From: Oscillospiraceae bacterium
GTDB lineage: Bacteria; Bacillota; Clostridia; Oscillospirales; Ruminococcaceae
Assembly: GCA_017435045.1 (NCBI GenBank)
Contig: JAFSFT010000027.1
Location: 1 to 55,214 of the forward strand
Direction: 5' to 3'
Length of the DNA: 55,214 bases
The first letter of the stretch is position 1, and every line of letters begins with the position of its first letter. Both the position numbers and the translations under genes were made by a program. Shown in pieces: positions 1 to 55,214 of the stretch. Under the pieces are notes generated by a model, which was given only the letters and a program-made list of their open reading frames with translations, was not told the DNA's origin and searched no databases.

Positions 1-408
1 GAGGATATCAGGACAGGCAATGCAACGGTATCCACAGCAAAGGCAGTATCAGTATCACTTACTCATACAAAGGCAAAGGTTACACAGAGTGTCAGAGAGG
101 TTAAGCTGTATCAGAACGACAGATACAGCAGAGGATTAATCAGACTGACAATCAGTGACAAGGCAATGCCAAAGACAGGAGCAGTGGAACTGGCAGAAGG
201 CACAGTCAGCGAATACTACGAACTGATAAGCCTTGGCAACGGCTGGTATGCAGTTGAGTACAAAGACAACACAGTTGCACCGAAGATTAAAAACGGAACA
301 TTAAAGCTGAATGTATACCTTAAAGGCAACAATACAAAGCACAAAAACCCTAATGCAACAGTAAGTGTAAAGGTTACAAATGTTAAGTTTAAAAGTAGTC
401 TGAGATAA
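1..408 (+). CDS. C-terminal end of a large repeat-type protein (5' truncated by window)
   Basis: The frame is open from base 1 to a TAA at 406-408, so only the last 135 residues are present. They are rich in Thr, Val, Lys and Asn, with alternating hydrophobic residues typical of beta-sandwich repeats of secreted proteins. The end (VTNVKFKSSLR) has no LPXTG-type sorting signal and no membrane segment. The bases are strongly biased to GCA and ACA codons. A strong terminator follows 25 bp downstream. I do not recognise a family; a secreted or surface protein is an inference from composition. Confidence 0.75.
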   Translation, partial: EDIRTGNATVSTAKAVSVSLTHTKAKVTQSVREVKLYQNDRYSRGLIRLTISDKAMPKTGAVELAEGTVSEYYELISLGNGWYAVEYKDNTVAPKIKNGTLKLNVYLKGNNTKHKNPNATVSVKVTNVKFKSSLR

Positions 409-430
409 ACCTGAAAACGAATACTAAACC

Positions 431-468
431 AAAAACCGGGCCCGATTATCTGTCGGACCCGGTTTTTT
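431..468 (+). terminator. Intrinsic terminator of the 5' partial gene
   Basis: The GC-rich hairpin at 435-462 (arms around ACCGGGCCCGA and TCGGACCCGGT, one mismatch, 6-nt loop) is followed by six T. It ends transcription of the gene stopping at 408. Confidence 0.9.
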
Positions 469-577
469 ATCTGAAAACTGTTGAATTTTAAACACTTTTA
501 TGTATAATTATTGTGGCTGTTTATAAAATAGCAAGTGTTGACAATATTACATATTGGTGTCATAAATGCCGGTATTA

Positions 578-606
578 TTGTAAAGATTTTGCTTTTGTGG
601 TATAAT
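578..606 (+). promoter_or_regulatory. Sigma-A-like promoter of the PASTA pseudokinase gene
   Basis: TTGTAA (578-583), a 17-nt spacer and TATAAT (601-606). A small palindrome ATCAC-GTT-GTGAT (604-616) overlaps the -10 box and could be an operator. A leader of about 170 nt (613-782) precedes the start codon; I see no other gene in it. Confidence 0.65.
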
Positions 607-782
607 CACGTTGTGATAAATATATCGTATAAAATTAAATAATTAAAAATGTTTGGGCAAAACTTATCGTGTACACTTCAACCGCTTTTCAAATTTTCTG
701 CAGACAGCAGCGTTGCAAAGCTGTTTGACAATTTGTGTGGTACAGCTGATTTGCCCTGACTTTAATAATATGGAGATATTTG

Positions 783-2387
783 ATGTCTGATTGTATTTTT
801 TGCGAAAGACAATTGAATAACGAAGATAAATGTGTCTGGTGCGGATTTCCACAGCAAGCAAGGGAACCCATATCAGGCACCCTTTCCTATGGCACAAAAA
901 TAAAGGACTATGTTATCGGCAATGTTCTTTCTGTAGACGGCGAAAGCACCACATATCTGGCTTTTGACAAGACAATTCAGCAGAAGGTTATTGTAAAGGA
1001 ATTTCTGCCCGTTACCCTGGTAGCACCAAGAAATGGGGCAGAGGTTGCGGTACAGCCTGCAAAACAGGTGCTTTTTAAAAACCTGCTCTACGATTTTGTG
1101 GATATGTATCAGACCTTGCAGAAGATAAAAAGTCCTGCAATGCCAAAAATTCACGAAGTGTTTATAGAAAATAAAACAGCCTATGCTGTGCTGGATTATG
1201 TAAAGGGTATGCCGCTTAAGGATTATCTTATCAGCAGAGGCAAGCCTTTTACCTTTAAGGAAGCACGCTGGATGTTTGAGGCTGTGTTTAATCTGCTTGA
1301 TGAAATGTCAAAGATGAACATCCATCATGGCGGCATAAGCGATGAAACCGTTATTGTAACACCTGATGGCTCTGTTGTGCTTACGGGTTTTGCAATACAG
1401 GACCTGCGCACAAAGAACGATCATGTGGCATACAAGCTCTATCAGGGATTTTCTGCACCGGAGCAGTATTATTCTGATGGTTTTCAGGGAATGTATACCG
1501 ACATTTATGCCCTTGCAAGCCTTATGTACTACACTGTAACGGGTAAAATTCTGGAAAAAGCCGCACTTGAAAGCAAGGATATATACCGCATTTTTCCTAA
1601 ATATGCGGTGGAAGCACTGAAATATGCCACAAAGAGCAACTTTAAAGAGAGAATAGACAGCATTGAAGATTTTGTTATGATGCTGGACGACAAGGGCACT
1701 GTTATAAAGCCGCAGACAAAGCAGGAAGATAAAAAAGACAGCAAAAAGCTGGTGCAGTACGGAATAATTGCCGCTGCACTTATTGTTGTGCTTGTGCTGG
1801 CTTTCAGCATTATCGGCGGCAACAGCGAACCTGCCGGGAGCGAAAGCAACCCTGTGGAGTCCTCTCAGCCTGTGCAGGAAACACGCCTGCCAAACTTTGT
1901 TGGCTACGCTTATTCGGATGTAATTGCAGATTCCAGCTTCCAGAAGGATTACACCTTTGTAAAGCTGGAGGCCTACAGCAGCGAATATTCCAAGGGCAGA
2001 ATCTGCAAACAGTCTCCCGAAGTCGGCACTGCTATTGCTCCGGGTACAACGGTATATCTTACAGTCAGCCTTGGTCCGCAGTCTGTAAAGGTGCCTGACA
2101 TTATAGGCATAAGCTATGACGATGCAGTTGAAAAACTGGACAGACTGGGGATTGCATACCGCAAGGAATATGTGGACCAGACCAGAAAATATGTGGCAGG
2201 CATGGTTGCAGACCTTAGCATAGACGAAGGCGAAGAAATCATGGTAAACGACGAGGTGCTGGTTGTGTACGTTGCAAACGACAAGCCTCTTGCAACTCCA
2301 ACACCGGAACCAACCCCAACACCAACCCCTACACCGGAACCAACTCCGGAACCGGAAGCAACGGAAGAACCCTCCGGTGATGAATAA
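783..2387 (+). CDS. Zinc-ribbon PASTA pseudokinase, membrane-anchored
   Basis: A 534-residue protein read from ATG 783 (GGAG at 772-775) rather than the TTG just before it. Residues 4-22 hold two Cys-x-x-Cys pairs (CIFC, CVWC), a small zinc ribbon. A kinase fold follows, with the KEFLP motif and its presumed ATP lysine, APEQ and TDIYALAS. The catalytic loop, however, reads HHGGISDET where HRDxxxxN is expected, and the DFG site is TGFA, so the catalytic and metal-binding aspartates are missing. One membrane segment (about residues 321-343) leads to two PASTA domains (about 368-500) and a Thr-Pro-Glu tail. In PrkC/PknB-type kinases, PASTA domains bind muropeptide or lipid II outside the cell. 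I infer a non-catalytic cell-wall sensor or scaffold. It is monocistronic, with its own promoter and terminator. Confidence 0.85.
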   Translation: MSDCIFCERQLNNEDKCVWCGFPQQAREPISGTLSYGTKIKDYVIGNVLSVDGESTTYLAFDKTIQQKVIVKEFLPVTLVAPRNGAEVAVQPAKQVLFKNLLYDFVDMYQTLQKIKSPAMPKIHEVFIENKTAYAVLDYVKGMPLKDYLISRGKPFTFKEARWMFEAVFNLLDEMSKMNIHHGGISDETVIVTPDGSVVLTGFAIQDLRTKNDHVAYKLYQGFSAPEQYYSDGFQGMYTDIYALASLMYYTVTGKILEKAALESKDIYRIFPKYAVEALKYATKSNFKERIDSIEDFVMMLDDKGTVIKPQTKQEDKKDSKKLVQYGIIAAALIVVLVLAFSIIGGNSEPAGSESNPVESSQPVQETRLPNFVGYAYSDVIADSSFQKDYTFVKLEAYSSEYSKGRICKQSPEVGTAIAPGTTVYLTVSLGPQSVKVPDIIGISYDDAVEKLDRLGIAYRKEYVDQTRKYVAGMVADLSIDEGEEIMVNDEVLVVYVANDKPLATPTPEPTPTPTPTPEPTPEPEATEEPSGDE

Positions 2388-2404
2388 TATAATAGTATAA
2401 ACTT

Positions 2405-2442
2405 AAGCCTTGTGCACTGTTGGGATGCACAAGGCTTTTTTT
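2405..2442 (+). terminator. Intrinsic terminator after the pseudokinase gene
   Basis: A 12-bp perfect stem (AAGCCTTGTGCA paired with TGCACAAGGCTT) at 2405-2435 followed by a T run. The next about 180 bp (2443-2621) hold nothing I can support. Confidence 0.92.
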
Positions 2443-2621
2443 GCCGCTGGTATAATAATCGGAGTATTGTTTGCTTAAATATTCAGGTAATGTATTTAGG
2501 GGACATACACAAAAATGTGTTTGTGGAAAATACGGGGATATGTTTATGCAAAATAATGAGTCTGAAACGGACGTTATGGGCGTATAAAACGAACGCTGTA
2601 ATAGCAGATGATTTTATAATA

Positions 2622-2657
2622 CAAAAACAAAAGGGTGAGGAAATCCTCACCCTTTAA
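2622..2657 (-). terminator. Terminator of the rpsF-ssb-rpsR operon
   Basis: Read on the minus strand, AAAGGGTGAGG and CCTCACCCTTT form a perfect stem with a 4-nt loop, followed by a T-rich tract. It lies 26 bp past the rpsR stop. Confidence 0.88.
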
Positions 2658-2682
2658 ATTGCTTTTTCAGCAAAAGACTCTA

Positions 2683-2937
2683 TTAGTTGTTTGTGTATGG
2701 CAGCAAAGCAACGTGACGAGCTCTTTTGATAGCTGTTGTAAGATGTCTCTGGTGCTGTGCACATGTACCTGTTACACGTCTTGGAACAATCTTACCTCTT
2801 TCAGAGATGTATTTTCTGAGTTTTGCTGTATCTTTGTAGTCGATAGTTTCTGCTTTTTCCATGCAGAAGCTGCAAACTTTTTTACGGCTGCGTCTTACTG
2901 GACGGCCGCCTTTAAATTCTCTATCATTTCTTTCCAT
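2683..2937 (-). CDS. rpsR: 30S ribosomal protein S18
   Basis: An 84-residue S18 with the basic N-terminus and the family core around [11 protein letters not shown]. It has two cysteines near the N-terminus (CSFC), as in zinc-type bacterial S18 forms, but the full four-Cys set is not kept. The start codon follows an AGGAGG site. It is the last gene of rpsF-ssb-rpsR. S18 and S6 form a heterodimer on the 30S platform, which explains their co-transcription. Confidence 0.97.
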
Positions 2938-2963
2938 GGTAGATAAGCCTCCTTTTTCAAATT

Positions 2964-3431
2964 TTAAAACGGTAAGTCTCCGTCATCGCTTGCGATGCTG
3001 GAGAAGTCATCCAACTCGCCTGTGGAGAAGGATGAAGTAAAACCTGCTGGTTTAGAAGTTTCCTGGTAGCTGTTAGCTGGAGCAGGGGAATAACCTGTGC
3101 TCTGGCTGGAGCCTTTGCTTTCAACGAAGTAAGCGTTGTTGATAACAACTTCAAATGCTGTGCGGTTTTTGCCTGTGTCTTTATCCTGATATGTTCTTGT
3201 CTGGATTGTGCCGTTAAGACCGATGTTCTGGCCTTTTCTGAAATATCTTGAGATAAATTCAGCAGTCTGGCGCCATGCCACACAGTTGATAAAGTCTGCC
3301 TGTCTTTCACCGTTTGCATTTGCAAAAGCACGGTTTACTGCAACGGAAAAGCTGCATACGTTTGTGCCGTTTGGTGTCTGACGAAGTTCAGGGTCAGCAG
3401 TAAGTCGGCCAACTAAACATACAACATTCAT
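2964..3431 (-). CDS. ssb: Single-stranded DNA-binding protein
   Basis: A 155-residue SSB. The N-terminal OB fold ([25 protein letters not shown]) is followed by a disordered Ser/Pro linker and the acidic tip DDGDLPF, the peptide that recruits replication and repair partners. It lies between the S6 and S18 genes with short gaps of 15 and 26 bp and an AGGCG-type ribosome site, the standard Firmicutes arrangement. Confidence 0.97.
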
Positions 3432-3446
3432 TTTACGCCTCCTTGA

Positions 3447-3725
3447 TTAAAGAGCAATTGTCATGTAACGCATAACGCCTTCAGAAATTCTAGCTCTGCG
3501 TTCGAATTCAGCAGGGAATACAGTGTTAGCTTCGTATGTGTAAAGCACATAGTAGCCTTCTGTTTCTTTGTTAATCATGTAAGCAAGTCTTTTCTTGCCC
3601 CATTCGTCAACAGAAACGAGAGTACCGTTTTCTTCGATAAGGCTTTTGAATTTTTCAACAAGACCTTTGATAACATCTTCTTCCTGTTTAGTGCTGATAA
3701 CAATCATAGATTCGTATTTCTGCAT
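3447..3725 (-). CDS. rpsF: 30S ribosomal protein S6
   Basis: A 92-residue S6 (MQKYESMIVIS to VMRYMTIAL). ATG 3723-3725 is chosen because a strong AAAGGAGG lies just upstream and S6 proteins normally begin this way; a 16-residue longer reading adds non-S6 sequence. First gene of the operon. Confidence 0.96.
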   Translation of the reverse strand: MQKYESMIVISTKQEEDVIKGLVEKFKSLIEENGTLVSVDEWGKKRLAYMINKETEGYYVLYTYEANTVFPAEFERRARISEGVMRYMTIAL

Positions 3726-3803
3726 CGTGTGCACCTCCTTTTGGACTGTGGCCCTGCCTTTAATACAGGGCAAGGATTTTGTTTGTCTGACCTATGTCGG
3801 TCA
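3726..3803 (-). promoter_or_regulatory. Structured leader of the rpsF operon, candidate S6:S18 autoregulatory site
   Basis: The 5' leader contains two hairpins on the minus strand: TCTGACC...GGTCAGA (3786-3804) and GCCCTG...CAGGGC (3755-3775). Many bacteria regulate this operon through an S6:S18-binding leader that mimics 16S rRNA. The hairpins are visible; assigning them to that motif is an inference. Confidence 0.45.
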
Positions 3804-3810
3804 GAAATAA

Positions 3811-3839
3811 ATTATATCAGCAAATGCTGTATAAGTCAA
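3811..3839 (-). promoter_or_regulatory. Promoter of rpsF-ssb-rpsR
   Basis: On the minus strand TTGACT, a 17-nt spacer and a perfect TATAAT. A strong housekeeping promoter. Confidence 0.9.
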
Positions 3840-3903
3840 GAAAAAATTTAAGATTTTTTACAAAATCTGCAGCGAAAATTCGTTATAATATACAAAGATA
3901 AGT

Positions 3904-3934
3904 ATTGCCTCTGTACATGGCAGTACAGAGACAA
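3904..3934 (-). terminator. Inverted repeat after the zinc-ribbon membrane protein gene
   Basis: A stem of TTGCCTCTGTAC against GTACAGAGACAA with a 6-nt loop, 12 bp past the stop of the neighbouring minus gene. The T tract is poor, so it may be a weak terminator or an mRNA end stabiliser. Confidence 0.5.
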
Positions 3935-3945
3935 TAAAAGCTGTT

Positions 3946-4866
3946 TTACATAAAGAAATAAAGTGCTATGGCAAACACAGCAATGTAAAGCACAGGTTTT
4001 ACAGGGCCGGATTTTTTCAGAAGTGTCTGATAAAAATCGTTTAATGTGGCACTTCTGGCTTTTATGCGTTTTATATCCTTTACCACCTTTTTTCTGTACT
4101 GGGGAATAGCCCAGTAACCAAGGAATACCTTAAAGGCAAGGGATAAAACGGAGGTTATGGTAATAAACATATCAAGATGTGCAATGCCGTTTACCACAGC
4201 CATATCAATTGCACCCATCTCTGCAGCCATCAGAAGCAGGCTTGGTGCAGACAGTATACCTGTAACAAAGATGATAAAAAGTGCTTCCAGCCACATTTTG
4301 CGGTAGAGGAAATAAAAACCGTCAAAAAGGCAGGCAGACCAGCTGAATGGTCTGAAATGCTTTATGTTTTTATCAAGGTTTCTGAAATGATAGATGTAGT
4401 ATGGTGCACTTTCGCCCATATAGATTGCCATATCCTTGTAGCTTACGCCGTCGTATTCTTCCTGCAGCACTCTTTCGTAGTTGCCAGGCTCTGCTTTGCC
4501 GAATACAGGCGGAACTTCAAAGGTGGCGTTGCGGTTTTCTCTGCCGACAGATGACGGATTTACTTTAACCTCTTTCTGATTGCCGTGCTGCAGTGATATA
4601 CCGCAGTTTTCGCAGAAGGCGGCATCCCTTGGATTTTCACTGTGGCATCTTGGACAGATGTTTGCGGCGGTGTTCTGTACAGCAATTCTTTCGGGAGCAT
4701 TCCATACAAAACCATCGCTGTGCCTTGCTTCGTTTACACAGTGACCAAGTTCCTTATAGCAGTGGCGGTGATGTGGTGTGCCGCATTCAGGGCATACAAC
4801 AACATCACTTTCAGGGGTGAAAGCCTGTTTGCACACATCGCATACGCAGCCATTATAGTTAAACAT
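3946..4866 (-). CDS. Zinc-ribbon/RING-like DUF2628-type membrane protein
   Basis: 306 residues. The N-terminus has a RING-like Cys/His cluster (CDVC, CPECGTPHHRHCY, then GHC), followed by a second zinc ribbon of CPRC...CENC type (about residues 71-92). The C-terminal half has a hydrophobic region with four or so membrane segments that starts near FSWSACLFDGFYFLYRKMW, the signature of the DUF2628 family. A TTTACA-16-TATAAT promoter lies just upstream on this strand (4912-4939). The function of the family is unknown. The prfB promoter is divergent from it. Confidence 0.8.
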   Translation of the reverse strand: MFNYNGCVCDVCKQAFTPESDVVVCPECGTPHHRHCYKELGHCVNEARHSDGFVWNAPERIAVQNTAANICPRCHSENPRDAAFCENCGISLQHGNQKEVKVNPSSVGRENRNATFEVPPVFGKAEPGNYERVLQEEYDGVSYKDMAIYMGESAPYYIYHFRNLDKNIKHFRPFSWSACLFDGFYFLYRKMWLEALFIIFVTGILSAPSLLLMAAEMGAIDMAVVNGIAHLDMFITITSVLSLAFKVFLGYWAIPQYRKKVVKDIKRIKARSATLNDFYQTLLKKSGPVKPVLYIAVFAIALYFFM

Positions 4867-4950
4867 AGTAATAAAACTCCAATCTATGTATATATCTGTT
4901 TAATATTATACATTATAAGATAAATTTTACATTTGTAAAGTACAAAAAAC

Positions 4951-4979
4951 TTTACTACAAAATATTATTATGATATTAT
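4951..4979 (+). promoter_or_regulatory. Likely promoter of prfB
   Basis: TTTACT, a 17-nt spacer and TATTAT, about 50 bp before the prfB start. Confidence 0.55.
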
Positions 4980-5028
4980 ATGTTAGTATATATTTGTGAA
5001 AACTTATTGTGAAAATACGAGGAAATAT

Positions 5029-6147
5029 ATGATTATAGTAGATGATTACAAAAAGATAGCAGCTGATGCAAAGGCACAGATTGATGACCTTAAGGATGCT
5101 GTTTCCTATAACCAGATACTTATGGAGATTGAAAAGCTGGAGGTAGACACACAGAACCCGGATTTCTGGGCAAATCCCGAAAAGCAGGCAAAGGTGTTCA
5201 GCCAGATAAAGACACTCAAGGATAAAAAGCAGTCGGTTGATGATATAATCACAGCGGTGGATGATATTGAAGCTATGATTGAGCTGTACGAAGAACTGGA
5301 GGATGAAAGCCTTGAGGGCGATATAGTTTCCACCAGCGAAAGCCTTACAGAACAGATAGAAATGCTGCGTCTGCGCAATCTGCTTACAGGCGAGTACGAC
5401 AAGAATAATGCCATTATCACCCTCCACGCAGGTGCAGGCGGCACAGAAAGCCAGGACTGGTGCGAAATGCTGTTCCGTATGTACGGCAAATACTGTGCAA
5501 AGGCGGGCTATAAAACCACAACTATTGATTATCTTGAAGGTGACGAAGCAGGCATAAAAAGCGTTTCTTTCTCCATTGAGGGCGAAAATGCCTATGGCTT
5601 CCTCAAGGGAGAACACGGCGTTCACCGCCTTGTACGCGTTTCTCCGTTTGATGCTTCGGGCAGACGCCACACATCCTTTGCATCCTGCGAGGTTATGCCT
5701 GAAATCGAAAACGATGAGGAAATTGTAATCCGCGAAGAAGATATCAAGATGGACGTATACCGTGCCTCCGGTGCAGGCGGTCAGCATGTTAACAAAACCT
5801 CCTCTGCTGTTCGCCTTACACATATTCCTACAGGCATTGTTGTTGCCTGCCAGAACGAGCGCAGCCAGTTTCAGAACAAGGACATGTGTATGAAGATGCT
5901 CCGTGCAAAGCTTGCACAGATTAAGGAACAGGAGCATCTTGACAAAATTGAGGATATCAAAGGCGTTCAGAAGGAGATTGCATGGGGCAGCCAGATACGC
6001 AGTTATGTATTTATGCCTTACACCCTTGTAAAAGACCACAGAACAGGTTTTGAAGACGGCAGGGTGGACTCTGTAATGGATGGAGAAATTCAGGGATTCC
6101 TCAATGCCTATCTTAAGGCACTCAGCAAAAATGAATTTCTCAGATAA
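5029..6147 (+). CDS. prfB: Peptide chain release factor 2 (no programmed frameshift)
   Basis: 372 residues from ATG 5029, preceded by GAGG; the ATG at 4996 lacks a ribosome site and adds non-family sequence. It has the SPF tripeptide (RVSPFDASG) that reads UGA and the GGQ loop (ASGAGGQHVNK) that triggers peptide hydrolysis. Many bacteria regulate RF2 with an in-frame UGA after about 25 codons and a +1 shift; here the reading frame is continuous, so that autoregulation is absent. A terminator follows at 6193. Confidence 0.96.
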   Translation: MIIVDDYKKIAADAKAQIDDLKDAVSYNQILMEIEKLEVDTQNPDFWANPEKQAKVFSQIKTLKDKKQSVDDIITAVDDIEAMIELYEELEDESLEGDIVSTSESLTEQIEMLRLRNLLTGEYDKNNAIITLHAGAGGTESQDWCEMLFRMYGKYCAKAGYKTTTIDYLEGDEAGIKSVSFSIEGENAYGFLKGEHGVHRLVRVSPFDASGRRHTSFASCEVMPEIENDEEIVIREEDIKMDVYRASGAGGQHVNKTSSAVRLTHIPTGIVVACQNERSQFQNKDMCMKMLRAKLAQIKEQEHLDKIEDIKGVQKEIAWGSQIRSYVFMPYTLVKDHRTGFEDGRVDSVMDGEIQGFLNAYLKALSKNEFLR

Positions 6148-6192
6148 GTTTTATTAATATACAATCTGATTGAATTTAATTTATTTATAAAA

Positions 6193-6237
6193 ATGGACAA
6201 TTGTTGTGCTTTGCAACAATTGTCCATTACTTTTTTG
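6193..6237 (+). terminator. Intrinsic terminator of prfB
   Basis: A perfect 14-bp stem (ATGGACAATTGTTG against its complement) with a 7-nt loop, followed by a T tract. The rest of the gap (6238-6421) is AT-rich and I see no gene in it. Confidence 0.88.
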
Positions 6238-6421
6238 TAACAATTCAAAGCTTTGTAAGCTTGGAGAGAATAAAGATTATTAAATGTTAAATTTATAAAA
6301 GTTAAGCTGTTTGTTAATTATATAAGAAAAATATGGCGTTGCTATAAGTAGATATCTAATTAAATTAAGTTTTAGACTGTGGTCGAAAGGTTGCAAAATG
6401 GTAACAAAACCCCTTAATTTA

Positions 6422-6450
6422 TTGACTATTTGGTTAAATATTTATATACT
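6422..6450 (+). promoter_or_regulatory. Promoter of the DUF3798 lipoprotein/ABC operon
   Basis: TTGACT (6422-6427), a 17-nt spacer and TATACT (6445-6450), about 70 bp ahead of the lipoprotein gene. Near consensus, in keeping with the strong codon bias of the gene it drives. Confidence 0.82.
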
Positions 6451-6521
6451 TAATTCATCATTTCACTTTGCATATTATTTATATTAATATACAGTGAATA
6501 AATAATAAGGAGGAAAAACTT

Positions 6522-7679
6522 ATGAAAAAATTATTAGCAATGCTTCTCGCAGGCGCTATGGCTCTTTCTCTGGTAGCTTGCGGCGGCAGTGAACCAGCAC
6601 CAGAAGCAGGCGGCGAAGATGCTGCACCAGCAGGTAAAGTTGCTATCGTTACCAACACTGTTTCCCAGAACGAAGAAGAATACCGTTCCGCAGAACAGAT
6701 GGTAGAAAAATACGGCGACAGAATCGTTCACGTAACATGGCCAGATAACTTTATGACAGAACAGGAACAGATGATCACAACAGTTTCCAAACTTGCAGCT
6801 GATCCTGATATCAAAGCTATCGTAATCAACCAGGCAGTTCCTGGTACAAACCCATCCATCGACAAATTGCTCGAAACACGTGATGATATGCTTATCATCT
6901 ACGCAACACCACAGGAAAACCCAGAAGACGTAGCAGTTCGTGCTGATATCATCATGCAGCCAAACGAACTTGACATGGGTCCTGCAATGGTTGAAGTAGC
7001 ACACGAAATGGGCGCAAAAACATTTGTTCACTACTCTTTCCCAAGACATATGGCACAGGTTCTCCTTTCCGGCAGACGTGACCTTATTATGGCAAAATGT
7101 GAAGAACTCGGTATCCAGTTTGTTGACGCAACAGCTCCAGACCCAACAGGCGACTCCGGTACAGCTGGCGCACAGCAGTTCATCCTTGAAGACGTGCCAA
7201 AAATGGTTGCACAGTACGGCAAAGACACAGCATTCTTCTCCACAAACTGCGCAATGCAGGTTCCACTTATCAAAGCTTGCGTAGAACAGGGTGCTATGTA
7301 TCCACAGCCATGCTGCCCATCTCCATACCATGGTTACCCAACAGCTCTTGGTCTTGTTGCTGAAGGCGACTCCGCAGCAGCAGTTACAATCGAAGAAATC
7401 GTTGCTCAGACAACAGCAGCTCTCGAAGAAGCTGGCGTTCTCGGCAGATTTGGTACATGGCCAGTTCCAACATCTATGATGATGACAATCGCAGGCGTTG
7501 AATACGCATTTGAATGGATGGAAGGCAACACAGAAGGCGATCTTGACCTTGCAGTTCTCACAGAAAAAATGGGCGAATACGCTGGTCTCGAATGTGAAGT
7601 TGCTCCATACACAGACGAAGCAGGCACAACATATGACAACTACCTGCTCATCATGATGGACTACCTCATCTACGAATAA
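6522..7679 (+). CDS. DUF3798-type substrate-binding lipoprotein
   Basis: 385 residues with a lipoprotein signal (MKKLLAMLLAGAMALSLVACGG, lipobox LVAC at Cys20), then an Ala/Glu-rich linker and a periplasmic-binding fold (VAIVTNTVSQNEEEY, KAIVINQAVPGTNPSIDKLLE). It is most like the DUF3798 family, whose ligand is not known to me, and it resembles the BMP/ribose-binding group in layout. It heads an operon with a duplicated ATPase and two permeases. The codons are highly biased and the ribosome site is an ideal AAGGAGG, so high expression is expected. A pair of Cys in PQPCCPSPY is unusual in an extracytoplasmic protein. Confidence 0.8.
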   Translation: MKKLLAMLLAGAMALSLVACGGSEPAPEAGGEDAAPAGKVAIVTNTVSQNEEEYRSAEQMVEKYGDRIVHVTWPDNFMTEQEQMITTVSKLAADPDIKAIVINQAVPGTNPSIDKLLETRDDMLIIYATPQENPEDVAVRADIIMQPNELDMGPAMVEVAHEMGAKTFVHYSFPRHMAQVLLSGRRDLIMAKCEELGIQFVDATAPDPTGDSGTAGAQQFILEDVPKMVAQYGKDTAFFSTNCAMQVPLIKACVEQGAMYPQPCCPSPYHGYPTALGLVAEGDSAAAVTIEEIVAQTTAALEEAGVLGRFGTWPVPTSMMMTIAGVEYAFEWMEGNTEGDLDLAVLTEKMGEYAGLECEVAPYTDEAGTTYDNYLLIMMDYLIYE

Positions 7680-7720
7680 TATTAAAGCTAAGTTAATATT
7701 ATAAGTCTCATACGAATAAA

Positions 7721-7747
7721 GGCACGGAGGGATTTTCCTTCCGTGCC
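7721..7747 (+). terminator. Intercistronic hairpin between binding protein and ATPase genes
   Basis: A stem of GGCACGGAGG with CCTTCCGTGCC and a short loop, followed by only a weak T tract. Such hairpins often protect or partly terminate the binding-protein message so that it is made in excess over the membrane parts. Confidence 0.65.
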
Positions 7748-7795
7748 ATTATTGCTAATTATATGCAAAATCAAAACAGTTAGGAGGAGCGACTC

Positions 7796-9391
7796 TTGAG
7801 CGAAAAACTGTTGGAATTTAAAAATATCTCTAAGTCCTTCTATGGAAACCAGGTGCTTAAAGATGTTAGTATGACAGTTAAAAAGGGCGAGGTTCACGCT
7901 CTTATCGGCGAAAATGGTGCCGGTAAATCCACATTGATGAATATTCTCTTTGGTATGTCTGCAATTCACGAAACAGGCGGCTTTGAAGGCAGCGTTATGA
8001 TTGAAGGCAAAGAGATAAAAATCAAGTCCCCACACGAAGCTATGGACCACGGTATCGGTATGGTTCATCAGGAATTTATGCTTATTCCGGGCTTTACAGT
8101 TACAGAAAATATCAAGCTCAACCGTGAAATCACAACAGATAATGCTGTAAGTAAAGTGCTTGGCGGCCGCCTTAAAGGTCTTGACTACGAAAAAATGAAC
8201 CACGACGCATCCAAGGCACTCAATACACTTGATATGGATATCGAAAGCTATGCACAGGTTGCAGGTCTGCCTGTTGGCCATATGCAGTTTATTGAGATTG
8301 CACGTGAAATCGATAAGGATGGCATAAAAATCCTTGTATTTGATGAACCTACAGCTGTTCTTGCAGACGCAGAAGCAGAAAACCTCTTAAAGGCTATCCG
8401 CCGTCTTGCAGACAAAGGCATTGGTATCATCTTTATCAGCCACCGTCTTGATGAAATTGTAAGTGTTGCAGATACAGTTACAATCCTCCGTGACGGTCAG
8501 CATATTGCTACAAAACCAATCAGCGAAACAAGTGCAGCAGACATTGCAAATATGATGATCGGCCGTGCTGTTACAATTGACCGTGAAGAAAGTGCAGACA
8601 GACAGATTTCTGATGAAGTTGCTCTCAAAATTGAAAATCTTCACGTAAATATGCCTGGTGAACGCGTTAAAGGTGTAGACCTTGAAGTTCGCAAAGGCGA
8701 AATCCTTGGTATCGGCGGTCTTGCAGGTCAGGGTAAACTTGGCATTGCAAACGGTATCATGGGCATCTATCCTGCAAAAGGTAAAGTTACATTCAACGGC
8801 AAGGAACTGCCTCTCAACAATGCAAAACAGGTTCTCAGGAATGGTGTTGCATTTGTTAGTGAAGACAGAAAGGGCATTGGTCTGCTCCTTGACGAGCCAA
8901 TCGAACTTAACATCGCTTTTACAGCAATGCAGGTTGAGGACAAATTCCTCAAGAATTTCGGCATCATTAAAATGCAGGATACAAGAGCTATCAAAGAACA
9001 TGCCAACAAGATGATCAAAGACCTTGACATCCGTTGCACATCTTCCATGCAGAAGGCAGGCAGCCTCTCCGGTGGTAACCAGCAGAAAGTTTGTGTTGCA
9101 CGTGCACTTACACAGGAACCACAGCTTCTTCTCGTTTCCGAACCTACACGCGGTATCGACATCGGCGCCAAAAAGCTTATCCTTGACCTTCTCAAACAGC
9201 TTAATGAAGAAATGGGTATGACAATTGTTATGACATCTTCAGAACTTGCAGAACTGCGCAGCATCTGCGACAGAATTGCAATCGTTTGCGACGGTACAGT
9301 TGCAGGCATCCTTTCACCTACAGACAGCGACACCAAATTCGGTCTTATGATGTCAGGTGTTACAGAATTCGAAGAAGGAGGAAATGAATAA
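7796..9391 (+). CDS. Double-domain ABC ATPase of sugar/nucleoside type
   Basis: 531 residues starting at TTG 7796 after AGGAGGAG. Two ATPase halves: the first has Walker A GENGAGKST and LVFDEPTAVL but a degenerate signature (VGHMQFIEIARE); the second has an altered P-loop (GLAGQGKLG) and a full LSGGNQQK signature. This is the MglA/RbsA/YufO layout, where one composite site hydrolyses ATP. It powers the two permeases that follow. The stop overlaps the next start (TAATG). Confidence 0.93.
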   Translation: MSEKLLEFKNISKSFYGNQVLKDVSMTVKKGEVHALIGENGAGKSTLMNILFGMSAIHETGGFEGSVMIEGKEIKIKSPHEAMDHGIGMVHQEFMLIPGFTVTENIKLNREITTDNAVSKVLGGRLKGLDYEKMNHDASKALNTLDMDIESYAQVAGLPVGHMQFIEIAREIDKDGIKILVFDEPTAVLADAEAENLLKAIRRLADKGIGIIFISHRLDEIVSVADTVTILRDGQHIATKPISETSAADIANMMIGRAVTIDREESADRQISDEVALKIENLHVNMPGERVKGVDLEVRKGEILGIGGLAGQGKLGIANGIMGIYPAKGKVTFNGKELPLNNAKQVLRNGVAFVSEDRKGIGLLLDEPIELNIAFTAMQVEDKFLKNFGIIKMQDTRAIKEHANKMIKDLDIRCTSSMQKAGSLSGGNQQKVCVARALTQEPQLLLVSEPTRGIDIGAKKLILDLLKQLNEEMGMTIVMTSSELAELRSICDRIAIVCDGTVAGILSPTDSDTKFGLMMSGVTEFEEGGNE

Positions 9392-10455
9392 TGCTTACAG
9401 AACGTAAAAAACTTTCTTTTAAAGACATTATCAATGGCATTGGTATTCCAACACTTATCATCGCCGCTTTCTTCGCACTTATCCTTGTTATCGCACATTT
9501 CTATGACCTTTCTGTTGTTACACTTCTCAGTGACACAGTAAAACGTGCAGGTATGAACGGTCTTCTCGTTCTTGCAATGCTTCCATCCATCCAGTCCGGT
9601 ACAGGTCCTAACTTTGCACTTCCAATCGGTGTAGAATGTGGCCTTTTTGCAATGGTTCTGGCTATAGAATGGGGCTTTACAGGCTGGGGCTGGTTTGGCG
9701 TTTCCGTTGCTCTTTCCATCGTATTTGCTATCCTTGTTGGCTGGGCATACGGCAAGCTTCTCAACGCTGTTAAAGGCTCTGAAATGACAATTGCTACATA
9801 TGCAGGTTTTGCAATCTGCTCCTTTATGTGTATCTTCTGGCTGATGCTTCCATTCAAATCTCCTAACATGGGTTGGTTTATCGGTCAGGGCCTGCGCGAA
9901 ACTATCCAGCTTGACGCTGTTGGTGCAGATATGATTCTCAACAACCTTCTCGGCTTCTGGATTGGCGAAGAATTCTACGTACCAACAGGTATGCTGCTGT
10001 TCTTCTTCCTCTGCTGCTTCCTTGTATGGTTGTTCTTCCGCTCCAAATCCGGTATTGCAATCTCTGCAGTAGGTTCCAGCAATGCATTTGCTGAAGCAAG
10101 CGGCCTCAATGTAAACAAGAACCGTGTTCTTGCAAACATTATCTCTACAATTCTTGGTGCTATCGGTATTATCGTGTTCTCACAGAGCTACGGTTATCTC
10201 CAGATTTATACAGCACATCTTAATATCGCATTTGCAGCTGTTGCAGGTATCCTCATCGGTGGTGCTACAGCTTCCCGTGCTAAAGTTAGCCATGTTATCA
10301 TCGGCGTATTCCTTTTCCAGGGCCTTCTTACATCTGCACTTCCTGTTGCAAACCAGATTTTTGCAGGTACAGACCTTTCCGAAATTATGCGTATGATTAT
10401 CCAGAACGGCTTTATCCTTTATGCACTTACACAGGTTAAGAAAGGAGGCAAATAA
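9391..10455 (+). CDS. ABC permease, BPD_transp_2 type
   Basis: 354 residues with about ten hydrophobic segments and the conserved EASGLNVNKNRVLANIIST coupling region of the RbsC/YufP-like permeases. Its start overlaps the ATPase stop by one base, and GGAGG lies inside the ATPase end. It forms a heterodimeric channel with the next gene product. Confidence 0.92.
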   Translation: MLTERKKLSFKDIINGIGIPTLIIAAFFALILVIAHFYDLSVVTLLSDTVKRAGMNGLLVLAMLPSIQSGTGPNFALPIGVECGLFAMVLAIEWGFTGWGWFGVSVALSIVFAILVGWAYGKLLNAVKGSEMTIATYAGFAICSFMCIFWLMLPFKSPNMGWFIGQGLRETIQLDAVGADMILNNLLGFWIGEEFYVPTGMLLFFFLCCFLVWLFFRSKSGIAISAVGSSNAFAEASGLNVNKNRVLANIISTILGAIGIIVFSQSYGYLQIYTAHLNIAFAAVAGILIGGATASRAKVSHVIIGVFLFQGLLTSALPVANQIFAGTDLSEIMRMIIQNGFILYALTQVKKGGK

Positions 10456-10457
10456 TT

Positions 10458-11756
10458 ATGGGTGAAAGACTTGGTTCCAGAAAGGCTCTCACATGGGCAG
10501 GCAACAATGCAGTAACCCTGGTTTTCGTTGCCTTCACAGTGTTTGGATTTATGGCATCCAACCTTTCTGTAGGTTGGTTCCTTGGCGAACTTATGGGTCG
10601 TCTTTACCGTAACGCATTCCTTGTTATCTCCCTTATCATTCCTGTTGTTGCAGGTCTGGGTCTTAACTTTGGTATCGTTGTTGGTGCTATGGCAGGTCAG
10701 ATTGCTGTTGTTGCTGTTCGTTTTCTTGATATTGGCGGTCTTGGCGGTCTTATGCTTGCATTACTGCTTGCAGCACCAATCGCAGTTCTCTTTGGCTGGC
10801 TTACGGGCTTGCTTTACAACAAAACACGCGGTCAGGAAATGATTGCTTCCCTTATCGTTGGCTTCTTTGCAAACGGTATCTATCAGTTCCTGTTCCTCTT
10901 TGTAATGGGTGTTATCATCAAGGTTCCATCCACACATCCGCTTATCATCCCAAGTGCTGTCGGCGGCGAATACGGTGTTGGTATCCGTGTTACAGTTGAC
11001 CTTGGTGCAGCTGATAAGGGTGGTCTTAAATACGCATTGGACAACATTGCAAAGGTTCCTTTCCTTTATGCCGTAATCGGCATTGCAGCACTTATCCTTG
11101 TGCTTCAGATTGTTCGCTTTATCCGCAGCAAAAAGACAGCAGGTGCACAGGTTAACAAGATGAGCACAATATTCAATATGGTTCTCTGCCTTGTTGTTAT
11201 TGCTATTGCTGTTTACTCCAAAATTACAAGAAACAGCCTTTCCATGGTTGCTAAAGTTCCTGTTGTTACCGTTCTTCTTATTATCGCTCTGTGCATCTTT
11301 ACAGAATGGATTCTCAAGACTAAACTTGGTCAGGATTTCAAAGCTGTTGGACAGAGCCAGAAAATTGCTGAAGTATCCGGTATCAACGTTGACAAAACAC
11401 GTATCATCGCTGTTATCATCTCCACAGTGCTTGCTGCATGGGGCCAGATTATCACACTGCAGAACATCGGTACTCTGAACACTTACACAGCACACTCTCA
11501 GGTGGGTATGTTTGCGGTTGCTTCCATCCTTGTTGGCGGTGCTTCCACAAGCAAAGCTACAGTTAAACAGGCTCTTATCGGTACAATCCTCTTTAATGCT
11601 ATGTTTATCATGTCACCTGAAATTGGTCAGGCTGTATTTGGTCAGGCTCTCCTGGGCGAATATTTCCGTACATTCATGGTTTACGGTGTTATCGGTTTTG
11701 CACTTGGCCTCTATGTTTGGAAAGCAAACAAAGCTACAAAGCTTACAATCGAATAA
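10458..11756 (+). CDS. Second ABC permease, BPD_transp_2 type
   Basis: 432 residues, longer than its partner, with about ten membrane segments and the coupling motif VSGINVDKTRIIAVIIST. An insert around residues 215-240 (RSKKTAGAQVNKMS) is a charged cytoplasmic loop. Two permeases plus a double ATPase is the PnrA/BmpA-type arrangement for nucleosides, but the binding protein here is of another family, so the substrate is open. Confidence 0.92.
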   Translation: MGERLGSRKALTWAGNNAVTLVFVAFTVFGFMASNLSVGWFLGELMGRLYRNAFLVISLIIPVVAGLGLNFGIVVGAMAGQIAVVAVRFLDIGGLGGLMLALLLAAPIAVLFGWLTGLLYNKTRGQEMIASLIVGFFANGIYQFLFLFVMGVIIKVPSTHPLIIPSAVGGEYGVGIRVTVDLGAADKGGLKYALDNIAKVPFLYAVIGIAALILVLQIVRFIRSKKTAGAQVNKMSTIFNMVLCLVVIAIAVYSKITRNSLSMVAKVPVVTVLLIIALCIFTEWILKTKLGQDFKAVGQSQKIAEVSGINVDKTRIIAVIISTVLAAWGQIITLQNIGTLNTYTAHSQVGMFAVASILVGGASTSKATVKQALIGTILFNAMFIMSPEIGQAVFGQALLGEYFRTFMVYGVIGFALGLYVWKANKATKLTIE

Positions 11757-11778
11757 TTTATTCGGTTTATATACAAGG

Positions 11779-11802
11779 AGCTCCGCAATAGCGGAGCTTT
11801 TT
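11779..11802 (+). terminator. Terminator of the DUF3798 ABC operon
   Basis: AGCTCCGC-AATA-GCGGAGCT followed by T5, 22 bp past the stop. Confidence 0.9.
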
Positions 11803-11853
11803 GTTTGCATAAAACATGGAAAATGCATTGAAAACAAGGTGCTCAATTTAAAG

Positions 11854-11890
11854 AAAAGCGGACTGCAACTTCAGATTGCAGTCCGCTTTT
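11854..11890 (-). terminator. Terminator of the B6 kinase gene (bidirectional)
   Basis: A long stem (AAAAGCGGACTGCAA against its complement) with A and T runs on both sides. It serves the minus-strand kinase gene that ends at 11954 and can back up the terminator of the ABC operon. Confidence 0.85.
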
Positions 11891-11953
11891 TATGAGGAGG
11901 TTTGGATTATTAAAGGTTATCTGCCGACAGCACACAGCATTGTGGCAGGAAAG

Positions 11954-12787
11954 CTAACAGTTAATGGCGTTGATAAGCTTAATCAGCACAGGTTCAAATT
12001 TTGCACCATACCAGTGGTTTTCTTCTTCTGCGGTTGCCTTTATGCATTCTACAGTATAGTCTGCAGCAATTTTTGCCGCGTCAAAAGCAGTTTTGCCTCT
12101 TACAAGGGCACCCACAAAAGCGGAGGCATAGATATCGCCTGTGCCGTGACAGCTGTTTGGCAGCTTGTCGTGTTCGTAATAGCTGTATACACCGTTTTCG
12201 CACACTACAATGCCTGTTTTGCCCTGTATATAGGAAACACCGCTGAGAATAATATTTCTGCAGCCAAGTGCAGAAAGTTTTTCCAGAAGGCTGTCTATAT
12301 ATTCTCTGTCATATTCCTCTCTGTATTCCATATCGGTAAGAAAAGCCGCTTCGGTGATATTAGGGATAATATAGTCAGCCTTGGCGCAAAGCTTTTTCAT
12401 AGCGGCAACAAATTCTGTGTCAAAGCCAGGGTATAATCTGCCGTTGTCTGCCATGGCAGGGTCTACTATTTTTGTGCAGTTTTCTGCACTGTTTGCGGCA
12501 AAAATATCAGCCACATATTCAATCTGCTTTGTGCTGCCAAGATAGCCTGTGTAAATTGCATCAAACTTTATATTTTCCTTTACCCAATGGTCTTTTATGG
12601 CTGGCATATCATCGGTTAAATCACGGAAGGTATAGCCTTTAAAGCCTGCTGTATGGGTAGAGAGCACAGCGGATCGAAGCACGCAGGTTTCGATGCCGCA
12701 GGCAGAGATAATAGGTAAAGCAACGGTAAGGGAACACTGTCCCACGCAGGAGATATCCTGTATTGTAAGTATTTTTGGGTATGCCAT
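11954..12787 (-). CDS. pdxK: Pyridoxal/pyridoxamine kinase
   Basis: 277 residues of the ribokinase-fold PdxK/PdxY family: N-terminal ILTIQDISCVGQCSL, substrate region LRSAVLSTHTAGF, and the catalytic anion-hole motif CHGTGD near residue 223. It phosphorylates B6 vitamers to make PLP or its precursors. ATG 12785 follows AAGGAGC. It is flanked by an ECF S component and a MocR-type regulator, which supports a B6 salvage role. A pair of direct repeats just upstream is shared with the S-component promoter. The symbol could equally be pdxY. Confidence 0.9.
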   Translation of the reverse strand: MAYPKILTIQDISCVGQCSLTVALPIISACGIETCVLRSAVLSTHTAGFKGYTFRDLTDDMPAIKDHWVKENIKFDAIYTGYLGSTKQIEYVADIFAANSAENCTKIVDPAMADNGRLYPGFDTEFVAAMKKLCAKADYIIPNITEAAFLTDMEYREEYDREYIDSLLEKLSALGCRNIILSGVSYIQGKTGIVVCENGVYSYYEHDKLPNSCHGTGDIYASAFVGALVRGKTAFDAAKIAADYTVECIKATAEEENHWYGAKFEPVLIKLINAINC

Positions 12788-12836
12788 ATATCAAAGCTCC
12801 TTTGTTCTGGTTTCTATGATTATAATATACAATAAA

Positions 12837-12883
12837 ACTGATAATATAAAATGACCAAAATTGTAATATATTATATAACCAAA
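12837..12883 (-). promoter_or_regulatory. Tandem 24-nt-spaced operator repeats at the kinase promoter
   Basis: On the minus strand two direct repeats, TTTGGTTATATAATATATTA (12864-12883) and TTTGGTCATTTTATATTATC (12840-12859), start 24 nt apart. A TATAAT -10 box lies just downstream (12819-12824) with a poor -35 overlapping the second repeat, the usual layout for an activator. Likely sites for the MocR-type protein encoded at 13704. Confidence 0.7.
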
Positions 12884-12885
12884 AA

Positions 12886-12923
12886 CTGCTGTCAGAATAT
12901 ACCGAATGGTATTCTGACAGCAG
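12886..12923 (-). terminator. Terminator of the ECF S-component gene
   Basis: A 14-bp perfect stem CTGCTGTCAGAATA with its complement, with TTTTT after it on the minus strand. It separates the S-component transcript from the kinase promoter. Confidence 0.85.
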
Positions 12924-12942
12924 CCGTTTTGTTTTTATCTGA

Positions 12943-13500
12943 TTATTTGTCGCCGATGATGCCTGCACGTTTAAAGGCAGGTTCAATCATATAGTAAAGG
13001 ATAACCGAAACCACCATTGCAAGCAGTGCATTGATCAGGCTGGCAGTGCCCTTTGTTATAAGCACGCCCACAACTGTCTGCCATGGGTTGCCCATAATAA
13101 GGTATTCCACAACAAAAGTTTTGCCAAGATAGAGGATGACGTAGCTTACAGAACCGATAACAGCCGCAAGTACAACCTTTATTTTGTTCTTTTTGCCGCT
13201 TGCTATAAGCCCTGCAACAAATGCCATGGCAAATTTAAGGATAAATGTAATCCAGAATTCCTTGGCGTAGAACGGGTTCATCAGGTCATATATAGCACCG
13301 CCTATACCTGCGGCAAGGCCGCCCGGCACAGCACCGAACAGCAATCCGCCCAGTATGCACATTACATTGCCAAGATGTATTCTTGTAGGGCCAAGGGGAG
13401 TTGGTATTGGAGGCAGCTGAATCTGGTTGCCAACAAATACAACAGCAGCCATAACGCCAATCATTGTCAGGTCTTTTACGGTAAACTTCTTTTTTCTCAT
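12943..13500 (-). CDS. ECF transporter S component, probable B6 vitamer
   Basis: 185 residues with about six membrane segments: TMIGVMAAVVFVGNQIQLPPIPTPLGPTRIHLGN is the typical S-component start, with a Gly/Ala-rich helix (GGLLFGAVPGGLAAGIGGAIYD) next. S components capture a vitamin and use the shared EcfA-A'-T module, which is not in this window. Neighbouring B6 kinase and MocR genes and shared promoter repeats point to pyridoxine or pyridoxal (PdxU type). That ligand is an inference from context. Confidence 0.82.
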   Translation of the reverse strand: MRKKKFTVKDLTMIGVMAAVVFVGNQIQLPPIPTPLGPTRIHLGNVMCILGGLLFGAVPGGLAAGIGGAIYDLMNPFYAKEFWITFILKFAMAFVAGLIASGKKNKIKVVLAAVIGSVSYVILYLGKTFVVEYLIMGNPWQTVVGVLITKGTASLINALLAMVVSVILYYMIEPAFKRAGIIGDK

Positions 13501-13549
13501 ATATATAATACACTCCTGTGTCTGTTTGCAGATACAGTATACTATTAAG

Positions 13550-13596
13550 CTGGTAGTAAGTTAATAACCAAAGTGATAGTGAATTATATGACCAGA
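13550..13596 (-). promoter_or_regulatory. Tandem operator repeats and promoter of the S-component gene
   Basis: Minus-strand repeats TCTGGTCATATAATTCACTA (13577-13596) and TTTGGTTATTAACTTACTAC (13553-13572) start 24 nt apart, the same spacing as at the kinase gene. The second overlaps a TTAACT -35 box, 17 nt before a TATACT -10 box (13538-13543). Confidence 0.7.
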
Positions 13597-13703
13597 TTGG
13601 ACGATGTGTAAAGAGCATATACAGAGGAAGAAAAAGCCGGTAAAAGATATAAAATGGGGACTCCGTTTTATTTCAACAGGAAAACACTGCAGAAGCACAG
13701 CGG

Positions 13704-14786
13704 CTATTTGTTCTTTCTTCTCTGTCTTCGCACACGGTTGATATTACGCTCAAAATCACCATTATTTATAAGCTCTGCCAGTACATACTGCTCAAATACA
13801 GGCACGGTGCAGGAGTAAAAACCAAGCTTGTTTTCAAATTCCTCAACCAGCTGTTTTGGCAGCACCATATAGCCTACACGGAAGGATGGAGCAATAGTGC
13901 GGGAAAAGGTGTTTATATAGATAACCTTGTTATTCTTGGCAAGGGAAAAAACGGTGTCTTCTGCCTTGGTGGATACCGTCAGCTCCGAGTCATAGTTGTC
14001 CTCAATAATATATCCGTTGCGTTTTTCTGCCCAGTTTATGTATTCATACCGCTTGGAGGCCCTTGCGGTTACACCGCTTGGGAAGCTGTTGAAAGGGGTT
14101 ATATGCAGCACGCTGGCCTCAGTGCGTTCCAAAGCGTCTGTGCGTATGCCGTCGCTGCCCATTTTAAGCAGGTCACATTCAACACCGTTGGCACGGTAAA
14201 CGCGGACAATCTGCTCGTAGGATGGGTTTTCCAGTGCAAATATGCGGTTTTTGCCCAGCAGCTGAACAATAAGGCTGTAAAGGTATTCCGCACCAGAACC
14301 TATAACAATCTGCTGTGGGGTGACATTTATACCGTTACTGCGCGCAAGATAGCTGGAGATTGCTCCACGCAGCTCCACACAGCCCTGATTTGGGGATTTT
14401 ACAAGAATATTTTCGCCATAATCCAGCAGCACTTTCCGCATGGTTTTAGACAGAACAGAAAATGGAAACTGGCTGTCGCCGGAAGCTGTGGCAATGCTGT
14501 GTGCGGTTTCGGTATATGATGTGTCGGCGGTGGATATAAAATCGCTTTCCTTATATATTACAAAGTAGCCGCTGCGCTGGCGTGCCTCTACATAACCTTC
14601 GTCGCAGAGGATGGAGTAGGCGTGCTCAACAGTTATAACACTTACTTCGCTTTCTTCGGCAAGCAGGCGTTTGGAGGGCAGCTTGGTGCCATATGGAAAA
14701 ACACCGCTTACAATGTCCTTGCGCAGCTGTACATACAGCTGCATATATGCACTTTTACTGCTTGAGCTATCTATGGAATATTTCAT
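13704..14786 (-). CDS. MocR/PdxR-type regulator, degenerate aminotransferase domain
   Basis: 360 residues. Residues 1-78 are a GntR winged helix (LRKDIVSGVFPYGTKLPSKRLLAEE, ITVEHAYSIL, GYFV). After a linker, residues 105-345 are a fold type I aminotransferase domain (CVELRGAISSYLARS, ENPSYEQIVR, EDNYDSE). Two features are odd. The PLP lysine motif SFSKT reads TFSRT, so Arg296 replaces the Schiff-base Lys. The protein also stops at about the start of the small C-terminal subdomain; MocR proteins are usually about 450-480 residues. The region past the stop in all three frames shows no aminotransferase remnant, so this is a deletion rather than a simple frameshift. By location it likely controls the kinase and S-component genes. 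Confidence 0.85.
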   Translation of the reverse strand: MKYSIDSSSSKSAYMQLYVQLRKDIVSGVFPYGTKLPSKRLLAEESEVSVITVEHAYSILCDEGYVEARQRSGYFVIYKESDFISTADTSYTETAHSIATASGDSQFPFSVLSKTMRKVLLDYGENILVKSPNQGCVELRGAISSYLARSNGINVTPQQIVIGSGAEYLYSLIVQLLGKNRIFALENPSYEQIVRVYRANGVECDLLKMGSDGIRTDALERTEASVLHITPFNSFPSGVTARASKRYEYINWAEKRNGYIIEDNYDSELTVSTKAEDTVFSLAKNNKVIYINTFSRTIAPSFRVGYMVLPKQLVEEFENKLGFYSCTVPVFEQYVLAELINNGDFERNINRVRRQRRKNK

Positions 14787-14830
14787 CTGGATATATGCTC
14801 CTTTTTATGAAATGAAAAAAATATATTATC

Positions 14831-14859
14831 AGTATATATCCAAACGGATATAAAGTAAA
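14831..14859 (-). promoter_or_regulatory. Promoter of the MocR-type gene with palindromic operator
   Basis: Minus-strand TTTACT, 17-nt spacer, TATACT. The spacer holds a perfect palindrome TATATCC-GTTT-GGATATA (14835-14852) that would cover the polymerase site, suggesting autorepression. It does not match the tandem repeats of the target genes. Confidence 0.6.
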
Positions 14860-14880
14860 TATTCAGTGCAAAAATAAAAA

Positions 14881-14921
14881 CTCTGTGGCTGAAATGGAAA
14901 TATACCATTTGGACCACAGAG
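14881..14921 (-). terminator. Terminator of the NMT1-like ABC operon
   Basis: A long hairpin CTCTGTGG...CCACAGAG with an inner AAATGG/CCATTT stem. On the minus strand it is followed by TTTTTATTTTT. Confidence 0.85.
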
Positions 14922-14996
14922 GTTAAATTATATAAAAGAGAACTTATTCAGGAATGTAATGCCAACCCTCTGATGCAAGGGTAAAGCTTATTATTT

Positions 14997-15581
14997 TTAT
15001 TCTATGGCACCGTTTTTGAGGTACAGTATTTCTGCACCCAGTGCCTTTGCTTCTTCAATCTGATGGGTAACCATAATCACGGTCAGCCCTTTTGTATTTT
15101 CCAGCAGATAATTCTGCACGCAGTTCAGCGTTTCTTCGTCAAGGCCTTTAAAGGGTTCGTCCAGAAACAGAATTTCCTTATGTGCCAGTATCGCACGCAC
15201 CAGTGCAACACGCCTTTTCATACCGCCGCTCAAGGTGGAAACTTTGTGCTTTGCTTCCTTTTCCAGCCCCACAGCCGCAAGATGCTGCATAATAACACCA
15301 TCGGTCAGGCTGTCGTTTGCCATACGGATATTGGTTATAACCGAAAAACTTTCGCACAGGCGGTTTTCCTGAAAAACTGCAGATTTAAGCCGCGGAAGAT
15401 TTAAAATTTCTCCGCTGTCAGCTGTTACAAAGCCCATCATTATATTAAGCAAAGTGGTTTTGCCCACACCGCTTTGCCCCATAAGACAGGTGGTCTCTCC
15501 GTGTCTGATAACAGCGTTTATATTGTCCAGCACCTGTTTTTCGCCAAAGGATTTGCACAGATTTTTTACGATAATATCCAT
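14997..15581 (-). CDS. ABC ATPase of NitT/TauT/thiamin-precursor type
   Basis: 194 residues from ATG 15579-15581, chosen because GGAGGG lies just upstream. Walker A GQSGVGKTT, signature LSGGMKRRVALVRA and Walker B ILFLDEPFKGLD are intact. It is short for an ABC ATPase (usual 240-260), lacking the extra C-terminal part. Its start overlaps the permease stop by one base. Confidence 0.9.
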   Translation of the reverse strand: MDIIVKNLCKSFGEKQVLDNINAVIRHGETTCLMGQSGVGKTTLLNIMMGFVTADSGEILNLPRLKSAVFQENRLCESFSVITNIRMANDSLTDGVIMQHLAAVGLEKEAKHKVSTLSGGMKRRVALVRAILAHKEILFLDEPFKGLDEETLNCVQNYLLENTKGLTVIMVTHQIEEAKALGAEILYLKNGAIE

Positions 15582-16330
15582 TATAAACCCTCCATTGTGC
15601 TGAACAGTATGTTGATTACACACATTACAGCCTTTTCAAACAGCACACTTACAAGAATAATTGTAACCGTCCAGCTGAACAGGTCTGCCGTTGCCAGATA
15701 CAGCTTTGCCTGATACAGCATTTCGCCCATACTGCCGTCAGGTATGCCGATAATTTCTGCGGCAATGCCTGCTTTCCAGCTTAAGCCCAGAGAAACACTG
15801 CAGGCCGAGACAAAATGGCTTTTAACCTGTGGAAAATAGATGTAAAGCAGCCTTTTGCCAAAGGAAAAACGGAAGATTTCTGCCATTTCCAGCAGCTTTC
15901 TGTCGGTGCTTTTAAAGCCGCCCAGCATATTGGTGTAGATGATGGGAACAGCCATAAGAAATGCTATAAAAATAGGCAGCTGGGAGGAGGACAGCCATAT
16001 AAGACACAAAATTACAAAGCTTGCAACAGGCGTTGCCTTGATAATTGAGATATACGGCCACAGGAAAATCTCCACTATTCTGAAGCGGTAGGACAGTATT
16101 GCCAAAGCTGTGCCCGCAGCCAAAGCAATAAAAAAGCCAAGTGTTATCCTTTTAAAGGAAAATAATATTGTGCCCCAGAACTCTGCCTCAAAAATCAGCT
16201 CCGACAAACGAAGTACAACCTTTAAAGGGGAAACCAGCAGAACTTCTTCGCCGATTGCGACAGCAGCAAGCTGCCACAGCAAAACTGCTGCGGCAACTGC
16301 CAGTATTTTTTCAAATCGGTTTCGGTTCAT
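15581..16330 (-). CDS. ABC permease of NitT/TauT type
   Basis: 249 residues with six membrane segments and the EAA-like coupling loop (LLEMAEIFRFSFGKRLLYIYFPQ). The region SVSLGLSWKAGIAAEIIGIPDGSMGEMLYQA is characteristic of the SsuC/ThiX/NitT permeases. Middle gene of the operon. Confidence 0.9.
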   Translation of the reverse strand: MNRNRFEKILAVAAAVLLWQLAAVAIGEEVLLVSPLKVVLRLSELIFEAEFWGTILFSFKRITLGFFIALAAGTALAILSYRFRIVEIFLWPYISIIKATPVASFVILCLIWLSSSQLPIFIAFLMAVPIIYTNMLGGFKSTDRKLLEMAEIFRFSFGKRLLYIYFPQVKSHFVSACSVSLGLSWKAGIAAEIIGIPDGSMGEMLYQAKLYLATADLFSWTVTIILVSVLFEKAVMCVINILFSTMEGL

Positions 16331-16388
16331 AGCAGATTATCCTGTCTGAATTTTTGTACTGTCAAATGTGTGTATTTGTATAATGAAA

Positions 16389-17402
16389 TTATCTTGCAAA
16401 GTAGAATTCGTCTGTTGGCATTGCACCGCCTACAGCTTTAGGGTTTTGGTCGTAAAGTGTCTGGAGATAGCCGCTTACAACTGTTTTCATTTCTTCGCCT
16501 TCCATAAACTGGATGTTGCAGTTTGGGATAGCTTTTTTGGCAACAGCAGCTTTTACAATGCCGAGGCTTTCAACAAGTGCAGCACCTTCTTCAACATTTG
16601 TGTTGATAAATTCTGTAGATGCCTTGAATTCGTCAAGGAAAGCGGAAACCTGTGCAGGATTTTCTTCTACAAATGCTTTTCGTGCAACGATAACGCCTGT
16701 TACAAGGCTGGAACCGTTACCAAGTGCGTTCCATTCATCATTGAAGCTGAGAGCAACCTTAAGACCTTCAACCTGTGTCTGTGCAACTGTTACAAATGGC
16801 TGTGGAAGCACAGCGATTGCTGTAGGGTCCTGTTTGAGTACTGCCACAATTTCTGCAGCTTCGCTTTTCCATTCAATTGTTACATCTTTTTCAGGGTCAA
16901 GACCGTTCTGTGCCAGCAGATAGTTAAGTGCGTATTCAGGTGTTGTGCCTTTGCCTGTGGAGTAGATTGTTTTGCCTTTAAGGTCTGCAAAGCTTGTAAC
17001 AGCTTCGCCCTGTTCAACAACGTAAAGAACACCAAGATTGTTTATGGCAAGAATCTGAATTTTGCCCTCTGTGTTGTTAAAGAGAACAGATGCAAGGTTT
17101 GCAGGAACAGCAGCAATGTCAAGCTCGCCTTTTACAAGGAGAGGTGTAATTTCGTCAGCAGCACCGGCAAGTGTAAAGTTATAGTTGTTTACTGTTTCGC
17201 CTTTAGCAGATTTGTCCAGCATAGAAACAAGTCCCATGGATGTAGGTCCGCTCATACCTGCAATGTTGATGTCAATGCCTTCCACAACTTCAGGCGCAGG
17301 TGTAGGCTCTGCTTCTGCAGATGGTGTTTCAGGTGCACTGCAGCCTGTAAAAACAGCTGTTGCAAGCACAGCGGAAAGAATAAGGGATAATAATTTTTTC
17401 AT
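16389..17402 (-). CDS. NMT1/THI5-like substrate-binding lipoprotein
   Basis: 337 residues with a lipoprotein signal (lipobox VFTGC, Cys21), an Ala/Glu/Pro linker and a binding fold (GPTSMGLVSML, ELDIAAVPANLASVLFN, GKTIYSTGKGTTPEYALNYLL). This is the family that binds pyrimidine thiamin precursors (ThiY), taurine, nitrate or similar small molecules. The leader upstream has promoter, structured element and attenuator, so expression is likely controlled by the ligand or a product of it. Confidence 0.88.
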   Translation of the reverse strand: MKKLLSLILSAVLATAVFTGCSAPETPSAEAEPTPAPEVVEGIDINIAGMSGPTSMGLVSMLDKSAKGETVNNYNFTLAGAADEITPLLVKGELDIAAVPANLASVLFNNTEGKIQILAINNLGVLYVVEQGEAVTSFADLKGKTIYSTGKGTTPEYALNYLLAQNGLDPEKDVTIEWKSEAAEIVAVLKQDPTAIAVLPQPFVTVAQTQVEGLKVALSFNDEWNALGNGSSLVTGVIVARKAFVEENPAQVSAFLDEFKASTEFINTNVEEGAALVESLGIVKAAVAKKAIPNCNIQFMEGEEMKTVVSGYLQTLYDQNPKAVGGAMPTDEFYFAR

Positions 17403-17482
17403 ATTAATTTGCCTTTCTCACTTTTGATTTTGCCATTATATATGGCATTGTGTGATTTTATCCTCAGAGATATCTGAAAAAC

Positions 17483-17508
17483 AAAAAATCCATGCACAAA
17501 GGCATGGA
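17483..17508 (-). terminator. Leader attenuator ahead of the NMT1-like ABC operon
   Basis: TCCATGC-CTTTGT-GCATGGA followed by TTTTTTG on the minus strand, lying 80 bp before the binding-protein start codon and 60 nt after the structured leader element. A terminator between promoter and gene implies premature termination control. Confidence 0.8.
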
Positions 17509-17570
17509 AACAACTGACAATTATAACTGTATTGAATATAATTGTGCAAAAATCTGTTTACTTCGCCTTT

Positions 17571-17648
17571 AGTGTCGGGAAAACCCTTCATTTCAGTACG
17601 TGTGAATTTTTTGTTCCTTATCTCAGATATACTTTGAATTCGGACACT
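17571..17648 (-). ncRNA. Candidate riboswitch, class not recognised
   Basis: A 78-nt segment that begins at the predicted transcription start and is closed by a P1-like stem, AGTGTC (17643-17648) with GACACT (17571-17576). Inside, GGG-TTTT-CCC forms a small hairpin against P1, and GAATT/AATTC (17634-17640 and about 17604-17610) can form a second helix around CTGAGATAAGGAAC. It does not carry the conserved blocks of TPP, SAM, purine, glycine, guanidine-I or FMN riboswitches as I know them. The structure is seen; the riboswitch role is inferred from the promoter-aptamer-terminator layout. Confidence 0.5.
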
Positions 17649-17651
17649 GTT

Positions 17652-17680
17652 ATTTTATCATAATGCGGCATTTTTTGCAA
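17652..17680 (-). promoter_or_regulatory. Promoter of the NMT1-like ABC operon
   Basis: TTGCAA, 17-nt spacer, TAAAAT on the minus strand. Its start point falls right at the P1 stem of the structured leader. Confidence 0.75.
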
Positions 17681-17685
17681 TAAAA

Positions 17686-17707
17686 AAGACGGCATAAGCC
17701 GTCTTTA
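17686..17707 (-). terminator. Terminator of the small membrane protein gene
   Basis: AAAGACGGC-TTAT-GCCGTCTTT followed by T on the minus strand. It overlaps the start of the next promoter region. Confidence 0.88.
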
Positions 17708-17739
17708 AGTGATAATATCACATACTGTTGGTGTGTATA

Positions 17740-18264
17740 TCAGTACAGATAGTGGTCTGCTGCTGCATTTTTTGTTTTGTTGAATGCCACAAGAAAAAGA
17801 GCACAGCATACAAAATATGCCAGCACAGCAATGATGTTTAGTAATGGAATAAACACTGTAACGGTAGAGGCACAAAGTGCAATTATGGAGATTTTCCACA
17901 TACGGCGAAGATCGCTTCCCAATATATTTACATTTTTGTTCTCCTCAAGCCAGAGAATGCCCTCTGTTATGTTGAAGGAAGTGTAGATGTTTGCAGCCAT
18001 CATAACAACACTTACAACAAAGTACATTGCACCGATATTGACAGCAAGAAAGTCCATTATATATATAACGATGCTTACGGCAATCATAATTTTTGAAAAA
18101 TTTTCTATCTTTGCAAAGGCGGGAACCTTGCCTTCAAATTCGTTTATACCCCTTTTAACAAATATGTAGCCTACAAAGGTCGGGATAAGGCCCACAACAT
18201 GGTTGCTTACAGTAAAGTTGAAATTTAAAAATATAAATATCATACCTATAAAAAAGTTTTCCAT
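17740..18264 (-). CDS. Small polytopic membrane protein, unknown function
   Basis: 174 residues from ATG 18262-18264, chosen for the GAGGAGG site just upstream. It has about five hydrophobic segments (VSNHVVGLIPTFVGYIF, IMIAVSIVIYIMDFL, and others), a charged middle (WLEENKNVNILGSDLRRMWK) and no domain I recognise. Monocistronic. Confidence 0.75.
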   Translation of the reverse strand: MENFFIGMIFIFLNFNFTVSNHVVGLIPTFVGYIFVKRGINEFEGKVPAFAKIENFSKIMIAVSIVIYIMDFLAVNIGAMYFVVSVVMMAANIYTSFNITEGILWLEENKNVNILGSDLRRMWKISIIALCASTVTVFIPLLNIIAVLAYFVCCALFLVAFNKTKNAAADHYLY

Positions 18265-18544
18265 AAAAACCTCCTCACAGAAAACATCTGAATTTAAACA
18301 TATAATATATTTATCACAATTGTGTGTGAAAAGCAAGTTGAAGTGCAGTATTGTTGATAAAATTAACGTATAACAGGTGCACAAAAAAGCGAAACTTTGG
18401 CGAATTTTATTTAGCTAAAATTGGCAATAAAGATAAATTATTATAATCTTTGATTATGGTAATATTTTATATACTGGAAATTATATCCGGGGACGGATTA
18501 AATATTACAGCTTTAACTTTTAACCAAAAAGGAGCGATGCTTTT

Positions 18545-19159
18545 ATGGAACAAAGCACACTTGCTTTGATTATTATTGCGGTTATAATTGTTATGTACAT
18601 AACCGAGGTGTTCTCGGTGGCGGTTACAAGCCTTATCGGTATGTTTGCACTTATTTATACAAATGTGCTTTCTTTTAATGATGCTTTTGCCTGTATGGTC
18701 AGCACACCTGCACTGCTTACAATTGGTATGATTATTGTGGCAGATGCCATACTGGAAAGCGGTGTGGGCAACGAAATAGGCGTTCTGCTCACCAAAGTGG
18801 TGGGACACAGGGAAAAGCTGTTTGTTATTGTTGCAAACCCTGTTGCACTTGTTACAATCTTTATGCTTACCGGATTTATTCTGTCTCAGTTTATGTCCAA
18901 CGGTTCACTGGTTTCCATGCTGGCGGCAATAGGTGTACCGCTGGCAATACAGATTGGCCGCAATCCAATGCCTGTGGCACTGGCTTGCGTATATGGCTGT
19001 TCGCTGGCTATGGCAACACCTGTTGCAACAACATCCATCACAATTGTTCAGGTTGCGGGCTACCGCTTCAAGGATTATCTGCGTATCGGCGGTCTGGTTG
19101 GACTTATCGGTGCAATATCTGCCTGGCTGTCAATTGTGATTATCTACGGACTTATATAA
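18545..19159 (+). CDS. Half-size SLC13/ion-transporter-superfamily permease
   Basis: 204 residues, about six membrane segments. The N-terminal part (SLIGMFALIYTNVLSFNDAFA, TPALLTIGMIIVADAILESGVG) matches the beginning of SLC13/DASS-type anion carriers. The C-terminal part (SQFMSNGSLVSMLAAIGVPLAI, MATPVATTSITIVQVAGYRFKDYLRIGG) matches the end of such carriers. Normal members have two inverted halves and 400-600 residues, so this is half-size. The reading frame is intact with an AAAGGAG site and a good terminator, so it appears to be a real gene rather than debris. Confidence 0.75.
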   Translation: MEQSTLALIIIAVIIVMYITEVFSVAVTSLIGMFALIYTNVLSFNDAFACMVSTPALLTIGMIIVADAILESGVGNEIGVLLTKVVGHREKLFVIVANPVALVTIFMLTGFILSQFMSNGSLVSMLAAIGVPLAIQIGRNPMPVALACVYGCSLAMATPVATTSITIVQVAGYRFKDYLRIGGLVGLIGAISAWLSIVIIYGLI

Positions 19160-19171
19160 TCAGATAAAATA

Positions 19172-19202
19172 AAGGCTTATCGGCATTTGCCGATAAGCCT
19201 TT
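19172..19202. terminator. Bidirectional terminator between permease and GH2 genes
   Basis: AAGGCTTATCGGCA-TTT-GCCGATAAGCCTT, with A and T runs on both sides; it serves both convergent genes. Confidence 0.9.
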
Positions 19203-19215
19203 TGTGCTGTAATGG

Positions 19216-20940
19216 TTATTCTGTTGCTTTTTCAAAGGCACAGAACAGTGCTTTTGCCATATCCTGCATTGATTTTTCTTCGGTTTTTACAACCTTGCGG
19301 TCGTATGTGACAAGTCCGTTGGTTTCGTCCTCAACGTCACTCAGCTGGGTAAGGACAGTGGCATTGAGACCATTTTTTATTGCAGGCACAATTTCGTCAA
19401 GGTACATATTGCAAAGTCCCTCTGTAAGCTTTCCGGCACTGTCAAAGGTTTTGTATCCATAGGTTTCGTCAAGGTTAAAGCTGTGTCCATCCACCTTGTA
19501 TACATATCCGCCAAATTCGCTGAGCACCAGCGGCCTGTCAGCTTTTGCTTTAAGTTTAACCTTGCGAAAGTAGATATGTTCGCTGTCAACATCGCTGTCT
19601 TTTTCAAAAAACCAGCCGCTTGTGGCGTCCCACACTCTTGTAGCATCATATGTTTTCAGCTCTCTGTAAATTCTGTCCGCATCATACTGCCCCCAGCCCT
19701 CGTTGAAGATGGTGTAGTAGCATACGGAAGGGTGGTTGTACAAAAGGTCACACAGCTGTCTGCATTCACGCTCAAAAAATTCCTTTCTGCGTGGGGTAGG
19801 CTTGTGGGTAACACCTTTTTTCATGCCGATTGTAGGCAGCACAGTGTCGATTATATAGTTGTATGGCCCTGCGTTCATCATATCCTGAAAAACCACCATA
19901 CCATATTTATCGCAGTAATAGTAGAACAGGTCAGACTCGATTTTAATGTGCTTCCGCAGCATATTGAAGCCCAGCTTTTTCATTGTGAGGATATCGTATG
20001 CAAAGCCCTCGGGGGTGGCAGGGGTGTATATGCCGTCGCTGTAATAGCCCTGGTCCAGCAGCCCGTGGAAAAAGTATGGCTTGCCGTTAAGACAGATGTA
20101 GCTTTGACCCTTTACCTTTTCAATTGTCACGGTACGCAATGCAAAATAACTTTCAACACTGTCTTCACCGCTTATAAGGGTAAAAGTGTAAAGGTGCGGA
20201 TTTTCGGGTGTCCAGTTTATCGGGTTTTCAATGGTGATTGTGGTTTTGTCACCGATGTATGTGTGGCTAACTTCTCCGCAAGGGGTGTTTATCACAACAG
20301 TTTTTTCGGTTTTTCCGCCGACAGTTTCAATGGTTATGCTGTCAGCGGACGGGGTAAGCCGCAGGCAGGCAATATGGTCTGCAGGTACAGACTCCAGCCA
20401 CACACTTTGCCATATGCCGCTTATCGGTGTGTACCACATACCGCCGCGGTTTTTACGCTGTTTGCCAAAGGCAAGGTCGGTTTCAAGATTGTCGGTAACC
20501 TCAACAAGCACCTTGTTTTCGCCTGCGGTAATAAACTCTGTAATATCAAGGCTGAAAGGCAGATATCCGCCGATATGTTCGCCAACAAACTGATTGTTTA
20601 TCCACACTTTTGCAAGCTGGTCAACTGCACCGAAATGGATAAAAACCCTGTCCCTGATAAAGCTTTTTTCAATATTGAAAACCTTTTTGTACAGATATTT
20701 TTCGCCATTGCCGAGAGGACGTCCTATGCCCGAAATCCGGCTTTCGGGAGGGTAGGGGACAGTTATACTGCCTACAAGCCCTGTGGTGTTGTCTTTTTTC
20801 AGCGAAAGCTGCCATTCTCCGCACAGGGATATGTAGCTGTTGCGTTTGAGCTGTGGACGTGGGTATTCCTGCCAGGAAAATTCTGAATTTTTTTCAAAGG
20901 GAGTTTCAAGCTGACAGGTGCGGACTGTTTTCTTTGCCAT
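19216..20940 (-). CDS. Glycoside hydrolase family 2
   Basis: 574 residues from ATG 20938-20940 (GAGG upstream). The N-terminal jelly roll (YISLCGEWQLSL, VWINNQFVGEHIGGYLPFSLDI) is followed by an Ig-like domain and a TIM barrel (FFHGLLDQGYYSDG). The acid/base is Glu in TIFNEGWGQYD and the nucleophile is Glu in LVLSEFGG. No signal peptide, so cytoplasmic. It should cleave a beta-galactoside, beta-glucuronide or beta-mannoside; the motifs do not decide which. It stands alone with no sugar transporter beside it. Confidence 0.9.
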   Translation of the reverse strand: MAKKTVRTCQLETPFEKNSEFSWQEYPRPQLKRNSYISLCGEWQLSLKKDNTTGLVGSITVPYPPESRISGIGRPLGNGEKYLYKKVFNIEKSFIRDRVFIHFGAVDQLAKVWINNQFVGEHIGGYLPFSLDITEFITAGENKVLVEVTDNLETDLAFGKQRKNRGGMWYTPISGIWQSVWLESVPADHIACLRLTPSADSITIETVGGKTEKTVVINTPCGEVSHTYIGDKTTITIENPINWTPENPHLYTFTLISGEDSVESYFALRTVTIEKVKGQSYICLNGKPYFFHGLLDQGYYSDGIYTPATPEGFAYDILTMKKLGFNMLRKHIKIESDLFYYYCDKYGMVVFQDMMNAGPYNYIIDTVLPTIGMKKGVTHKPTPRRKEFFERECRQLCDLLYNHPSVCYYTIFNEGWGQYDADRIYRELKTYDATRVWDATSGWFFEKDSDVDSEHIYFRKVKLKAKADRPLVLSEFGGYVYKVDGHSFNLDETYGYKTFDSAGKLTEGLCNMYLDEIVPAIKNGLNATVLTQLSDVEDETNGLVTYDRKVVKTEEKSMQDMAKALFCAFEKATE

Positions 20941-20997
20941 TGTAAACCTCGCAATATACATTGATAAGATAATTATATCATTAATGTAAAAACAAAA

Positions 20998-21023
20998 CCA
21001 CCCTTATCTGTGAACAAGGGTGG
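20998..21023 (-). terminator. Terminator of the XRE regulator gene
   Basis: CCACCCTT...AAGGGTGG hairpin with TTTTGTTTTT on the minus strand. Confidence 0.85.
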
Positions 21024-21055
21024 CAGAAAAAGATATAACTGAACAAGTTGTTGTA

Positions 21056-21769
21056 TCAAGATTTTTTATGTGTATCCTTAGAAAGAAAACCGCACAGCCA
21101 TAGCACAGCTCCCACTGCAAGAAATACGGAAAAAACAGCTTCAGAGTGCATCATAAGAAAAAGGATTACAGACGGTATTAAATAAGAGTAATTATTCAAA
21201 AAGGCAGTACCCGGCCTTTTTGTAATATAAATTAAATCCTCGGTTGCTGCAGGAGCAAAATTTACAAAAATATATATAACATACACTGATATAAGACATA
21301 AAAGCACACGGAGTATATACACAGTCCACGCAGGGCGGGTAATTTTAATCCGGAAAACGGTGCCAAAACTCTGCATAACAGTCCAGCCAAGAACAGTGTT
21401 TGCAGCAGGGACAAAGGTGAAAGTCCAGAATGCATATAAGGAACCTATATACATATTTCGTTTGATTTCAGACAACTTGAGCAGGACGAGATGATTGATA
21501 ATAAACAATGCTATGCATACAACCACCGCTGCGGCAGTTTTTATATATTCGCTTTTTCTGCAGGTTGTTTCATTGCCGTACAGAATGGTATTTATATCGC
21601 AATCCAGTGCAATGCTTATTGTTTCCAGCATATCTATATCAGGACGGCTTTTTCCTGTCTCGTAATTGGAAACTGTCTGTCTGGTAACAAAAAGTTTTTC
21701 TGCCAGCTGGTCCTGTGTCATATTTTTTGATATGCGTAAATCTCTTATATTTTTGCCGATATCCCGCAT
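21056..21769 (-). CDS. XRE-family regulator with C-terminal membrane domain
   Basis: 237 residues from ATG 21767-21769 (GAGGTGAT site). The HTH (IRDLRISKNMTQDQLAEKLFVTRQTVSNYETGK) fills residues 5-40. About four to five membrane segments follow (residues 80-230). Membrane-tethered XRE proteins are common in Firmicutes; the signal sensed is unknown. Confidence 0.85.
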   Translation of the reverse strand: MRDIGKNIRDLRISKNMTQDQLAEKLFVTRQTVSNYETGKSRPDIDMLETISIALDCDINTILYGNETTCRKSEYIKTAAAVVVCIALFIINHLVLLKLSEIKRNMYIGSLYAFWTFTFVPAANTVLGWTVMQSFGTVFRIKITRPAWTVYILRVLLCLISVYVIYIFVNFAPAATEDLIYITKRPGTAFLNNYSYLIPSVILFLMMHSEAVFSVFLAVGAVLWLCGFLSKDTHKKS

Positions 21770-21890
21770 AAAATCACCTCTTTTGCTGGCTTTATTGTAG
21801 CAAAATAGCATATAAAAGTCACGCAAATAACCTTTGCAGACAAATTTCTTTAATAAAATACAAAATTTTTAAATTTTTTTGATTTTGCTA

Positions 21891-21919
21891 TTGACATTTC
21901 TGAATTTGTGTTATATACT
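21891..21919 (+). promoter_or_regulatory. Promoter of tRNA-Ser
   Basis: Perfect TTGACA, 17-nt spacer, TATACT, 18 nt before the tRNA. Confidence 0.88.
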
Positions 21920-21937
21920 AATTAAGCTGTCGAACAC

Positions 21938-22027
21938 GGAGAGATGTCTGAGTGGTCGAAGGTGCTCGCCTGGAACGCGGGTGTGCGGTAACACGCACCG
22001 AGGGTTCGAATCCCTCTCTCTCCGCCA
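21938..22027 (+). tRNA. tRNA-Ser(GGA)
   Basis: 90 nt with encoded CCA. The acceptor is GGAGAGA/TCTCTCC, the anticodon loop is CTGGAAC (anticodon GGA, 21972-21974), a long variable arm TGTGCGG-TAA-CACGCA is typical of serine tRNAs, and the T loop is TTCGAAT. Its 3' end and terminator are duplicated downstream, marking it as an integration site. Confidence 0.97.
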
Positions 22028-22031
22028 TCAA
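22012..22031 (+). repeat. tRNA-Ser 3'-end repeat, first copy
   Basis: The 20 bases from the T arm through the CCA end and four bases beyond recur exactly at 22207-22226. Confidence 0.92.
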
Positions 22032-22063
22032 GAAGCCGTCCAATAGGACGGCTTTTTTGTTAT
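22026..22063 (+). repeat. Island direct repeat, left copy
   Basis: 38 bp including the tRNA terminator; one mismatch (G at 22032, A at 25690) to the right copy. Confidence 0.92.
22033..22058 (+). terminator. Terminator of tRNA-Ser (left copy of the island repeat)
   Basis: AAGCCGTCC-AATA-GGACGGCTT with T6. Confidence 0.92.
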
Positions 22064-22206
22064 GCACAGAAAAATCAGAGAGGGATTCGAACCCGTGAGG
22101 GTTTTGGCGTAAAGAAAACAGTGTGGTACACTGTTTTCAGCCAAAAGAGCCGAGCGCACCAAGCGAGGCCAGATAGTATGCAAGGCATATCCGCAGCAGA
22201 CGGCGA

Positions 22207-22226
22207 CCCTCTCTCTCCGCCATCAA
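22207..22226 (+). repeat. tRNA-Ser 3'-end repeat, second copy
   Basis: Exact 20-bp copy of 22012-22031, 195 bp downstream; a second attachment-like site inside the island. Confidence 0.92.
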
Positions 22227-22227
22227 A

Positions 22228-22245
22228 GGGCTACAAAAAAGATAT
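22228..22245 (+). repeat. Island inverted repeat, left copy
   Basis: GGGCTACAAAAAAGATAT; its exact reverse complement is at 25661-25678, just inside the right direct repeat. A shorter version (17 nt, 22321-22337) also pairs with 25658-25674. Confidence 0.88.
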
Positions 22246-22436
22246 AGCCACAGAAAAACTCTGATTTTATCAGGGTTTTTTCTGTTTTTATAGGCGAAAT
22301 TTTACTTTTCGGTTTGCACGTACAAAAAAGATATTTTTTCAGACCAGATTTGAACCCTCGCAATATCACCATATTTAAGGAGCATAGAGCACTATGTTCC
22401 TTTTTCTTTTAAAAAAGGATTGATTTTCTTTTCGGG

Positions 22437-22474
22437 TTTTGATATCATTATATCAAGATATTATGATATCAAAA
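22437..22474 (+). promoter_or_regulatory. Palindromic operator ahead of the island operon
   Basis: Arms TTTTGATATCAT (22437-22448) and ATGATATCAAAA (22463-22474) are perfect complements, with further GATAT half-sites in the 14-nt centre. It ends 2 nt before the GGAGGTGGG ribosome site of the ribbon-helix-helix gene, so binding would block transcription or its start: likely autoregulation. Confidence 0.75.
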
Positions 22475-22487
22475 CGGAGGTGGGATT

Positions 22488-22667
22488 GTGAACAAAACGA
22501 CGACCCCGACATACGAGAAAATAATGATCCCTCTGCGCCTGCCACCGGAGATTTACAACCGTATGATGGACGAGGTGCAAAAAAAGAAAAAGGACGAACG
22601 TGGATATAGCGTCAATCAGTATTTGACTGATATTCTGACAAAAGATTTGGAGGGCAAAAAGAAATGA
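22488..22667 (+). CDS. Arc-like ribbon-helix-helix regulator of the island
   Basis: A 59-residue protein from GTG 22488 after GGAGGTGGG. IMIPLRLPPEIYNRMMDEVQ gives the beta strand and first helix, and GYSVNQYLTDILTKDLE the second helix, of a MetJ/Arc-type fold with a Lys-rich turn. Its stop overlaps the next start (ATGA, 22664-22667), so the two proteins are translationally coupled. A perfect palindrome lies directly upstream. I infer a controller that restrains the restriction enzyme, analogous to C proteins but of another fold. Confidence 0.82.
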   Translation: MNKTTTPTYEKIMIPLRLPPEIYNRMMDEVQKKKKDERGYSVNQYLTDILTKDLEGKKK

Positions 22668-25618
22668 TTAGAGCAAGCGAAGAAAAAACCAAAGGTTTTG
22701 TCGCAGAAAAATTAAAAAATATACCGAGTTATCCTTCATCGCAGAATACCGAAGTTGATGGTGTAACTTGGTTTAAAGAAGACAGTTATAAAGGCACTTC
22801 ATATGATTGGTTAAGCGGAGTTTTTGCAACTGCATCTAAAAAGCAGACTCGCAAATCAAAAGGTACCCCCGATTTTATGGTTGTTAAAAATGAATCCAAT
22901 GTCATTGTTGTTATAGAATGCAAAGGCAGTTCTGAGAATCATTCTTCTCTTGACAACATAGAAGATTTTGCAATGCATGGTTTTGGAACTCCCGAAGAAA
23001 CCGAGGGGTATGCCGTCAATGGAGCTTTGTGGTATGCGTCGTTTTTATCCGATAATTACGATGTTATTGCAATTGCTGTTTCGGGACAGATGTATGCTAC
23101 TGCGAAAGTTACTTCATTTGTGTGGCCAAAAGGCGGCAATGTTGCTGACATAGAAATTATCGAAGATGGCATTTTATCTACTCAGTTAGTATCTATTCAT
23201 AACTATGAAAAGGATGCAGATATTGTGTTAGGAAGGTTGGCTGCTACCGAAGCAGAAATCAGAAAAGAATTAAGAAGATATACACTTCAATGCGCCAATT
23301 TTCTTCGTTCTAACGGAATTGAGGATAATTCAAAGGCTGGCTTTGTTTCTGCTATAATTTTGGGATTGACGAACCATGAATCAAAGCTTTATTCCGATAC
23401 AAAAACGGCAATAGAGAGAAAAAGAGCGGCAAAATCGAGAAAATTACTGAATGATCCTTTAGCCAAGAATTCTATAAAGATGCTCAAAGCAGCATTATAT
23501 GGTGATGGAAATGAATACGATCCCGATTATGTTAGAGGCATATGGGACATTGACGAAATTCCAAAGGGCAAGCGCACTTCGTTAAAGAGGTTTTACGATG
23601 GTTTATTATCTAAGACAGAGTTAAGCGAATTTCCCAAGGGAAAAGATGTGAAGTATTTTATTGATGGAGATACAGTTCTCTCTTGTTGTATTTATTCTTT
23701 GTATGAAAATGTTATTGAAGTATTAGAAAAATACAGCGGTATAGATGTTATGGGAGAATTCTACACAACTTTTTTGCGTTTTACTAAAGGAAATGCAAAA
23801 GAAAAAGGAATTGTTCTTACTCCCAAGCATATAACGGATTTGTTCTGCGACATTGCCGAATATTACTCTGACAAAAAATTTGATGAAACCACCAAAATCA
23901 TTGATATTTGTTGCGGAAGTGGAGCATTCTTGATTTCCGCTTTGGATCGGATTAAAAGAAATATTTATAGCGAAACTATATCAGAAAGTGAAAAATCCTC
24001 ACGTTATGGAACAGCACAGAGGAATAGTTTGATTGGCGTAGAAAGAGATTCTTCTATGTATGCTTTAGCTTACGCTAATATGAGATTTCACGGCGATGGA
24101 AAATCAAATCTCTTCAACTGCTCTTCTTTGCTAATGGATTCGTATGCTCCGGTAGACGATAGTGGAAAAACGTATTTGAACGAGCAAAAAATCCCTCTTC
24201 ATGTTGCATTAAGAAGTTTTGGTGGCATTGATATCGGTATGATTAATCCCCCATATTCCTTGGATAAAAAGGATAATTCTGTTGTCCGTGAATATGCTGA
24301 TGTTCAAAAAATCCGCGAACTTGAAGATAAAAATTCCAAGTTAACAAAAGCATTAAAAGATTTGAAGAAAAAAGATCCTACCCTCTATAAATCTGAAATT
24401 ACTGCAACAGAAAAAGAAATCGCAAAAAACAGCAAAGAAATTGAAGAAATAAATGAGTATTTAGCCAAAAATGGTTTAGAAGAAGTGGTTATCCAAAAGG
24501 GACAGGACGAACTTGACTTTATTGCATCTATGCTGCACTATTTAAAAGAAGGTGGCATAGGAATAGCCATTGTTCCGATGTCATGTGCGGGAAGTAGTGG
24601 AGCGCAATTAAGATCAGAATTATTGAAATACCACACGTTATTAGCTTGTATGACTATGCCAAATCAATTGTTTTTCGATAGTCATGTGGGAGCAGCCACA
24701 TGTATAATGGTTTTCAAGGCACATATTCCTCATAATTTCTCCAAAGCAGTGTTTTTTGGCATTTGGAAGAATGACGGATTTTCTGTCATCCCTCACAACG
24801 GGCGCAAAGATACAGGAGCATGGAATGGAATTAGACAGAAATGGATTAGTCAATTGGATGGAACCGATGCTATCGATGAAACTATTTGGATTAAACAAAA
24901 AATTAACGAACAAGGTGAAGCACTACCCGAAGCGTACGTAAAAACTAATTACCAAATGCTTGGTGATGAAGATTTTAAAAACTGTGTCAGAAAATATTCA
25001 TTATACAAATATATGGATAAAATGTCTGCCTTGGATTTAAAAGATTCTCAAAAATTTCTATGGTTGTTAGATAATTACACTGTGTTTGAGCAGGAATATA
25101 AACCTATATTGGAAAATAACAACATAAAGCTAACAGACAGAAAGTGGGATTGGTTTATATTTGGAGATATAATCAGCAGTATACATAATGGCAAATCTTA
25201 TAATAATTCAGATTTAATTGTTTCCGATACCGAAGACTATGTTTTTTATATTACAAGAACCGAGCAAAACAACGGTGTTTCAATGTGTGCGCAAAAACAA
25301 GATTATATAGGTTTGGAAAAAGCTAATGCAATTACCATTGGAGATACTACTGCTACAATATTTTTCCAAGAGCATGAGTTTATCACAGGTCCTCACATGA
25401 TTGTCATTCGTGCTGATTGGTTGAATGTTTATACCGCCAACTTTATAATTACAATTCTCAATCAAGAAAAATATAGATATCCGGTATTCGGTCGTGCGTT
25501 TACTAAAGATTTAATTAGGCAGACAAAAGTATATCTCCCTGTTGGTAGAGATGGGAAACCTGACTTTAAATTTATGGAAGATTATATTAAGTCGTTACCA
25601 TTTAGTAAGAAAATATAG
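22664..25618 (+). CDS. Single-chain restriction-methylation enzyme (type IIG/BcgI-like)
   Basis: 984 residues. The N-terminal nuclease domain has the PD-(D/E)xK pattern (TPDFMVV, Asp70; IECKG, Glu85 and Lys87). The N6-adenine methylase follows, with the HsdM-like GEFYTTFLRFTKG and VLTPKHITDLF, motif I IIDICCGSGAFL (about 412-423) and motif IV NPPY (528-531). A coiled coil (about 545-600) leads to the end of the methylase. The C-terminal stretch from about residue 820 (KWDWFIFGDIISSIHNGKSYNNSD) resembles a type I S-type target recognition domain. It thus joins cutting, methylation and recognition. It should protect against phage by restricting unmethylated DNA. Only one recognition domain is apparent. 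Confidence 0.85.
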   Translation: MIRASEEKTKGFVAEKLKNIPSYPSSQNTEVDGVTWFKEDSYKGTSYDWLSGVFATASKKQTRKSKGTPDFMVVKNESNVIVVIECKGSSENHSSLDNIEDFAMHGFGTPEETEGYAVNGALWYASFLSDNYDVIAIAVSGQMYATAKVTSFVWPKGGNVADIEIIEDGILSTQLVSIHNYEKDADIVLGRLAATEAEIRKELRRYTLQCANFLRSNGIEDNSKAGFVSAIILGLTNHESKLYSDTKTAIERKRAAKSRKLLNDPLAKNSIKMLKAALYGDGNEYDPDYVRGIWDIDEIPKGKRTSLKRFYDGLLSKTELSEFPKGKDVKYFIDGDTVLSCCIYSLYENVIEVLEKYSGIDVMGEFYTTFLRFTKGNAKEKGIVLTPKHITDLFCDIAEYYSDKKFDETTKIIDICCGSGAFLISALDRIKRNIYSETISESEKSSRYGTAQRNSLIGVERDSSMYALAYANMRFHGDGKSNLFNCSSLLMDSYAPVDDSGKTYLNEQKIPLHVALRSFGGIDIGMINPPYSLDKKDNSVVREYADVQKIRELEDKNSKLTKALKDLKKKDPTLYKSEITATEKEIAKNSKEIEEINEYLAKNGLEEVVIQKGQDELDFIASMLHYLKEGGIGIAIVPMSCAGSSGAQLRSELLKYHTLLACMTMPNQLFFDSHVGAATCIMVFKAHIPHNFSKAVFFGIWKNDGFSVIPHNGRKDTGAWNGIRQKWISQLDGTDAIDETIWIKQKINEQGEALPEAYVKTNYQMLGDEDFKNCVRKYSLYKYMDKMSALDLKDSQKFLWLLDNYTVFEQEYKPILENNNIKLTDRKWDWFIFGDIISSIHNGKSYNNSDLIVSDTEDYVFYITRTEQNNGVSMCAQKQDYIGLEKANAITIGDTTATIFFQEHEFITGPHMIVIRADWLNVYTANFIITILNQEKYRYPVFGRAFTKDLIRQTKVYLPVGRDGKPDFKFMEDYIKSLPFSKKI

Positions 25619-25657
25619 TCTTTTGTATGGGTTCAAACCTATACGGCTTGCGTAGAC

Positions 25658-25678
25658 AAAATATCTTTTTTGTAGCCC
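25658..25678 (-). repeat. Island inverted repeat, right copy
   Basis: Reverse complement of 22228-22245 (18 nt) and, shifted by three, of 22321-22337 (17 nt). Confidence 0.88.
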
Positions 25679-25683
25679 ATAGA

Positions 25684-25721
25684 CATCAAAAAGCCGTCCA
25701 ATAGGACGGCTTTTTTGTTAT
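25684..25721 (+). repeat. Island direct repeat, right copy (with terminator)
   Basis: Second copy of the 38-bp repeat. Its hairpin with T6 at 25691-25716 can also terminate the restriction operon. Confidence 0.92.
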
Positions 25722-25733
25722 CTATGCATACTT

Positions 25734-25778
25734 AAAGCCACCTAAATAGGTTTATCTGACCTTTTTGGGTGGCTTTTT
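25734..25778 (+). terminator. Second terminator downstream of the island
   Basis: AAAGCCACC...GGTGGCTTT with an inner AGG/CCT pairing and T5. Between here and 25908 I see no gene; a doubled TTGACACAGTA stretch (about 25823-25844) is noted. Confidence 0.75.
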
Positions 25779-25908
25779 GTGTTTGAAATTTTCAGGCTTT
25801 TTGCAGGGGTTGCGGGGGTGAATTGACACAGTATTGACACAGTAAATACCAGAAATTCTGCTTACTGCATACAATTAATCAGTAAAATGCAGACAGATGT
25901 GTAATTTA

Positions 25909-25938
25909 TTGACGATAAAGGGCGTTTTATTGTATAAT
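25909..25938 (+). promoter_or_regulatory. Promoter of the VTC-DUF4956-CotH operon
   Basis: TTGACG, 18-nt spacer, TATAAT, about 45 bp before the first gene. Confidence 0.72.
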
Positions 25939-25982
25939 TAATAAAATGTAAAACGAAGGATTATAAGGGAGGGGATTTTTAT

Positions 25983-26711
25983 ATGCTACTGAAAAAGGAA
26001 TACAGAGATAATCTCCCAAAAGATACACTTTACCGGCACGAGTTCAAATATCTGGTGGATGCCTGTCAGGTGGAACTGCTGCGGCATCGCCTGCCCGAGA
26101 TTATTGCGGCGGACAGCCATACCGACAAAAGCGGTGTGTACGAGGTACGCAGTCTTTATTTCGACGACTATGACAACAGTTGCTACTACGACAACGAAAA
26201 CGGCACCGACCCAAGAGAAAAGTTCCGTATCCGCATCTACAATGGTTCGGACAAAAAAATTTCCCTTGAACTCAAGCGCAAGCAGTGCGGCAAAACCCAC
26301 AAGCGTTCCTGCCCGCTGACAAGAGAGCAGACAGAGCTGCTTATTGCAGGTCAGATGCTGCCATGGGATGACAGCTACGACCCGCTGCTTAAAAAGTTTT
26401 TTATCTGGCAGCAGACACGTTATGCACAGCCAAGGGTGATTGTAAATTATCAGCGTACTCCGTTTGTATATCCTGACGGCAACGTAAGAATTACACTGGA
26501 TACCGATATTACGGCATCGGTCAATTTTGACAGATTTTTCAGCAAAGATGTATTGGGACGCCCTGTTATGCCTTTGGGCCGGCACCTGCTGGAGGTAAAG
26601 TACGATGAATTTATCCCCGACCATATCTTTGATTCAATACAGACAAACAAGCTTACAAGAACAACCTTTTCAAAATATTATCTGTGCAGAAAATTCGGAG
26701 GTTTAGTATAA
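25983..26711 (+). CDS. VTC-domain polyphosphate polymerase-like protein
   Basis: 242 residues spanning a whole VTC domain: RHEFKYLVD start, VRSLYFDDYDNSCYYD, EKFRIRIYNG, ISLELKRK and the C-terminal LLEVKYDEFIPD and RTTFSKYYL. These basic and acidic residues line the tunnel where the yeast Vtc4 enzyme makes polyphosphate from ATP. Cytoplasmic, no membrane part; the next gene supplies the membrane protein. Polyphosphate synthesis in bacteria by such proteins is plausible rather than proven. Confidence 0.9.
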   Translation: MLLKKEYRDNLPKDTLYRHEFKYLVDACQVELLRHRLPEIIAADSHTDKSGVYEVRSLYFDDYDNSCYYDNENGTDPREKFRIRIYNGSDKKISLELKRKQCGKTHKRSCPLTREQTELLIAGQMLPWDDSYDPLLKKFFIWQQTRYAQPRVIVNYQRTPFVYPDGNVRITLDTDITASVNFDRFFSKDVLGRPVMPLGRHLLEVKYDEFIPDHIFDSIQTNKLTRTTFSKYYLCRKFGGLV

Positions 26712-26712
26712 T

Positions 26713-27390
26713 ATGAACAACTTTTCAGATATCTTCAAAAAATCATTTCTCAATGAACTTTCAACGGTGGACATAAGCCTTAAATTTGTAGTGTTTTCCA
26801 TAGGTCTGTGCTGTGTGTTTGCCGCATACATCTTTATCGTGTATCAGCTCACTACAAGAAAAACATTCTACGACAAAGCAACCAGCATCTCCATTGCACT
26901 CAGCTCTGTAGTGGTTTGCGGCATTATCCTTACCATTCAGAGCAGCCTTGTGGTTTCTCTGGGTATGGTTGGTGCGTTGTCCATCGTGCGTTTCAGGACA
27001 GCCATTAAAAATCCGCTGGATTTAGTGTTTATGTTCTGGTCAATTGCCATAGGCATTATCTGTGGTGTTGGTATGCCTATGATTGCGGTGGTTTTGTCTT
27101 TTGCAATGACAGGCGGCATTCTGATTTTCTGTATGGTTCCAATGGCAACAGCACCAATGCTGCTTATTGTAAATGCTGCGGACTTTTCTGCAAGGGATAA
27201 AATTCTGGAAGAGGTTAAAAGCAATGCTTCGTTCTATACCATAAAGTCTCAGGTAAGCGAAGAACACCGCCTCAGCATGGTTGTAGAGGTGCGTGTTAAA
27301 AAGAACAGCAATCTGGTGCAGGCGGTTTCTTCTGTGGAAGGCGTAACAAGGGCTGCACTGCTCAGCCACGACGGCGAGGTTACATTTTAA
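26713..27390 (+). CDS. DUF4956-type membrane protein
   Basis: 225 residues. Four membrane segments in the first 150 residues, with the family hallmark SLGMVGALSIVRFRTAIKNPLDLVFMFWSIAIGI, then a cytoplasmic ferredoxin-like tail. It starts one base after the VTC stop and has GGAGG. The VTC-DUF4956-CotH trio recurs in bacteria, so the protein likely forms a membrane partner of the polymerase. Confidence 0.9.
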   Translation: MNNFSDIFKKSFLNELSTVDISLKFVVFSIGLCCVFAAYIFIVYQLTTRKTFYDKATSISIALSSVVVCGIILTIQSSLVVSLGMVGALSIVRFRTAIKNPLDLVFMFWSIAIGIICGVGMPMIAVVLSFAMTGGILIFCMVPMATAPMLLIVNAADFSARDKILEEVKSNASFYTIKSQVSEEHRLSMVVEVRVKKNSNLVQAVSSVEGVTRAALLSHDGEVTF

Positions 27391-27412
27391 CCGTAACTAA
27401 GGAGTGTCTTAT

Positions 27413-29092
27413 ATGACAAATGCTTTTAAATACAGGCGGCTTATACCCGTTGCGGTGCTGGCTGTGCTTGGCGTTGTTTTGTGGTTTGTGTCCATGCGCC
27501 ACTATATAGAGGAGCCTGCCCTTTCCCACAAAAGCGGTTTTTACAAGGGCGAAATTCTGCTTAAGATGTCCGCATCAAATGCGGAAAAAATCTACTATAC
27601 ACTGGACGGCTCCACACCGGATGCATCTTCGCTTTGCTACACAGAGCCGATAAGAATTGCCGATGCCACACAAAATCCAAATAACTATTCCATGCTTACA
27701 AATGTATCGGCAGGGTTTATGACCGACCTTCTGGAAAAATATCAGACCATAGACGGCATCCCGGGTTATGTTGCACCTGATTTTCCCGTAGACAAGTGCA
27801 CGGTGGTCAGGGCAGTTGCCGTAAACTCAAGCGGAGATGTCAGCGAGGTTGTAACAGCATCATATTTTGTGGATATTGACCCGCAGAAATACAGCAGCAA
27901 AATTATATCGCTGGTAACCGACCCCGAAAATCTTTTTGATGAAAAAAACGGCATATATGTAACGGGCGAAACAATGTCCAACTACATTGAAAAGTACGAG
28001 GTTTACAAAGAGTGGAAGTTCTGGAATGCAAACTACCGCAACCGCGGTGCTGGCTGGGAAAGACCTGTAAATCTTGAATTTTTTGATGAAAACGGCACAC
28101 TGCAGCATTCTCAGACGGCAGGTACCCGTGTACACGGCGGTGTAAGCCGTGCTACTTTGCCACGCAGCCTTAACCTGTATGCACGGCAGGATTACGATAA
28201 CTTCAGCAATTTCTGCATTCCATTGTTTCAGTCGGATTTTATCCCCAAAAGGATAACCCTCAACTCCGGCGGCAATCAGCTTATCACCCAGTTTTCTGAC
28301 TATATGATGACCGATAGGGTGCGTCACCTCAATTTTGCCACAATGCTGTATCAGCCGTATGTGCTGTTCATTAACGGCGAATACTGGGGCTTTTACTGGC
28401 TGTCCGAGAAATTTGACGAAAATTATCTTGAACATTATTACAATGTGGACAAGGATAATGTTATCGTAATAAAAAATGACGAGCTGGAAATAGGAGCTCC
28501 GGAGGACATTGCACTTTTTCACAATATGCAGCAGTTCATAAGCGAAAATGATATGTCTGTGGAAAAAAACTATCAGAGTGCATGTGAACTTATTGATATG
28601 GAAAGCTATCTTGACTATTATGCCACTATGATATACGTGGGACGTATGAAGGACTGGCCGGGCACAAACTTTGCACTTTGGCGTACAAAGGAAACCTCCG
28701 CATCGGGTGAATATGCCGACGGAAAATGGAGATGGATGCTGTTTGACTCCAACAGTACAGGTATGAGCGAGGCAATGGGGCTTACAACCTTTAATACACT
28801 GGAATATGTTATAGAGGAGGATGCGGTTTTCCGCTCTCTCTGGGCAAGCGAAACCTTCAGAACAGACTTTGAACAGCGAATACTGGATATCGGTGCAAGC
28901 TGTTTTGACAGCGGAGAAATGAGCAGTTTTATAGACCGCTATAAAGAGGATATGGAGCCTGTGCTGGAAAAAAGCTGGGCAAGATTTTACGGCAGGAATA
29001 ACGATAAAGCTGTCGAGTTTGACGATATGATGGAAAGCCACCGTGCGTTCTTTACAGGCCGCTATGAAGCTGTAAAAAACTGGTTTCAATAA
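27413..29092 (+). CDS. CotH-family atypical kinase, membrane-anchored
   Basis: 559 residues from ATG 27413 (AAGGAG at 27399). A signal anchor (LIPVAVLAVLGVVLWFVSM) places the rest outside. Residues 38-155 hold a chitobiase-like Ig domain (ILLKMSASNAEKIYYTLDGSTPD). The CotH domain follows: TRVHGGVSRATLPRSLNLYAR, FINGEYWGFYWLSEKFDENYL and WRWMLFDSN. CotH of Bacillus spores phosphorylates coat proteins. Here the extracytoplasmic kinase sits with a polyphosphate module, suggesting surface protein modification. Confidence 0.9.
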   Translation: MTNAFKYRRLIPVAVLAVLGVVLWFVSMRHYIEEPALSHKSGFYKGEILLKMSASNAEKIYYTLDGSTPDASSLCYTEPIRIADATQNPNNYSMLTNVSAGFMTDLLEKYQTIDGIPGYVAPDFPVDKCTVVRAVAVNSSGDVSEVVTASYFVDIDPQKYSSKIISLVTDPENLFDEKNGIYVTGETMSNYIEKYEVYKEWKFWNANYRNRGAGWERPVNLEFFDENGTLQHSQTAGTRVHGGVSRATLPRSLNLYARQDYDNFSNFCIPLFQSDFIPKRITLNSGGNQLITQFSDYMMTDRVRHLNFATMLYQPYVLFINGEYWGFYWLSEKFDENYLEHYYNVDKDNVIVIKNDELEIGAPEDIALFHNMQQFISENDMSVEKNYQSACELIDMESYLDYYATMIYVGRMKDWPGTNFALWRTKETSASGEYADGKWRWMLFDSNSTGMSEAMGLTTFNTLEYVIEEDAVFRSLWASETFRTDFEQRILDIGASCFDSGEMSSFIDRYKEDMEPVLEKSWARFYGRNNDKAVEFDDMMESHRAFFTGRYEAVKNWFQ

Positions 29093-29164
29093 TGCTCAAA
29101 AACAATATAAACTGAAAACACAGACAGCTTACCTTTTTAATGAAATAATTATGCATAAAAATAT

Positions 29165-29201
29165 ACAGCCATAAACGTAACTGTTTATGGCTGTACTGAT
29201 T
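29165..29201 (+). terminator. Terminator of the VTC-CotH operon
   Basis: A perfect 12-bp stem ACAGCCATAAAC with its complement, 70 bp past the CotH stop; a short T run follows a few bases later. Confidence 0.72.
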
Positions 29202-29266
29202 TTTGCTATAATGCTGTTTTGTCATACGCAGCTGCCGGCTATTTCAGGGACAATTCGGGTCTGCGG

Positions 29267-30667
29267 TTAAATTTTAATCTGTGACCATTTTCCGCTTTTA
29301 AAGCGTGTGGCGTTAAGCACATTGCGGCACAGCTGGTCGCAAAGAGTGCCTATCCACGCACCGATAAGCCCCCAGCCCAAAGGATAACAGAAAACAAAGG
29401 AGGACAGCGGACGGATAATTGCAACGCTGATAAATGCCACCTTGGCAACATATTTTGTATCGCCTGCACCTTTAAGACAGCCGGAGGTGATAACCTGGTC
29501 AATCTGGAAGAACAGTATGATGATAAGTATGCCGATTATTATTGTGCCAAGGTTTATTATTTCCATATCATCGGTGAAAAGGTAGTAGATATGCCTGCCG
29601 AAAAATACGAAGAACAGCCCAAGCATAATGGCAAAAATTCTGCCAAGACGCTTGCAGGCGATGCCGTAGATTTTGGCAAGGTCACTGCGTTTTGCACCAA
29701 GGTTCATACCCACCAGCGAAACTGCTGCCACCGAGAATCCGTCGCCAAAAGCAAAGGACATATGCATACAGTTCATGGCAATCTGGTGTGTGGCATAGGC
29801 GGTTGTACCAAGGTTTGCAACAATCATTGCAAACATCAGAAAACCAAAGCGGAAGCACAGCTGTTCGCTTAAAGTACCGCCTGTAAGCTTTGCAAGGCTT
29901 TTTACTGTTTCTTTGTCAAACGCTTTACCCTTCATCATAAGTCCTGTGTTGAGATATGCATCAGGGGAAAGAATGGAGGCAACGGAAATTGCACAGGCAG
30001 CCGCACTGCCCAGCACTGTAGCAATTGCGGCACCCCTGATGCCCAAGGCGGGGAAACCCATATTGCCGTTTATAAGCAGCCAGTTGAAGATAACGTTTAC
30101 CACATTGGAAACAATGTTGGTGCGCATGGCAATCTTTGTTCTGCCCACACCGCGCTGTGCGGCGTTAAGCACCATGGAAAACAGCTGGAAAAAGCTGAAT
30201 GCCATTATTATTCTGTAATATTCGGCTGCGGGGTCAATGGTATCGCTCTGTGCACCGCAGAACAAAAGCAGCGGTCGGGCAAACACTGTGGATACAACCG
30301 AGATAATGGCAATTAAAATAAGAGCAATCACAATTGCCTGCTTTAAAACACGGTTTGCACCTTCGCGGTCGTTTTCGCCACGGCGGCGTGCAACAAGGGC
30401 AGACAAAGCCACATTCATGGATATAATAAGTGCAAAAAACAAAAATTTAGGCTGGGTGGTCAGCCCCACAGCCGCAATGGCGTATGTGCCCAGAGAGGAT
30501 ACCATTATGTTGTCTATCATGGCAACAATGCTGATAAGGAAGGACTCCACAACGGCAGGCCAGGCGATATTTACAGTTTTGCGGAATATTGTCTGTGCGT
30601 CGGGCAGGTCGCTGAGCTGTTCGGTTTTTCCCAGCAGCTTATAAGGGTTAAAAATTTTACTTATCAC
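29267..30667 (-). CDS. MATE-family efflux pump
   Basis: 466 residues, twelve membrane segments. The start is GTG 30665-30667, after GAGGAAA. The family features are the repeated halves beginning with TVNIAWPAVVESFLISIVAMIDNIMV and LAKLTGGTLSEQLCFRFGFLMF. It exports drugs or cationic metabolites with Na+ or H+. Monocistronic; substrate unknown. Confidence 0.93.
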   Translation of the reverse strand: MISKIFNPYKLLGKTEQLSDLPDAQTIFRKTVNIAWPAVVESFLISIVAMIDNIMVSSLGTYAIAAVGLTTQPKFLFFALIISMNVALSALVARRRGENDREGANRVLKQAIVIALILIAIISVVSTVFARPLLLFCGAQSDTIDPAAEYYRIIMAFSFFQLFSMVLNAAQRGVGRTKIAMRTNIVSNVVNVIFNWLLINGNMGFPALGIRGAAIATVLGSAAACAISVASILSPDAYLNTGLMMKGKAFDKETVKSLAKLTGGTLSEQLCFRFGFLMFAMIVANLGTTAYATHQIAMNCMHMSFAFGDGFSVAAVSLVGMNLGAKRSDLAKIYGIACKRLGRIFAIMLGLFFVFFGRHIYYLFTDDMEIINLGTIIIGILIIILFFQIDQVITSGCLKGAGDTKYVAKVAFISVAIIRPLSSFVFCYPLGWGLIGAWIGTLCDQLCRNVLNATRFKSGKWSQIKI

Positions 30668-30762
30668 GATATTTCCTCATAAAATTATTGAAAAAAGATT
30701 GCTTATAATAAAATTATACTCCCGCAAAAAGTTATTATCAATACACTATAACAATAAAAAGA

Positions 30763-30793
30763 ACGGCTTGCACAGGATTATGTGCAGACCGTC
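30763..30793 (-). terminator. Terminator of the dnaD-dnaC-radical SAM operon
   Basis: ACGGTCTGCACA...TGTGCAAGCCGT, slightly imperfect, with a TTCTTTTTATT tract on the minus strand. Confidence 0.72.
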
Positions 30794-30815
30794 CTTTGTA
30801 TCTGTGGGTGAATAT

Positions 30816-31721
30816 TTATCTGTTGAGAAAATACTTTTTCATATATCCGCAGCTCTGGCACAGCGGCTCCACAGCTTTCTGGTTGGTAAAGCCGTCATAA
30901 ATTGCTCTGCTGCGATCATTTTGTATTACATCCTGTAATTTTGTGTCGAAAATATTACCTAACGGAATATTACCATCCGAGTCAAGGCAGCAGGGAACAA
31001 CCGTTCCGTCTGCCAGAATGGCAATCTGATTACGCAGTCCGTAGCAGAAGCCTTTACATATTTCATTTGGCGAATTTTCAATGCAGGGCCATTCAAACCG
31101 TTCTGACATACCAAGAAAAATATTTTCTTTAAGGCGGAAATTTTTTTTGCGGTTTTTTTCCATAGAGAAAAATGTGGTTTCAATCTGCTGCCATATATTG
31201 CAGTCCGGCTGCAGAGCACTGTCCAGAAACTGTACAATCTTAAAGTTCAGACTGTCCTTGTCCAGCAGGCTTTCGCGGCTCATATTCCACAGCCGCAGCT
31301 CAACCACAGTTTTTCTGCCAAGAGCCTTTTTGCAGAAAGCAGCAATGTCATCAAGATATTTCTGCAGCGATATGTTAAGGCTGTTTGCCTCGAAGCTGTG
31401 CAGGGAAATGCTGACATTGCGTATCTGTTTTTCCAGCACATGGTGTCCTACCTTATCAAGCAAAGTGCCGTTGGTGGTGATGTTGGTCTTTACATTGTAT
31501 CTGTTGCAGATATCAAGTATCTCACAAAGCTGCGGATGGCTCAGAGGCTCGCCCATAAGGTGCAGATAAAAATTTTCTCCCATATGGTGAACTTCGGCCA
31601 TAATCTGCTCAAATTCATCGGCACTCATTGTGTGCAGAGGGCGTTTGTGCTTTGGGCAGAAGGAGCAGCTGAGGTTGCAGATGTTTGTAATTTCTATATA
31701 TATTTTTTTAAACTTTTTCAT
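30816..31721 (-). CDS. Radical SAM/SPASM protein
   Basis: 301 residues. The radical SAM cluster is CNLSCSFC (Cys14, Cys18, Cys21) in the TIM-barrel start, with HLMGEPLSHPQL and NITTNGTLL next. The C-terminal part from about 243 has CKGFCYG, VVPCCLDSDG and CQSCGY, the cysteines of a SPASM-type auxiliary cluster. Such proteins modify peptides or enzymes by hydrogen abstraction. No precursor peptide gene is visible nearby. It starts one base past the dnaC stop with no clear ribosome site, so it is probably translated by coupling. Confidence 0.88.
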   Translation of the reverse strand: MKKFKKIYIEITNICNLSCSFCPKHKRPLHTMSADEFEQIMAEVHHMGENFYLHLMGEPLSHPQLCEILDICNRYNVKTNITTNGTLLDKVGHHVLEKQIRNVSISLHSFEANSLNISLQKYLDDIAAFCKKALGRKTVVELRLWNMSRESLLDKDSLNFKIVQFLDSALQPDCNIWQQIETTFFSMEKNRKKNFRLKENIFLGMSERFEWPCIENSPNEICKGFCYGLRNQIAILADGTVVPCCLDSDGNIPLGNIFDTKLQDVIQNDRSRAIYDGFTNQKAVEPLCQSCGYMKKYFLNR

Positions 31722-31722
31722 A

Positions 31723-32679
31723 CTATAACTGTGGTCTTATATCCTTGCCTGCAAACACAAGGGTGTCGCAGCTGCCCATAAGACGTGATGTTATTTTTTC
31801 GCCGTACTTTCTCAGGAATTCCTTTTCGTGGATGATGTTGGAGGTGTATATGCAAGGAGAATTGTTTATCATCCTTGTGTTGATTATGTTGTACAGTATG
31901 GACTGTCCGTAAAAGGTCAGATACTCTGTGCCAAGGTCATCCAGTATAAACAGGTCACAGTTGATAATGTCATTCAGAATATGGTGGGCATTGTGCTTGT
32001 TCTGCTCAATCTGCTCAAAAAGGCTCTGGCTGCTGGCGTACATAACCACAAAGCCTTTTTTTAGGCATTCGTCTGCAATTGCACAGGACAGATGTGTTTT
32101 GCCAAGCCCGGAGGAACCAAGCATAAGCACGCTTTTACGGCTGCGGGAAAATTTTTCGGCATACTTTTTGCAGTAGTTCAGTATGTTGCCCATAATTTCA
32201 CGCGGGTTGTCACCGTATTCATCTGTCTTGTCAGAATAGTATTCAAGGGAAAAATCGTCAAAGGTTGTCTTTGGTGCAGGGGAAAGTGCAGTAAGAGAGT
32301 TCTGTCGCTGCTTTATAATCTCCTGTCTGAGACAGGTACATATTCTGCCGTTTACAAAGCCCTTGTCCTCGCATTCGCGGCAGGTGTAAATCGGTTCCAG
32401 ATAGTCTGCGGCAAAACCGTTTTCCACCAGCATATCCTGCTGCTTTTGTTTAAGCATAGCCATCTCTGCCTTTATCTCTGCTGCCTTGTCTGCATTTTTT
32501 GCAAGGGTTGCCATTGTGTACTTTGCCCCAAGGCTGGTTATCTCGTAACCCATTTCCTCAATCTGCGGCACAAGGTCAAAAACCTCTTTCTGGCGGTGTA
32601 TAAGTGTGGCACTGTTACGCTGTCTGCGGCGTGCAAGTGTATCGTTGGCAAGGGATATATTTTCGGTATTTACTGCCAT
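31723..32679 (-). CDS. DnaC/DnaI-type helicase loader ATPase
   Basis: 318 residues. An N-terminal coiled coil and a four-cysteine zinc motif (CREC...CTC, about residues 99-115) precede the AAA+ domain with Walker A GSSGLGKTH, Walker B LFILDDLG and sensor region YTSNI. It loads the replicative helicase. It follows the DnaD gene by 12 bp, the usual primosome pairing in Firmicutes. Confidence 0.92.
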   Translation of the reverse strand: MAVNTENISLANDTLARRRQRNSATLIHRQKEVFDLVPQIEEMGYEITSLGAKYTMATLAKNADKAAEIKAEMAMLKQKQQDMLVENGFAADYLEPIYTCRECEDKGFVNGRICTCLRQEIIKQRQNSLTALSPAPKTTFDDFSLEYYSDKTDEYGDNPREIMGNILNYCKKYAEKFSRSRKSVLMLGSSGLGKTHLSCAIADECLKKGFVVMYASSQSLFEQIEQNKHNAHHILNDIINCDLFILDDLGTEYLTFYGQSILYNIINTRMINNSPCIYTSNIIHEKEFLRKYGEKITSRLMGSCDTLVFAGKDIRPQL

Positions 32680-32691
32680 AATATTCTCCGT

Positions 32692-33576
32692 TTAATCGTC
32701 GATTGTTGGTATGTTCTTTCTCGCTCTGGCTACAAAGTCGTCCTGAGAATCTATATTGCGTCTGCTCTGGGTGATGTGTGTAATTTCGTCTGCAAGGTCC
32801 TTTGGTGTTTTGTAACCTTTGCGGCTCCAGCTTTTCAGCATACCGTCGCAGTATTTTATATCTGCTTTTTCGCCTGCACGCTCAAAGCTTTCTTCAATCA
32901 TCTCAAAGCTCATATTGTATTTTTCTTTCCAGCGGTCGATAACTGTTTTTTCGCTGGTGGTCAGCTTATCGGGGCTTATGGTAAAAATTTCGCCTACCTT
33001 TGCATAAACCTTTTCTCGCTCTGCCAGCAGAGCAAGGAAAACGTCCACGTCGCTGCCGTTTGTAAATTTGTGCTTTTTCTGCCAGGAACGGATAATTTTT
33101 ATAATATACGCAGGGTTGTCCACACCTGTTCTGGTTACATTGTGCTGTGCCAGCGGCAGAATAACATCCACAGGGATGCAATCCTCAAGGTAAAGGGACA
33201 TAAACTGGTTTGTATGCCTTTCGCTGAGGGAGGAACCAAAGATAAGCTGCAGATTTTTGCTGAGTGCCTGAACACCGGGGTCGCTGCTCATTGTGGCGAC
33301 AACCTCGCTGGTTATGGCAGGTTTTCTGCGGTGTTTTCTTTCGCTTTCTTCCTGACAGTACATCAGCCCCTTGTCTGTCCAGTAAAGCATGGAGGAAACC
33401 GCAGCGGAATGGCTGATATCAAGGTCGGCGGATATTTTAAGAGGGTCACAGCAGCCTGTCTTTATAATGTACAGGATAACCTTAAGGTCGTTGCTGCGGG
33501 CATCTGTAAGACAATCAAAAACCACCGATGGTACAAATGTACCCTTCAGCTCTGACTTTAAATATGTGAACTGCAA
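32692..33576 (-). CDS. DnaD-domain primosome protein
   Basis: 294 residues starting with TTG 33574-33576 after GAGGGGG. The N-terminal winged-helix region (NDLKVILYIIKTG, ISADLDISHSAAVSSMLYWTDKGLM) is followed by two DnaD-type domains (about 130-270: FMSLYLEDCIPVDVILPLAQHN, NPAYIIKIIRSW, and the second ending MIEESFERAGEKADIKYCDGMLKSW). It helps open DNA and recruit the loader encoded next. First gene of the operon. Confidence 0.9.
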   Translation of the reverse strand: MQFTYLKSELKGTFVPSVVFDCLTDARSNDLKVILYIIKTGCCDPLKISADLDISHSAAVSSMLYWTDKGLMYCQEESERKHRRKPAITSEVVATMSSDPGVQALSKNLQLIFGSSLSERHTNQFMSLYLEDCIPVDVILPLAQHNVTRTGVDNPAYIIKIIRSWQKKHKFTNGSDVDVFLALLAEREKVYAKVGEIFTISPDKLTTSEKTVIDRWKEKYNMSFEMIEESFERAGEKADIKYCDGMLKSWSRKGYKTPKDLADEITHITQSRRNIDSQDDFVARARKNIPTIDD

Positions 33577-33720
33577 AAAAACGCCCCCTCTGATAATGTG
33601 GTACTAAATATTTTATATGTTTTTGGGATAAGTGTCAATTGTGATAAAGTTGCATTTGCTGTTGATTTTTACTTTTGTTTTTGATAATATATGTACATTA
33701 AAATAATGGGGGATTATGTA

Positions 33721-33969
33721 ATGGAATATACAAGAAAAAACAAAGGCGTTTGCTCTGCAAGCACAAGGGTTGTTATCGAAGACGGCATCGTTAAGGATGT
33801 GGAAATGCTGGGCGGCTGCAACGGCAACATCAAAGGTGTTATCGCACTTGTAAAAGGTATGAAGGCAGAAGAAGCTATCGAAAGACTCAGCGGCATCAGA
33901 TGCGGCTTTAAAACAACAAGCTGTCCTGACCAGCTTGCAATCACACTTAAAGAAGCACTTGGTCAGTAA
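33721..33969 (+). CDS. TSCPD-domain protein
   Basis: 82 residues from ATG 33721 (GGGGG upstream). The short family named for its C-terminal motif is seen here as TTSCPDQLA, with a second GGCNGNIKG motif and Cys at 10, 31 and 60 or so. It is known as a small stand-alone version of the tail of class II ribonucleotide reductases, likely metal-binding. Function unknown. It uses well-biased codons. Confidence 0.87.
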   Translation: MEYTRKNKGVCSASTRVVIEDGIVKDVEMLGGCNGNIKGVIALVKGMKAEEAIERLSGIRCGFKTTSCPDQLAITLKEALGQ

Positions 33970-34125
33970 TCTGATAAACAGGCACGTCAGTTTTGGGGGT
34001 ATGCCAATGCTTTTTGGCAGCTTATCCACCGAAACTGTAATGCAGAAACTGCGTTTGTCTTTGCGGAATACCCTTTGAGGACAAGCGGTTTTCTGCAATA
34101 TTCACAACTGAAAAAATTACCATAA

Positions 34126-34156
34126 ATAAGCCGGTATCTGCCGGCTTATTTTTTTT
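34126..34156 (+). terminator. Terminator of the TSCPD gene
   Basis: ATAAGCCGG-TATCTG-CCGGCTTAT with T8. The stretch 33970-34125 holds nothing I can support. Confidence 0.9.
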
Positions 34157-34218
34157 GTATTGCAGCATAATCTTTATAGGCACCTTTGTGTGCCTTATTA
34201 AGCTGCAAGGAAGTAATT

Positions 34219-36465
34219 ATGTACAGATTTAAAAATTTTCAGGAAAGTGCCAACCGCAGTGTCAGTGCAGGAATAGATATTGCCGAAAAGATGGGACATA
34301 TAACAGTGGGCACTGAGCATATTCTGCTGGGTATCCTTTCGCAGGGAAAAAACGATGCCAACGACCTGCTGGAAAAAGAAGGGGTATCCTTTGCCATAAT
34401 CAACAAGGCGGTGGCAGCAGTTATGGGCACAGGCCCTCACAGCACCTTAAGCCACGAGGATTTGTCCATAAATGCGGTTATGGTGCTTAAAAATGCAAAT
34501 CTTATAGCACAGTCAAACCTTAAGTGGTCGGTGGATGTAAACGAAATTCTGCTTGCCGTTATGAAAAACGAAAACTGTATGGCAAGGCAGATTTTATCCA
34601 TATATATAAAGGACGAGGCTGCGTTTACCGCAGAGCTGCAGAAAATCTGCCGCAAGTTCGGCACACTGCAGTTTCAGAACAGTGAAAAGAAGGAAGAACC
34701 GAAAAAAGAGTTAAAAAACCTTGAAAAGTATGCCAAAAACCTTATAAAGCAGGCACAGTTAAAGGAGTTTGACCCCTGCCTTGAACGGGATGGGGAAATA
34801 AGCCGCATCATCGAGGTGCTTATGCGCCGCCAGAAAAACAATCCCTGCATTGTGGGGCCTGCAGGGGTGGGTAAAACCGCTATTGTGGAAGGTGTGGCAA
34901 ATATGATTGCCAACAAGACCGCCCCAAAAGAAATATGGAACAAGGTTATCTACTCGCTGGATATAACCCAGCTTATTGCAGGTACAAAATACCGCGGTGA
35001 TTTTGAGGACAGGCTTAAAAATATAATCGAGGAGGTATCGGGAGACAGGGATATAATTCTGTTTATAGACGAGATACACATAATCGCCACAGCAGGTGCT
35101 GCTGAAGGTGCCATAGATGCTGCCAGCATCTTGAAACCTGCCCTTGCCAGGGGAAAGGTGCAGGTGATAGGTGCCACAACCCAGGACGAATACCGCAGGA
35201 TTATCGAAAAGGACTCCGCCCTTGAACGCCGTTTTTCCAAGGTATCGGTAACCGAGCCTGACACCGACACAGCCATCAAAATTCTGTCGGGCATAAAGGA
35301 ACGGTACGAGGAGCATCACAGCATAAAAATTGAAAGCGAGGCGGTTACTGCGGCGGTAAAGCTGTCCCAAAGGTATATTCAGGGGCGTTTTCTGCCCGAC
35401 AAGGCGGTGGACCTGTTGGATGAAAGCTGTGCAAGGGCAAAATTGCTTGAAAGGGAACTGCTTACTGCAGATGTGGTGGAAAAGGTGGTAAGCGACCAGA
35501 CAAAAATTCCCGTAGAGCAGCTGACAGAGCAGGAAAAGGACAACTTTGCAAATCTGGAGCAGCGGCTTAAAAGCAGCATAATCGGGCAGGAAAAAGCGGT
35601 AAAGGCGGTTGCCGATGCCATGAAAAAATGGCGTGTGGGCCTTACCGACAGCAACAGGCCCATTGCGTCCTTTCTATTTCTCGGTCCTACCGGTGTGGGC
35701 AAAACACAGACCTGCAAGGTGTTAAGCCACTGTATATACGGGGACGAAAAAGCAATTGTCCGTATAGACTGTTCCGAATACGGCGAAAAGAACGATGTAA
35801 ACAAGCTTATCGGTTCACCTCCCGGCTATGTGGGTTACGAGGACGGCGGCAAGTTTGAAAAGGAGCTGCTGCCCCGACCCTACAGCGTGGTGTTGTTTGA
35901 CGAGATTGAAAAGGCACATCCTGACCTGTGCAATCTGCTGCTGCAGATACTGGATGACGGCTATGTTACAACCTCTGGCGGCAAAAGCATAAGTTTTAAA
36001 AACGCAATAATAATTATGACCAGCAACGTGGGAGCAAGGGGGACAGAGTCTGTTTCCTGCGAGGTTGGTTTTTCCCGCAGAAAGCTTACAAGGGAGGAAC
36101 AGACAAAAAAACGTATATTAAACGAGCTTAAATCTAAATTTTCTCCTGAATTTATCGGCAGAATTGACGAAATTATAACCTTTGACAGTCTTTCACCGCA
36201 GAATGTGGAACAGATTGCCTCCCTTATGGTGGAACAGCTTAAGGAACGGCTGAGCAATCTGCACATAAAGCTGGATTGCAGTACTGACCTGCTTAAACAT
36301 ATATCCCACAGGGGATACAGCCCAAGCTACGGGGCACGGCCGCTGCGCAGGGAAATAAGTGATACAATAGAAAATTTCTTGTCACAGGGCATATTTGATG
36401 GTAAAATAAAAGCTGATGACACAATCTATCTGGATATAGAAGACGGACAGGTAGTTATGAAATAA
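34219..36465 (+). CDS. ClpA/ClpC-type AAA+ unfoldase without M domain
   Basis: 748 residues from ATG 34219 (AAGGAAG site). Double Clp_N (1-150), first AAA+ (Walker [10 protein letters not shown], sensor [10 protein letters not shown]) and second AAA+ ([19 protein letters not shown]). The ClpC-type coiled-coil M domain is missing; D1 runs almost directly into [13 protein letters not shown], as in ClpA. The VGF tripeptide (EVGFSRRK) keeps the ClpP-docking loop, so it should feed ClpP. Adaptor dependence of ClpC relies on the M domain, so this form is expected to be regulated otherwise. Confidence 0.9.
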
Positions 36466-36484
36466 TATAAAGCGAGGTTTTACT

Positions 36485-36850
36485 ATGAGAACTTTAACAA
36501 AATCCTATGTTGTAACAGAAGATATGACAGCTTCAAAATTTGCAAGCGGCACACTGGATGTTTTTGGCACACCTGCACTTATCGGATGCATGGAAGACAC
36601 AGCAAAAACACTTATGGACGCAGACCTTAAAGAGGGCGAAAGCAGCGTTGGCACAAAGGTTGGCACAACACACCTCAAGGCAACAAAGGTTGGCGCAACT
36701 GTTACTGTTGAAGCTACTCTTGTAAAACAGGAAGGCAGAATGTATGACTTTGTTATCAAAGCATACGAAGAAGGCGTGCTTATCGGCGAAGGCGAACACA
36801 CAAGAGCAGTTATCAATGTGGAACGCTTCCTTGCCAAACTGAACAAATAA
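36485..36850 (+). CDS. Hotdog-fold thioesterase, FlK-like
   Basis: 121 residues. The region VFGTPALIGCMEDTA and GTTHLKATKVGATVTVEATL match fluoroacetyl-CoA-type small thioesterases, with His in GTTHLK a likely catalytic residue. It would cleave a small acyl-CoA. It sits 19 bp after the Clp gene and just before sortase B; no pathway link is visible. Confidence 0.85.
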   Translation: MRTLTKSYVVTEDMTASKFASGTLDVFGTPALIGCMEDTAKTLMDADLKEGESSVGTKVGTTHLKATKVGATVTVEATLVKQEGRMYDFVIKAYEEGVLIGEGEHTRAVINVERFLAKLNK

Positions 36851-36851
36851 T

Positions 36852-37628
36852 ATGGGCAATAAAAAAGCAAATAGAAAAACAAACGCACTGCTTAACATTC
36901 TTCTTGTGGCGGCACTGGCAGTGTTTGCTTTTTCTGCCTGGAAATTTTTTGGCGAAATAAATCAGAAGCAGAAAGAGCAGGATGCCTTTGAAAATCTGGC
37001 ACAGCAGGTAACTGTGGAACAGACAGAGTTTGAAGATGTGGACATAGAACAGCTCAAGCTGGAACGCTATGCGCAGCTTAAAGAAAAAAATCCTCATTTT
37101 GCAGGCTGGATAAGGATAGAGGGCACAAAGCTGGACTACCCTGTGGTGCACACCCCCGACGAGCCGGAGTACTACCTGCGCCGTGCATTTGACGGCAGCT
37201 ATGCGGTAAGCGGCACACCTTTTGTGGGCGAGGGCAGCACTGTGGACAGCACCAATGTGCTTATCTATGGTCACCGTATGAACAACGACACAATGTTTAC
37301 GGCACTGCTGGACTATGCGGAAAAATCTTTCTGGGAGAAACACAGGGAGATTCAGTTTGACACCACAGAACGTCTGGGTATCTACGAAATTGTATCGGCA
37401 TTTTATATAGATATCCCTCTGGCGGATGACGAAGATGCCTTTCACTGGTACCGTTACGGCGGCGATATTGCAGGCGAAGACTTTGAATATTACGCACAGC
37501 AGGTAAAGGCACACGCATACTACGACACAGGCATCGAAATTGCCGAAGGCGACAGACTGCTTACCCTTACAACCTGTGCCTATGACAGCGATGCACGCAG
37601 ATTTGTGGTTGTGGCAAGGCTTAAATAA
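36852..37628 (+). CDS. Class B sortase
   Basis: 258 residues: one N-terminal membrane anchor (LLNILLVAALAVFAFSAWKFF) and a sortase B core (FAGWIRIEGTKLDYPVVHT). The catalytic trio is His in IYGHRM, Cys in TLTTCAY and Arg in DARRFVVVARL. It links proteins with NPxTN-like or related signals to the wall. No candidate substrate is seen in the window. It starts one base past the thioesterase stop. Confidence 0.93.
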   Translation: MGNKKANRKTNALLNILLVAALAVFAFSAWKFFGEINQKQKEQDAFENLAQQVTVEQTEFEDVDIEQLKLERYAQLKEKNPHFAGWIRIEGTKLDYPVVHTPDEPEYYLRRAFDGSYAVSGTPFVGEGSTVDSTNVLIYGHRMNNDTMFTALLDYAEKSFWEKHREIQFDTTERLGIYEIVSAFYIDIPLADDEDAFHWYRYGGDIAGEDFEYYAQQVKAHAYYDTGIEIAEGDRLLTLTTCAYDSDARRFVVVARLK

Positions 37629-37647
37629 CAGAAACGGAATTTATTAT

Positions 37648-38451
37648 ATGAAACTTACTGTGCTGGTGGACAACAACACCTATATCGACCAATACTATTT
37701 TGGCGAGCCCGCCCTCTGTTTTTACATTGAAAACGGGGATAAAACAGTTCTTCTGGACACGGGCTACAGCGATATATTTATCAAAAATGCAGCCGCGCTT
37801 GGCAAAAACCTGGCAGAAGCAGATTACATTGTCTTTTCTCACGGACACGACGACCACACAAAAGGTCTGAAGTACCTTGAAAAAGCCCAGGTACCAAAGG
37901 CAGAGGTGGTTGCACATCCCGAATGTTTTGTGCCAAAATATGTGGGAGACCTTTTTGTGGGCTCGCCTTACAGCAAGGAACAGATTGCGGAAAAATTCGG
38001 CTGCAATGCAACAGCACAGCCTTTGCAACTGGGCGAAAATCTGTGGTATCTCGGGCATATCCCAAGGGTATTTGACCACGAAATTTCCTCCATTGGTTAC
38101 AAGGAGAAAGACGGTGTGCGTGCAGATGACTATCTGGATGACGACACAGCACTGGTATACAAAAGCAAAAAAGGTCTGTTTATAATAACAGGCTGTTCCC
38201 ACAGCGGCATATGCAACATCTGCGAATATGCCAAAAGTGTGTGCGGTGAGCAAAAGATATACGGTATAATCGGCGGATTCCATCTGTTTGAGGACGATGA
38301 AAAACTGGCAAAAACGGTGGATTATTTTGTGGCAAACAAAATAGAAAAGCTGTATCCATGCCACTGTGTTTCCCTTAAGGCAAAGCACAGGATGATGGAA
38401 AAGCTGGATGTTACCGAGGTTGGCGTAGGACTTTCTGTAGAAATTGAATAA
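37648..38451 (+). CDS. Metallo-beta-lactamase-fold protein (COG1237-like)
   Basis: 267 residues from ATG 37648. Metal motif SHGHDDHTKGL, LLDTGYS before it, GCSHSGICNI and a late HCV histidine complete a two-metal site. It resembles the dihydropterin/RFAP-type group within MBL hydrolases. The substrate is unknown. It closes the Clp-thioesterase-sortase-MBL cluster. Confidence 0.85.
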   Translation: MKLTVLVDNNTYIDQYYFGEPALCFYIENGDKTVLLDTGYSDIFIKNAAALGKNLAEADYIVFSHGHDDHTKGLKYLEKAQVPKAEVVAHPECFVPKYVGDLFVGSPYSKEQIAEKFGCNATAQPLQLGENLWYLGHIPRVFDHEISSIGYKEKDGVRADDYLDDDTALVYKSKKGLFIITGCSHSGICNICEYAKSVCGEQKIYGIIGGFHLFEDDEKLAKTVDYFVANKIEKLYPCHCVSLKAKHRMMEKLDVTEVGVGLSVEIE

Positions 38452-38458
38452 AAATATA

Positions 38459-38510
38459 AGCAGACTGTAAGGTGTTGCAATAAAGCAATACACGGTCTGC
38501 TTTTTATTTT
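38459..38510 (+). terminator. Terminator of the MBL gene
   Basis: Imperfect hairpin AGCAGAC...GTCTGCT with T5ATTTT. Confidence 0.75.
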
Positions 38511-38567
38511 TAGAACAGGAACAGAGATTGCATGCAAAATATGTCTGTATACAGTTTTGTGTAAGGC

Positions 38568-38600
38568 AAAAGGGACTGTACCAGCGATACAGTCCCTTTT
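38568..38600 (-). terminator. Terminator of the symporter gene
   Basis: AAAAGGGACTGTA with its perfect complement; TTTT at the 3' side on both strands, 65 bp past the symporter stop. Confidence 0.8.
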
Positions 38601-38665
38601 GCACAAGGTTAGATTAATTTATGTATGAAGAATGATATGCAGAAAAATTATATCAGATAAGCTTT

Positions 38666-40009
38666 TTAGTCTTTCTCCTTGCTGATAGTTGCAACAACCT
38701 TGCTCAATGCCAGCAGGGCAAGCAGGTTTGGAAGAACCATAAGACCGTTGAACATATCGGTCATGTTCCATACAAGGTCAACTTTAAGGCAGGAGCCTAC
38801 GGCGATAAGCACACAAACGATAACGGAATAAAGTTTTACCCATTTTTCGCCAAGAAGGCTCTTTACGTTTGTTTCGCCAAAGAAGTACCAGCCAATGATT
38901 GTGGAGAATGCAAAGAACAGCATACAGATTGCAATAAAGATGTTGCCGAAGCTGCCGAATACGGAGCAGAAAGCACTCTGTGCAAGTTCAGCACCTGTAA
39001 GGCCGGAGTTCCATACACCTGTGGAGATGATAACAAGGGCTGTAAGTGTAAGGATGATGAAAGTGTCGATAAACACACCGATCATAGCAACAACGCCCTG
39101 ATCTGCAGGGTGGTCAACCTTTGCAATAGCGTGTGCATGTGGTGTGGAACCCATACCTGCTTCGTTGGAGAAAAGACCTCTTGCAACGCCGAAACGGATA
39201 GCGGATTTAACTGTAACACCTGCGATACCGCCTGCAACGGACTGTGGAGCAAATGCCATTGTGAAGATAAGACGGAAGCTTTCGATGATAGCATCGTGAC
39301 AGCAGATAACCACAACGGAACAGCCAACGATGTAGAGCAAAGCCATAACAGGAACGATTTTTTCTGTCATAGCAGCAATTCTTGCACGGCCGCCCATAAA
39401 GATGAATGTGCTGAATACTGCGCAGGCGATACCAACGATAAGAGGGTTGATGCCGAAAGCGGTTTTAAAGGAAGCGCCGATAGAGTTGGACTGTACCATA
39501 TTGCCCATAAAGCCGAGGGCAAGGATAATTGCTACAGAGAAGAATACAGCAAGGAATTTGCCGAAGCCGCCTTTGAAAGCTGCTTTGATGTAAAATACAG
39601 GACCGCCGGTAACGTTGCCGTTTTCGTCAACCTGTTTGTATTTCTGTGCAAGGATTGCTTCTGCATATATTGTAGCCATACCAAAGAAAGCACTCATCCA
39701 CATCCAGAAGATAGCACCAGGGCCACCAGAAGCAATGGCAGTTGCAGCACCTGCAATGTTGCCTGTACCAACCTGTGCAGCAATAGCAGTTGTCAAAGCC
39801 TGAAAGCTGCTCATACCGCCTTTGTCGGCTTTTTCGCCGCTAAGGCTAAAGCAGGAGAATACTCGCTTTATGCCCTCGCCAAATTTGCGTATCTGCACAA
39901 ATTTAAGCCTGAATGTAAAGAATATACCTGTGCCGCAAAGAAGAAAAAGCAGGGCGTAGTCCCACAGGACGGTGTTGACGGTGTTTACAATGGTTTCGAT
40001 GATTTGCAT
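38666..40009 (-). CDS. Na+/alanine(glycine) symporter, AGCS family
   Basis: 447 residues from ATG 40007-40009 (GAGAGGT site). The motifs QVGTGNIAGAATAIASGGPGA and WMSAFFGMATIYAEAILAQKY mark the sodium:amino acid family, with about eleven membrane segments. A tandem glycine riboswitch lies in its leader, so the substrate is probably glycine (or alanine). Direction is import in the classic members, but riboswitch-activated copies may also export excess glycine. Confidence 0.94.
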   Translation of the reverse strand: MQIIETIVNTVNTVLWDYALLFLLCGTGIFFTFRLKFVQIRKFGEGIKRVFSCFSLSGEKADKGGMSSFQALTTAIAAQVGTGNIAGAATAIASGGPGAIFWMWMSAFFGMATIYAEAILAQKYKQVDENGNVTGGPVFYIKAAFKGGFGKFLAVFFSVAIILALGFMGNMVQSNSIGASFKTAFGINPLIVGIACAVFSTFIFMGGRARIAAMTEKIVPVMALLYIVGCSVVVICCHDAIIESFRLIFTMAFAPQSVAGGIAGVTVKSAIRFGVARGLFSNEAGMGSTPHAHAIAKVDHPADQGVVAMIGVFIDTFIILTLTALVIISTGVWNSGLTGAELAQSAFCSVFGSFGNIFIAICMLFFAFSTIIGWYFFGETNVKSLLGEKWVKLYSVIVCVLIAVGSCLKVDLVWNMTDMFNGLMVLPNLLALLALSKVVATISKEKD

Positions 40010-40060
40010 TTTGTTTACCTCTCGTAATAAAAAATTAAATAAATAAAATTTTACAAACGA

Positions 40061-40089
40061 AAAAAGAGCCGACCAACAAAGATCAGCTC
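40061..40089 (-). terminator. Expression-platform terminator of the glycine riboswitch
   Basis: GAGCTGATC...GGTCGGCTC with TTTTTT after it on the minus strand, between riboswitch and symporter start. Confidence 0.8.
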
Positions 40090-40178
40090 CGGAGTAACAA
40101 CAGAAAAACAATACAAATAAAATTGCATAGGCGTATGTAAAAATACATACACAGCAATAACATTTATAAAGTTGCTGG

Positions 40179-40330
40179 CTCTGTCCTTTTGCCTGAGAGA
40201 TTCAGGGCGTTGCCCCTTGCACCTTCGGCACTCACTCGCGGTGAGATTCTCCAGAGTTCCCTCGGGTTTTAGTCCTTTTTCTCCTGAGAGTGCAACTCCT
40301 TCGGCAGACATTTGCTGTCACTTTCCTAAA
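40179..40330 (-). ncRNA. Tandem glycine riboswitch
   Basis: On the minus strand two aptamers in series carry the gcvT hallmarks: TGCCGAAGG twice (about 40289-40306 and 40223-40231), CTCTCAGG twice, AAAAGGAC twice, and CTCTGGAGA between the two. The linker joins them as in other cooperative tandem forms. It should sense glycine and control the symporter. Confidence 0.94.
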
Positions 40331-40362
40331 ACTTTCAAAGGGAATATTCATTTGATGTGGAT

Positions 40363-40391
40363 ATCATAGCACTGTAAAATGTTAAAGTCAA
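40363..40391 (-). promoter_or_regulatory. Promoter of the riboswitch-symporter unit
   Basis: TTGACT, 17-nt spacer, TATGAT. Confidence 0.78.
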
Positions 40392-40530
40392 CATATTTTT
40401 GTGTTTTGCGGATGGACTTTTGTATCTTTGGCGAAAACACTCTTTGTGTCGGATAAAAAAGGCTGTTTTTGTGCAATATGACAAAAACAGAATTCTTTTT
40501 TTAAGGCAGGGTGCATATGGAAATAAAAAA

Positions 40531-40551
40531 GGGTATCCGCAAAGGATACCC
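40531..40551 (-). terminator. Terminator of the small 72-residue protein gene
   Basis: GGGTATCC-TTTGC-GGATACCC followed by TTTTTTA on the minus strand. Confidence 0.9.
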
Positions 40552-40558
40552 ATAAAAA

Positions 40559-40777
40559 TTATCTTTCTTCGATTGTGTATGTAAATTCGTATTCAGCCTG
40601 CAGAGCTTTTACCTTTTCTTCGTTATCTTCGATAAATGTTTTTGTGTAAACGGATTTGCCCTGTTTTTTGTATTCGTCCATAATTTCCTGAAGTTTAGCC
40701 CAGCATTCTTCCTGTTTTTCGTAATCTTCAGCAAACTGGATAATAAATTCTCTGTGTTTTGGAATTCTAGCTTTCAT
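40559..40777 (-). CDS. Small acidic protein of unknown function
   Basis: 72 residues, cytoplasmic, alpha-helical by pattern (FIIQFAEDYEKQEECWAKLQEIMDEYKKQ). It has its own promoter, an AGGAG ribosome site and a strong terminator, so it is a real gene. I do not recognise the family; no metal motif or membrane segment is seen. Confidence 0.8.
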   Translation of the reverse strand: MKARIPKHREFIIQFAEDYEKQEECWAKLQEIMDEYKKQGKSVYTKTFIEDNEEKVKALQAEYEFTYTIEER

Positions 40778-40819
40778 TTTTTAAGTCTCCTAATCTGAAA
40801 ATAATATTTCCTTAGCTGT

Positions 40820-40848
40820 ATTGTAAACGCAAATATTTTTTTAGTCAA
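40820..40848 (-). promoter_or_regulatory. Promoter of the small 72-residue gene
   Basis: TTGACT, 17-nt spacer, TACAAT. Just to the right, TTGATT-17-TAATAT (40857-40885, plus strand) can drive the aminopeptidase gene divergently. Confidence 0.75.
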
Positions 40849-40929
40849 CGATTTTTTTGATTTTATGCCGTATATGTGATAATATTAGCTACAGTGAGAA
40901 TACTACTTACAAAAAGCGAGGTAATATAT

Positions 40930-42183
40930 ATGGAACAGAAAATGCTGCGAAAATATGCCGAAATGGCAGTTAAGACAGGCATCAACATTCAGCCAAACCA
41001 GACACTTGTAATCCGCTGTCCTATCCACGGGGCAGAGTTTGCAAGGGAATGTGCAAAAGTTGCTTACGAAGCAGGCACAAAGGAAGCTGTGGTTTTTTAT
41101 AATGACGAACAGTTTTCCCGCATCAGAATGGACAAGACCAGCAGGGAAGTGCTGTGCGATATAAAGGAATATCAGAAAATACAGATGCTCAACTACATCA
41201 ATACCGAAGGCGGTGCGGCATTTTTGTCCATCGGCGGCAGCGACCCGGAAATTTACAAGGGCCTTGATATGGCAAAGATTGACGAAGCTGCAAAGGCTGC
41301 ATCAAAAGCACAGGAGGATTTTCGCGACTATACAATGAACAGCCGTGTGCAGTGGTGCGTGGTGGCAATTCCGTCAGAAGCATGGGCAACAAAGGTGTTC
41401 CCTGAACTTCCTGCCGAAGAAGCTGTGGAAAAACTGTGGCAGACAATTTTTAAGGTAAGCCGTCTTGATGGTGACCCTGCACAGAACTGGAAGGAATATA
41501 CCGACAAGCAGATGGCACGCAGAGAAAAGCTTAACAGCTTAAACCTTAAAACAGTGCATCTTACAAGCAAAAACGGCACAGACCTTTATGTAGGCCTTGC
41601 GGAAGACTGCGTATGGGGCGGCGGCAAGGATATAACCACAGGCGGCAGACCATACACTGTGGCAGGCACACCATTTATTGCCAATATGCCTACAGAAGAA
41701 ATCTTTACAGCACCGCACAAAGACCATGTGGACGGCATTGTTTACGGCACAAAACCTTATGTATACAATGGCAATCTTATTAAGGACTTTGTGGTTACCT
41801 TTAAAGACGGCAGGGTTGTGGATTACGATGCAAAAGAGGGCAGGGAACTGCTGGGTCAGCTGCTGGACAGCGACGAAAACGCACGCAGCATAGGCGAAAT
41901 TGCCTTTGTGCCTGCATCCAGCCCTATAAACCGCGAAAACGTGCTGTTCTACAACACACTCTTTGACGAAAACGCAGCCTGCCACATTGCATTTGGCGCG
42001 GCATATCCCGATACTGTAAAAGGCGGCAGTGAAATGAGCCGTGAACAGCTTATGGCAAAGGGTGCAAACCACTCGGTTATCCACGAGGATGTTATGGTTG
42101 GCAGCGAGGATATGAACATTGTCGGCATTACAGCTGACGGCACCGAAGTGCAGATTTTTGTGGATGGTGAATGGGTATTTTAA
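40930..42183 (+). CDS. M29-family aminopeptidase
   Basis: 417 residues from ATG 40930 (GAGG upstream). Thermophilic aminopeptidase family: metal ligands appear in TEEIFTAPHKDHVDG (Glu), SIGEIAFV (Glu), ACHIAFGAAYPD (His) and NHSVIHEDVM (His, Asp). Two-metal cytoplasmic peptidase of the PepS/AmpS group that trims N-terminal residues from peptides. Confidence 0.94.
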   Translation: MEQKMLRKYAEMAVKTGINIQPNQTLVIRCPIHGAEFARECAKVAYEAGTKEAVVFYNDEQFSRIRMDKTSREVLCDIKEYQKIQMLNYINTEGGAAFLSIGGSDPEIYKGLDMAKIDEAAKAASKAQEDFRDYTMNSRVQWCVVAIPSEAWATKVFPELPAEEAVEKLWQTIFKVSRLDGDPAQNWKEYTDKQMARREKLNSLNLKTVHLTSKNGTDLYVGLAEDCVWGGGKDITTGGRPYTVAGTPFIANMPTEEIFTAPHKDHVDGIVYGTKPYVYNGNLIKDFVVTFKDGRVVDYDAKEGRELLGQLLDSDENARSIGEIAFVPASSPINRENVLFYNTLFDENAACHIAFGAAYPDTVKGGSEMSREQLMAKGANHSVIHEDVMVGSEDMNIVGITADGTEVQIFVDGEWVF

Positions 42184-42297
42184 CATATTATATGTATATA
42201 TTTATATAAAACATAGAAATACTTCAAAAATTTTACAAAAACTGTTGCAATCTCAAAAAGTTTGTGATACATTATATATATAATACTTTGAAAGAAG

Positions 42298-42329
42298 GAG
42301 AGTGGGAAGTTCCCACTCTCTTGTTTTTA
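42298..42329 (+). terminator. Hairpin with T tract ahead of the rimP operon
   Basis: GAGAGTGGGA-AGT-TCCCACTCTC and TTGTTTTTA. It either ends the aminopeptidase message or is an attenuator for rimP-nusA, since a TATAAT box (42279-42284) lies right before it. Confidence 0.7.
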
Positions 42330-42355
42330 GAAAAATTTTTAAGGAGGCTATCATT

Positions 42356-42832
42356 TTGGCAAAAGGCAGAAAAGCTACTGACATTGTTGAAGAAATTGTA
42401 AAACCTGTGTGTGACCAGATGGGTTTAATCCTCTGGGACGTTCGCTTTGAAAAAGAAGGTCCGGACTGGTTTCTCAGAATTTTTATTGACAAAGAGGGCG
42501 GCGTATTTATCGAGGACTGCGAAAATCTTTCCCGTACAGTTGACCCTATGATTGACGAAGCTGATCCTATCAGTCAGGGCTACTGGCTGGAAGTTTCTTC
42601 CGCAGGCCTTGGCAGAAAGATGACAAAAGAATTCCACTTTGAAGCCAAAAAGGGCGAAGAAGCACTGGCTAAAATGATCAGACCTACAGAAGACGGCCTG
42701 CGTGAAATCCGCGGCACAATCGTTGGCTGCACAGATGGTGTTGTTACACTGGAATGTGAGGACGGTCAGCGTCAGATTAACATAAAAGACACATCGTTTA
42801 TAAAACTTACAGACGACGAAAACTTATTTTAG
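42356..42832 (+). CDS. rimP: Ribosome maturation factor RimP
   Basis: 158 residues from TTG 42356 (AAGGAGG, 8-nt spacer); an upstream ATG at 42302 would translate the hairpin. KPVCDQMGLILWDVRFEKEGPDWFLRIFIDKEGGVFIEDC and SSAGLGRKM are family signatures. It acts in 30S assembly and heads the nusA operon. Confidence 0.93.
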   Translation: MAKGRKATDIVEEIVKPVCDQMGLILWDVRFEKEGPDWFLRIFIDKEGGVFIEDCENLSRTVDPMIDEADPISQGYWLEVSSAGLGRKMTKEFHFEAKKGEEALAKMIRPTEDGLREIRGTIVGCTDGVVTLECEDGQRQINIKDTSFIKLTDDENLF

Positions 42833-42847
42833 GAGGATACAGAAAAA

Positions 42848-43897
42848 ATGAATAAAGAATTTTTTGAGGCATTAAATATTATTGAAAAAGAAAAAGGCAT
42901 CAAAAAAGAAGTTCTGATTGAAAAAATCACAAAGGCAATGGAAGTTGCTGTTGAAAAAGACCTTGGTCTTGAAGGCAACGTTATAGTGCTTATCGACCCT
43001 GACAAACAGAAGTTCGGTGTTTCTGTTGTAAAGACAGTTGTGGAAACTGTAGAAGACCCAGACACAGAAATCTCTCTTGAAGATGCAAGAAAAATCCGTT
43101 CCCGCACAAAGCTTGGTGCAGAAATGGCACTTCCTCTTAAAACAAAGGATTTTGGCTACATTGCAATCGGTGCAGCTAAAAACGTTATTAAACAGGGTAT
43201 CAAAGAAGCTGAAAAAGCACAGCTTTTTGAAGATATGCAGAGCAAAACACAGGAAATCGTTACAGGCGTTGTTCTCCGCCAGAATGCAAAGAGCGGTGCT
43301 CTGGTTCTGCAGGTTGGCAACAACGAATTTATCCTCCCTAAAGACGAACAGATTCCTGGCGAAGAATACGAAGTTGGCGACCACGTAAAAGTTTACGTTG
43401 TAGATGTGCTCAGCGGCGAAAGAGGTCCAAAAATCATGCTCAGCCGTACACATCCGGGCTTTGTAAAAAGAATGTTCGAACTTGAAGTTCCTGAAATCTT
43501 CGACGGCACAGTAGAAATCAAAGCTATCAGCCGTGAAGCAGGCGCAAGAACAAAAATTGCCGTATGGTCCAAAGACGAAAATGTTGATGCAATCGGTGCC
43601 TGCATCGGTGCAAAACGTGCAAGAATCGACAACATCATCGCAGGCCTCGGCGGCGAAAAAATCGACATTGTAAAATACAGCGAAGACCCTGCAGAATTTA
43701 TCTCCGCAGCACTCTCTCCATCCAGTGTTTCCAGTGTTGAAATCCTTTCTGACAATCCAAAATCCTGCAAGGTTTGTGTTCCTGATGAACAGCTTTCCCT
43801 TGCAATCGGCAACAAAGGCCAGAACGCACGTCTTGCAGCACGCCTTACAGGCTTTAACATCGATATCCACCCACAGAGCGGATACTTTGGTGAATAA
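42848..43897 (+). CDS. nusA: Transcription factor NusA
   Basis: 349 residues: N-terminal RNA polymerase-binding region, S1 domain (about 132-200), and two KH domains (RIDNIIAGLGGEKIDIV, LAIGNKGQNARLAARLTG). It lacks the C-terminal repeats of enterobacteria, as is normal in Firmicutes. It promotes pausing and termination, including at leaders like those in this window. Confidence 0.97.
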   Translation: MNKEFFEALNIIEKEKGIKKEVLIEKITKAMEVAVEKDLGLEGNVIVLIDPDKQKFGVSVVKTVVETVEDPDTEISLEDARKIRSRTKLGAEMALPLKTKDFGYIAIGAAKNVIKQGIKEAEKAQLFEDMQSKTQEIVTGVVLRQNAKSGALVLQVGNNEFILPKDEQIPGEEYEVGDHVKVYVVDVLSGERGPKIMLSRTHPGFVKRMFELEVPEIFDGTVEIKAISREAGARTKIAVWSKDENVDAIGACIGAKRARIDNIIAGLGGEKIDIVKYSEDPAEFISAALSPSSVSSVEILSDNPKSCKVCVPDEQLSLAIGNKGQNARLAARLTGFNIDIHPQSGYFGE

Positions 43898-43918
43898 TCG
43901 GGAAAAGAGGATTACAAT

Positions 43919-44188
43919 ATGGCTATAAGAAAAATCCCTCAGAGAAAATGTGTTGGCTGCAACACATCAAAGGACAAGAAGGAACTTATTCGTGTTGTAA
44001 GAAATGCCGAGGGCGAAATTTCTGTTGACCTGACAGGCAAGAAAAACGGCAGAGGCGCTTATATCTGTCACGATGTAAACTGTCTCAGAATGGCAAAAAA
44101 AGCAGGCCGTCTTGAAAAAAACTTTGAATGTCAGATTTCAGAAGAAATTTACGAAAGACTTATGCAGGAGATTATGGCAGATGAATAA
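43919..44188 (+). CDS. rnpM: RNase P modulator RnpM (YlxR)
   Basis: 89 residues: PQRKCVGCNTSKDKKELIRVVR and KNGRGAYICHDVNCLRMAKK. The YlxR family has been reported to bind RNase P RNA and modulate the enzyme. It overlaps the next start by 8 bp. Confidence 0.92.
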   Translation: MAIRKIPQRKCVGCNTSKDKKELIRVVRNAEGEISVDLTGKKNGRGAYICHDVNCLRMAKKAGRLEKNFECQISEEIYERLMQEIMADE

Positions 44189-44489
44189 AATTATGTTTGC
44201 CTTGTCCCTGGCTAAAAAATCAGGAAAACTTATATACGGCTTTGACCCTGTAAAGCAGGCTGTGGCAGACAAAACCGCAAAGATGGTGTTTGTAACAGGC
44301 GACACCAGCGAAAAGACACTCAAGCGTGTACAGCAGTTCTGTCAGGGCATAATAGATGTAAATGTTACATCTCTCACACAGTTTGAAGTTTCACAGATAA
44401 CAAACAAACTTACAGGGGTTTTTGCAGTGGTGGACGAAAACATCGCAGTCCTCTGCAGAAACGCAATCAGCAGCGAAAAAGGAGAGTAA
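44181..44489 (+). CDS. ylxQ: L7Ae-like RNA-binding protein YlxQ
   Basis: 102 residues from ATG 44181: ALSLAKKSGKLIYGFDPVKQAV and KMVFVTGDTSEKT form the L7Ae fold that binds kink-turn RNA. It is translationally coupled to rnpM; the infB start follows three bases later. Confidence 0.88.
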   Translation: MNKIMFALSLAKKSGKLIYGFDPVKQAVADKTAKMVFVTGDTSEKTLKRVQQFCQGIIDVNVTSLTQFEVSQITNKLTGVFAVVDENIAVLCRNAISSEKGE

Positions 44490-44492
44490 TTG

Positions 44493-47018
44493 ATGGTAAT
44501 TAAATATAAAGCAAGCAATCTTATTGAGGACTTTAACCTCAATGCTAAAACAACTCTGACAGAGCTTACAGAGCTGTTGGGCACAGAAATCAAAAAGGGT
44601 ACAGTGCTTACAGAAGCACAGTGCAACATCGCTTTTGAACATTACACAAAGATGGCAAAAGCAGATGACTTTGCAAACTACCTTACAAAAAAAGCAGAAA
44701 AACCTACAGTTAAAGAAGAAGCTAAAAAAGCTCCAAAAGCAGAAAAGGCACCTGTAAAGGATGCAAAACCTGCACAGAAAACAGACAAAAAGCCTGCTGC
44801 ACCTGCACCAAAGCAGGAAAGACCTGCTGCAAAACCACAGGAAAAACAGCAGCCTAAAGCAGACAAAAAACCTGCTGCACCTGCACCAAAACAGGAACAG
44901 CCAAAGCAGCAGCCTGCTAAAAACAACGAACCTCTCAAACGTGCAGACGGTTCTATCGTGGAAGCAAAACAGCCAAAACAGAAAACAGAAAAACAGGCTC
45001 CTGCAGCAAAACAGGAATTTGTAACTGTTACAGTTGATACACGCCAGACAAACGTTAACCTTGACAAGTTCAACGAAAGATACGACGAACTTGCAGGCAC
45101 AAAAAACTTTGGCGGCGGCAACCGCAAAAATGCAAATATGGGCGGCGGCAAACAGAAGTTCAATAAGAACAACAAAAAACAGCAGCAGAACCCATTTGCA
45201 AAGAAAAAACAGGAAACAGAAGCAGAACGTCTTGAACGTATGCATCTTGAAAAAGCAAGAAAAGCACAGCTTAAAGTTCAGATTCCTGACGAAATTACAG
45301 TTGGCGAACTTGCAACAAGACTTAAAGTTACAGCAAGCGAAGTTATCAAACGTCTTATGATGCTGGGTGTTATGGCTTCCATCAGCCAGGTTATCGACTT
45401 TGACACAGCTTCCATCGTTGCAGAAGAACTTGGTGCAAAGGTAGAAAAAGAAGTTATCGTAACTATCGAAGAAAGACTCTTTGAAGAAGTTGAAGACACA
45501 GCAGAAAACACAGAAAAACGTCCTCCGGTTGTAGTTGTTATGGGTCACGTTGACCACGGTAAAACTTCTCTCCTTGACGCTATCAGAAAAACAAACGTAA
45601 CAAGCGGCGAAGCAGGCGGTATCACACAGCATATCGGTGCTTATCAGGTTGTTGCAGGCGGCGAAACAATCACATTCCTGGATACACCTGGCCACGAGGC
45701 ATTTACATCCATGCGTCAGCGCGGTGCTATGGTAACAGACATTGCAATCCTTGTTGTTGCAGCTGACGACGGCATCATGCCACAGACAATCGAATCCATC
45801 AACCATGCAAAAGCAGCAAACATCCCAATCATTGTTGCTATCAACAAAATCGACAAGCCAACAGCTAACCCTGAAAGAGTAAAACAGGAACTTACAGAAC
45901 ACGGCCTTGTTCCGGAAGAATGGGGCGGCGACACAATCTGTGTGCCTGTTTCCGCAAAAATGGGTATGGGTATCGACGACCTGCTTGAAATGGTTAACCT
46001 TACAAGCGAAGTTAACGAATACAAGGCAAACCCTAACCGCCGTGCAAAAGGGGCTGTTATCGAAGCAAGACTTGACAAAGGCCTTGGCCCTGTTGCAACA
46101 ATCCTTGTACAGAACGGTACACTCCACAAAGGCGACGTTCTCATTGCAGGCACAGCAGTTGGCCGTGTAAGAGTTATGCAGAACGACAAGGGCGAAAGAA
46201 TTGACGTTGCAGGTCCATCCACACCGGTTGAAATCACAGGTCTTACAGAAGTTCCGTCCGCAGGCGACCTCTTTGACGCAGTTGAAGACGAAAAACTTGC
46301 AAGAGAACTTGCTGAAAAACGTACACAGGCTCTTAAAGAAGAACGCTTCTCCAGCTACCAGAAGGTTACACTTGACAACCTCTTCAGCCAGATTGCTCAG
46401 GGCGAAATGAAGGAACTTCCAATCATCGTTAAAGCTGACGTTCAGGGTTCTGCAGAAGCTGTTAAACAGTCTTTGGAAAAACTCTCCAACGACGAAGTGC
46501 GTGTTAAAGTTATCCACGCAGCAGTTGGTGCAGTTAACAAATCCGACGTTATGCTGGCTTCCGCTTCCAATGCTATCATCATCGGCTTCAACGTACGTCC
46601 TGACCCGACAGCTAAGGCTGACGCTGAACACGACCAGGTAGAAATGCGTATGTACCGTGTTATCTACGATGCTCTGGAAGATGTTAAAGCTGCTATGAAA
46701 GGTATGCTTGCACCTAAGTTCAGAGAGGTTGAACTTGGCCACGCAGAAGTTCGTTCTGTATTCAAACTCTCCTCCGCAGGCACAGTTGCAGGCTGCTACG
46801 TTAAAGAAGGTAAAGTTGCACGCCATGCAAAAATCCGTGTTGTTCGTGACGGTATAGTTATTGCAGAGGACGAAATTCTCTCCCTCAAACGTTTCAAAGA
46901 CGACCAGAGAGAGGTTGCAGCAGGCTACGAATGTGGTATCGGCCTTGAAAAATTCAACGATATCAAAGAAGGCGACATCTTCGAATCCTTCATTATGGAA
47001 GAATACAGAGAAGACTAA
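44493..47018 (+). CDS. infB: Translation initiation factor IF-2
   Basis: 841 residues from ATG 44493 (GGAG at 44481). The N-terminus is followed by a Lys/Ala/Pro/Gln-rich low-complexity linker with two near-repeats of [12 protein letters not shown] (about residues 98-135). The GTPase has G1 GHVDHGKT, G3 DTPGHE and G4 NKID, and the domains that bind fMet-tRNA complete it. The minus-strand long open frame opposite is a shadow. Confidence 0.97.
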
Positions 47019-47067
47019 TACTTCGTATAAAAAGAAACCACAATTAAGACTACACAACAGCAAAAAG

Positions 47068-47097
47068 GGATACACCGTCTGCACAGATGGTGTATCC
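47068..47097 (+). other. Intercistronic hairpin between infB and rbfA
   Basis: A 14-bp stem (GGATACACC extending to GTCTG against CAGATGGTGTATCC, one G-U) with a 2-nt tip and no T tract, so not a terminator. Possible processing or stability element. Confidence 0.6.
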
Positions 47098-47122
47098 TGC
47101 TGAATTAAAGGAGAAATTAACT

Positions 47123-47470
47123 ATGGCTTCTACAAGAAGTGAAAGACTTAATGAAGATATAAAAAGAGAGATAATTTCCATTATCTCCCAGATGAAAGAC
47201 CCACGCCTCCAGTGCTTTCTCACTGTAATGCGTGTGGAAACAGCACCTGACCTTACAAACGCAAAGGTTTACATCAGCGTTCTGGACGGCGAAGAAAAAT
47301 GCGAGGCAGCAATCAAGGTGCTCAATAAAAGCCAGGGCTTTATCAGAGGCGAACTCTCCAAACGTCTGCGTATCAGACGCAGCCCTGAATTTGTGTTTGT
47401 TAAAGATGACGGTGCAGCATATGCACAGCGTATCAACGATATTATAAGGACAATCAACGATGATAAATAA
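47123..47470 (+). CDS. rbfA: Ribosome-binding factor A
   Basis: 115 residues from ATG 47123 (AAAGGAG). SERLNEDIKREIISIISQMKDPRL and KGFIRGELSKRLRIR-like FIRGELSKRLRIRRSPEF mark RbfA. It aids 30S maturation. It overlaps nrnA by 11 bp. Confidence 0.95.
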   Translation: MASTRSERLNEDIKREIISIISQMKDPRLQCFLTVMRVETAPDLTNAKVYISVLDGEEKCEAAIKVLNKSQGFIRGELSKRLRIRRSPEFVFVKDDGAAYAQRINDIIRTINDDK

Positions 47471-48419
47471 TGGTATCAGCATAGAAAATGCGGCACAGAT
47501 GCTGCTGGATGCAGACAATATACTTATTCTGTGCCACAAAAATCCTGACGGCGACACATTGGGCAGTGCTGCTGCACTTATGTATGCCCTCAAAGCAAAA
47601 GGCAAGGTGTGTGCTGTTGCATGCCACGATATAATCCCTGCAAAATACGATTTTTTGGGTATAGAGGTTTACGAAAATCAGTTTGTACCCGAATTTGTGG
47701 TGGCTGTTGACGTTGCAGACCAGAAACTGCTGGGAGACAGCATGGCTGCATACAGTGCAGATGTGGATTTGTGCATCGACCATCATCCGTCCAATACAGG
47801 CTATGCAAAATATGTATGCTGCGACGGTAAGCTTCCTGCTGCTGCACAGCTTATGTACAGCGTGGTTGTTGCCATGGGTGCGGAAATTGATGTGAACATT
47901 GCAAACAGCCTTTACACAGGTCTTATGACCGATACAGGCTGCTTCAAGTTCTCCTCCACCACTGCCGAAACCCATATCGTGGGTGCAGAACTGCTTAAAT
48001 GCGGTGCACAGCACAACTTTATTTCCGAAAGATTTTTTATGTCCCGCTCCAAAAAGACAATCGAGCTGGAAAAATATGCCCTCAACACCATGGAATACTT
48101 CTTTGATGACAGATGTGCACTTATCGTGCTTACAAAGGATATCCTTGATAAAGTGCAGGCACAGCCAAGCGATATAGACGGTATCTCCGCAATTCCAAGA
48201 AGCATCGAAGGTGTGGATGTGGGCATTACAATCCGCCAGATAAATGACAGCACATTTAAAATCTCTGTAAGAACAACAGAGAGAGCAAACGCAAGCGAAA
48301 TTGCCCAGGGCCTTGGCGGCGGCGGCCACACAAGAGCAGCAGGCTGCGAGGTTATCTGCAGTCTGGAGGGGGCAAAAAATGCAATTCTCAGAGAGGTAGA
48401 GACAGCTTTATGCAGATAG
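47460..48419 (+). CDS. nrnA: DHH-family nanoRNase/pAp phosphatase
   Basis: 319 residues. DHH motifs: CHKNPDGDTLGSA, VDVADQ and CIDHHPSN, with the DHHA1 motif GGGGHTRAAG at the C-end. It degrades short RNAs and pAp with manganese. In the same operon, overlapping rbfA and truB. Confidence 0.94.
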   Translation: MINNGISIENAAQMLLDADNILILCHKNPDGDTLGSAAALMYALKAKGKVCAVACHDIIPAKYDFLGIEVYENQFVPEFVVAVDVADQKLLGDSMAAYSADVDLCIDHHPSNTGYAKYVCCDGKLPAAAQLMYSVVVAMGAEIDVNIANSLYTGLMTDTGCFKFSSTTAETHIVGAELLKCGAQHNFISERFFMSRSKKTIELEKYALNTMEYFFDDRCALIVLTKDILDKVQAQPSDIDGISAIPRSIEGVDVGITIRQINDSTFKISVRTTERANASEIAQGLGGGGHTRAAGCEVICSLEGAKNAILREVETALCR

Positions 48420-49300
48420 ACCGTTGCGGAATTATTGTAATGTACAAGCCACAGGACTGGACAAGCTTTGACGTTATCGCCAAGGCAAGAGGAATTATGG
48501 GCACCCGCAAGCTTGGTCACGCAGGCACCCTTGACCCTATGGCTACAGGTGTTCTGCCTATTTTTATCGGCAGGGCTACCAAAGCTGTTGATATGCAGAT
48601 TATCAAGGACAAGGAGTATATCGCAACCTTTAAGCTTGGTCTCAACACCGATACGGGCGATATTACAGGCGAGGTTATCAATACCCGCGAGGTTACAGCA
48701 GATATGGCAGACCTGCTTGCAGAGATGGAAAAGTTCAAAGGCGAAATCATACAGTATCCGCCGATGTACTCTGCAGTAAAGGTAAACGGTCAGCCGTTGT
48801 ACAAGCTGGCACGTCAGGGTGTTACAGTGGAAAGAAAACCGCGTAAGGCCATTATAAAAGAGCTGGTTATGACCGACAGCAACGAGGCAGAAAACACCTA
48901 TACAATCCGTGTGGTATGCTCCGAGGGAACATATATCAGAACCCTTGTTGAAGATATGGGCGAAAATCTTGGCTGCGGTGCAGTGCTTACAAGCCTTTCC
49001 CGCACAAAGGCCTGCGGCTACACACTGGACCAGACGATAACTCTGGAGCAGCTGCAGCAGGCAAGGGATACCGATACAATCGACAGCCTTATCGCACCTG
49101 TGGACAGCGTGTTTATGCATCTTGAACGCATAGATTTGTCCGATGAGCTTGCAAAAAGAGCAATCAACGGTGCACGCAGCCGCATCTCCAAACCGGATGG
49201 TGACTACCGTGTGTACCACAACGATTTGTTTATTGCGGTGGCAAATGTCACCGATAAAAAGATGAGTGTAGTAAAACTTTTTGTTGACAAGGAGAATTGA
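48410..49300 (+). CDS. truB: tRNA pseudouridine-55 synthase
   Basis: 296 residues. GHAGTLDPMATGVLPI carries the catalytic Asp. The catalytic domain is followed by a short C-terminal domain. It makes pseudouridine 55 in tRNA T loops. Overlaps nrnA by 10 bp. Confidence 0.96.
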   Translation: MQIDRCGIIVMYKPQDWTSFDVIAKARGIMGTRKLGHAGTLDPMATGVLPIFIGRATKAVDMQIIKDKEYIATFKLGLNTDTGDITGEVINTREVTADMADLLAEMEKFKGEIIQYPPMYSAVKVNGQPLYKLARQGVTVERKPRKAIIKELVMTDSNEAENTYTIRVVCSEGTYIRTLVEDMGENLGCGAVLTSLSRTKACGYTLDQTITLEQLQQARDTDTIDSLIAPVDSVFMHLERIDLSDELAKRAINGARSRISKPDGDYRVYHNDLFIAVANVTDKKMSVVKLFVDKEN

Positions 49301-49301
49301 T

Positions 49302-50234
49302 TTGCAGCAGGTTTACAATACACAGTGGAAAAATAACCGTAATACCGCAGCAGCACTGGGCTATTTTGACGGCGTGCATATAGGTCATCAGTTCCTTATT
49401 GAACAGGCAAAGCAGTACGCTGTACAGCACGGGTTAAGCCCCGCGGTGTTCACCTTTACAAAAAATGTAAAGCTTGGCCATAAAGGCAAGGATATATTAA
49501 GTGCAGAACAGAAAATTGAGATAATGGAAGCTATGGGGGTAGAGCTGTTCTATTCCCCTGACTTTATCGAATTTGCAGGCCTTGCTCCGGAGGAGTTTGT
49601 GGAGGATATTCTCATCGGCTCCATGGGCGTAAAGGCAGTTTTCTGCGGCGAAAACTTTTTCTTTGGAAAAAACCGTTCGGGAAATGTACAGGTACTAAAA
49701 ACCCTTTGTGCCGAGAGAGGTGTGGAGGTTTTTATAGTGCCTACTGTGGAACTGGACGGTATAACTGTCAGCAGCAGCGAAATCAGAAATGCATTGGCAG
49801 CGGGAAATATCCCTCTGGCAAACAGAATGCTTGGCAGACCTTACACAATCGATTTCAGGGTTGTGCACGGCAAAAAGCTTGGCAGAAAGATGGGCACACC
49901 GACCATCAACCAGATTTATCCCGACAGTATGTGCACACCAAAAGAGGGCGTGTATATAACCGCCACCATTGTTGAGGGCAAAAGCTATCCTTCCGCAACG
50001 GGTTTTGGTGACAGACCTACGGTAAACGGCACATACCAGAGCTGCGAAACCACAATTTCCGGTTTTAGCGGCAATCTGTACGAAGAAAAGGTAAAGGTGG
50101 AATTTTACAGCTATCTTTTTCCCACACAGAAATTTGAAAATGTGTCCCAGCTGGCAGAGATGATAAGCTCTGCACTGGAACAGGCAGATAATTATTTTGA
50201 TAAGGAGGAACACCGCAGTGAAAAGCAGCAGTAA
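49302..50234 (+). CDS. ribF: Bifunctional riboflavin kinase/FAD synthetase
   Basis: 310 residues from TTG 49302, after GGAG at 49291. FAD synthetase part: ALGYFDGVHIGHQ and SSSEIRNAL; kinase part: LGRPYTIDFRVVHGKKLGRKMGTPTINQ. It makes FMN and FAD. The usual position after truB. The next gene starts inside its last codons. Confidence 0.95.
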   Translation: MQQVYNTQWKNNRNTAAALGYFDGVHIGHQFLIEQAKQYAVQHGLSPAVFTFTKNVKLGHKGKDILSAEQKIEIMEAMGVELFYSPDFIEFAGLAPEEFVEDILIGSMGVKAVFCGENFFFGKNRSGNVQVLKTLCAERGVEVFIVPTVELDGITVSSSEIRNALAAGNIPLANRMLGRPYTIDFRVVHGKKLGRKMGTPTINQIYPDSMCTPKEGVYITATIVEGKSYPSATGFGDRPTVNGTYQSCETTISGFSGNLYEEKVKVEFYSYLFPTQKFENVSQLAEMISSALEQADNYFDKEEHRSEKQQ

Positions 50235-52467
50235 AAAGAAAGCACTGGCAGCAGGTGTTCTTTCTTTTATAATTTTTATGGTGGCAGTGTTTATGGCGGT
50301 TTCCCCGTCATACAACAATCTGAATATGGTATTCAACAGCGACGAAAGCCGAGGCGGAAACCTGTTCAGAAACAGCCTGCTTACCGAAGCGGACGGTCAG
50401 GGCAGCTACGACCTGACAATACCCTACATAGGACTTGACAGGGGCAGCTATAACTTTGCTGTGGAATACAGTGTTACAGCCCCTGTTGATATCAATATAT
50501 GGTGTACCTCGGAATATGACACAGAAACAAAGCAGTTTCCTGTTATATACCTTGGCACCCTTACTCCCGAAAAAACACAGGACGAATTTGCATTCTCCTT
50601 TGACCGAGATGTAAAACAGTTTATGCTTAAGCTGGAATATGCAGGCGAGGGCACAGTGGAGGTGAAAAACTGTGTTATTTCGGCAGAAAATGTTTACCGC
50701 AACCGTGAGATAAGTGCAGTTGTTATTGCGGCGGCAATGGCTGTGTTTACAGCTTTTGCAGCATACATTGCAGGCGGCAGCGGCAAAGACAAAAAACAGC
50801 AGCTTATCTGCACAGCAATTGTTGTGGCAATAGTGCTTTCCTGCAGTGTGGGTCTGCTGCAGTACGATGTAATGGTGGGGGACGATATGGAGTTCCACCT
50901 TACAAGAATAATGGGCATTGCGGAAAATATATCCCGCGGTATGCCTTTTAACAAGGTTAATCCTGCCTTTAACGGCGGTTACGGATATCTTAACCCTGTA
51001 TTCTATCCTGAACTGTTTCTCTATATCCCTGCAATATTTATGGTGTGGGGTGCAAATGTAACGGTGGCATACCGCCTGTTTATATTTATAATCAACATAG
51101 CCACTGCACTTATCTCCTGTATCTGCTTTGGAAAGGTGGCAGAGAACAGATACGCAGGGCTTGTGGCAGCGGCTTTATACACCCTTAACCACTACAGAAT
51201 GAGGGATATATTTGCACGTGCTGCACTGGGAGAATTGCTCTATATGACATTTCTGCCCATTGTAATATACGGCATATATCTTATATTCAATAAAAAAGAG
51301 GATAAATGGCCTGTGCTTATGGTGGGGGCAACTCTTGTGTTCCAGTCTCACATTCTCGGCACAGTGCTTACCGCCTGTGCAGGTGCATTCTTTATTGTGC
51401 TGTATCTGATACGTCAGATTGCTAACAGAGAAAACATTGTCCGCCCTGTTCTGGCTATGATAAAGGCAGGTATAGGTGTGGTAGCGGTAAACCTGTTCTT
51501 CCTTGTGCCTATGCTTTACTACATCCGTCAGGATTTCAGTATGTTCGGACACGCTGATTATGTGCGGCTTTTCAAAAGTATGGCACGCAGCATAACCACA
51601 ATTCTGTTCAGCTTCAGGGATTTGTCTTATGCAACACTTTATGCACGTTTTGGACTTACCGCAGGTATTGTCTTTGCAGTTGCGTTTGCGGCAGCAGTTG
51701 CAGTTGTGGCAAAAAAACGGGGGAAAGACAGCGGCAACATTGTTATAAGCTTTGTTTCAGCAGCGTTTTTCCTTATCTGTGCATCCACCATTATGCCGTG
51801 GGATTCCCTTGCAGAAATTGGCATTGTGGAACTGTTTATGAGCAAAATGCAGTTCTGTTTCCGTTTTGTATCGCTGTTTGCGGTGTTTGCCGCAATGGGT
51901 GCTGCTGTGCTGCTTAAAGAGGTAAACTGCAGAGGAAAGAATGCACTGCTGATAGGTCTTGCGGTAATTCTTACAGCATCGGGTGTGTGCTACCACTTTG
52001 TGGACGGCTGCCAGACCCGTGGTTTTGACGGCGACTACTGCGTTGTTGTGGACAGCCCGCCTGAATACTTTATGAAAAATGCGGCCTACCATGTGGACAA
52101 GGTAACAGCCAGCAAATTTACACCATCCTCGGAGCAGGTTGCTGTTAAGGATTACGAAAGAATTGGCGGCGGCCTTAAAATAACTGTGGAAAACACATCA
52201 CAGCAGGAGGAATGGCTGGATGTTCCGCTTTTGTACTATGCACAGTATGGGGCACACAATGTCCATACAGGGGAAGTGCTCGGTGTAAGTGCAGGGGAAA
52301 GATTTGTAATAAGGGTGGCTGTACCCGCAGGAATATCAGGAGATATTGCGGTGCAGTATCAGTACCCGTGGTTCTTTACAGCGGCAAATGCAGTATCGCT
52401 GCTGTCTGCTGCGGCTTTTGCAGTGTATCTTATTGCAGGACGCAAAGGTCTGTTGAAGAAAAGATGA
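50218..52467 (+). CDS. Large GT-C-like membrane protein (PTPS-related/YfhO-like)
   Basis: 749 residues from GTG 50218, after AAGGAGG within ribF. A first segment (ALAAGVLSFIIFMVAVFMAV) precedes an extracytoplasmic beta domain (about 30-165), then some twelve membrane segments and a second external domain near the C-end. Residues around 220-230 read MVGDDMEFHLTRIMG; an Asp-Asp before the first external loop is typical of GT-C glycosyltransferases using lipid-linked sugars. Likely a wall or lipid glycosylation enzyme; the acceptor is unknown. Its placement in the ribF operon by overlap is not usual. Confidence 0.8.
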   Translation: MKSSSKKKALAAGVLSFIIFMVAVFMAVSPSYNNLNMVFNSDESRGGNLFRNSLLTEADGQGSYDLTIPYIGLDRGSYNFAVEYSVTAPVDINIWCTSEYDTETKQFPVIYLGTLTPEKTQDEFAFSFDRDVKQFMLKLEYAGEGTVEVKNCVISAENVYRNREISAVVIAAAMAVFTAFAAYIAGGSGKDKKQQLICTAIVVAIVLSCSVGLLQYDVMVGDDMEFHLTRIMGIAENISRGMPFNKVNPAFNGGYGYLNPVFYPELFLYIPAIFMVWGANVTVAYRLFIFIINIATALISCICFGKVAENRYAGLVAAALYTLNHYRMRDIFARAALGELLYMTFLPIVIYGIYLIFNKKEDKWPVLMVGATLVFQSHILGTVLTACAGAFFIVLYLIRQIANRENIVRPVLAMIKAGIGVVAVNLFFLVPMLYYIRQDFSMFGHADYVRLFKSMARSITTILFSFRDLSYATLYARFGLTAGIVFAVAFAAAVAVVAKKRGKDSGNIVISFVSAAFFLICASTIMPWDSLAEIGIVELFMSKMQFCFRFVSLFAVFAAMGAAVLLKEVNCRGKNALLIGLAVILTASGVCYHFVDGCQTRGFDGDYCVVVDSPPEYFMKNAAYHVDKVTASKFTPSSEQVAVKDYERIGGGLKITVENTSQQEEWLDVPLLYYAQYGAHNVHTGEVLGVSAGERFVIRVAVPAGISGDIAVQYQYPWFFTAANAVSLLSAAAFAVYLIAGRKGLLKKR

Positions 52468-52564
52468 TATAAAGGCGATGTGCTGCTTACAGTGTGTCGC
52501 TTTTAGTCTTAATTAAGGATGATATATTAATATAGACTTATATTTATTAATATAAAAGGAAAGT

Positions 52565-53791
52565 ATGTTTAAAAAGATTATAATGCTTATGATGCTGGCT
52601 TTTCTGTCGGTGGGGTGTTCCGAAGCTGACAAAAGCATGGAGGCAGCAGCAGTAAGTGATATTGAAACAGAGGAAAAACGTCAGGTTATGCGGGAAGCGG
52701 AAGCAGAGATTGCAGATGCGGACAACCTGCTGGACGACGGACAGAAAGACCTGCTGTATAATTTTGCCCTTGGCTGTGCACAGACACTGCAGCATCTGAC
52801 ACCTGCGGATTTTTATCCGCTGTTTGCAGAAAGCGAAGGGGAGGAAAGGTATCTTAATGATGCTGCATATTCAACCCTTTGTACGATACGCAGTATGCAG
52901 GATAAGGATATGACCCTTGAATACGCAAAGGTATGTTACAGGGTGGAATCTGTATATGATAACGGATATACAGTTACAGCAGAGGTGTGCGAGGACAATG
53001 TGCAGAAGTTTAAGCATCTGCAGAACGAGTCTTATACATATAATACCTATCACAAATTTGTTCTGATAAATACAGACGAGGGCTGGAAGGTGAAAAGTCA
53101 TCTGCAGGAGGAGGACTTTTTCCTTATGGCAATTGAAGCATGGGAAGATGTCGCAGGCGGCACCCTTGCAGAAAAAGCTGTAAATGCCGTGCAGCTGCTT
53201 AAAGCTGATGCAGAGGAAAACTTTGCCCTTGCCGCAGAAAATCTTAACGAGTACAGAGAGATTGCCGTGTCAAAGGAATACGACAGGGAAAAGGCTGTGG
53301 AATATGCCGCACAGTGGTGCAATAAACGCAGCAGCGAATATCTGGAATATGACCTTTACGGCGGCAACTGCCAGAACTTTGCCAGCCAGTGCATACACGC
53401 AGGCGGTATGGATATGGATATAAAAGGCAGCTATACCTGCCAGTGGAAATTTTATGGCAAGGACCTTAATTTTTATCAGTCTGCCGCAGGACGCTCCTAT
53501 TCATGGATTGGTGTGGACGAATTTTACACCTATGCGGTAAACAACAGCGGCACAGGCCTTGCCCTGCAGCCTGATATCAGCCTTGAATATGCCGAAAAGG
53601 GCGATGTTATACAGGTGGGGGCATACTATAAATGGAGACACTCCCTTGTGGTGGCCGATGTGCTGCGGGACGAAAACGGCAATGTTACCGAGATAATCCT
53701 TGCATCCAACACTGCCGACCGATGGAATTACCCACTCAGTGCATATATCTATACCTATCCAAGACTTATACATGTGGACGGACAGTATTAG
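52565..53791 (+). CDS. Amidase-domain lipoprotein
   Basis: 408 residues. Lipoprotein signal (lipobox FLSVGC, Cys19), a middle domain of about 220 residues with an NTF2-like feel, and a C-terminal putative amidase domain of the CHAP-like kind. Its Cys lies in LYGGNCQNFASQC and its His in YYKWRHSLVVADV, with Asn in ASNTADRWN. It could cleave peptidoglycan amide bonds outside the membrane. It stands alone downstream of the glycosyltransferase gene with AGGAAAG. Confidence 0.82.
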   Translation: MFKKIIMLMMLAFLSVGCSEADKSMEAAAVSDIETEEKRQVMREAEAEIADADNLLDDGQKDLLYNFALGCAQTLQHLTPADFYPLFAESEGEERYLNDAAYSTLCTIRSMQDKDMTLEYAKVCYRVESVYDNGYTVTAEVCEDNVQKFKHLQNESYTYNTYHKFVLINTDEGWKVKSHLQEEDFFLMAIEAWEDVAGGTLAEKAVNAVQLLKADAEENFALAAENLNEYREIAVSKEYDREKAVEYAAQWCNKRSSEYLEYDLYGGNCQNFASQCIHAGGMDMDIKGSYTCQWKFYGKDLNFYQSAAGRSYSWIGVDEFYTYAVNNSGTGLALQPDISLEYAEKGDVIQVGAYYKWRHSLVVADVLRDENGNVTEIILASNTADRWNYPLSAYIYTYPRLIHVDGQY

Positions 53792-53837
53792 TTTACAAAA
53801 AGTTCAAAATTTAATGGGTAAATATTGAAATTTATTA

Positions 53838-53866
53838 TTTACAAAACTATAAACAGATGCTATAAT
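53838..53866 (+). promoter_or_regulatory. Promoter of rpsO
   Basis: TTTACA, 17-nt spacer, TATAAT. Confidence 0.82.
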
Positions 53867-53872
53867 ATTTAA

Positions 53873-53976
53873 GCTGACCTATAAATCGGTTTGAGGAAAA
53901 AAGCTGTGTAACAGATGTTCACCCACCTCAGACTGAGTTATAAGGCAAATATATATAATGAAAGGTGAAAACAACT
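53873..53976 (+). promoter_or_regulatory. Structured rpsO leader, candidate S15 autoregulatory site
   Basis: About 104 nt between start point and the rpsO codon. GTTTGAGG (53889-53896) pairs with CCTCAGAC (53926-53933), enclosing a CTGT-GTA-ACAG hairpin. S15 represses its own synthesis in several bacteria through leaders of differing shape; here the role is inferred. Confidence 0.45.
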
Positions 53977-54231
53977 ATGAACAAACAGGAAATCATCACA
54001 GCATACGCAATGCACGAAGGCGACACAGGTTCTCCAGAAGTACAGATTGCTCTTCTTACAGCAAGAATCAATCACCTCACAGAGCACCTCAAAACAAACA
54101 AACAGGACCACCACTCCCGTCGTGGCCTCTTCAAAATGGTAGGTCGTCGTAGAAACCTTTTGGCATATCTCCAGAAAACAGATATCGAAAGATACCGTGC
54201 AATCGTTGCTAAATTGGGTCTCCGTAAATAA
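53977..54231 (+). CDS. rpsO: 30S ribosomal protein S15
   Basis: 84 residues from ATG 53977 (AAAGGTGA upstream); the ATG at 53965 would add four residues and lies inside the ribosome site region. [18 protein letters not shown] and [21 protein letters not shown] are diagnostic. Paired with pnp as usual. Confidence 0.97.
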
Positions 54232-54246
54232 TTTTAATCAGCTAAT

Positions 54247-54275
54247 AAGGCAGATGTTAACAGCATCTGCCTTTA
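54247..54275 (+). terminator. Hairpin after rpsO
   Basis: AAGGCAGATG-TTAACAG-CATCTGCCTT with a short T run; partial terminator or pnp leader element. The about 160 bp between it and pnp have no other gene. Confidence 0.75.
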
Positions 54276-54435
54276 AGTCTAAAATGACACAGTCAATTTA
54301 ACCGCAGACCAGCAGGAAATTTATTATATTTAGCAGTAACTTGAGCCATTAAAGCATATGCTTTTAACGGCTGAATTCATTGCTAAAAATGTAATTTTTC
54401 CTGTTGGACAAGCAAAAAAACAGGAGGAATTTAAA

Positions 54436-55214
54436 ATGAGTTTCAGAACTTTTGAAACTACCTTTGCAGGTAGAAAGCTTGTTGTTGAAACAGGCAAAAT
54501 GTGTGCTCTTTCCAACGGTTCCTGTCTTGTAAGATACGGCGAAACAGTTGTACTTGCAAACGTAACTATGAGCGCAAACCCAAGAGAAGGCATCGACTTT
54601 TTCCCTCTCTCTGTAGACTTTGAAGAAAAAATCTACGCAGTAGGCCGTATCCCAGGCTCCTTCCTCAGACGTGAAGGTCGCCCTGGCGAAAGCGCAATCC
54701 TTTCTTCCCGCGTTGTTGACAGACCAATGCGTCCACTCTTCCCAAAAGATATGCGCAACGACGTTTCTATCGTTATGACAGTTATGTCTGTTGAACCTGA
54801 CTGCGACCCGGAAATTACAGGTATGCTTGGTGCTATCATCGCAACAGAAATCTCCGATGTTCCATTCAATGGCCCAATCGGCGGTATCTCTGTAGGCCTT
54901 GTAGACGACGAAATCGTTCTTATGCCAGGTGCAGAACAGAAGAAAAACAACAAACTTGACCTTACACTCGTTTGCAGTGAAGAAAAAGTTGTTATGATTG
55001 AAGCAGGTGCTGCTGAAGTTCCGGAAGACAAAATGCTGGAAGCTATCAGAGTTGGCCACGAAGAAATCAAAAAATTCATCGAATTCGTAAAAGAAATCAG
55101 AGCTGAAATCGGCAAACCAAAATACGAATTTCAGCATATTGAAGTTGACCACGATATGTTCGAAGCAATCAAAGAATTTGCTATCGACAAGGTTAAATTT
55201 GCTCTCGATACAGA
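54436..55214 (+). CDS. pnp: Polynucleotide phosphorylase, 5' part (cut by window end)
   Basis: 259 residues visible from ATG 54436 (CAGGAGG upstream). The first RNase PH domain is clear: MSFRTFETTFAGRKLVVETGK-like start, RIPGSFLRREGRPGESAILSSRVVDRPMRPLFP. The enzyme degrades RNA 3' to 5' with phosphate. The second core, KH and S1 domains lie outside. The rpsO-pnp order is standard. Confidence 0.96.
   Translation, partial: MSFRTFETTFAGRKLVVETGKMCALSNGSCLVRYGETVVLANVTMSANPREGIDFFPLSVDFEEKIYAVGRIPGSFLRREGRPGESAILSSRVVDRPMRPLFPKDMRNDVSIVMTVMSVEPDCDPEITGMLGAIIATEISDVPFNGPIGGISVGLVDDEIVLMPGAEQKKNNKLDLTLVCSEEKVVMIEAGAAEVPEDKMLEAIRVGHEEIKKFIEFVKEIRAEIGKPKYEFQHIEVDHDMFEAIKEFAIDKVKFALDT

What the first reader, a model, noticed from the sequence alone, without database searches (positions are those of the whole stretch)
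17483..17680. Unclassified promoter-leader-terminator ahead of an NMT1-like importer: possible new riboswitch
A promoter (TTGCAA-17-TAAAAT) is followed at once by a 78-nt element closed by AGTGTC/GACACT, about 60 nt of linker, and then a clean intrinsic terminator before the binding-protein gene. This layout is that of a transcriptional riboswitch. I could not match the conserved blocks of the common classes. The gene family suggests a thiamin pyrimidine, a B6-like compound or another small nitrogen compound as ligand.
Basis: partly seen in the sequence, partly recalled or inferred. Interest (0 to 1): 0.75.

Follow-up and report, generated by a model that had tools for sequence, protein, structure and literature searches.

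The report
New RNA switch for hydrogenase assembly
The stretch of RNA in front of this importer gene looks like a distant member of a small, apparently undescribed RNA hairpin family that, in related gut and rumen bacteria, sits mostly in front of the genes that build the metal centre of hydrogen-making enzymes and probably decides whether those genes are read.

Summary
The promoter-leader-terminator is real; the proposed 78-nt closing stem is not conserved. The leader recurs in 7 of 16 genus genomes and reaches no Rfam 15 family. Its core, 17567-17596 (-), is a divergent member of a ~34-nt hairpin class: CUGA-stem-RAA-stem-loop-stem-UGM-stem-RAAGG. A covariance model of 35 such hairpins (R3), none from the window's leader family, finds this spot as best in the 55-kb window (27.7 bits, E=2.4e-5; next 14.0) and as one of two sites at E<=0.01 in its genome. 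Of the 30 best class-wide R3 loci, 29 lie before [FeFe]-hydrogenase maturation genes: TM1266, hydE, hydG, hydF, aspA. Stems covary; the RAAGG strand pairs with the terminator or is the Shine-Dalgarno of hydG. Best reading: a new attenuator RNA class, hairpin formed = OFF. The effector is unproven: TM1266 protein (present in exactly the 7 genomes with the leader) or a small molecule. Against: most of the window's sister leaders score poorly with R3, and HydG is absent from the genus, so the importer's cargo is open.

The parts
17652..17680 (-). Promoter TTGCAA-17-TAAAAT
   Evidence: -10 position conserved in relatives
17616..17643 (-). Hairpin D1 (CCGA-AUUC-AA-AG-loop-CU-GA-GAUA-AGG), a weak second copy of the hairpin motif
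   Evidence: R3 10.9 bits, below the noise level of about 14 bits in this window; CC/GG and AG/CU pairs in 7 of 7 leaders, P1a 20 of 28 cells
17567..17596 (-). Hairpin D2 (CUGA-AAUG-AA-GGG-UUUU-CCC-GA-CACU-AAAG), the core member of the class
   Evidence: R3 27.7 bits, E=2.4e-5, best of the window; E=7.9e-4 for the whole genome; one A-C mismatch in P1a
17564..17571 (-). 5' strand of the proposed antiterminator, UAAAGGCG; overlaps the 3' strand of D2
   Evidence: pairs with 17497-17504 in 56 of 56 cells of 7 leaders
17497..17504 (-). 3' strand of the proposed antiterminator, UGCCUUUG; overlaps the terminator 5' arm and loop
   Evidence: duplex energy -9.3 kcal/mol in the window
17483..17508 (-). 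Intrinsic terminator stem 17508-17489 with T run
16389..17402 (-). NMT1/THI5-like substrate-binding protein gene, the first gene controlled
   Evidence: PF09084, E 2.1e-9
15581..16330 (-). ABC permease gene of the same operon
14997..15623 (-). ABC ATPase gene of the same operon

Best explanation
The leader is a two-hairpin, divergent member of a new cis-regulatory RNA class whose usual place is in front of [FeFe]-hydrogenase H-cluster maturation genes. Shown by computation: the hairpin class, its covariation, its gene association, and that its 3' strand complements the terminator or coincides with the Shine-Dalgarno sequence of hydG. Inferred: when hairpin D2 is formed and held, AAAGG is hidden, the antiterminator cannot form, the terminator folds and the importer operon is off; when D2 is not held, UAAAGGCG pairs with the terminator arm and transcription goes on. 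Inferred at roughly 45%: what holds the hairpin is the small TM1266 protein, acting in trans and autoregulated through the same RNA; the main alternative is a small molecule of H-cluster metabolism.
For: R3, made without any leader of the window's family, picks this spot as best of 55 kb and as one of two sites at E<=0.01 in the genome, the other being the leader of the genome's TM1266 gene. R2, made from five leaders of the same operon in other genera, aligns the whole window leader in the same register (17.6 bits, E=0.0011 in 401 nt, next 4.8). Class: pattern without pairing demand in 39 of 121 TM1266 upstream regions against 0-1 in controls; free 4-mers pair 3.65 of 4 against 2.39+-0.13; 79 two-sided changes, covariation 0.628 against 0.206+-0.023. 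Association: 29 of 30 best class-wide loci, 26 of 27 without the three training sequences. Antiterminator: -9.7 against -6.8+-0.34 kcal/mol with dealt partners, 0 of 300; 56 of 56 cells in the window's leader family. hydG copies cover the Shine-Dalgarno in seven loci. TM1266 in 7 of 7 genus genomes with the leader and 0 of 9 without.
Against: Most sister leaders are poor matches: with R3 only G399 D2 (20.2 bits) stands out; G396 D2 7.8; G183, G398, G400 only D1 at 8.7-10.3, below noise (a stray hit scores 14.8), and G397 nothing assignable; with R2 over 468 kb the window hit has E=1.3. The window D2 has an A-C mismatch in P1a and no unusual folding energy. HydG is absent from all 16 genus genomes, so the link to hydrogenase is historical here or indirect. 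44 of 121 TM1266 loci show no terminator by my scan and 82 of 121 lack the strict pattern. TM1266 is lacking in the genome of L053, which has a leader; TM1266 genes of G399, L322, L324 and L325 have no R3 hit themselves. The seven leader genomes are near relatives, so 7 of 7 against 0 of 9 may be one event. No expression was measured.
Confidence: 0.72

Rival explanations
1. Same RNA class and same switching, but a true riboswitch: the hairpin, alone or as the D1-D2 pair, binds a metabolite or metal compound of H-cluster assembly, and TM1266 is only a neighbour gene with its own task.
For: Two conserved purine-rich internal loops inside a covarying rod; terminator and Shine-Dalgarno versions as in many riboswitch classes; a leader in the genome of L053, where TM1266 was not found.
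Against: TM1266 follows the RNA even where hydG is gone and, at the place examined in G396, where hydE and hydF are gone too.
Confidence: 0.35
2. The window leader is an unrelated attenuator of the same operon that resembles the class by chance.
For: Weak R3 and R2 scores of most sister leaders; narrow spread, 7 genomes of one genus.
Against: E=2.4e-5 in the window and E=7.9e-4 in the genome at the one place where a leader of this operon stands; same operon, same order of promoter, hairpins, antiterminator and terminator in other genera.
Confidence: 0.1
3. A riboswitch for a thiamin pyrimidine or B6 compound.
For: NMT1/THI5-like binding protein; PdxR-like regulator, ECF S component and pyridoxamine kinase lie downstream.
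Against: No Rfam class matches; the RNA class sits at H-cluster maturation genes; in L035 the ABC genes are not followed by those B6-type genes.
Confidence: 0.04

Closest known systems
NMT1 motif / xanthine riboswitch (PMC7373994, passages seen)
   Same: A hairpin with an internal bulge of conserved bases, found before NMT1-type genes among others; OFF switch.
   Different: Reported exclusively from Proteobacteria, with almost no terminators and with purine-oxidation genes; no Rfam match of the window leader; here Clostridia-type genomes, terminators, hydrogenase maturation genes.
TM1266 family, TIGR03959 / PF21699, structure 2nzc
   Same: Named 'iron-only hydrogenase system putative regulator' by NCBI and Pfam; gene stands directly behind many of these leaders.
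   Different: No target or mechanism appeared in the papers listed by my searches; an RNA target is proposed here.
Protein-bound attenuator hairpins such as the tandem hairpins read by ANTAR proteins or the TRAP and PyrR sites (recalled, no call)
   Same: Short hairpins near terminators or ribosome sites, some in tandem.
   Different: Different sequence and loops; the weak PyrR-site match at L244 is on the strand of the leader but far below its gathering score (14.9 against 54 bits).

Membership tests
H-cluster leader hairpin class (defined here by model R3) | Significant match to a model built without the candidate's family | tested here: met
   27.7 bits, E=2.4e-5 in the window, E=7.9e-4 in the genome
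H-cluster leader hairpin class (defined here by model R3) | P1a and P1b stems around RA/GA loops | tested here: met
   GGG/CCC and AA/GA present, P1a 3 of 4 pairs with one A-C mismatch in the window; sister leaders deviate
H-cluster leader hairpin class (defined here by model R3) | RAAGG strand shared with an antiterminator or a Shine-Dalgarno | tested here: met
   UAAAGGCG/UGCCUUUG, 56 of 56 cells in 7 leaders
H-cluster leader hairpin class (defined here by model R3) | Gene context of H-cluster maturation or TM1266 | tested here: inconclusive
   The window's copy precedes an NMT1-like gene without TM1266 between; in four sister genomes TM1266 stands between leader and NMT1-like gene, and in this genome TM1266 lies on another contig
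Known Rfam 15 riboswitch classes (TPP, guanidine, xanthine, PreQ1 and the rest) | Score at or above the gathering cut-off | tested here: not met
   class members also not matched
Riboswitch in the strict sense | Specific ligand bound by the RNA without protein | not testable with these tools
   needs in-line probing or similar
TM1266-bound attenuator | TM1266 present in genomes with the RNA | tested here: inconclusive
   7 of 7 in the genus and absent from the 9 without leader; 3 of 4 other genomes with a leader but no adjacent TM1266

The most novel reading that the evidence does not exclude
TM1266 founds a family of RNA-binding attenuation proteins that report the state of H-cluster assembly through this hairpin, at terminators and at the start of hydG. 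In lineages that lost HydG and most maturation genes the same RNA-protein pair was kept to govern an NMT1-like importer, which supplies or salvages a building block or by-product of that chemistry.
Probability: 0.2. Interest if true: 0.92.

Novelty: new variant of a known kind. Interest (0 to 1): 0.82.

Why it matters
The H-cluster is among the most elaborate metal cofactors known, and its assembly enzymes are closely studied, but none of my ten paper searches listed a regulatory RNA for it. A compact hairpin found at E<=0.01 in 53 of 236 sampled class genomes (about two chance hits expected), before TM1266, hydE, hydG, hydF and aspA in the loci examined, gives a direct handle on how anaerobes match cofactor assembly to need, gives the unstudied TM1266 family a testable role, and ties an importer of unknown cargo to this chemistry. 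The mechanism (attenuation, Shine-Dalgarno masking) is of a known kind; the RNA family appears new as far as Rfam 15 and the searched papers show.

Tried and rejected
Rejected: the 78-nt AGTGTC/GACACT stem. Rejected: known classes; no match reached a gathering score at the leaders, and E<=10 scans of four leaders gave scattered sub-threshold matches only, the best being sraL at L072, E=0.061, 16.8 bits against a cut-off of 39. Rejected: a leader peptide; no start codon or frame is shared by the leaders (read by eye). Taken as chance: R1 family hits L083-L087, each inside a listed ORF of at least 222 aa; L100, in what reads as a coding stretch; the other R1 genus hits at E 0.1-0.7 were not inspected; L121, 22.8 bits, intergenic but without the 3' half, was not followed further. 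The first consensus fold of six leaders had no two-sided change. MAFFT misplaced hairpin D1 by one base in several rows of ten type-2 leaders, so R2 rests on five rows and A5 was not used.

Limits of counts: the 121 TM1266 loci hold three places fetched twice (L214/L236, L215/L254, L216/L228), 21 loci chosen because they carry the NMT1-like gene, and lack 4 of the 101 places. A6 holds 35 of the 57 hairpins kept by the finder, which demanded P1a pairing, so P1a counts lean to the structure; P1b was not demanded and demanded neither. Counts ignore relatedness; the 41 pairs include duplicates. Of 58 R3 places only the 30 with loci were examined; three of these (L327, L328, L332) are training sequences. 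HydG labels rest on tblastn with a fragment, on the reading of the ORFs; NCBIfam confirmed HydG for L278 only. L339 and L346 were assigned to TM1266 by reading the start of the ORF. The constrained folds also lost the terminator and are not used; its free folds show the terminator in 6 of 7 leaders and the antiterminator in the window.

Papers: ten searches, listings seen. Passages only: PMC9481103, PMC10418091, PMC7373994, PMC11736057. PMC9431212: the terms sought were absent. PMC6429828 and PMC2864571: listing only, zero occurrences of 'hydrogenase'. The 2017 survey of 224 RNA motifs was not held and not read.

Full report
OBSERVATION. On the minus strand the window carries a promoter (17680-17652), a leader and an intrinsic terminator (17508-17489) before an NMT1/SsuA-like binding-protein gene (16389-17402), followed by a permease and an ATPase gene. 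The arms AGTGTC/GACACT are present 78 nt apart, but over 7 relatives only 30 of 42 cells pair, the outer two pairs in 3 of 14. Rfam 15 shows nothing relevant at gathering scores over the window or at E<=10 over 17300-17760.

RELATIVES. The NMT1-like gene has a match in 121 of 297 sampled family genomes, in 16 of 16 genus genomes and at 49 loci of titled genomes. The leader was first seen in the window and five relatives; a sequence-only model of these six (R1) finds it with E<=1.1e-24 in 7 of 16 genus genomes, and no further convincing copy in 396 family and 394 order genomes sampled. In four of the seven (G183, G397, G398, G400) it is followed by a small gene of the TM1266 family (TIGR03959) and then the NMT1-like gene; in the window, G396 and G399 by the NMT1-like gene directly. 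In eight of the nine other genus genomes a palindrome GTTGCNNNNGCAAC stands near the start of this gene instead.

TYPE-2 LEADERS. In other genera the same operon also has promoter, leader and terminator, without Rfam hits. They share a hairpin CUGA-CGGC..GCCG-AAAG and a terminator complementary to the AAAG strand. A structured model of five of them (R2) recovers seven others at E<0.05. Next come L068 (19.4 bits) and the window leader (17.7 bits, E=1.3 over 468 kb). In a targeted scan of 401 nt without filters the window leader scores 17.6 bits, E=0.0011, next best 4.8, in the register read by eye. Of the other six type-1 leaders four are hit in register at 6.6-10.2 bits, two not at all: not significant.

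HYDROGENASE LINK. R2 over 394 order genomes gave five hits at E<=0.01: two leaders of the TM1266-NMT1 operon and three new places, one of them in the window's own genome (C66:33042-33122, 32.8 bits). All three lie just before TM1266; in L214 and L216 hydE follows, in the own genome an 87-aa ORF that begins like HydE and then hydF. TM1266 occurs in 94 of 197 order genomes. Of 121 TM1266 loci assembled (21 of them chosen through the NMT1-like gene), 73 are followed by HydE, 31 by the NMT1-like gene, 17 by neither; 77 have an intrinsic terminator within 130 nt upstream, 44 do not. Reading the leaders gives one compact hairpin: CUGA-P1a-RAA-P1b-loop-P1b'-UGM-P1a'-RAAGG.

TESTS OF THE HAIRPIN. A pattern with no pairing demand is present within 300 nt upstream of TM1266 in 39 of 121 loci, against 1 in the reverse complements, 0 and 1 in two coding stretches and a mean of 0.05 in 20 shuffles; the free 4-mers of its 34 unique motifs pair 3.65 of 4 against 2.39+-0.13 with partners dealt anew. 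On 35 aligned hairpins 92.7% of cells pair, 79 cells change on both sides, and the covariation score is 0.628, against 0.206+-0.023 shuffled and at most 0.173 slid. These rows were chosen partly for P1a pairing, not for P1b. The 3' strand and its own terminator form a better duplex than dealt partners, -9.7 against -6.8+-0.34 kcal/mol in 41 loci, 0 of 300.

R3 AND THE WINDOW. R3 was built on those 35 hairpins, none of them a type-1 leader. It finds the window's D2 at 17563-17599 as best of 55,214 bases, 27.7 bits, E=2.4e-5; second is 14.0; D1 is fourth with 10.9 bits, below noise. Of the sisters only G399 follows clearly (D2 20.2 bits, E=0.0013 in 22.6 kb); G396 has D1 12.5 and D2 7.8; G183, G398 and G400 show D1 only at 8.7-10.3; for G397 nothing can be assigned; a stray hit in the same set reaches 14.8. 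The D2 of the four TM1266-linked sisters reads CUGC with UU in place of AA, yet its P1a pairs form in all four. So membership rests on the window, G399 and the type-2 comparison, not on all seven.

CLASS SURVEY. R3 over 236 class genomes has hits at E<=0.01 in 53, in 44 of 155 genera; about two would be expected by chance. The own genome has two hits, the TM1266 leader (40.1 bits, a training sequence) and the window leader (27.7 bits, E=7.9e-4). Of the 30 best loci 17 lie before TM1266, 7 before hydG, 3 before hydE, 1 before hydF (L333, 576 bits to TIGR03918), 1 before an aspartate ammonia-lyase gene (L351), and 1 (L353) within a coding stretch; 26 of 27 without the three training loci. The other 28 places were not examined. 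The aspA case fits a report that aspA is associated with the hyd operon and that AspA can supply ammonium for the dithiomethylamine ligand (PMC11736057, passages). In seven loci a further copy covers the Shine-Dalgarno of hydG, with different but matching stems.

HOW IT LIKELY WORKS. The 3' strand of the hairpin (RAAGG) is shared with the antiterminator or is the ribosome site, so a formed and held hairpin should mean OFF in both settings. In the window's leader family UAAAGGCG pairs with UGCCUUUG in 56 of 56 cells, duplex -9.3 to -12.2 kcal/mol; free folds show the terminator in 6 of 7 leaders and the antiterminator in the window. All of this is inferred from sequence; no read-through was measured.

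EFFECTOR. TM1266 is present in exactly the 7 of 16 genus genomes with the leader, in three of them away from the importer. These seven are near relatives, so this may be one event. G396 keeps a lone TM1266 with its own leader (R3 25.0 bits) at the place where the window's species still has an 87-aa hydE-like remnant and hydF. HydG is absent from all 16, the control Thermotoga maritima being positive. So TM1266 and the RNA persist together after loss of HydG. Of four further genomes with a leader and no adjacent TM1266, three have it elsewhere and one (L053) not, against a base rate of 94 of 197. TM1266 genes of G399, L322, L324 and L325 show no R3 hit. TM1266 has invariant basic residues in 11 aligned sequences (R6, H28, R37, R43, K77), which would suit RNA binding but prove nothing. 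A metabolite riboswitch is a close rival.

NOVELTY. No Rfam 15 family reached its cut-off at the leaders scanned, nor did sub-threshold scans show a credible relative. Ten paper searches listed no such RNA; one key motif survey was not held. I file the RNA family as new and its mechanism as a known kind.

Noticed in passing
window 40179-40338 (-): Tandem glycine riboswitch (two RF00504 aptamers).
   Followed up: no
window 11954-14786 (-): PdxR-like MocR regulator, ECF S component and pyridoxamine kinase genes lie downstream of the ABC operon: a possible B6 salvage cluster.
   Followed up: no
L112-L119, about 80-100 nt upstream of the NMT1-like gene: Palindrome GTTGCNNNNGCAAC near the promoter in eight of nine genus genomes without the leader; in the wider set a Crp-like gene stands upstream of the NMT1-like gene in 38 of 179 regions and never together with TM1266. 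The importer may have alternative DNA-level control.
   Followed up: partly
own genome C66, L215:844-1107 (-): 87-aa ORF between TM1266 and hydF that begins like HydE and then departs; looks like a deletion remnant.
   Followed up: partly
L036 3562-3596 and L037 3525-3559: R3 hits (22.3 bits) before TM1266 in Eisenbergiella tayi and a Lachnospiraceae bacterium, so the class reaches beyond the window's family.
   Followed up: no
window 17740-18384 (-): Upstream membrane-protein-like ORF without a Pfam hit, with its own terminator at 17706-17685.
   Followed up: no
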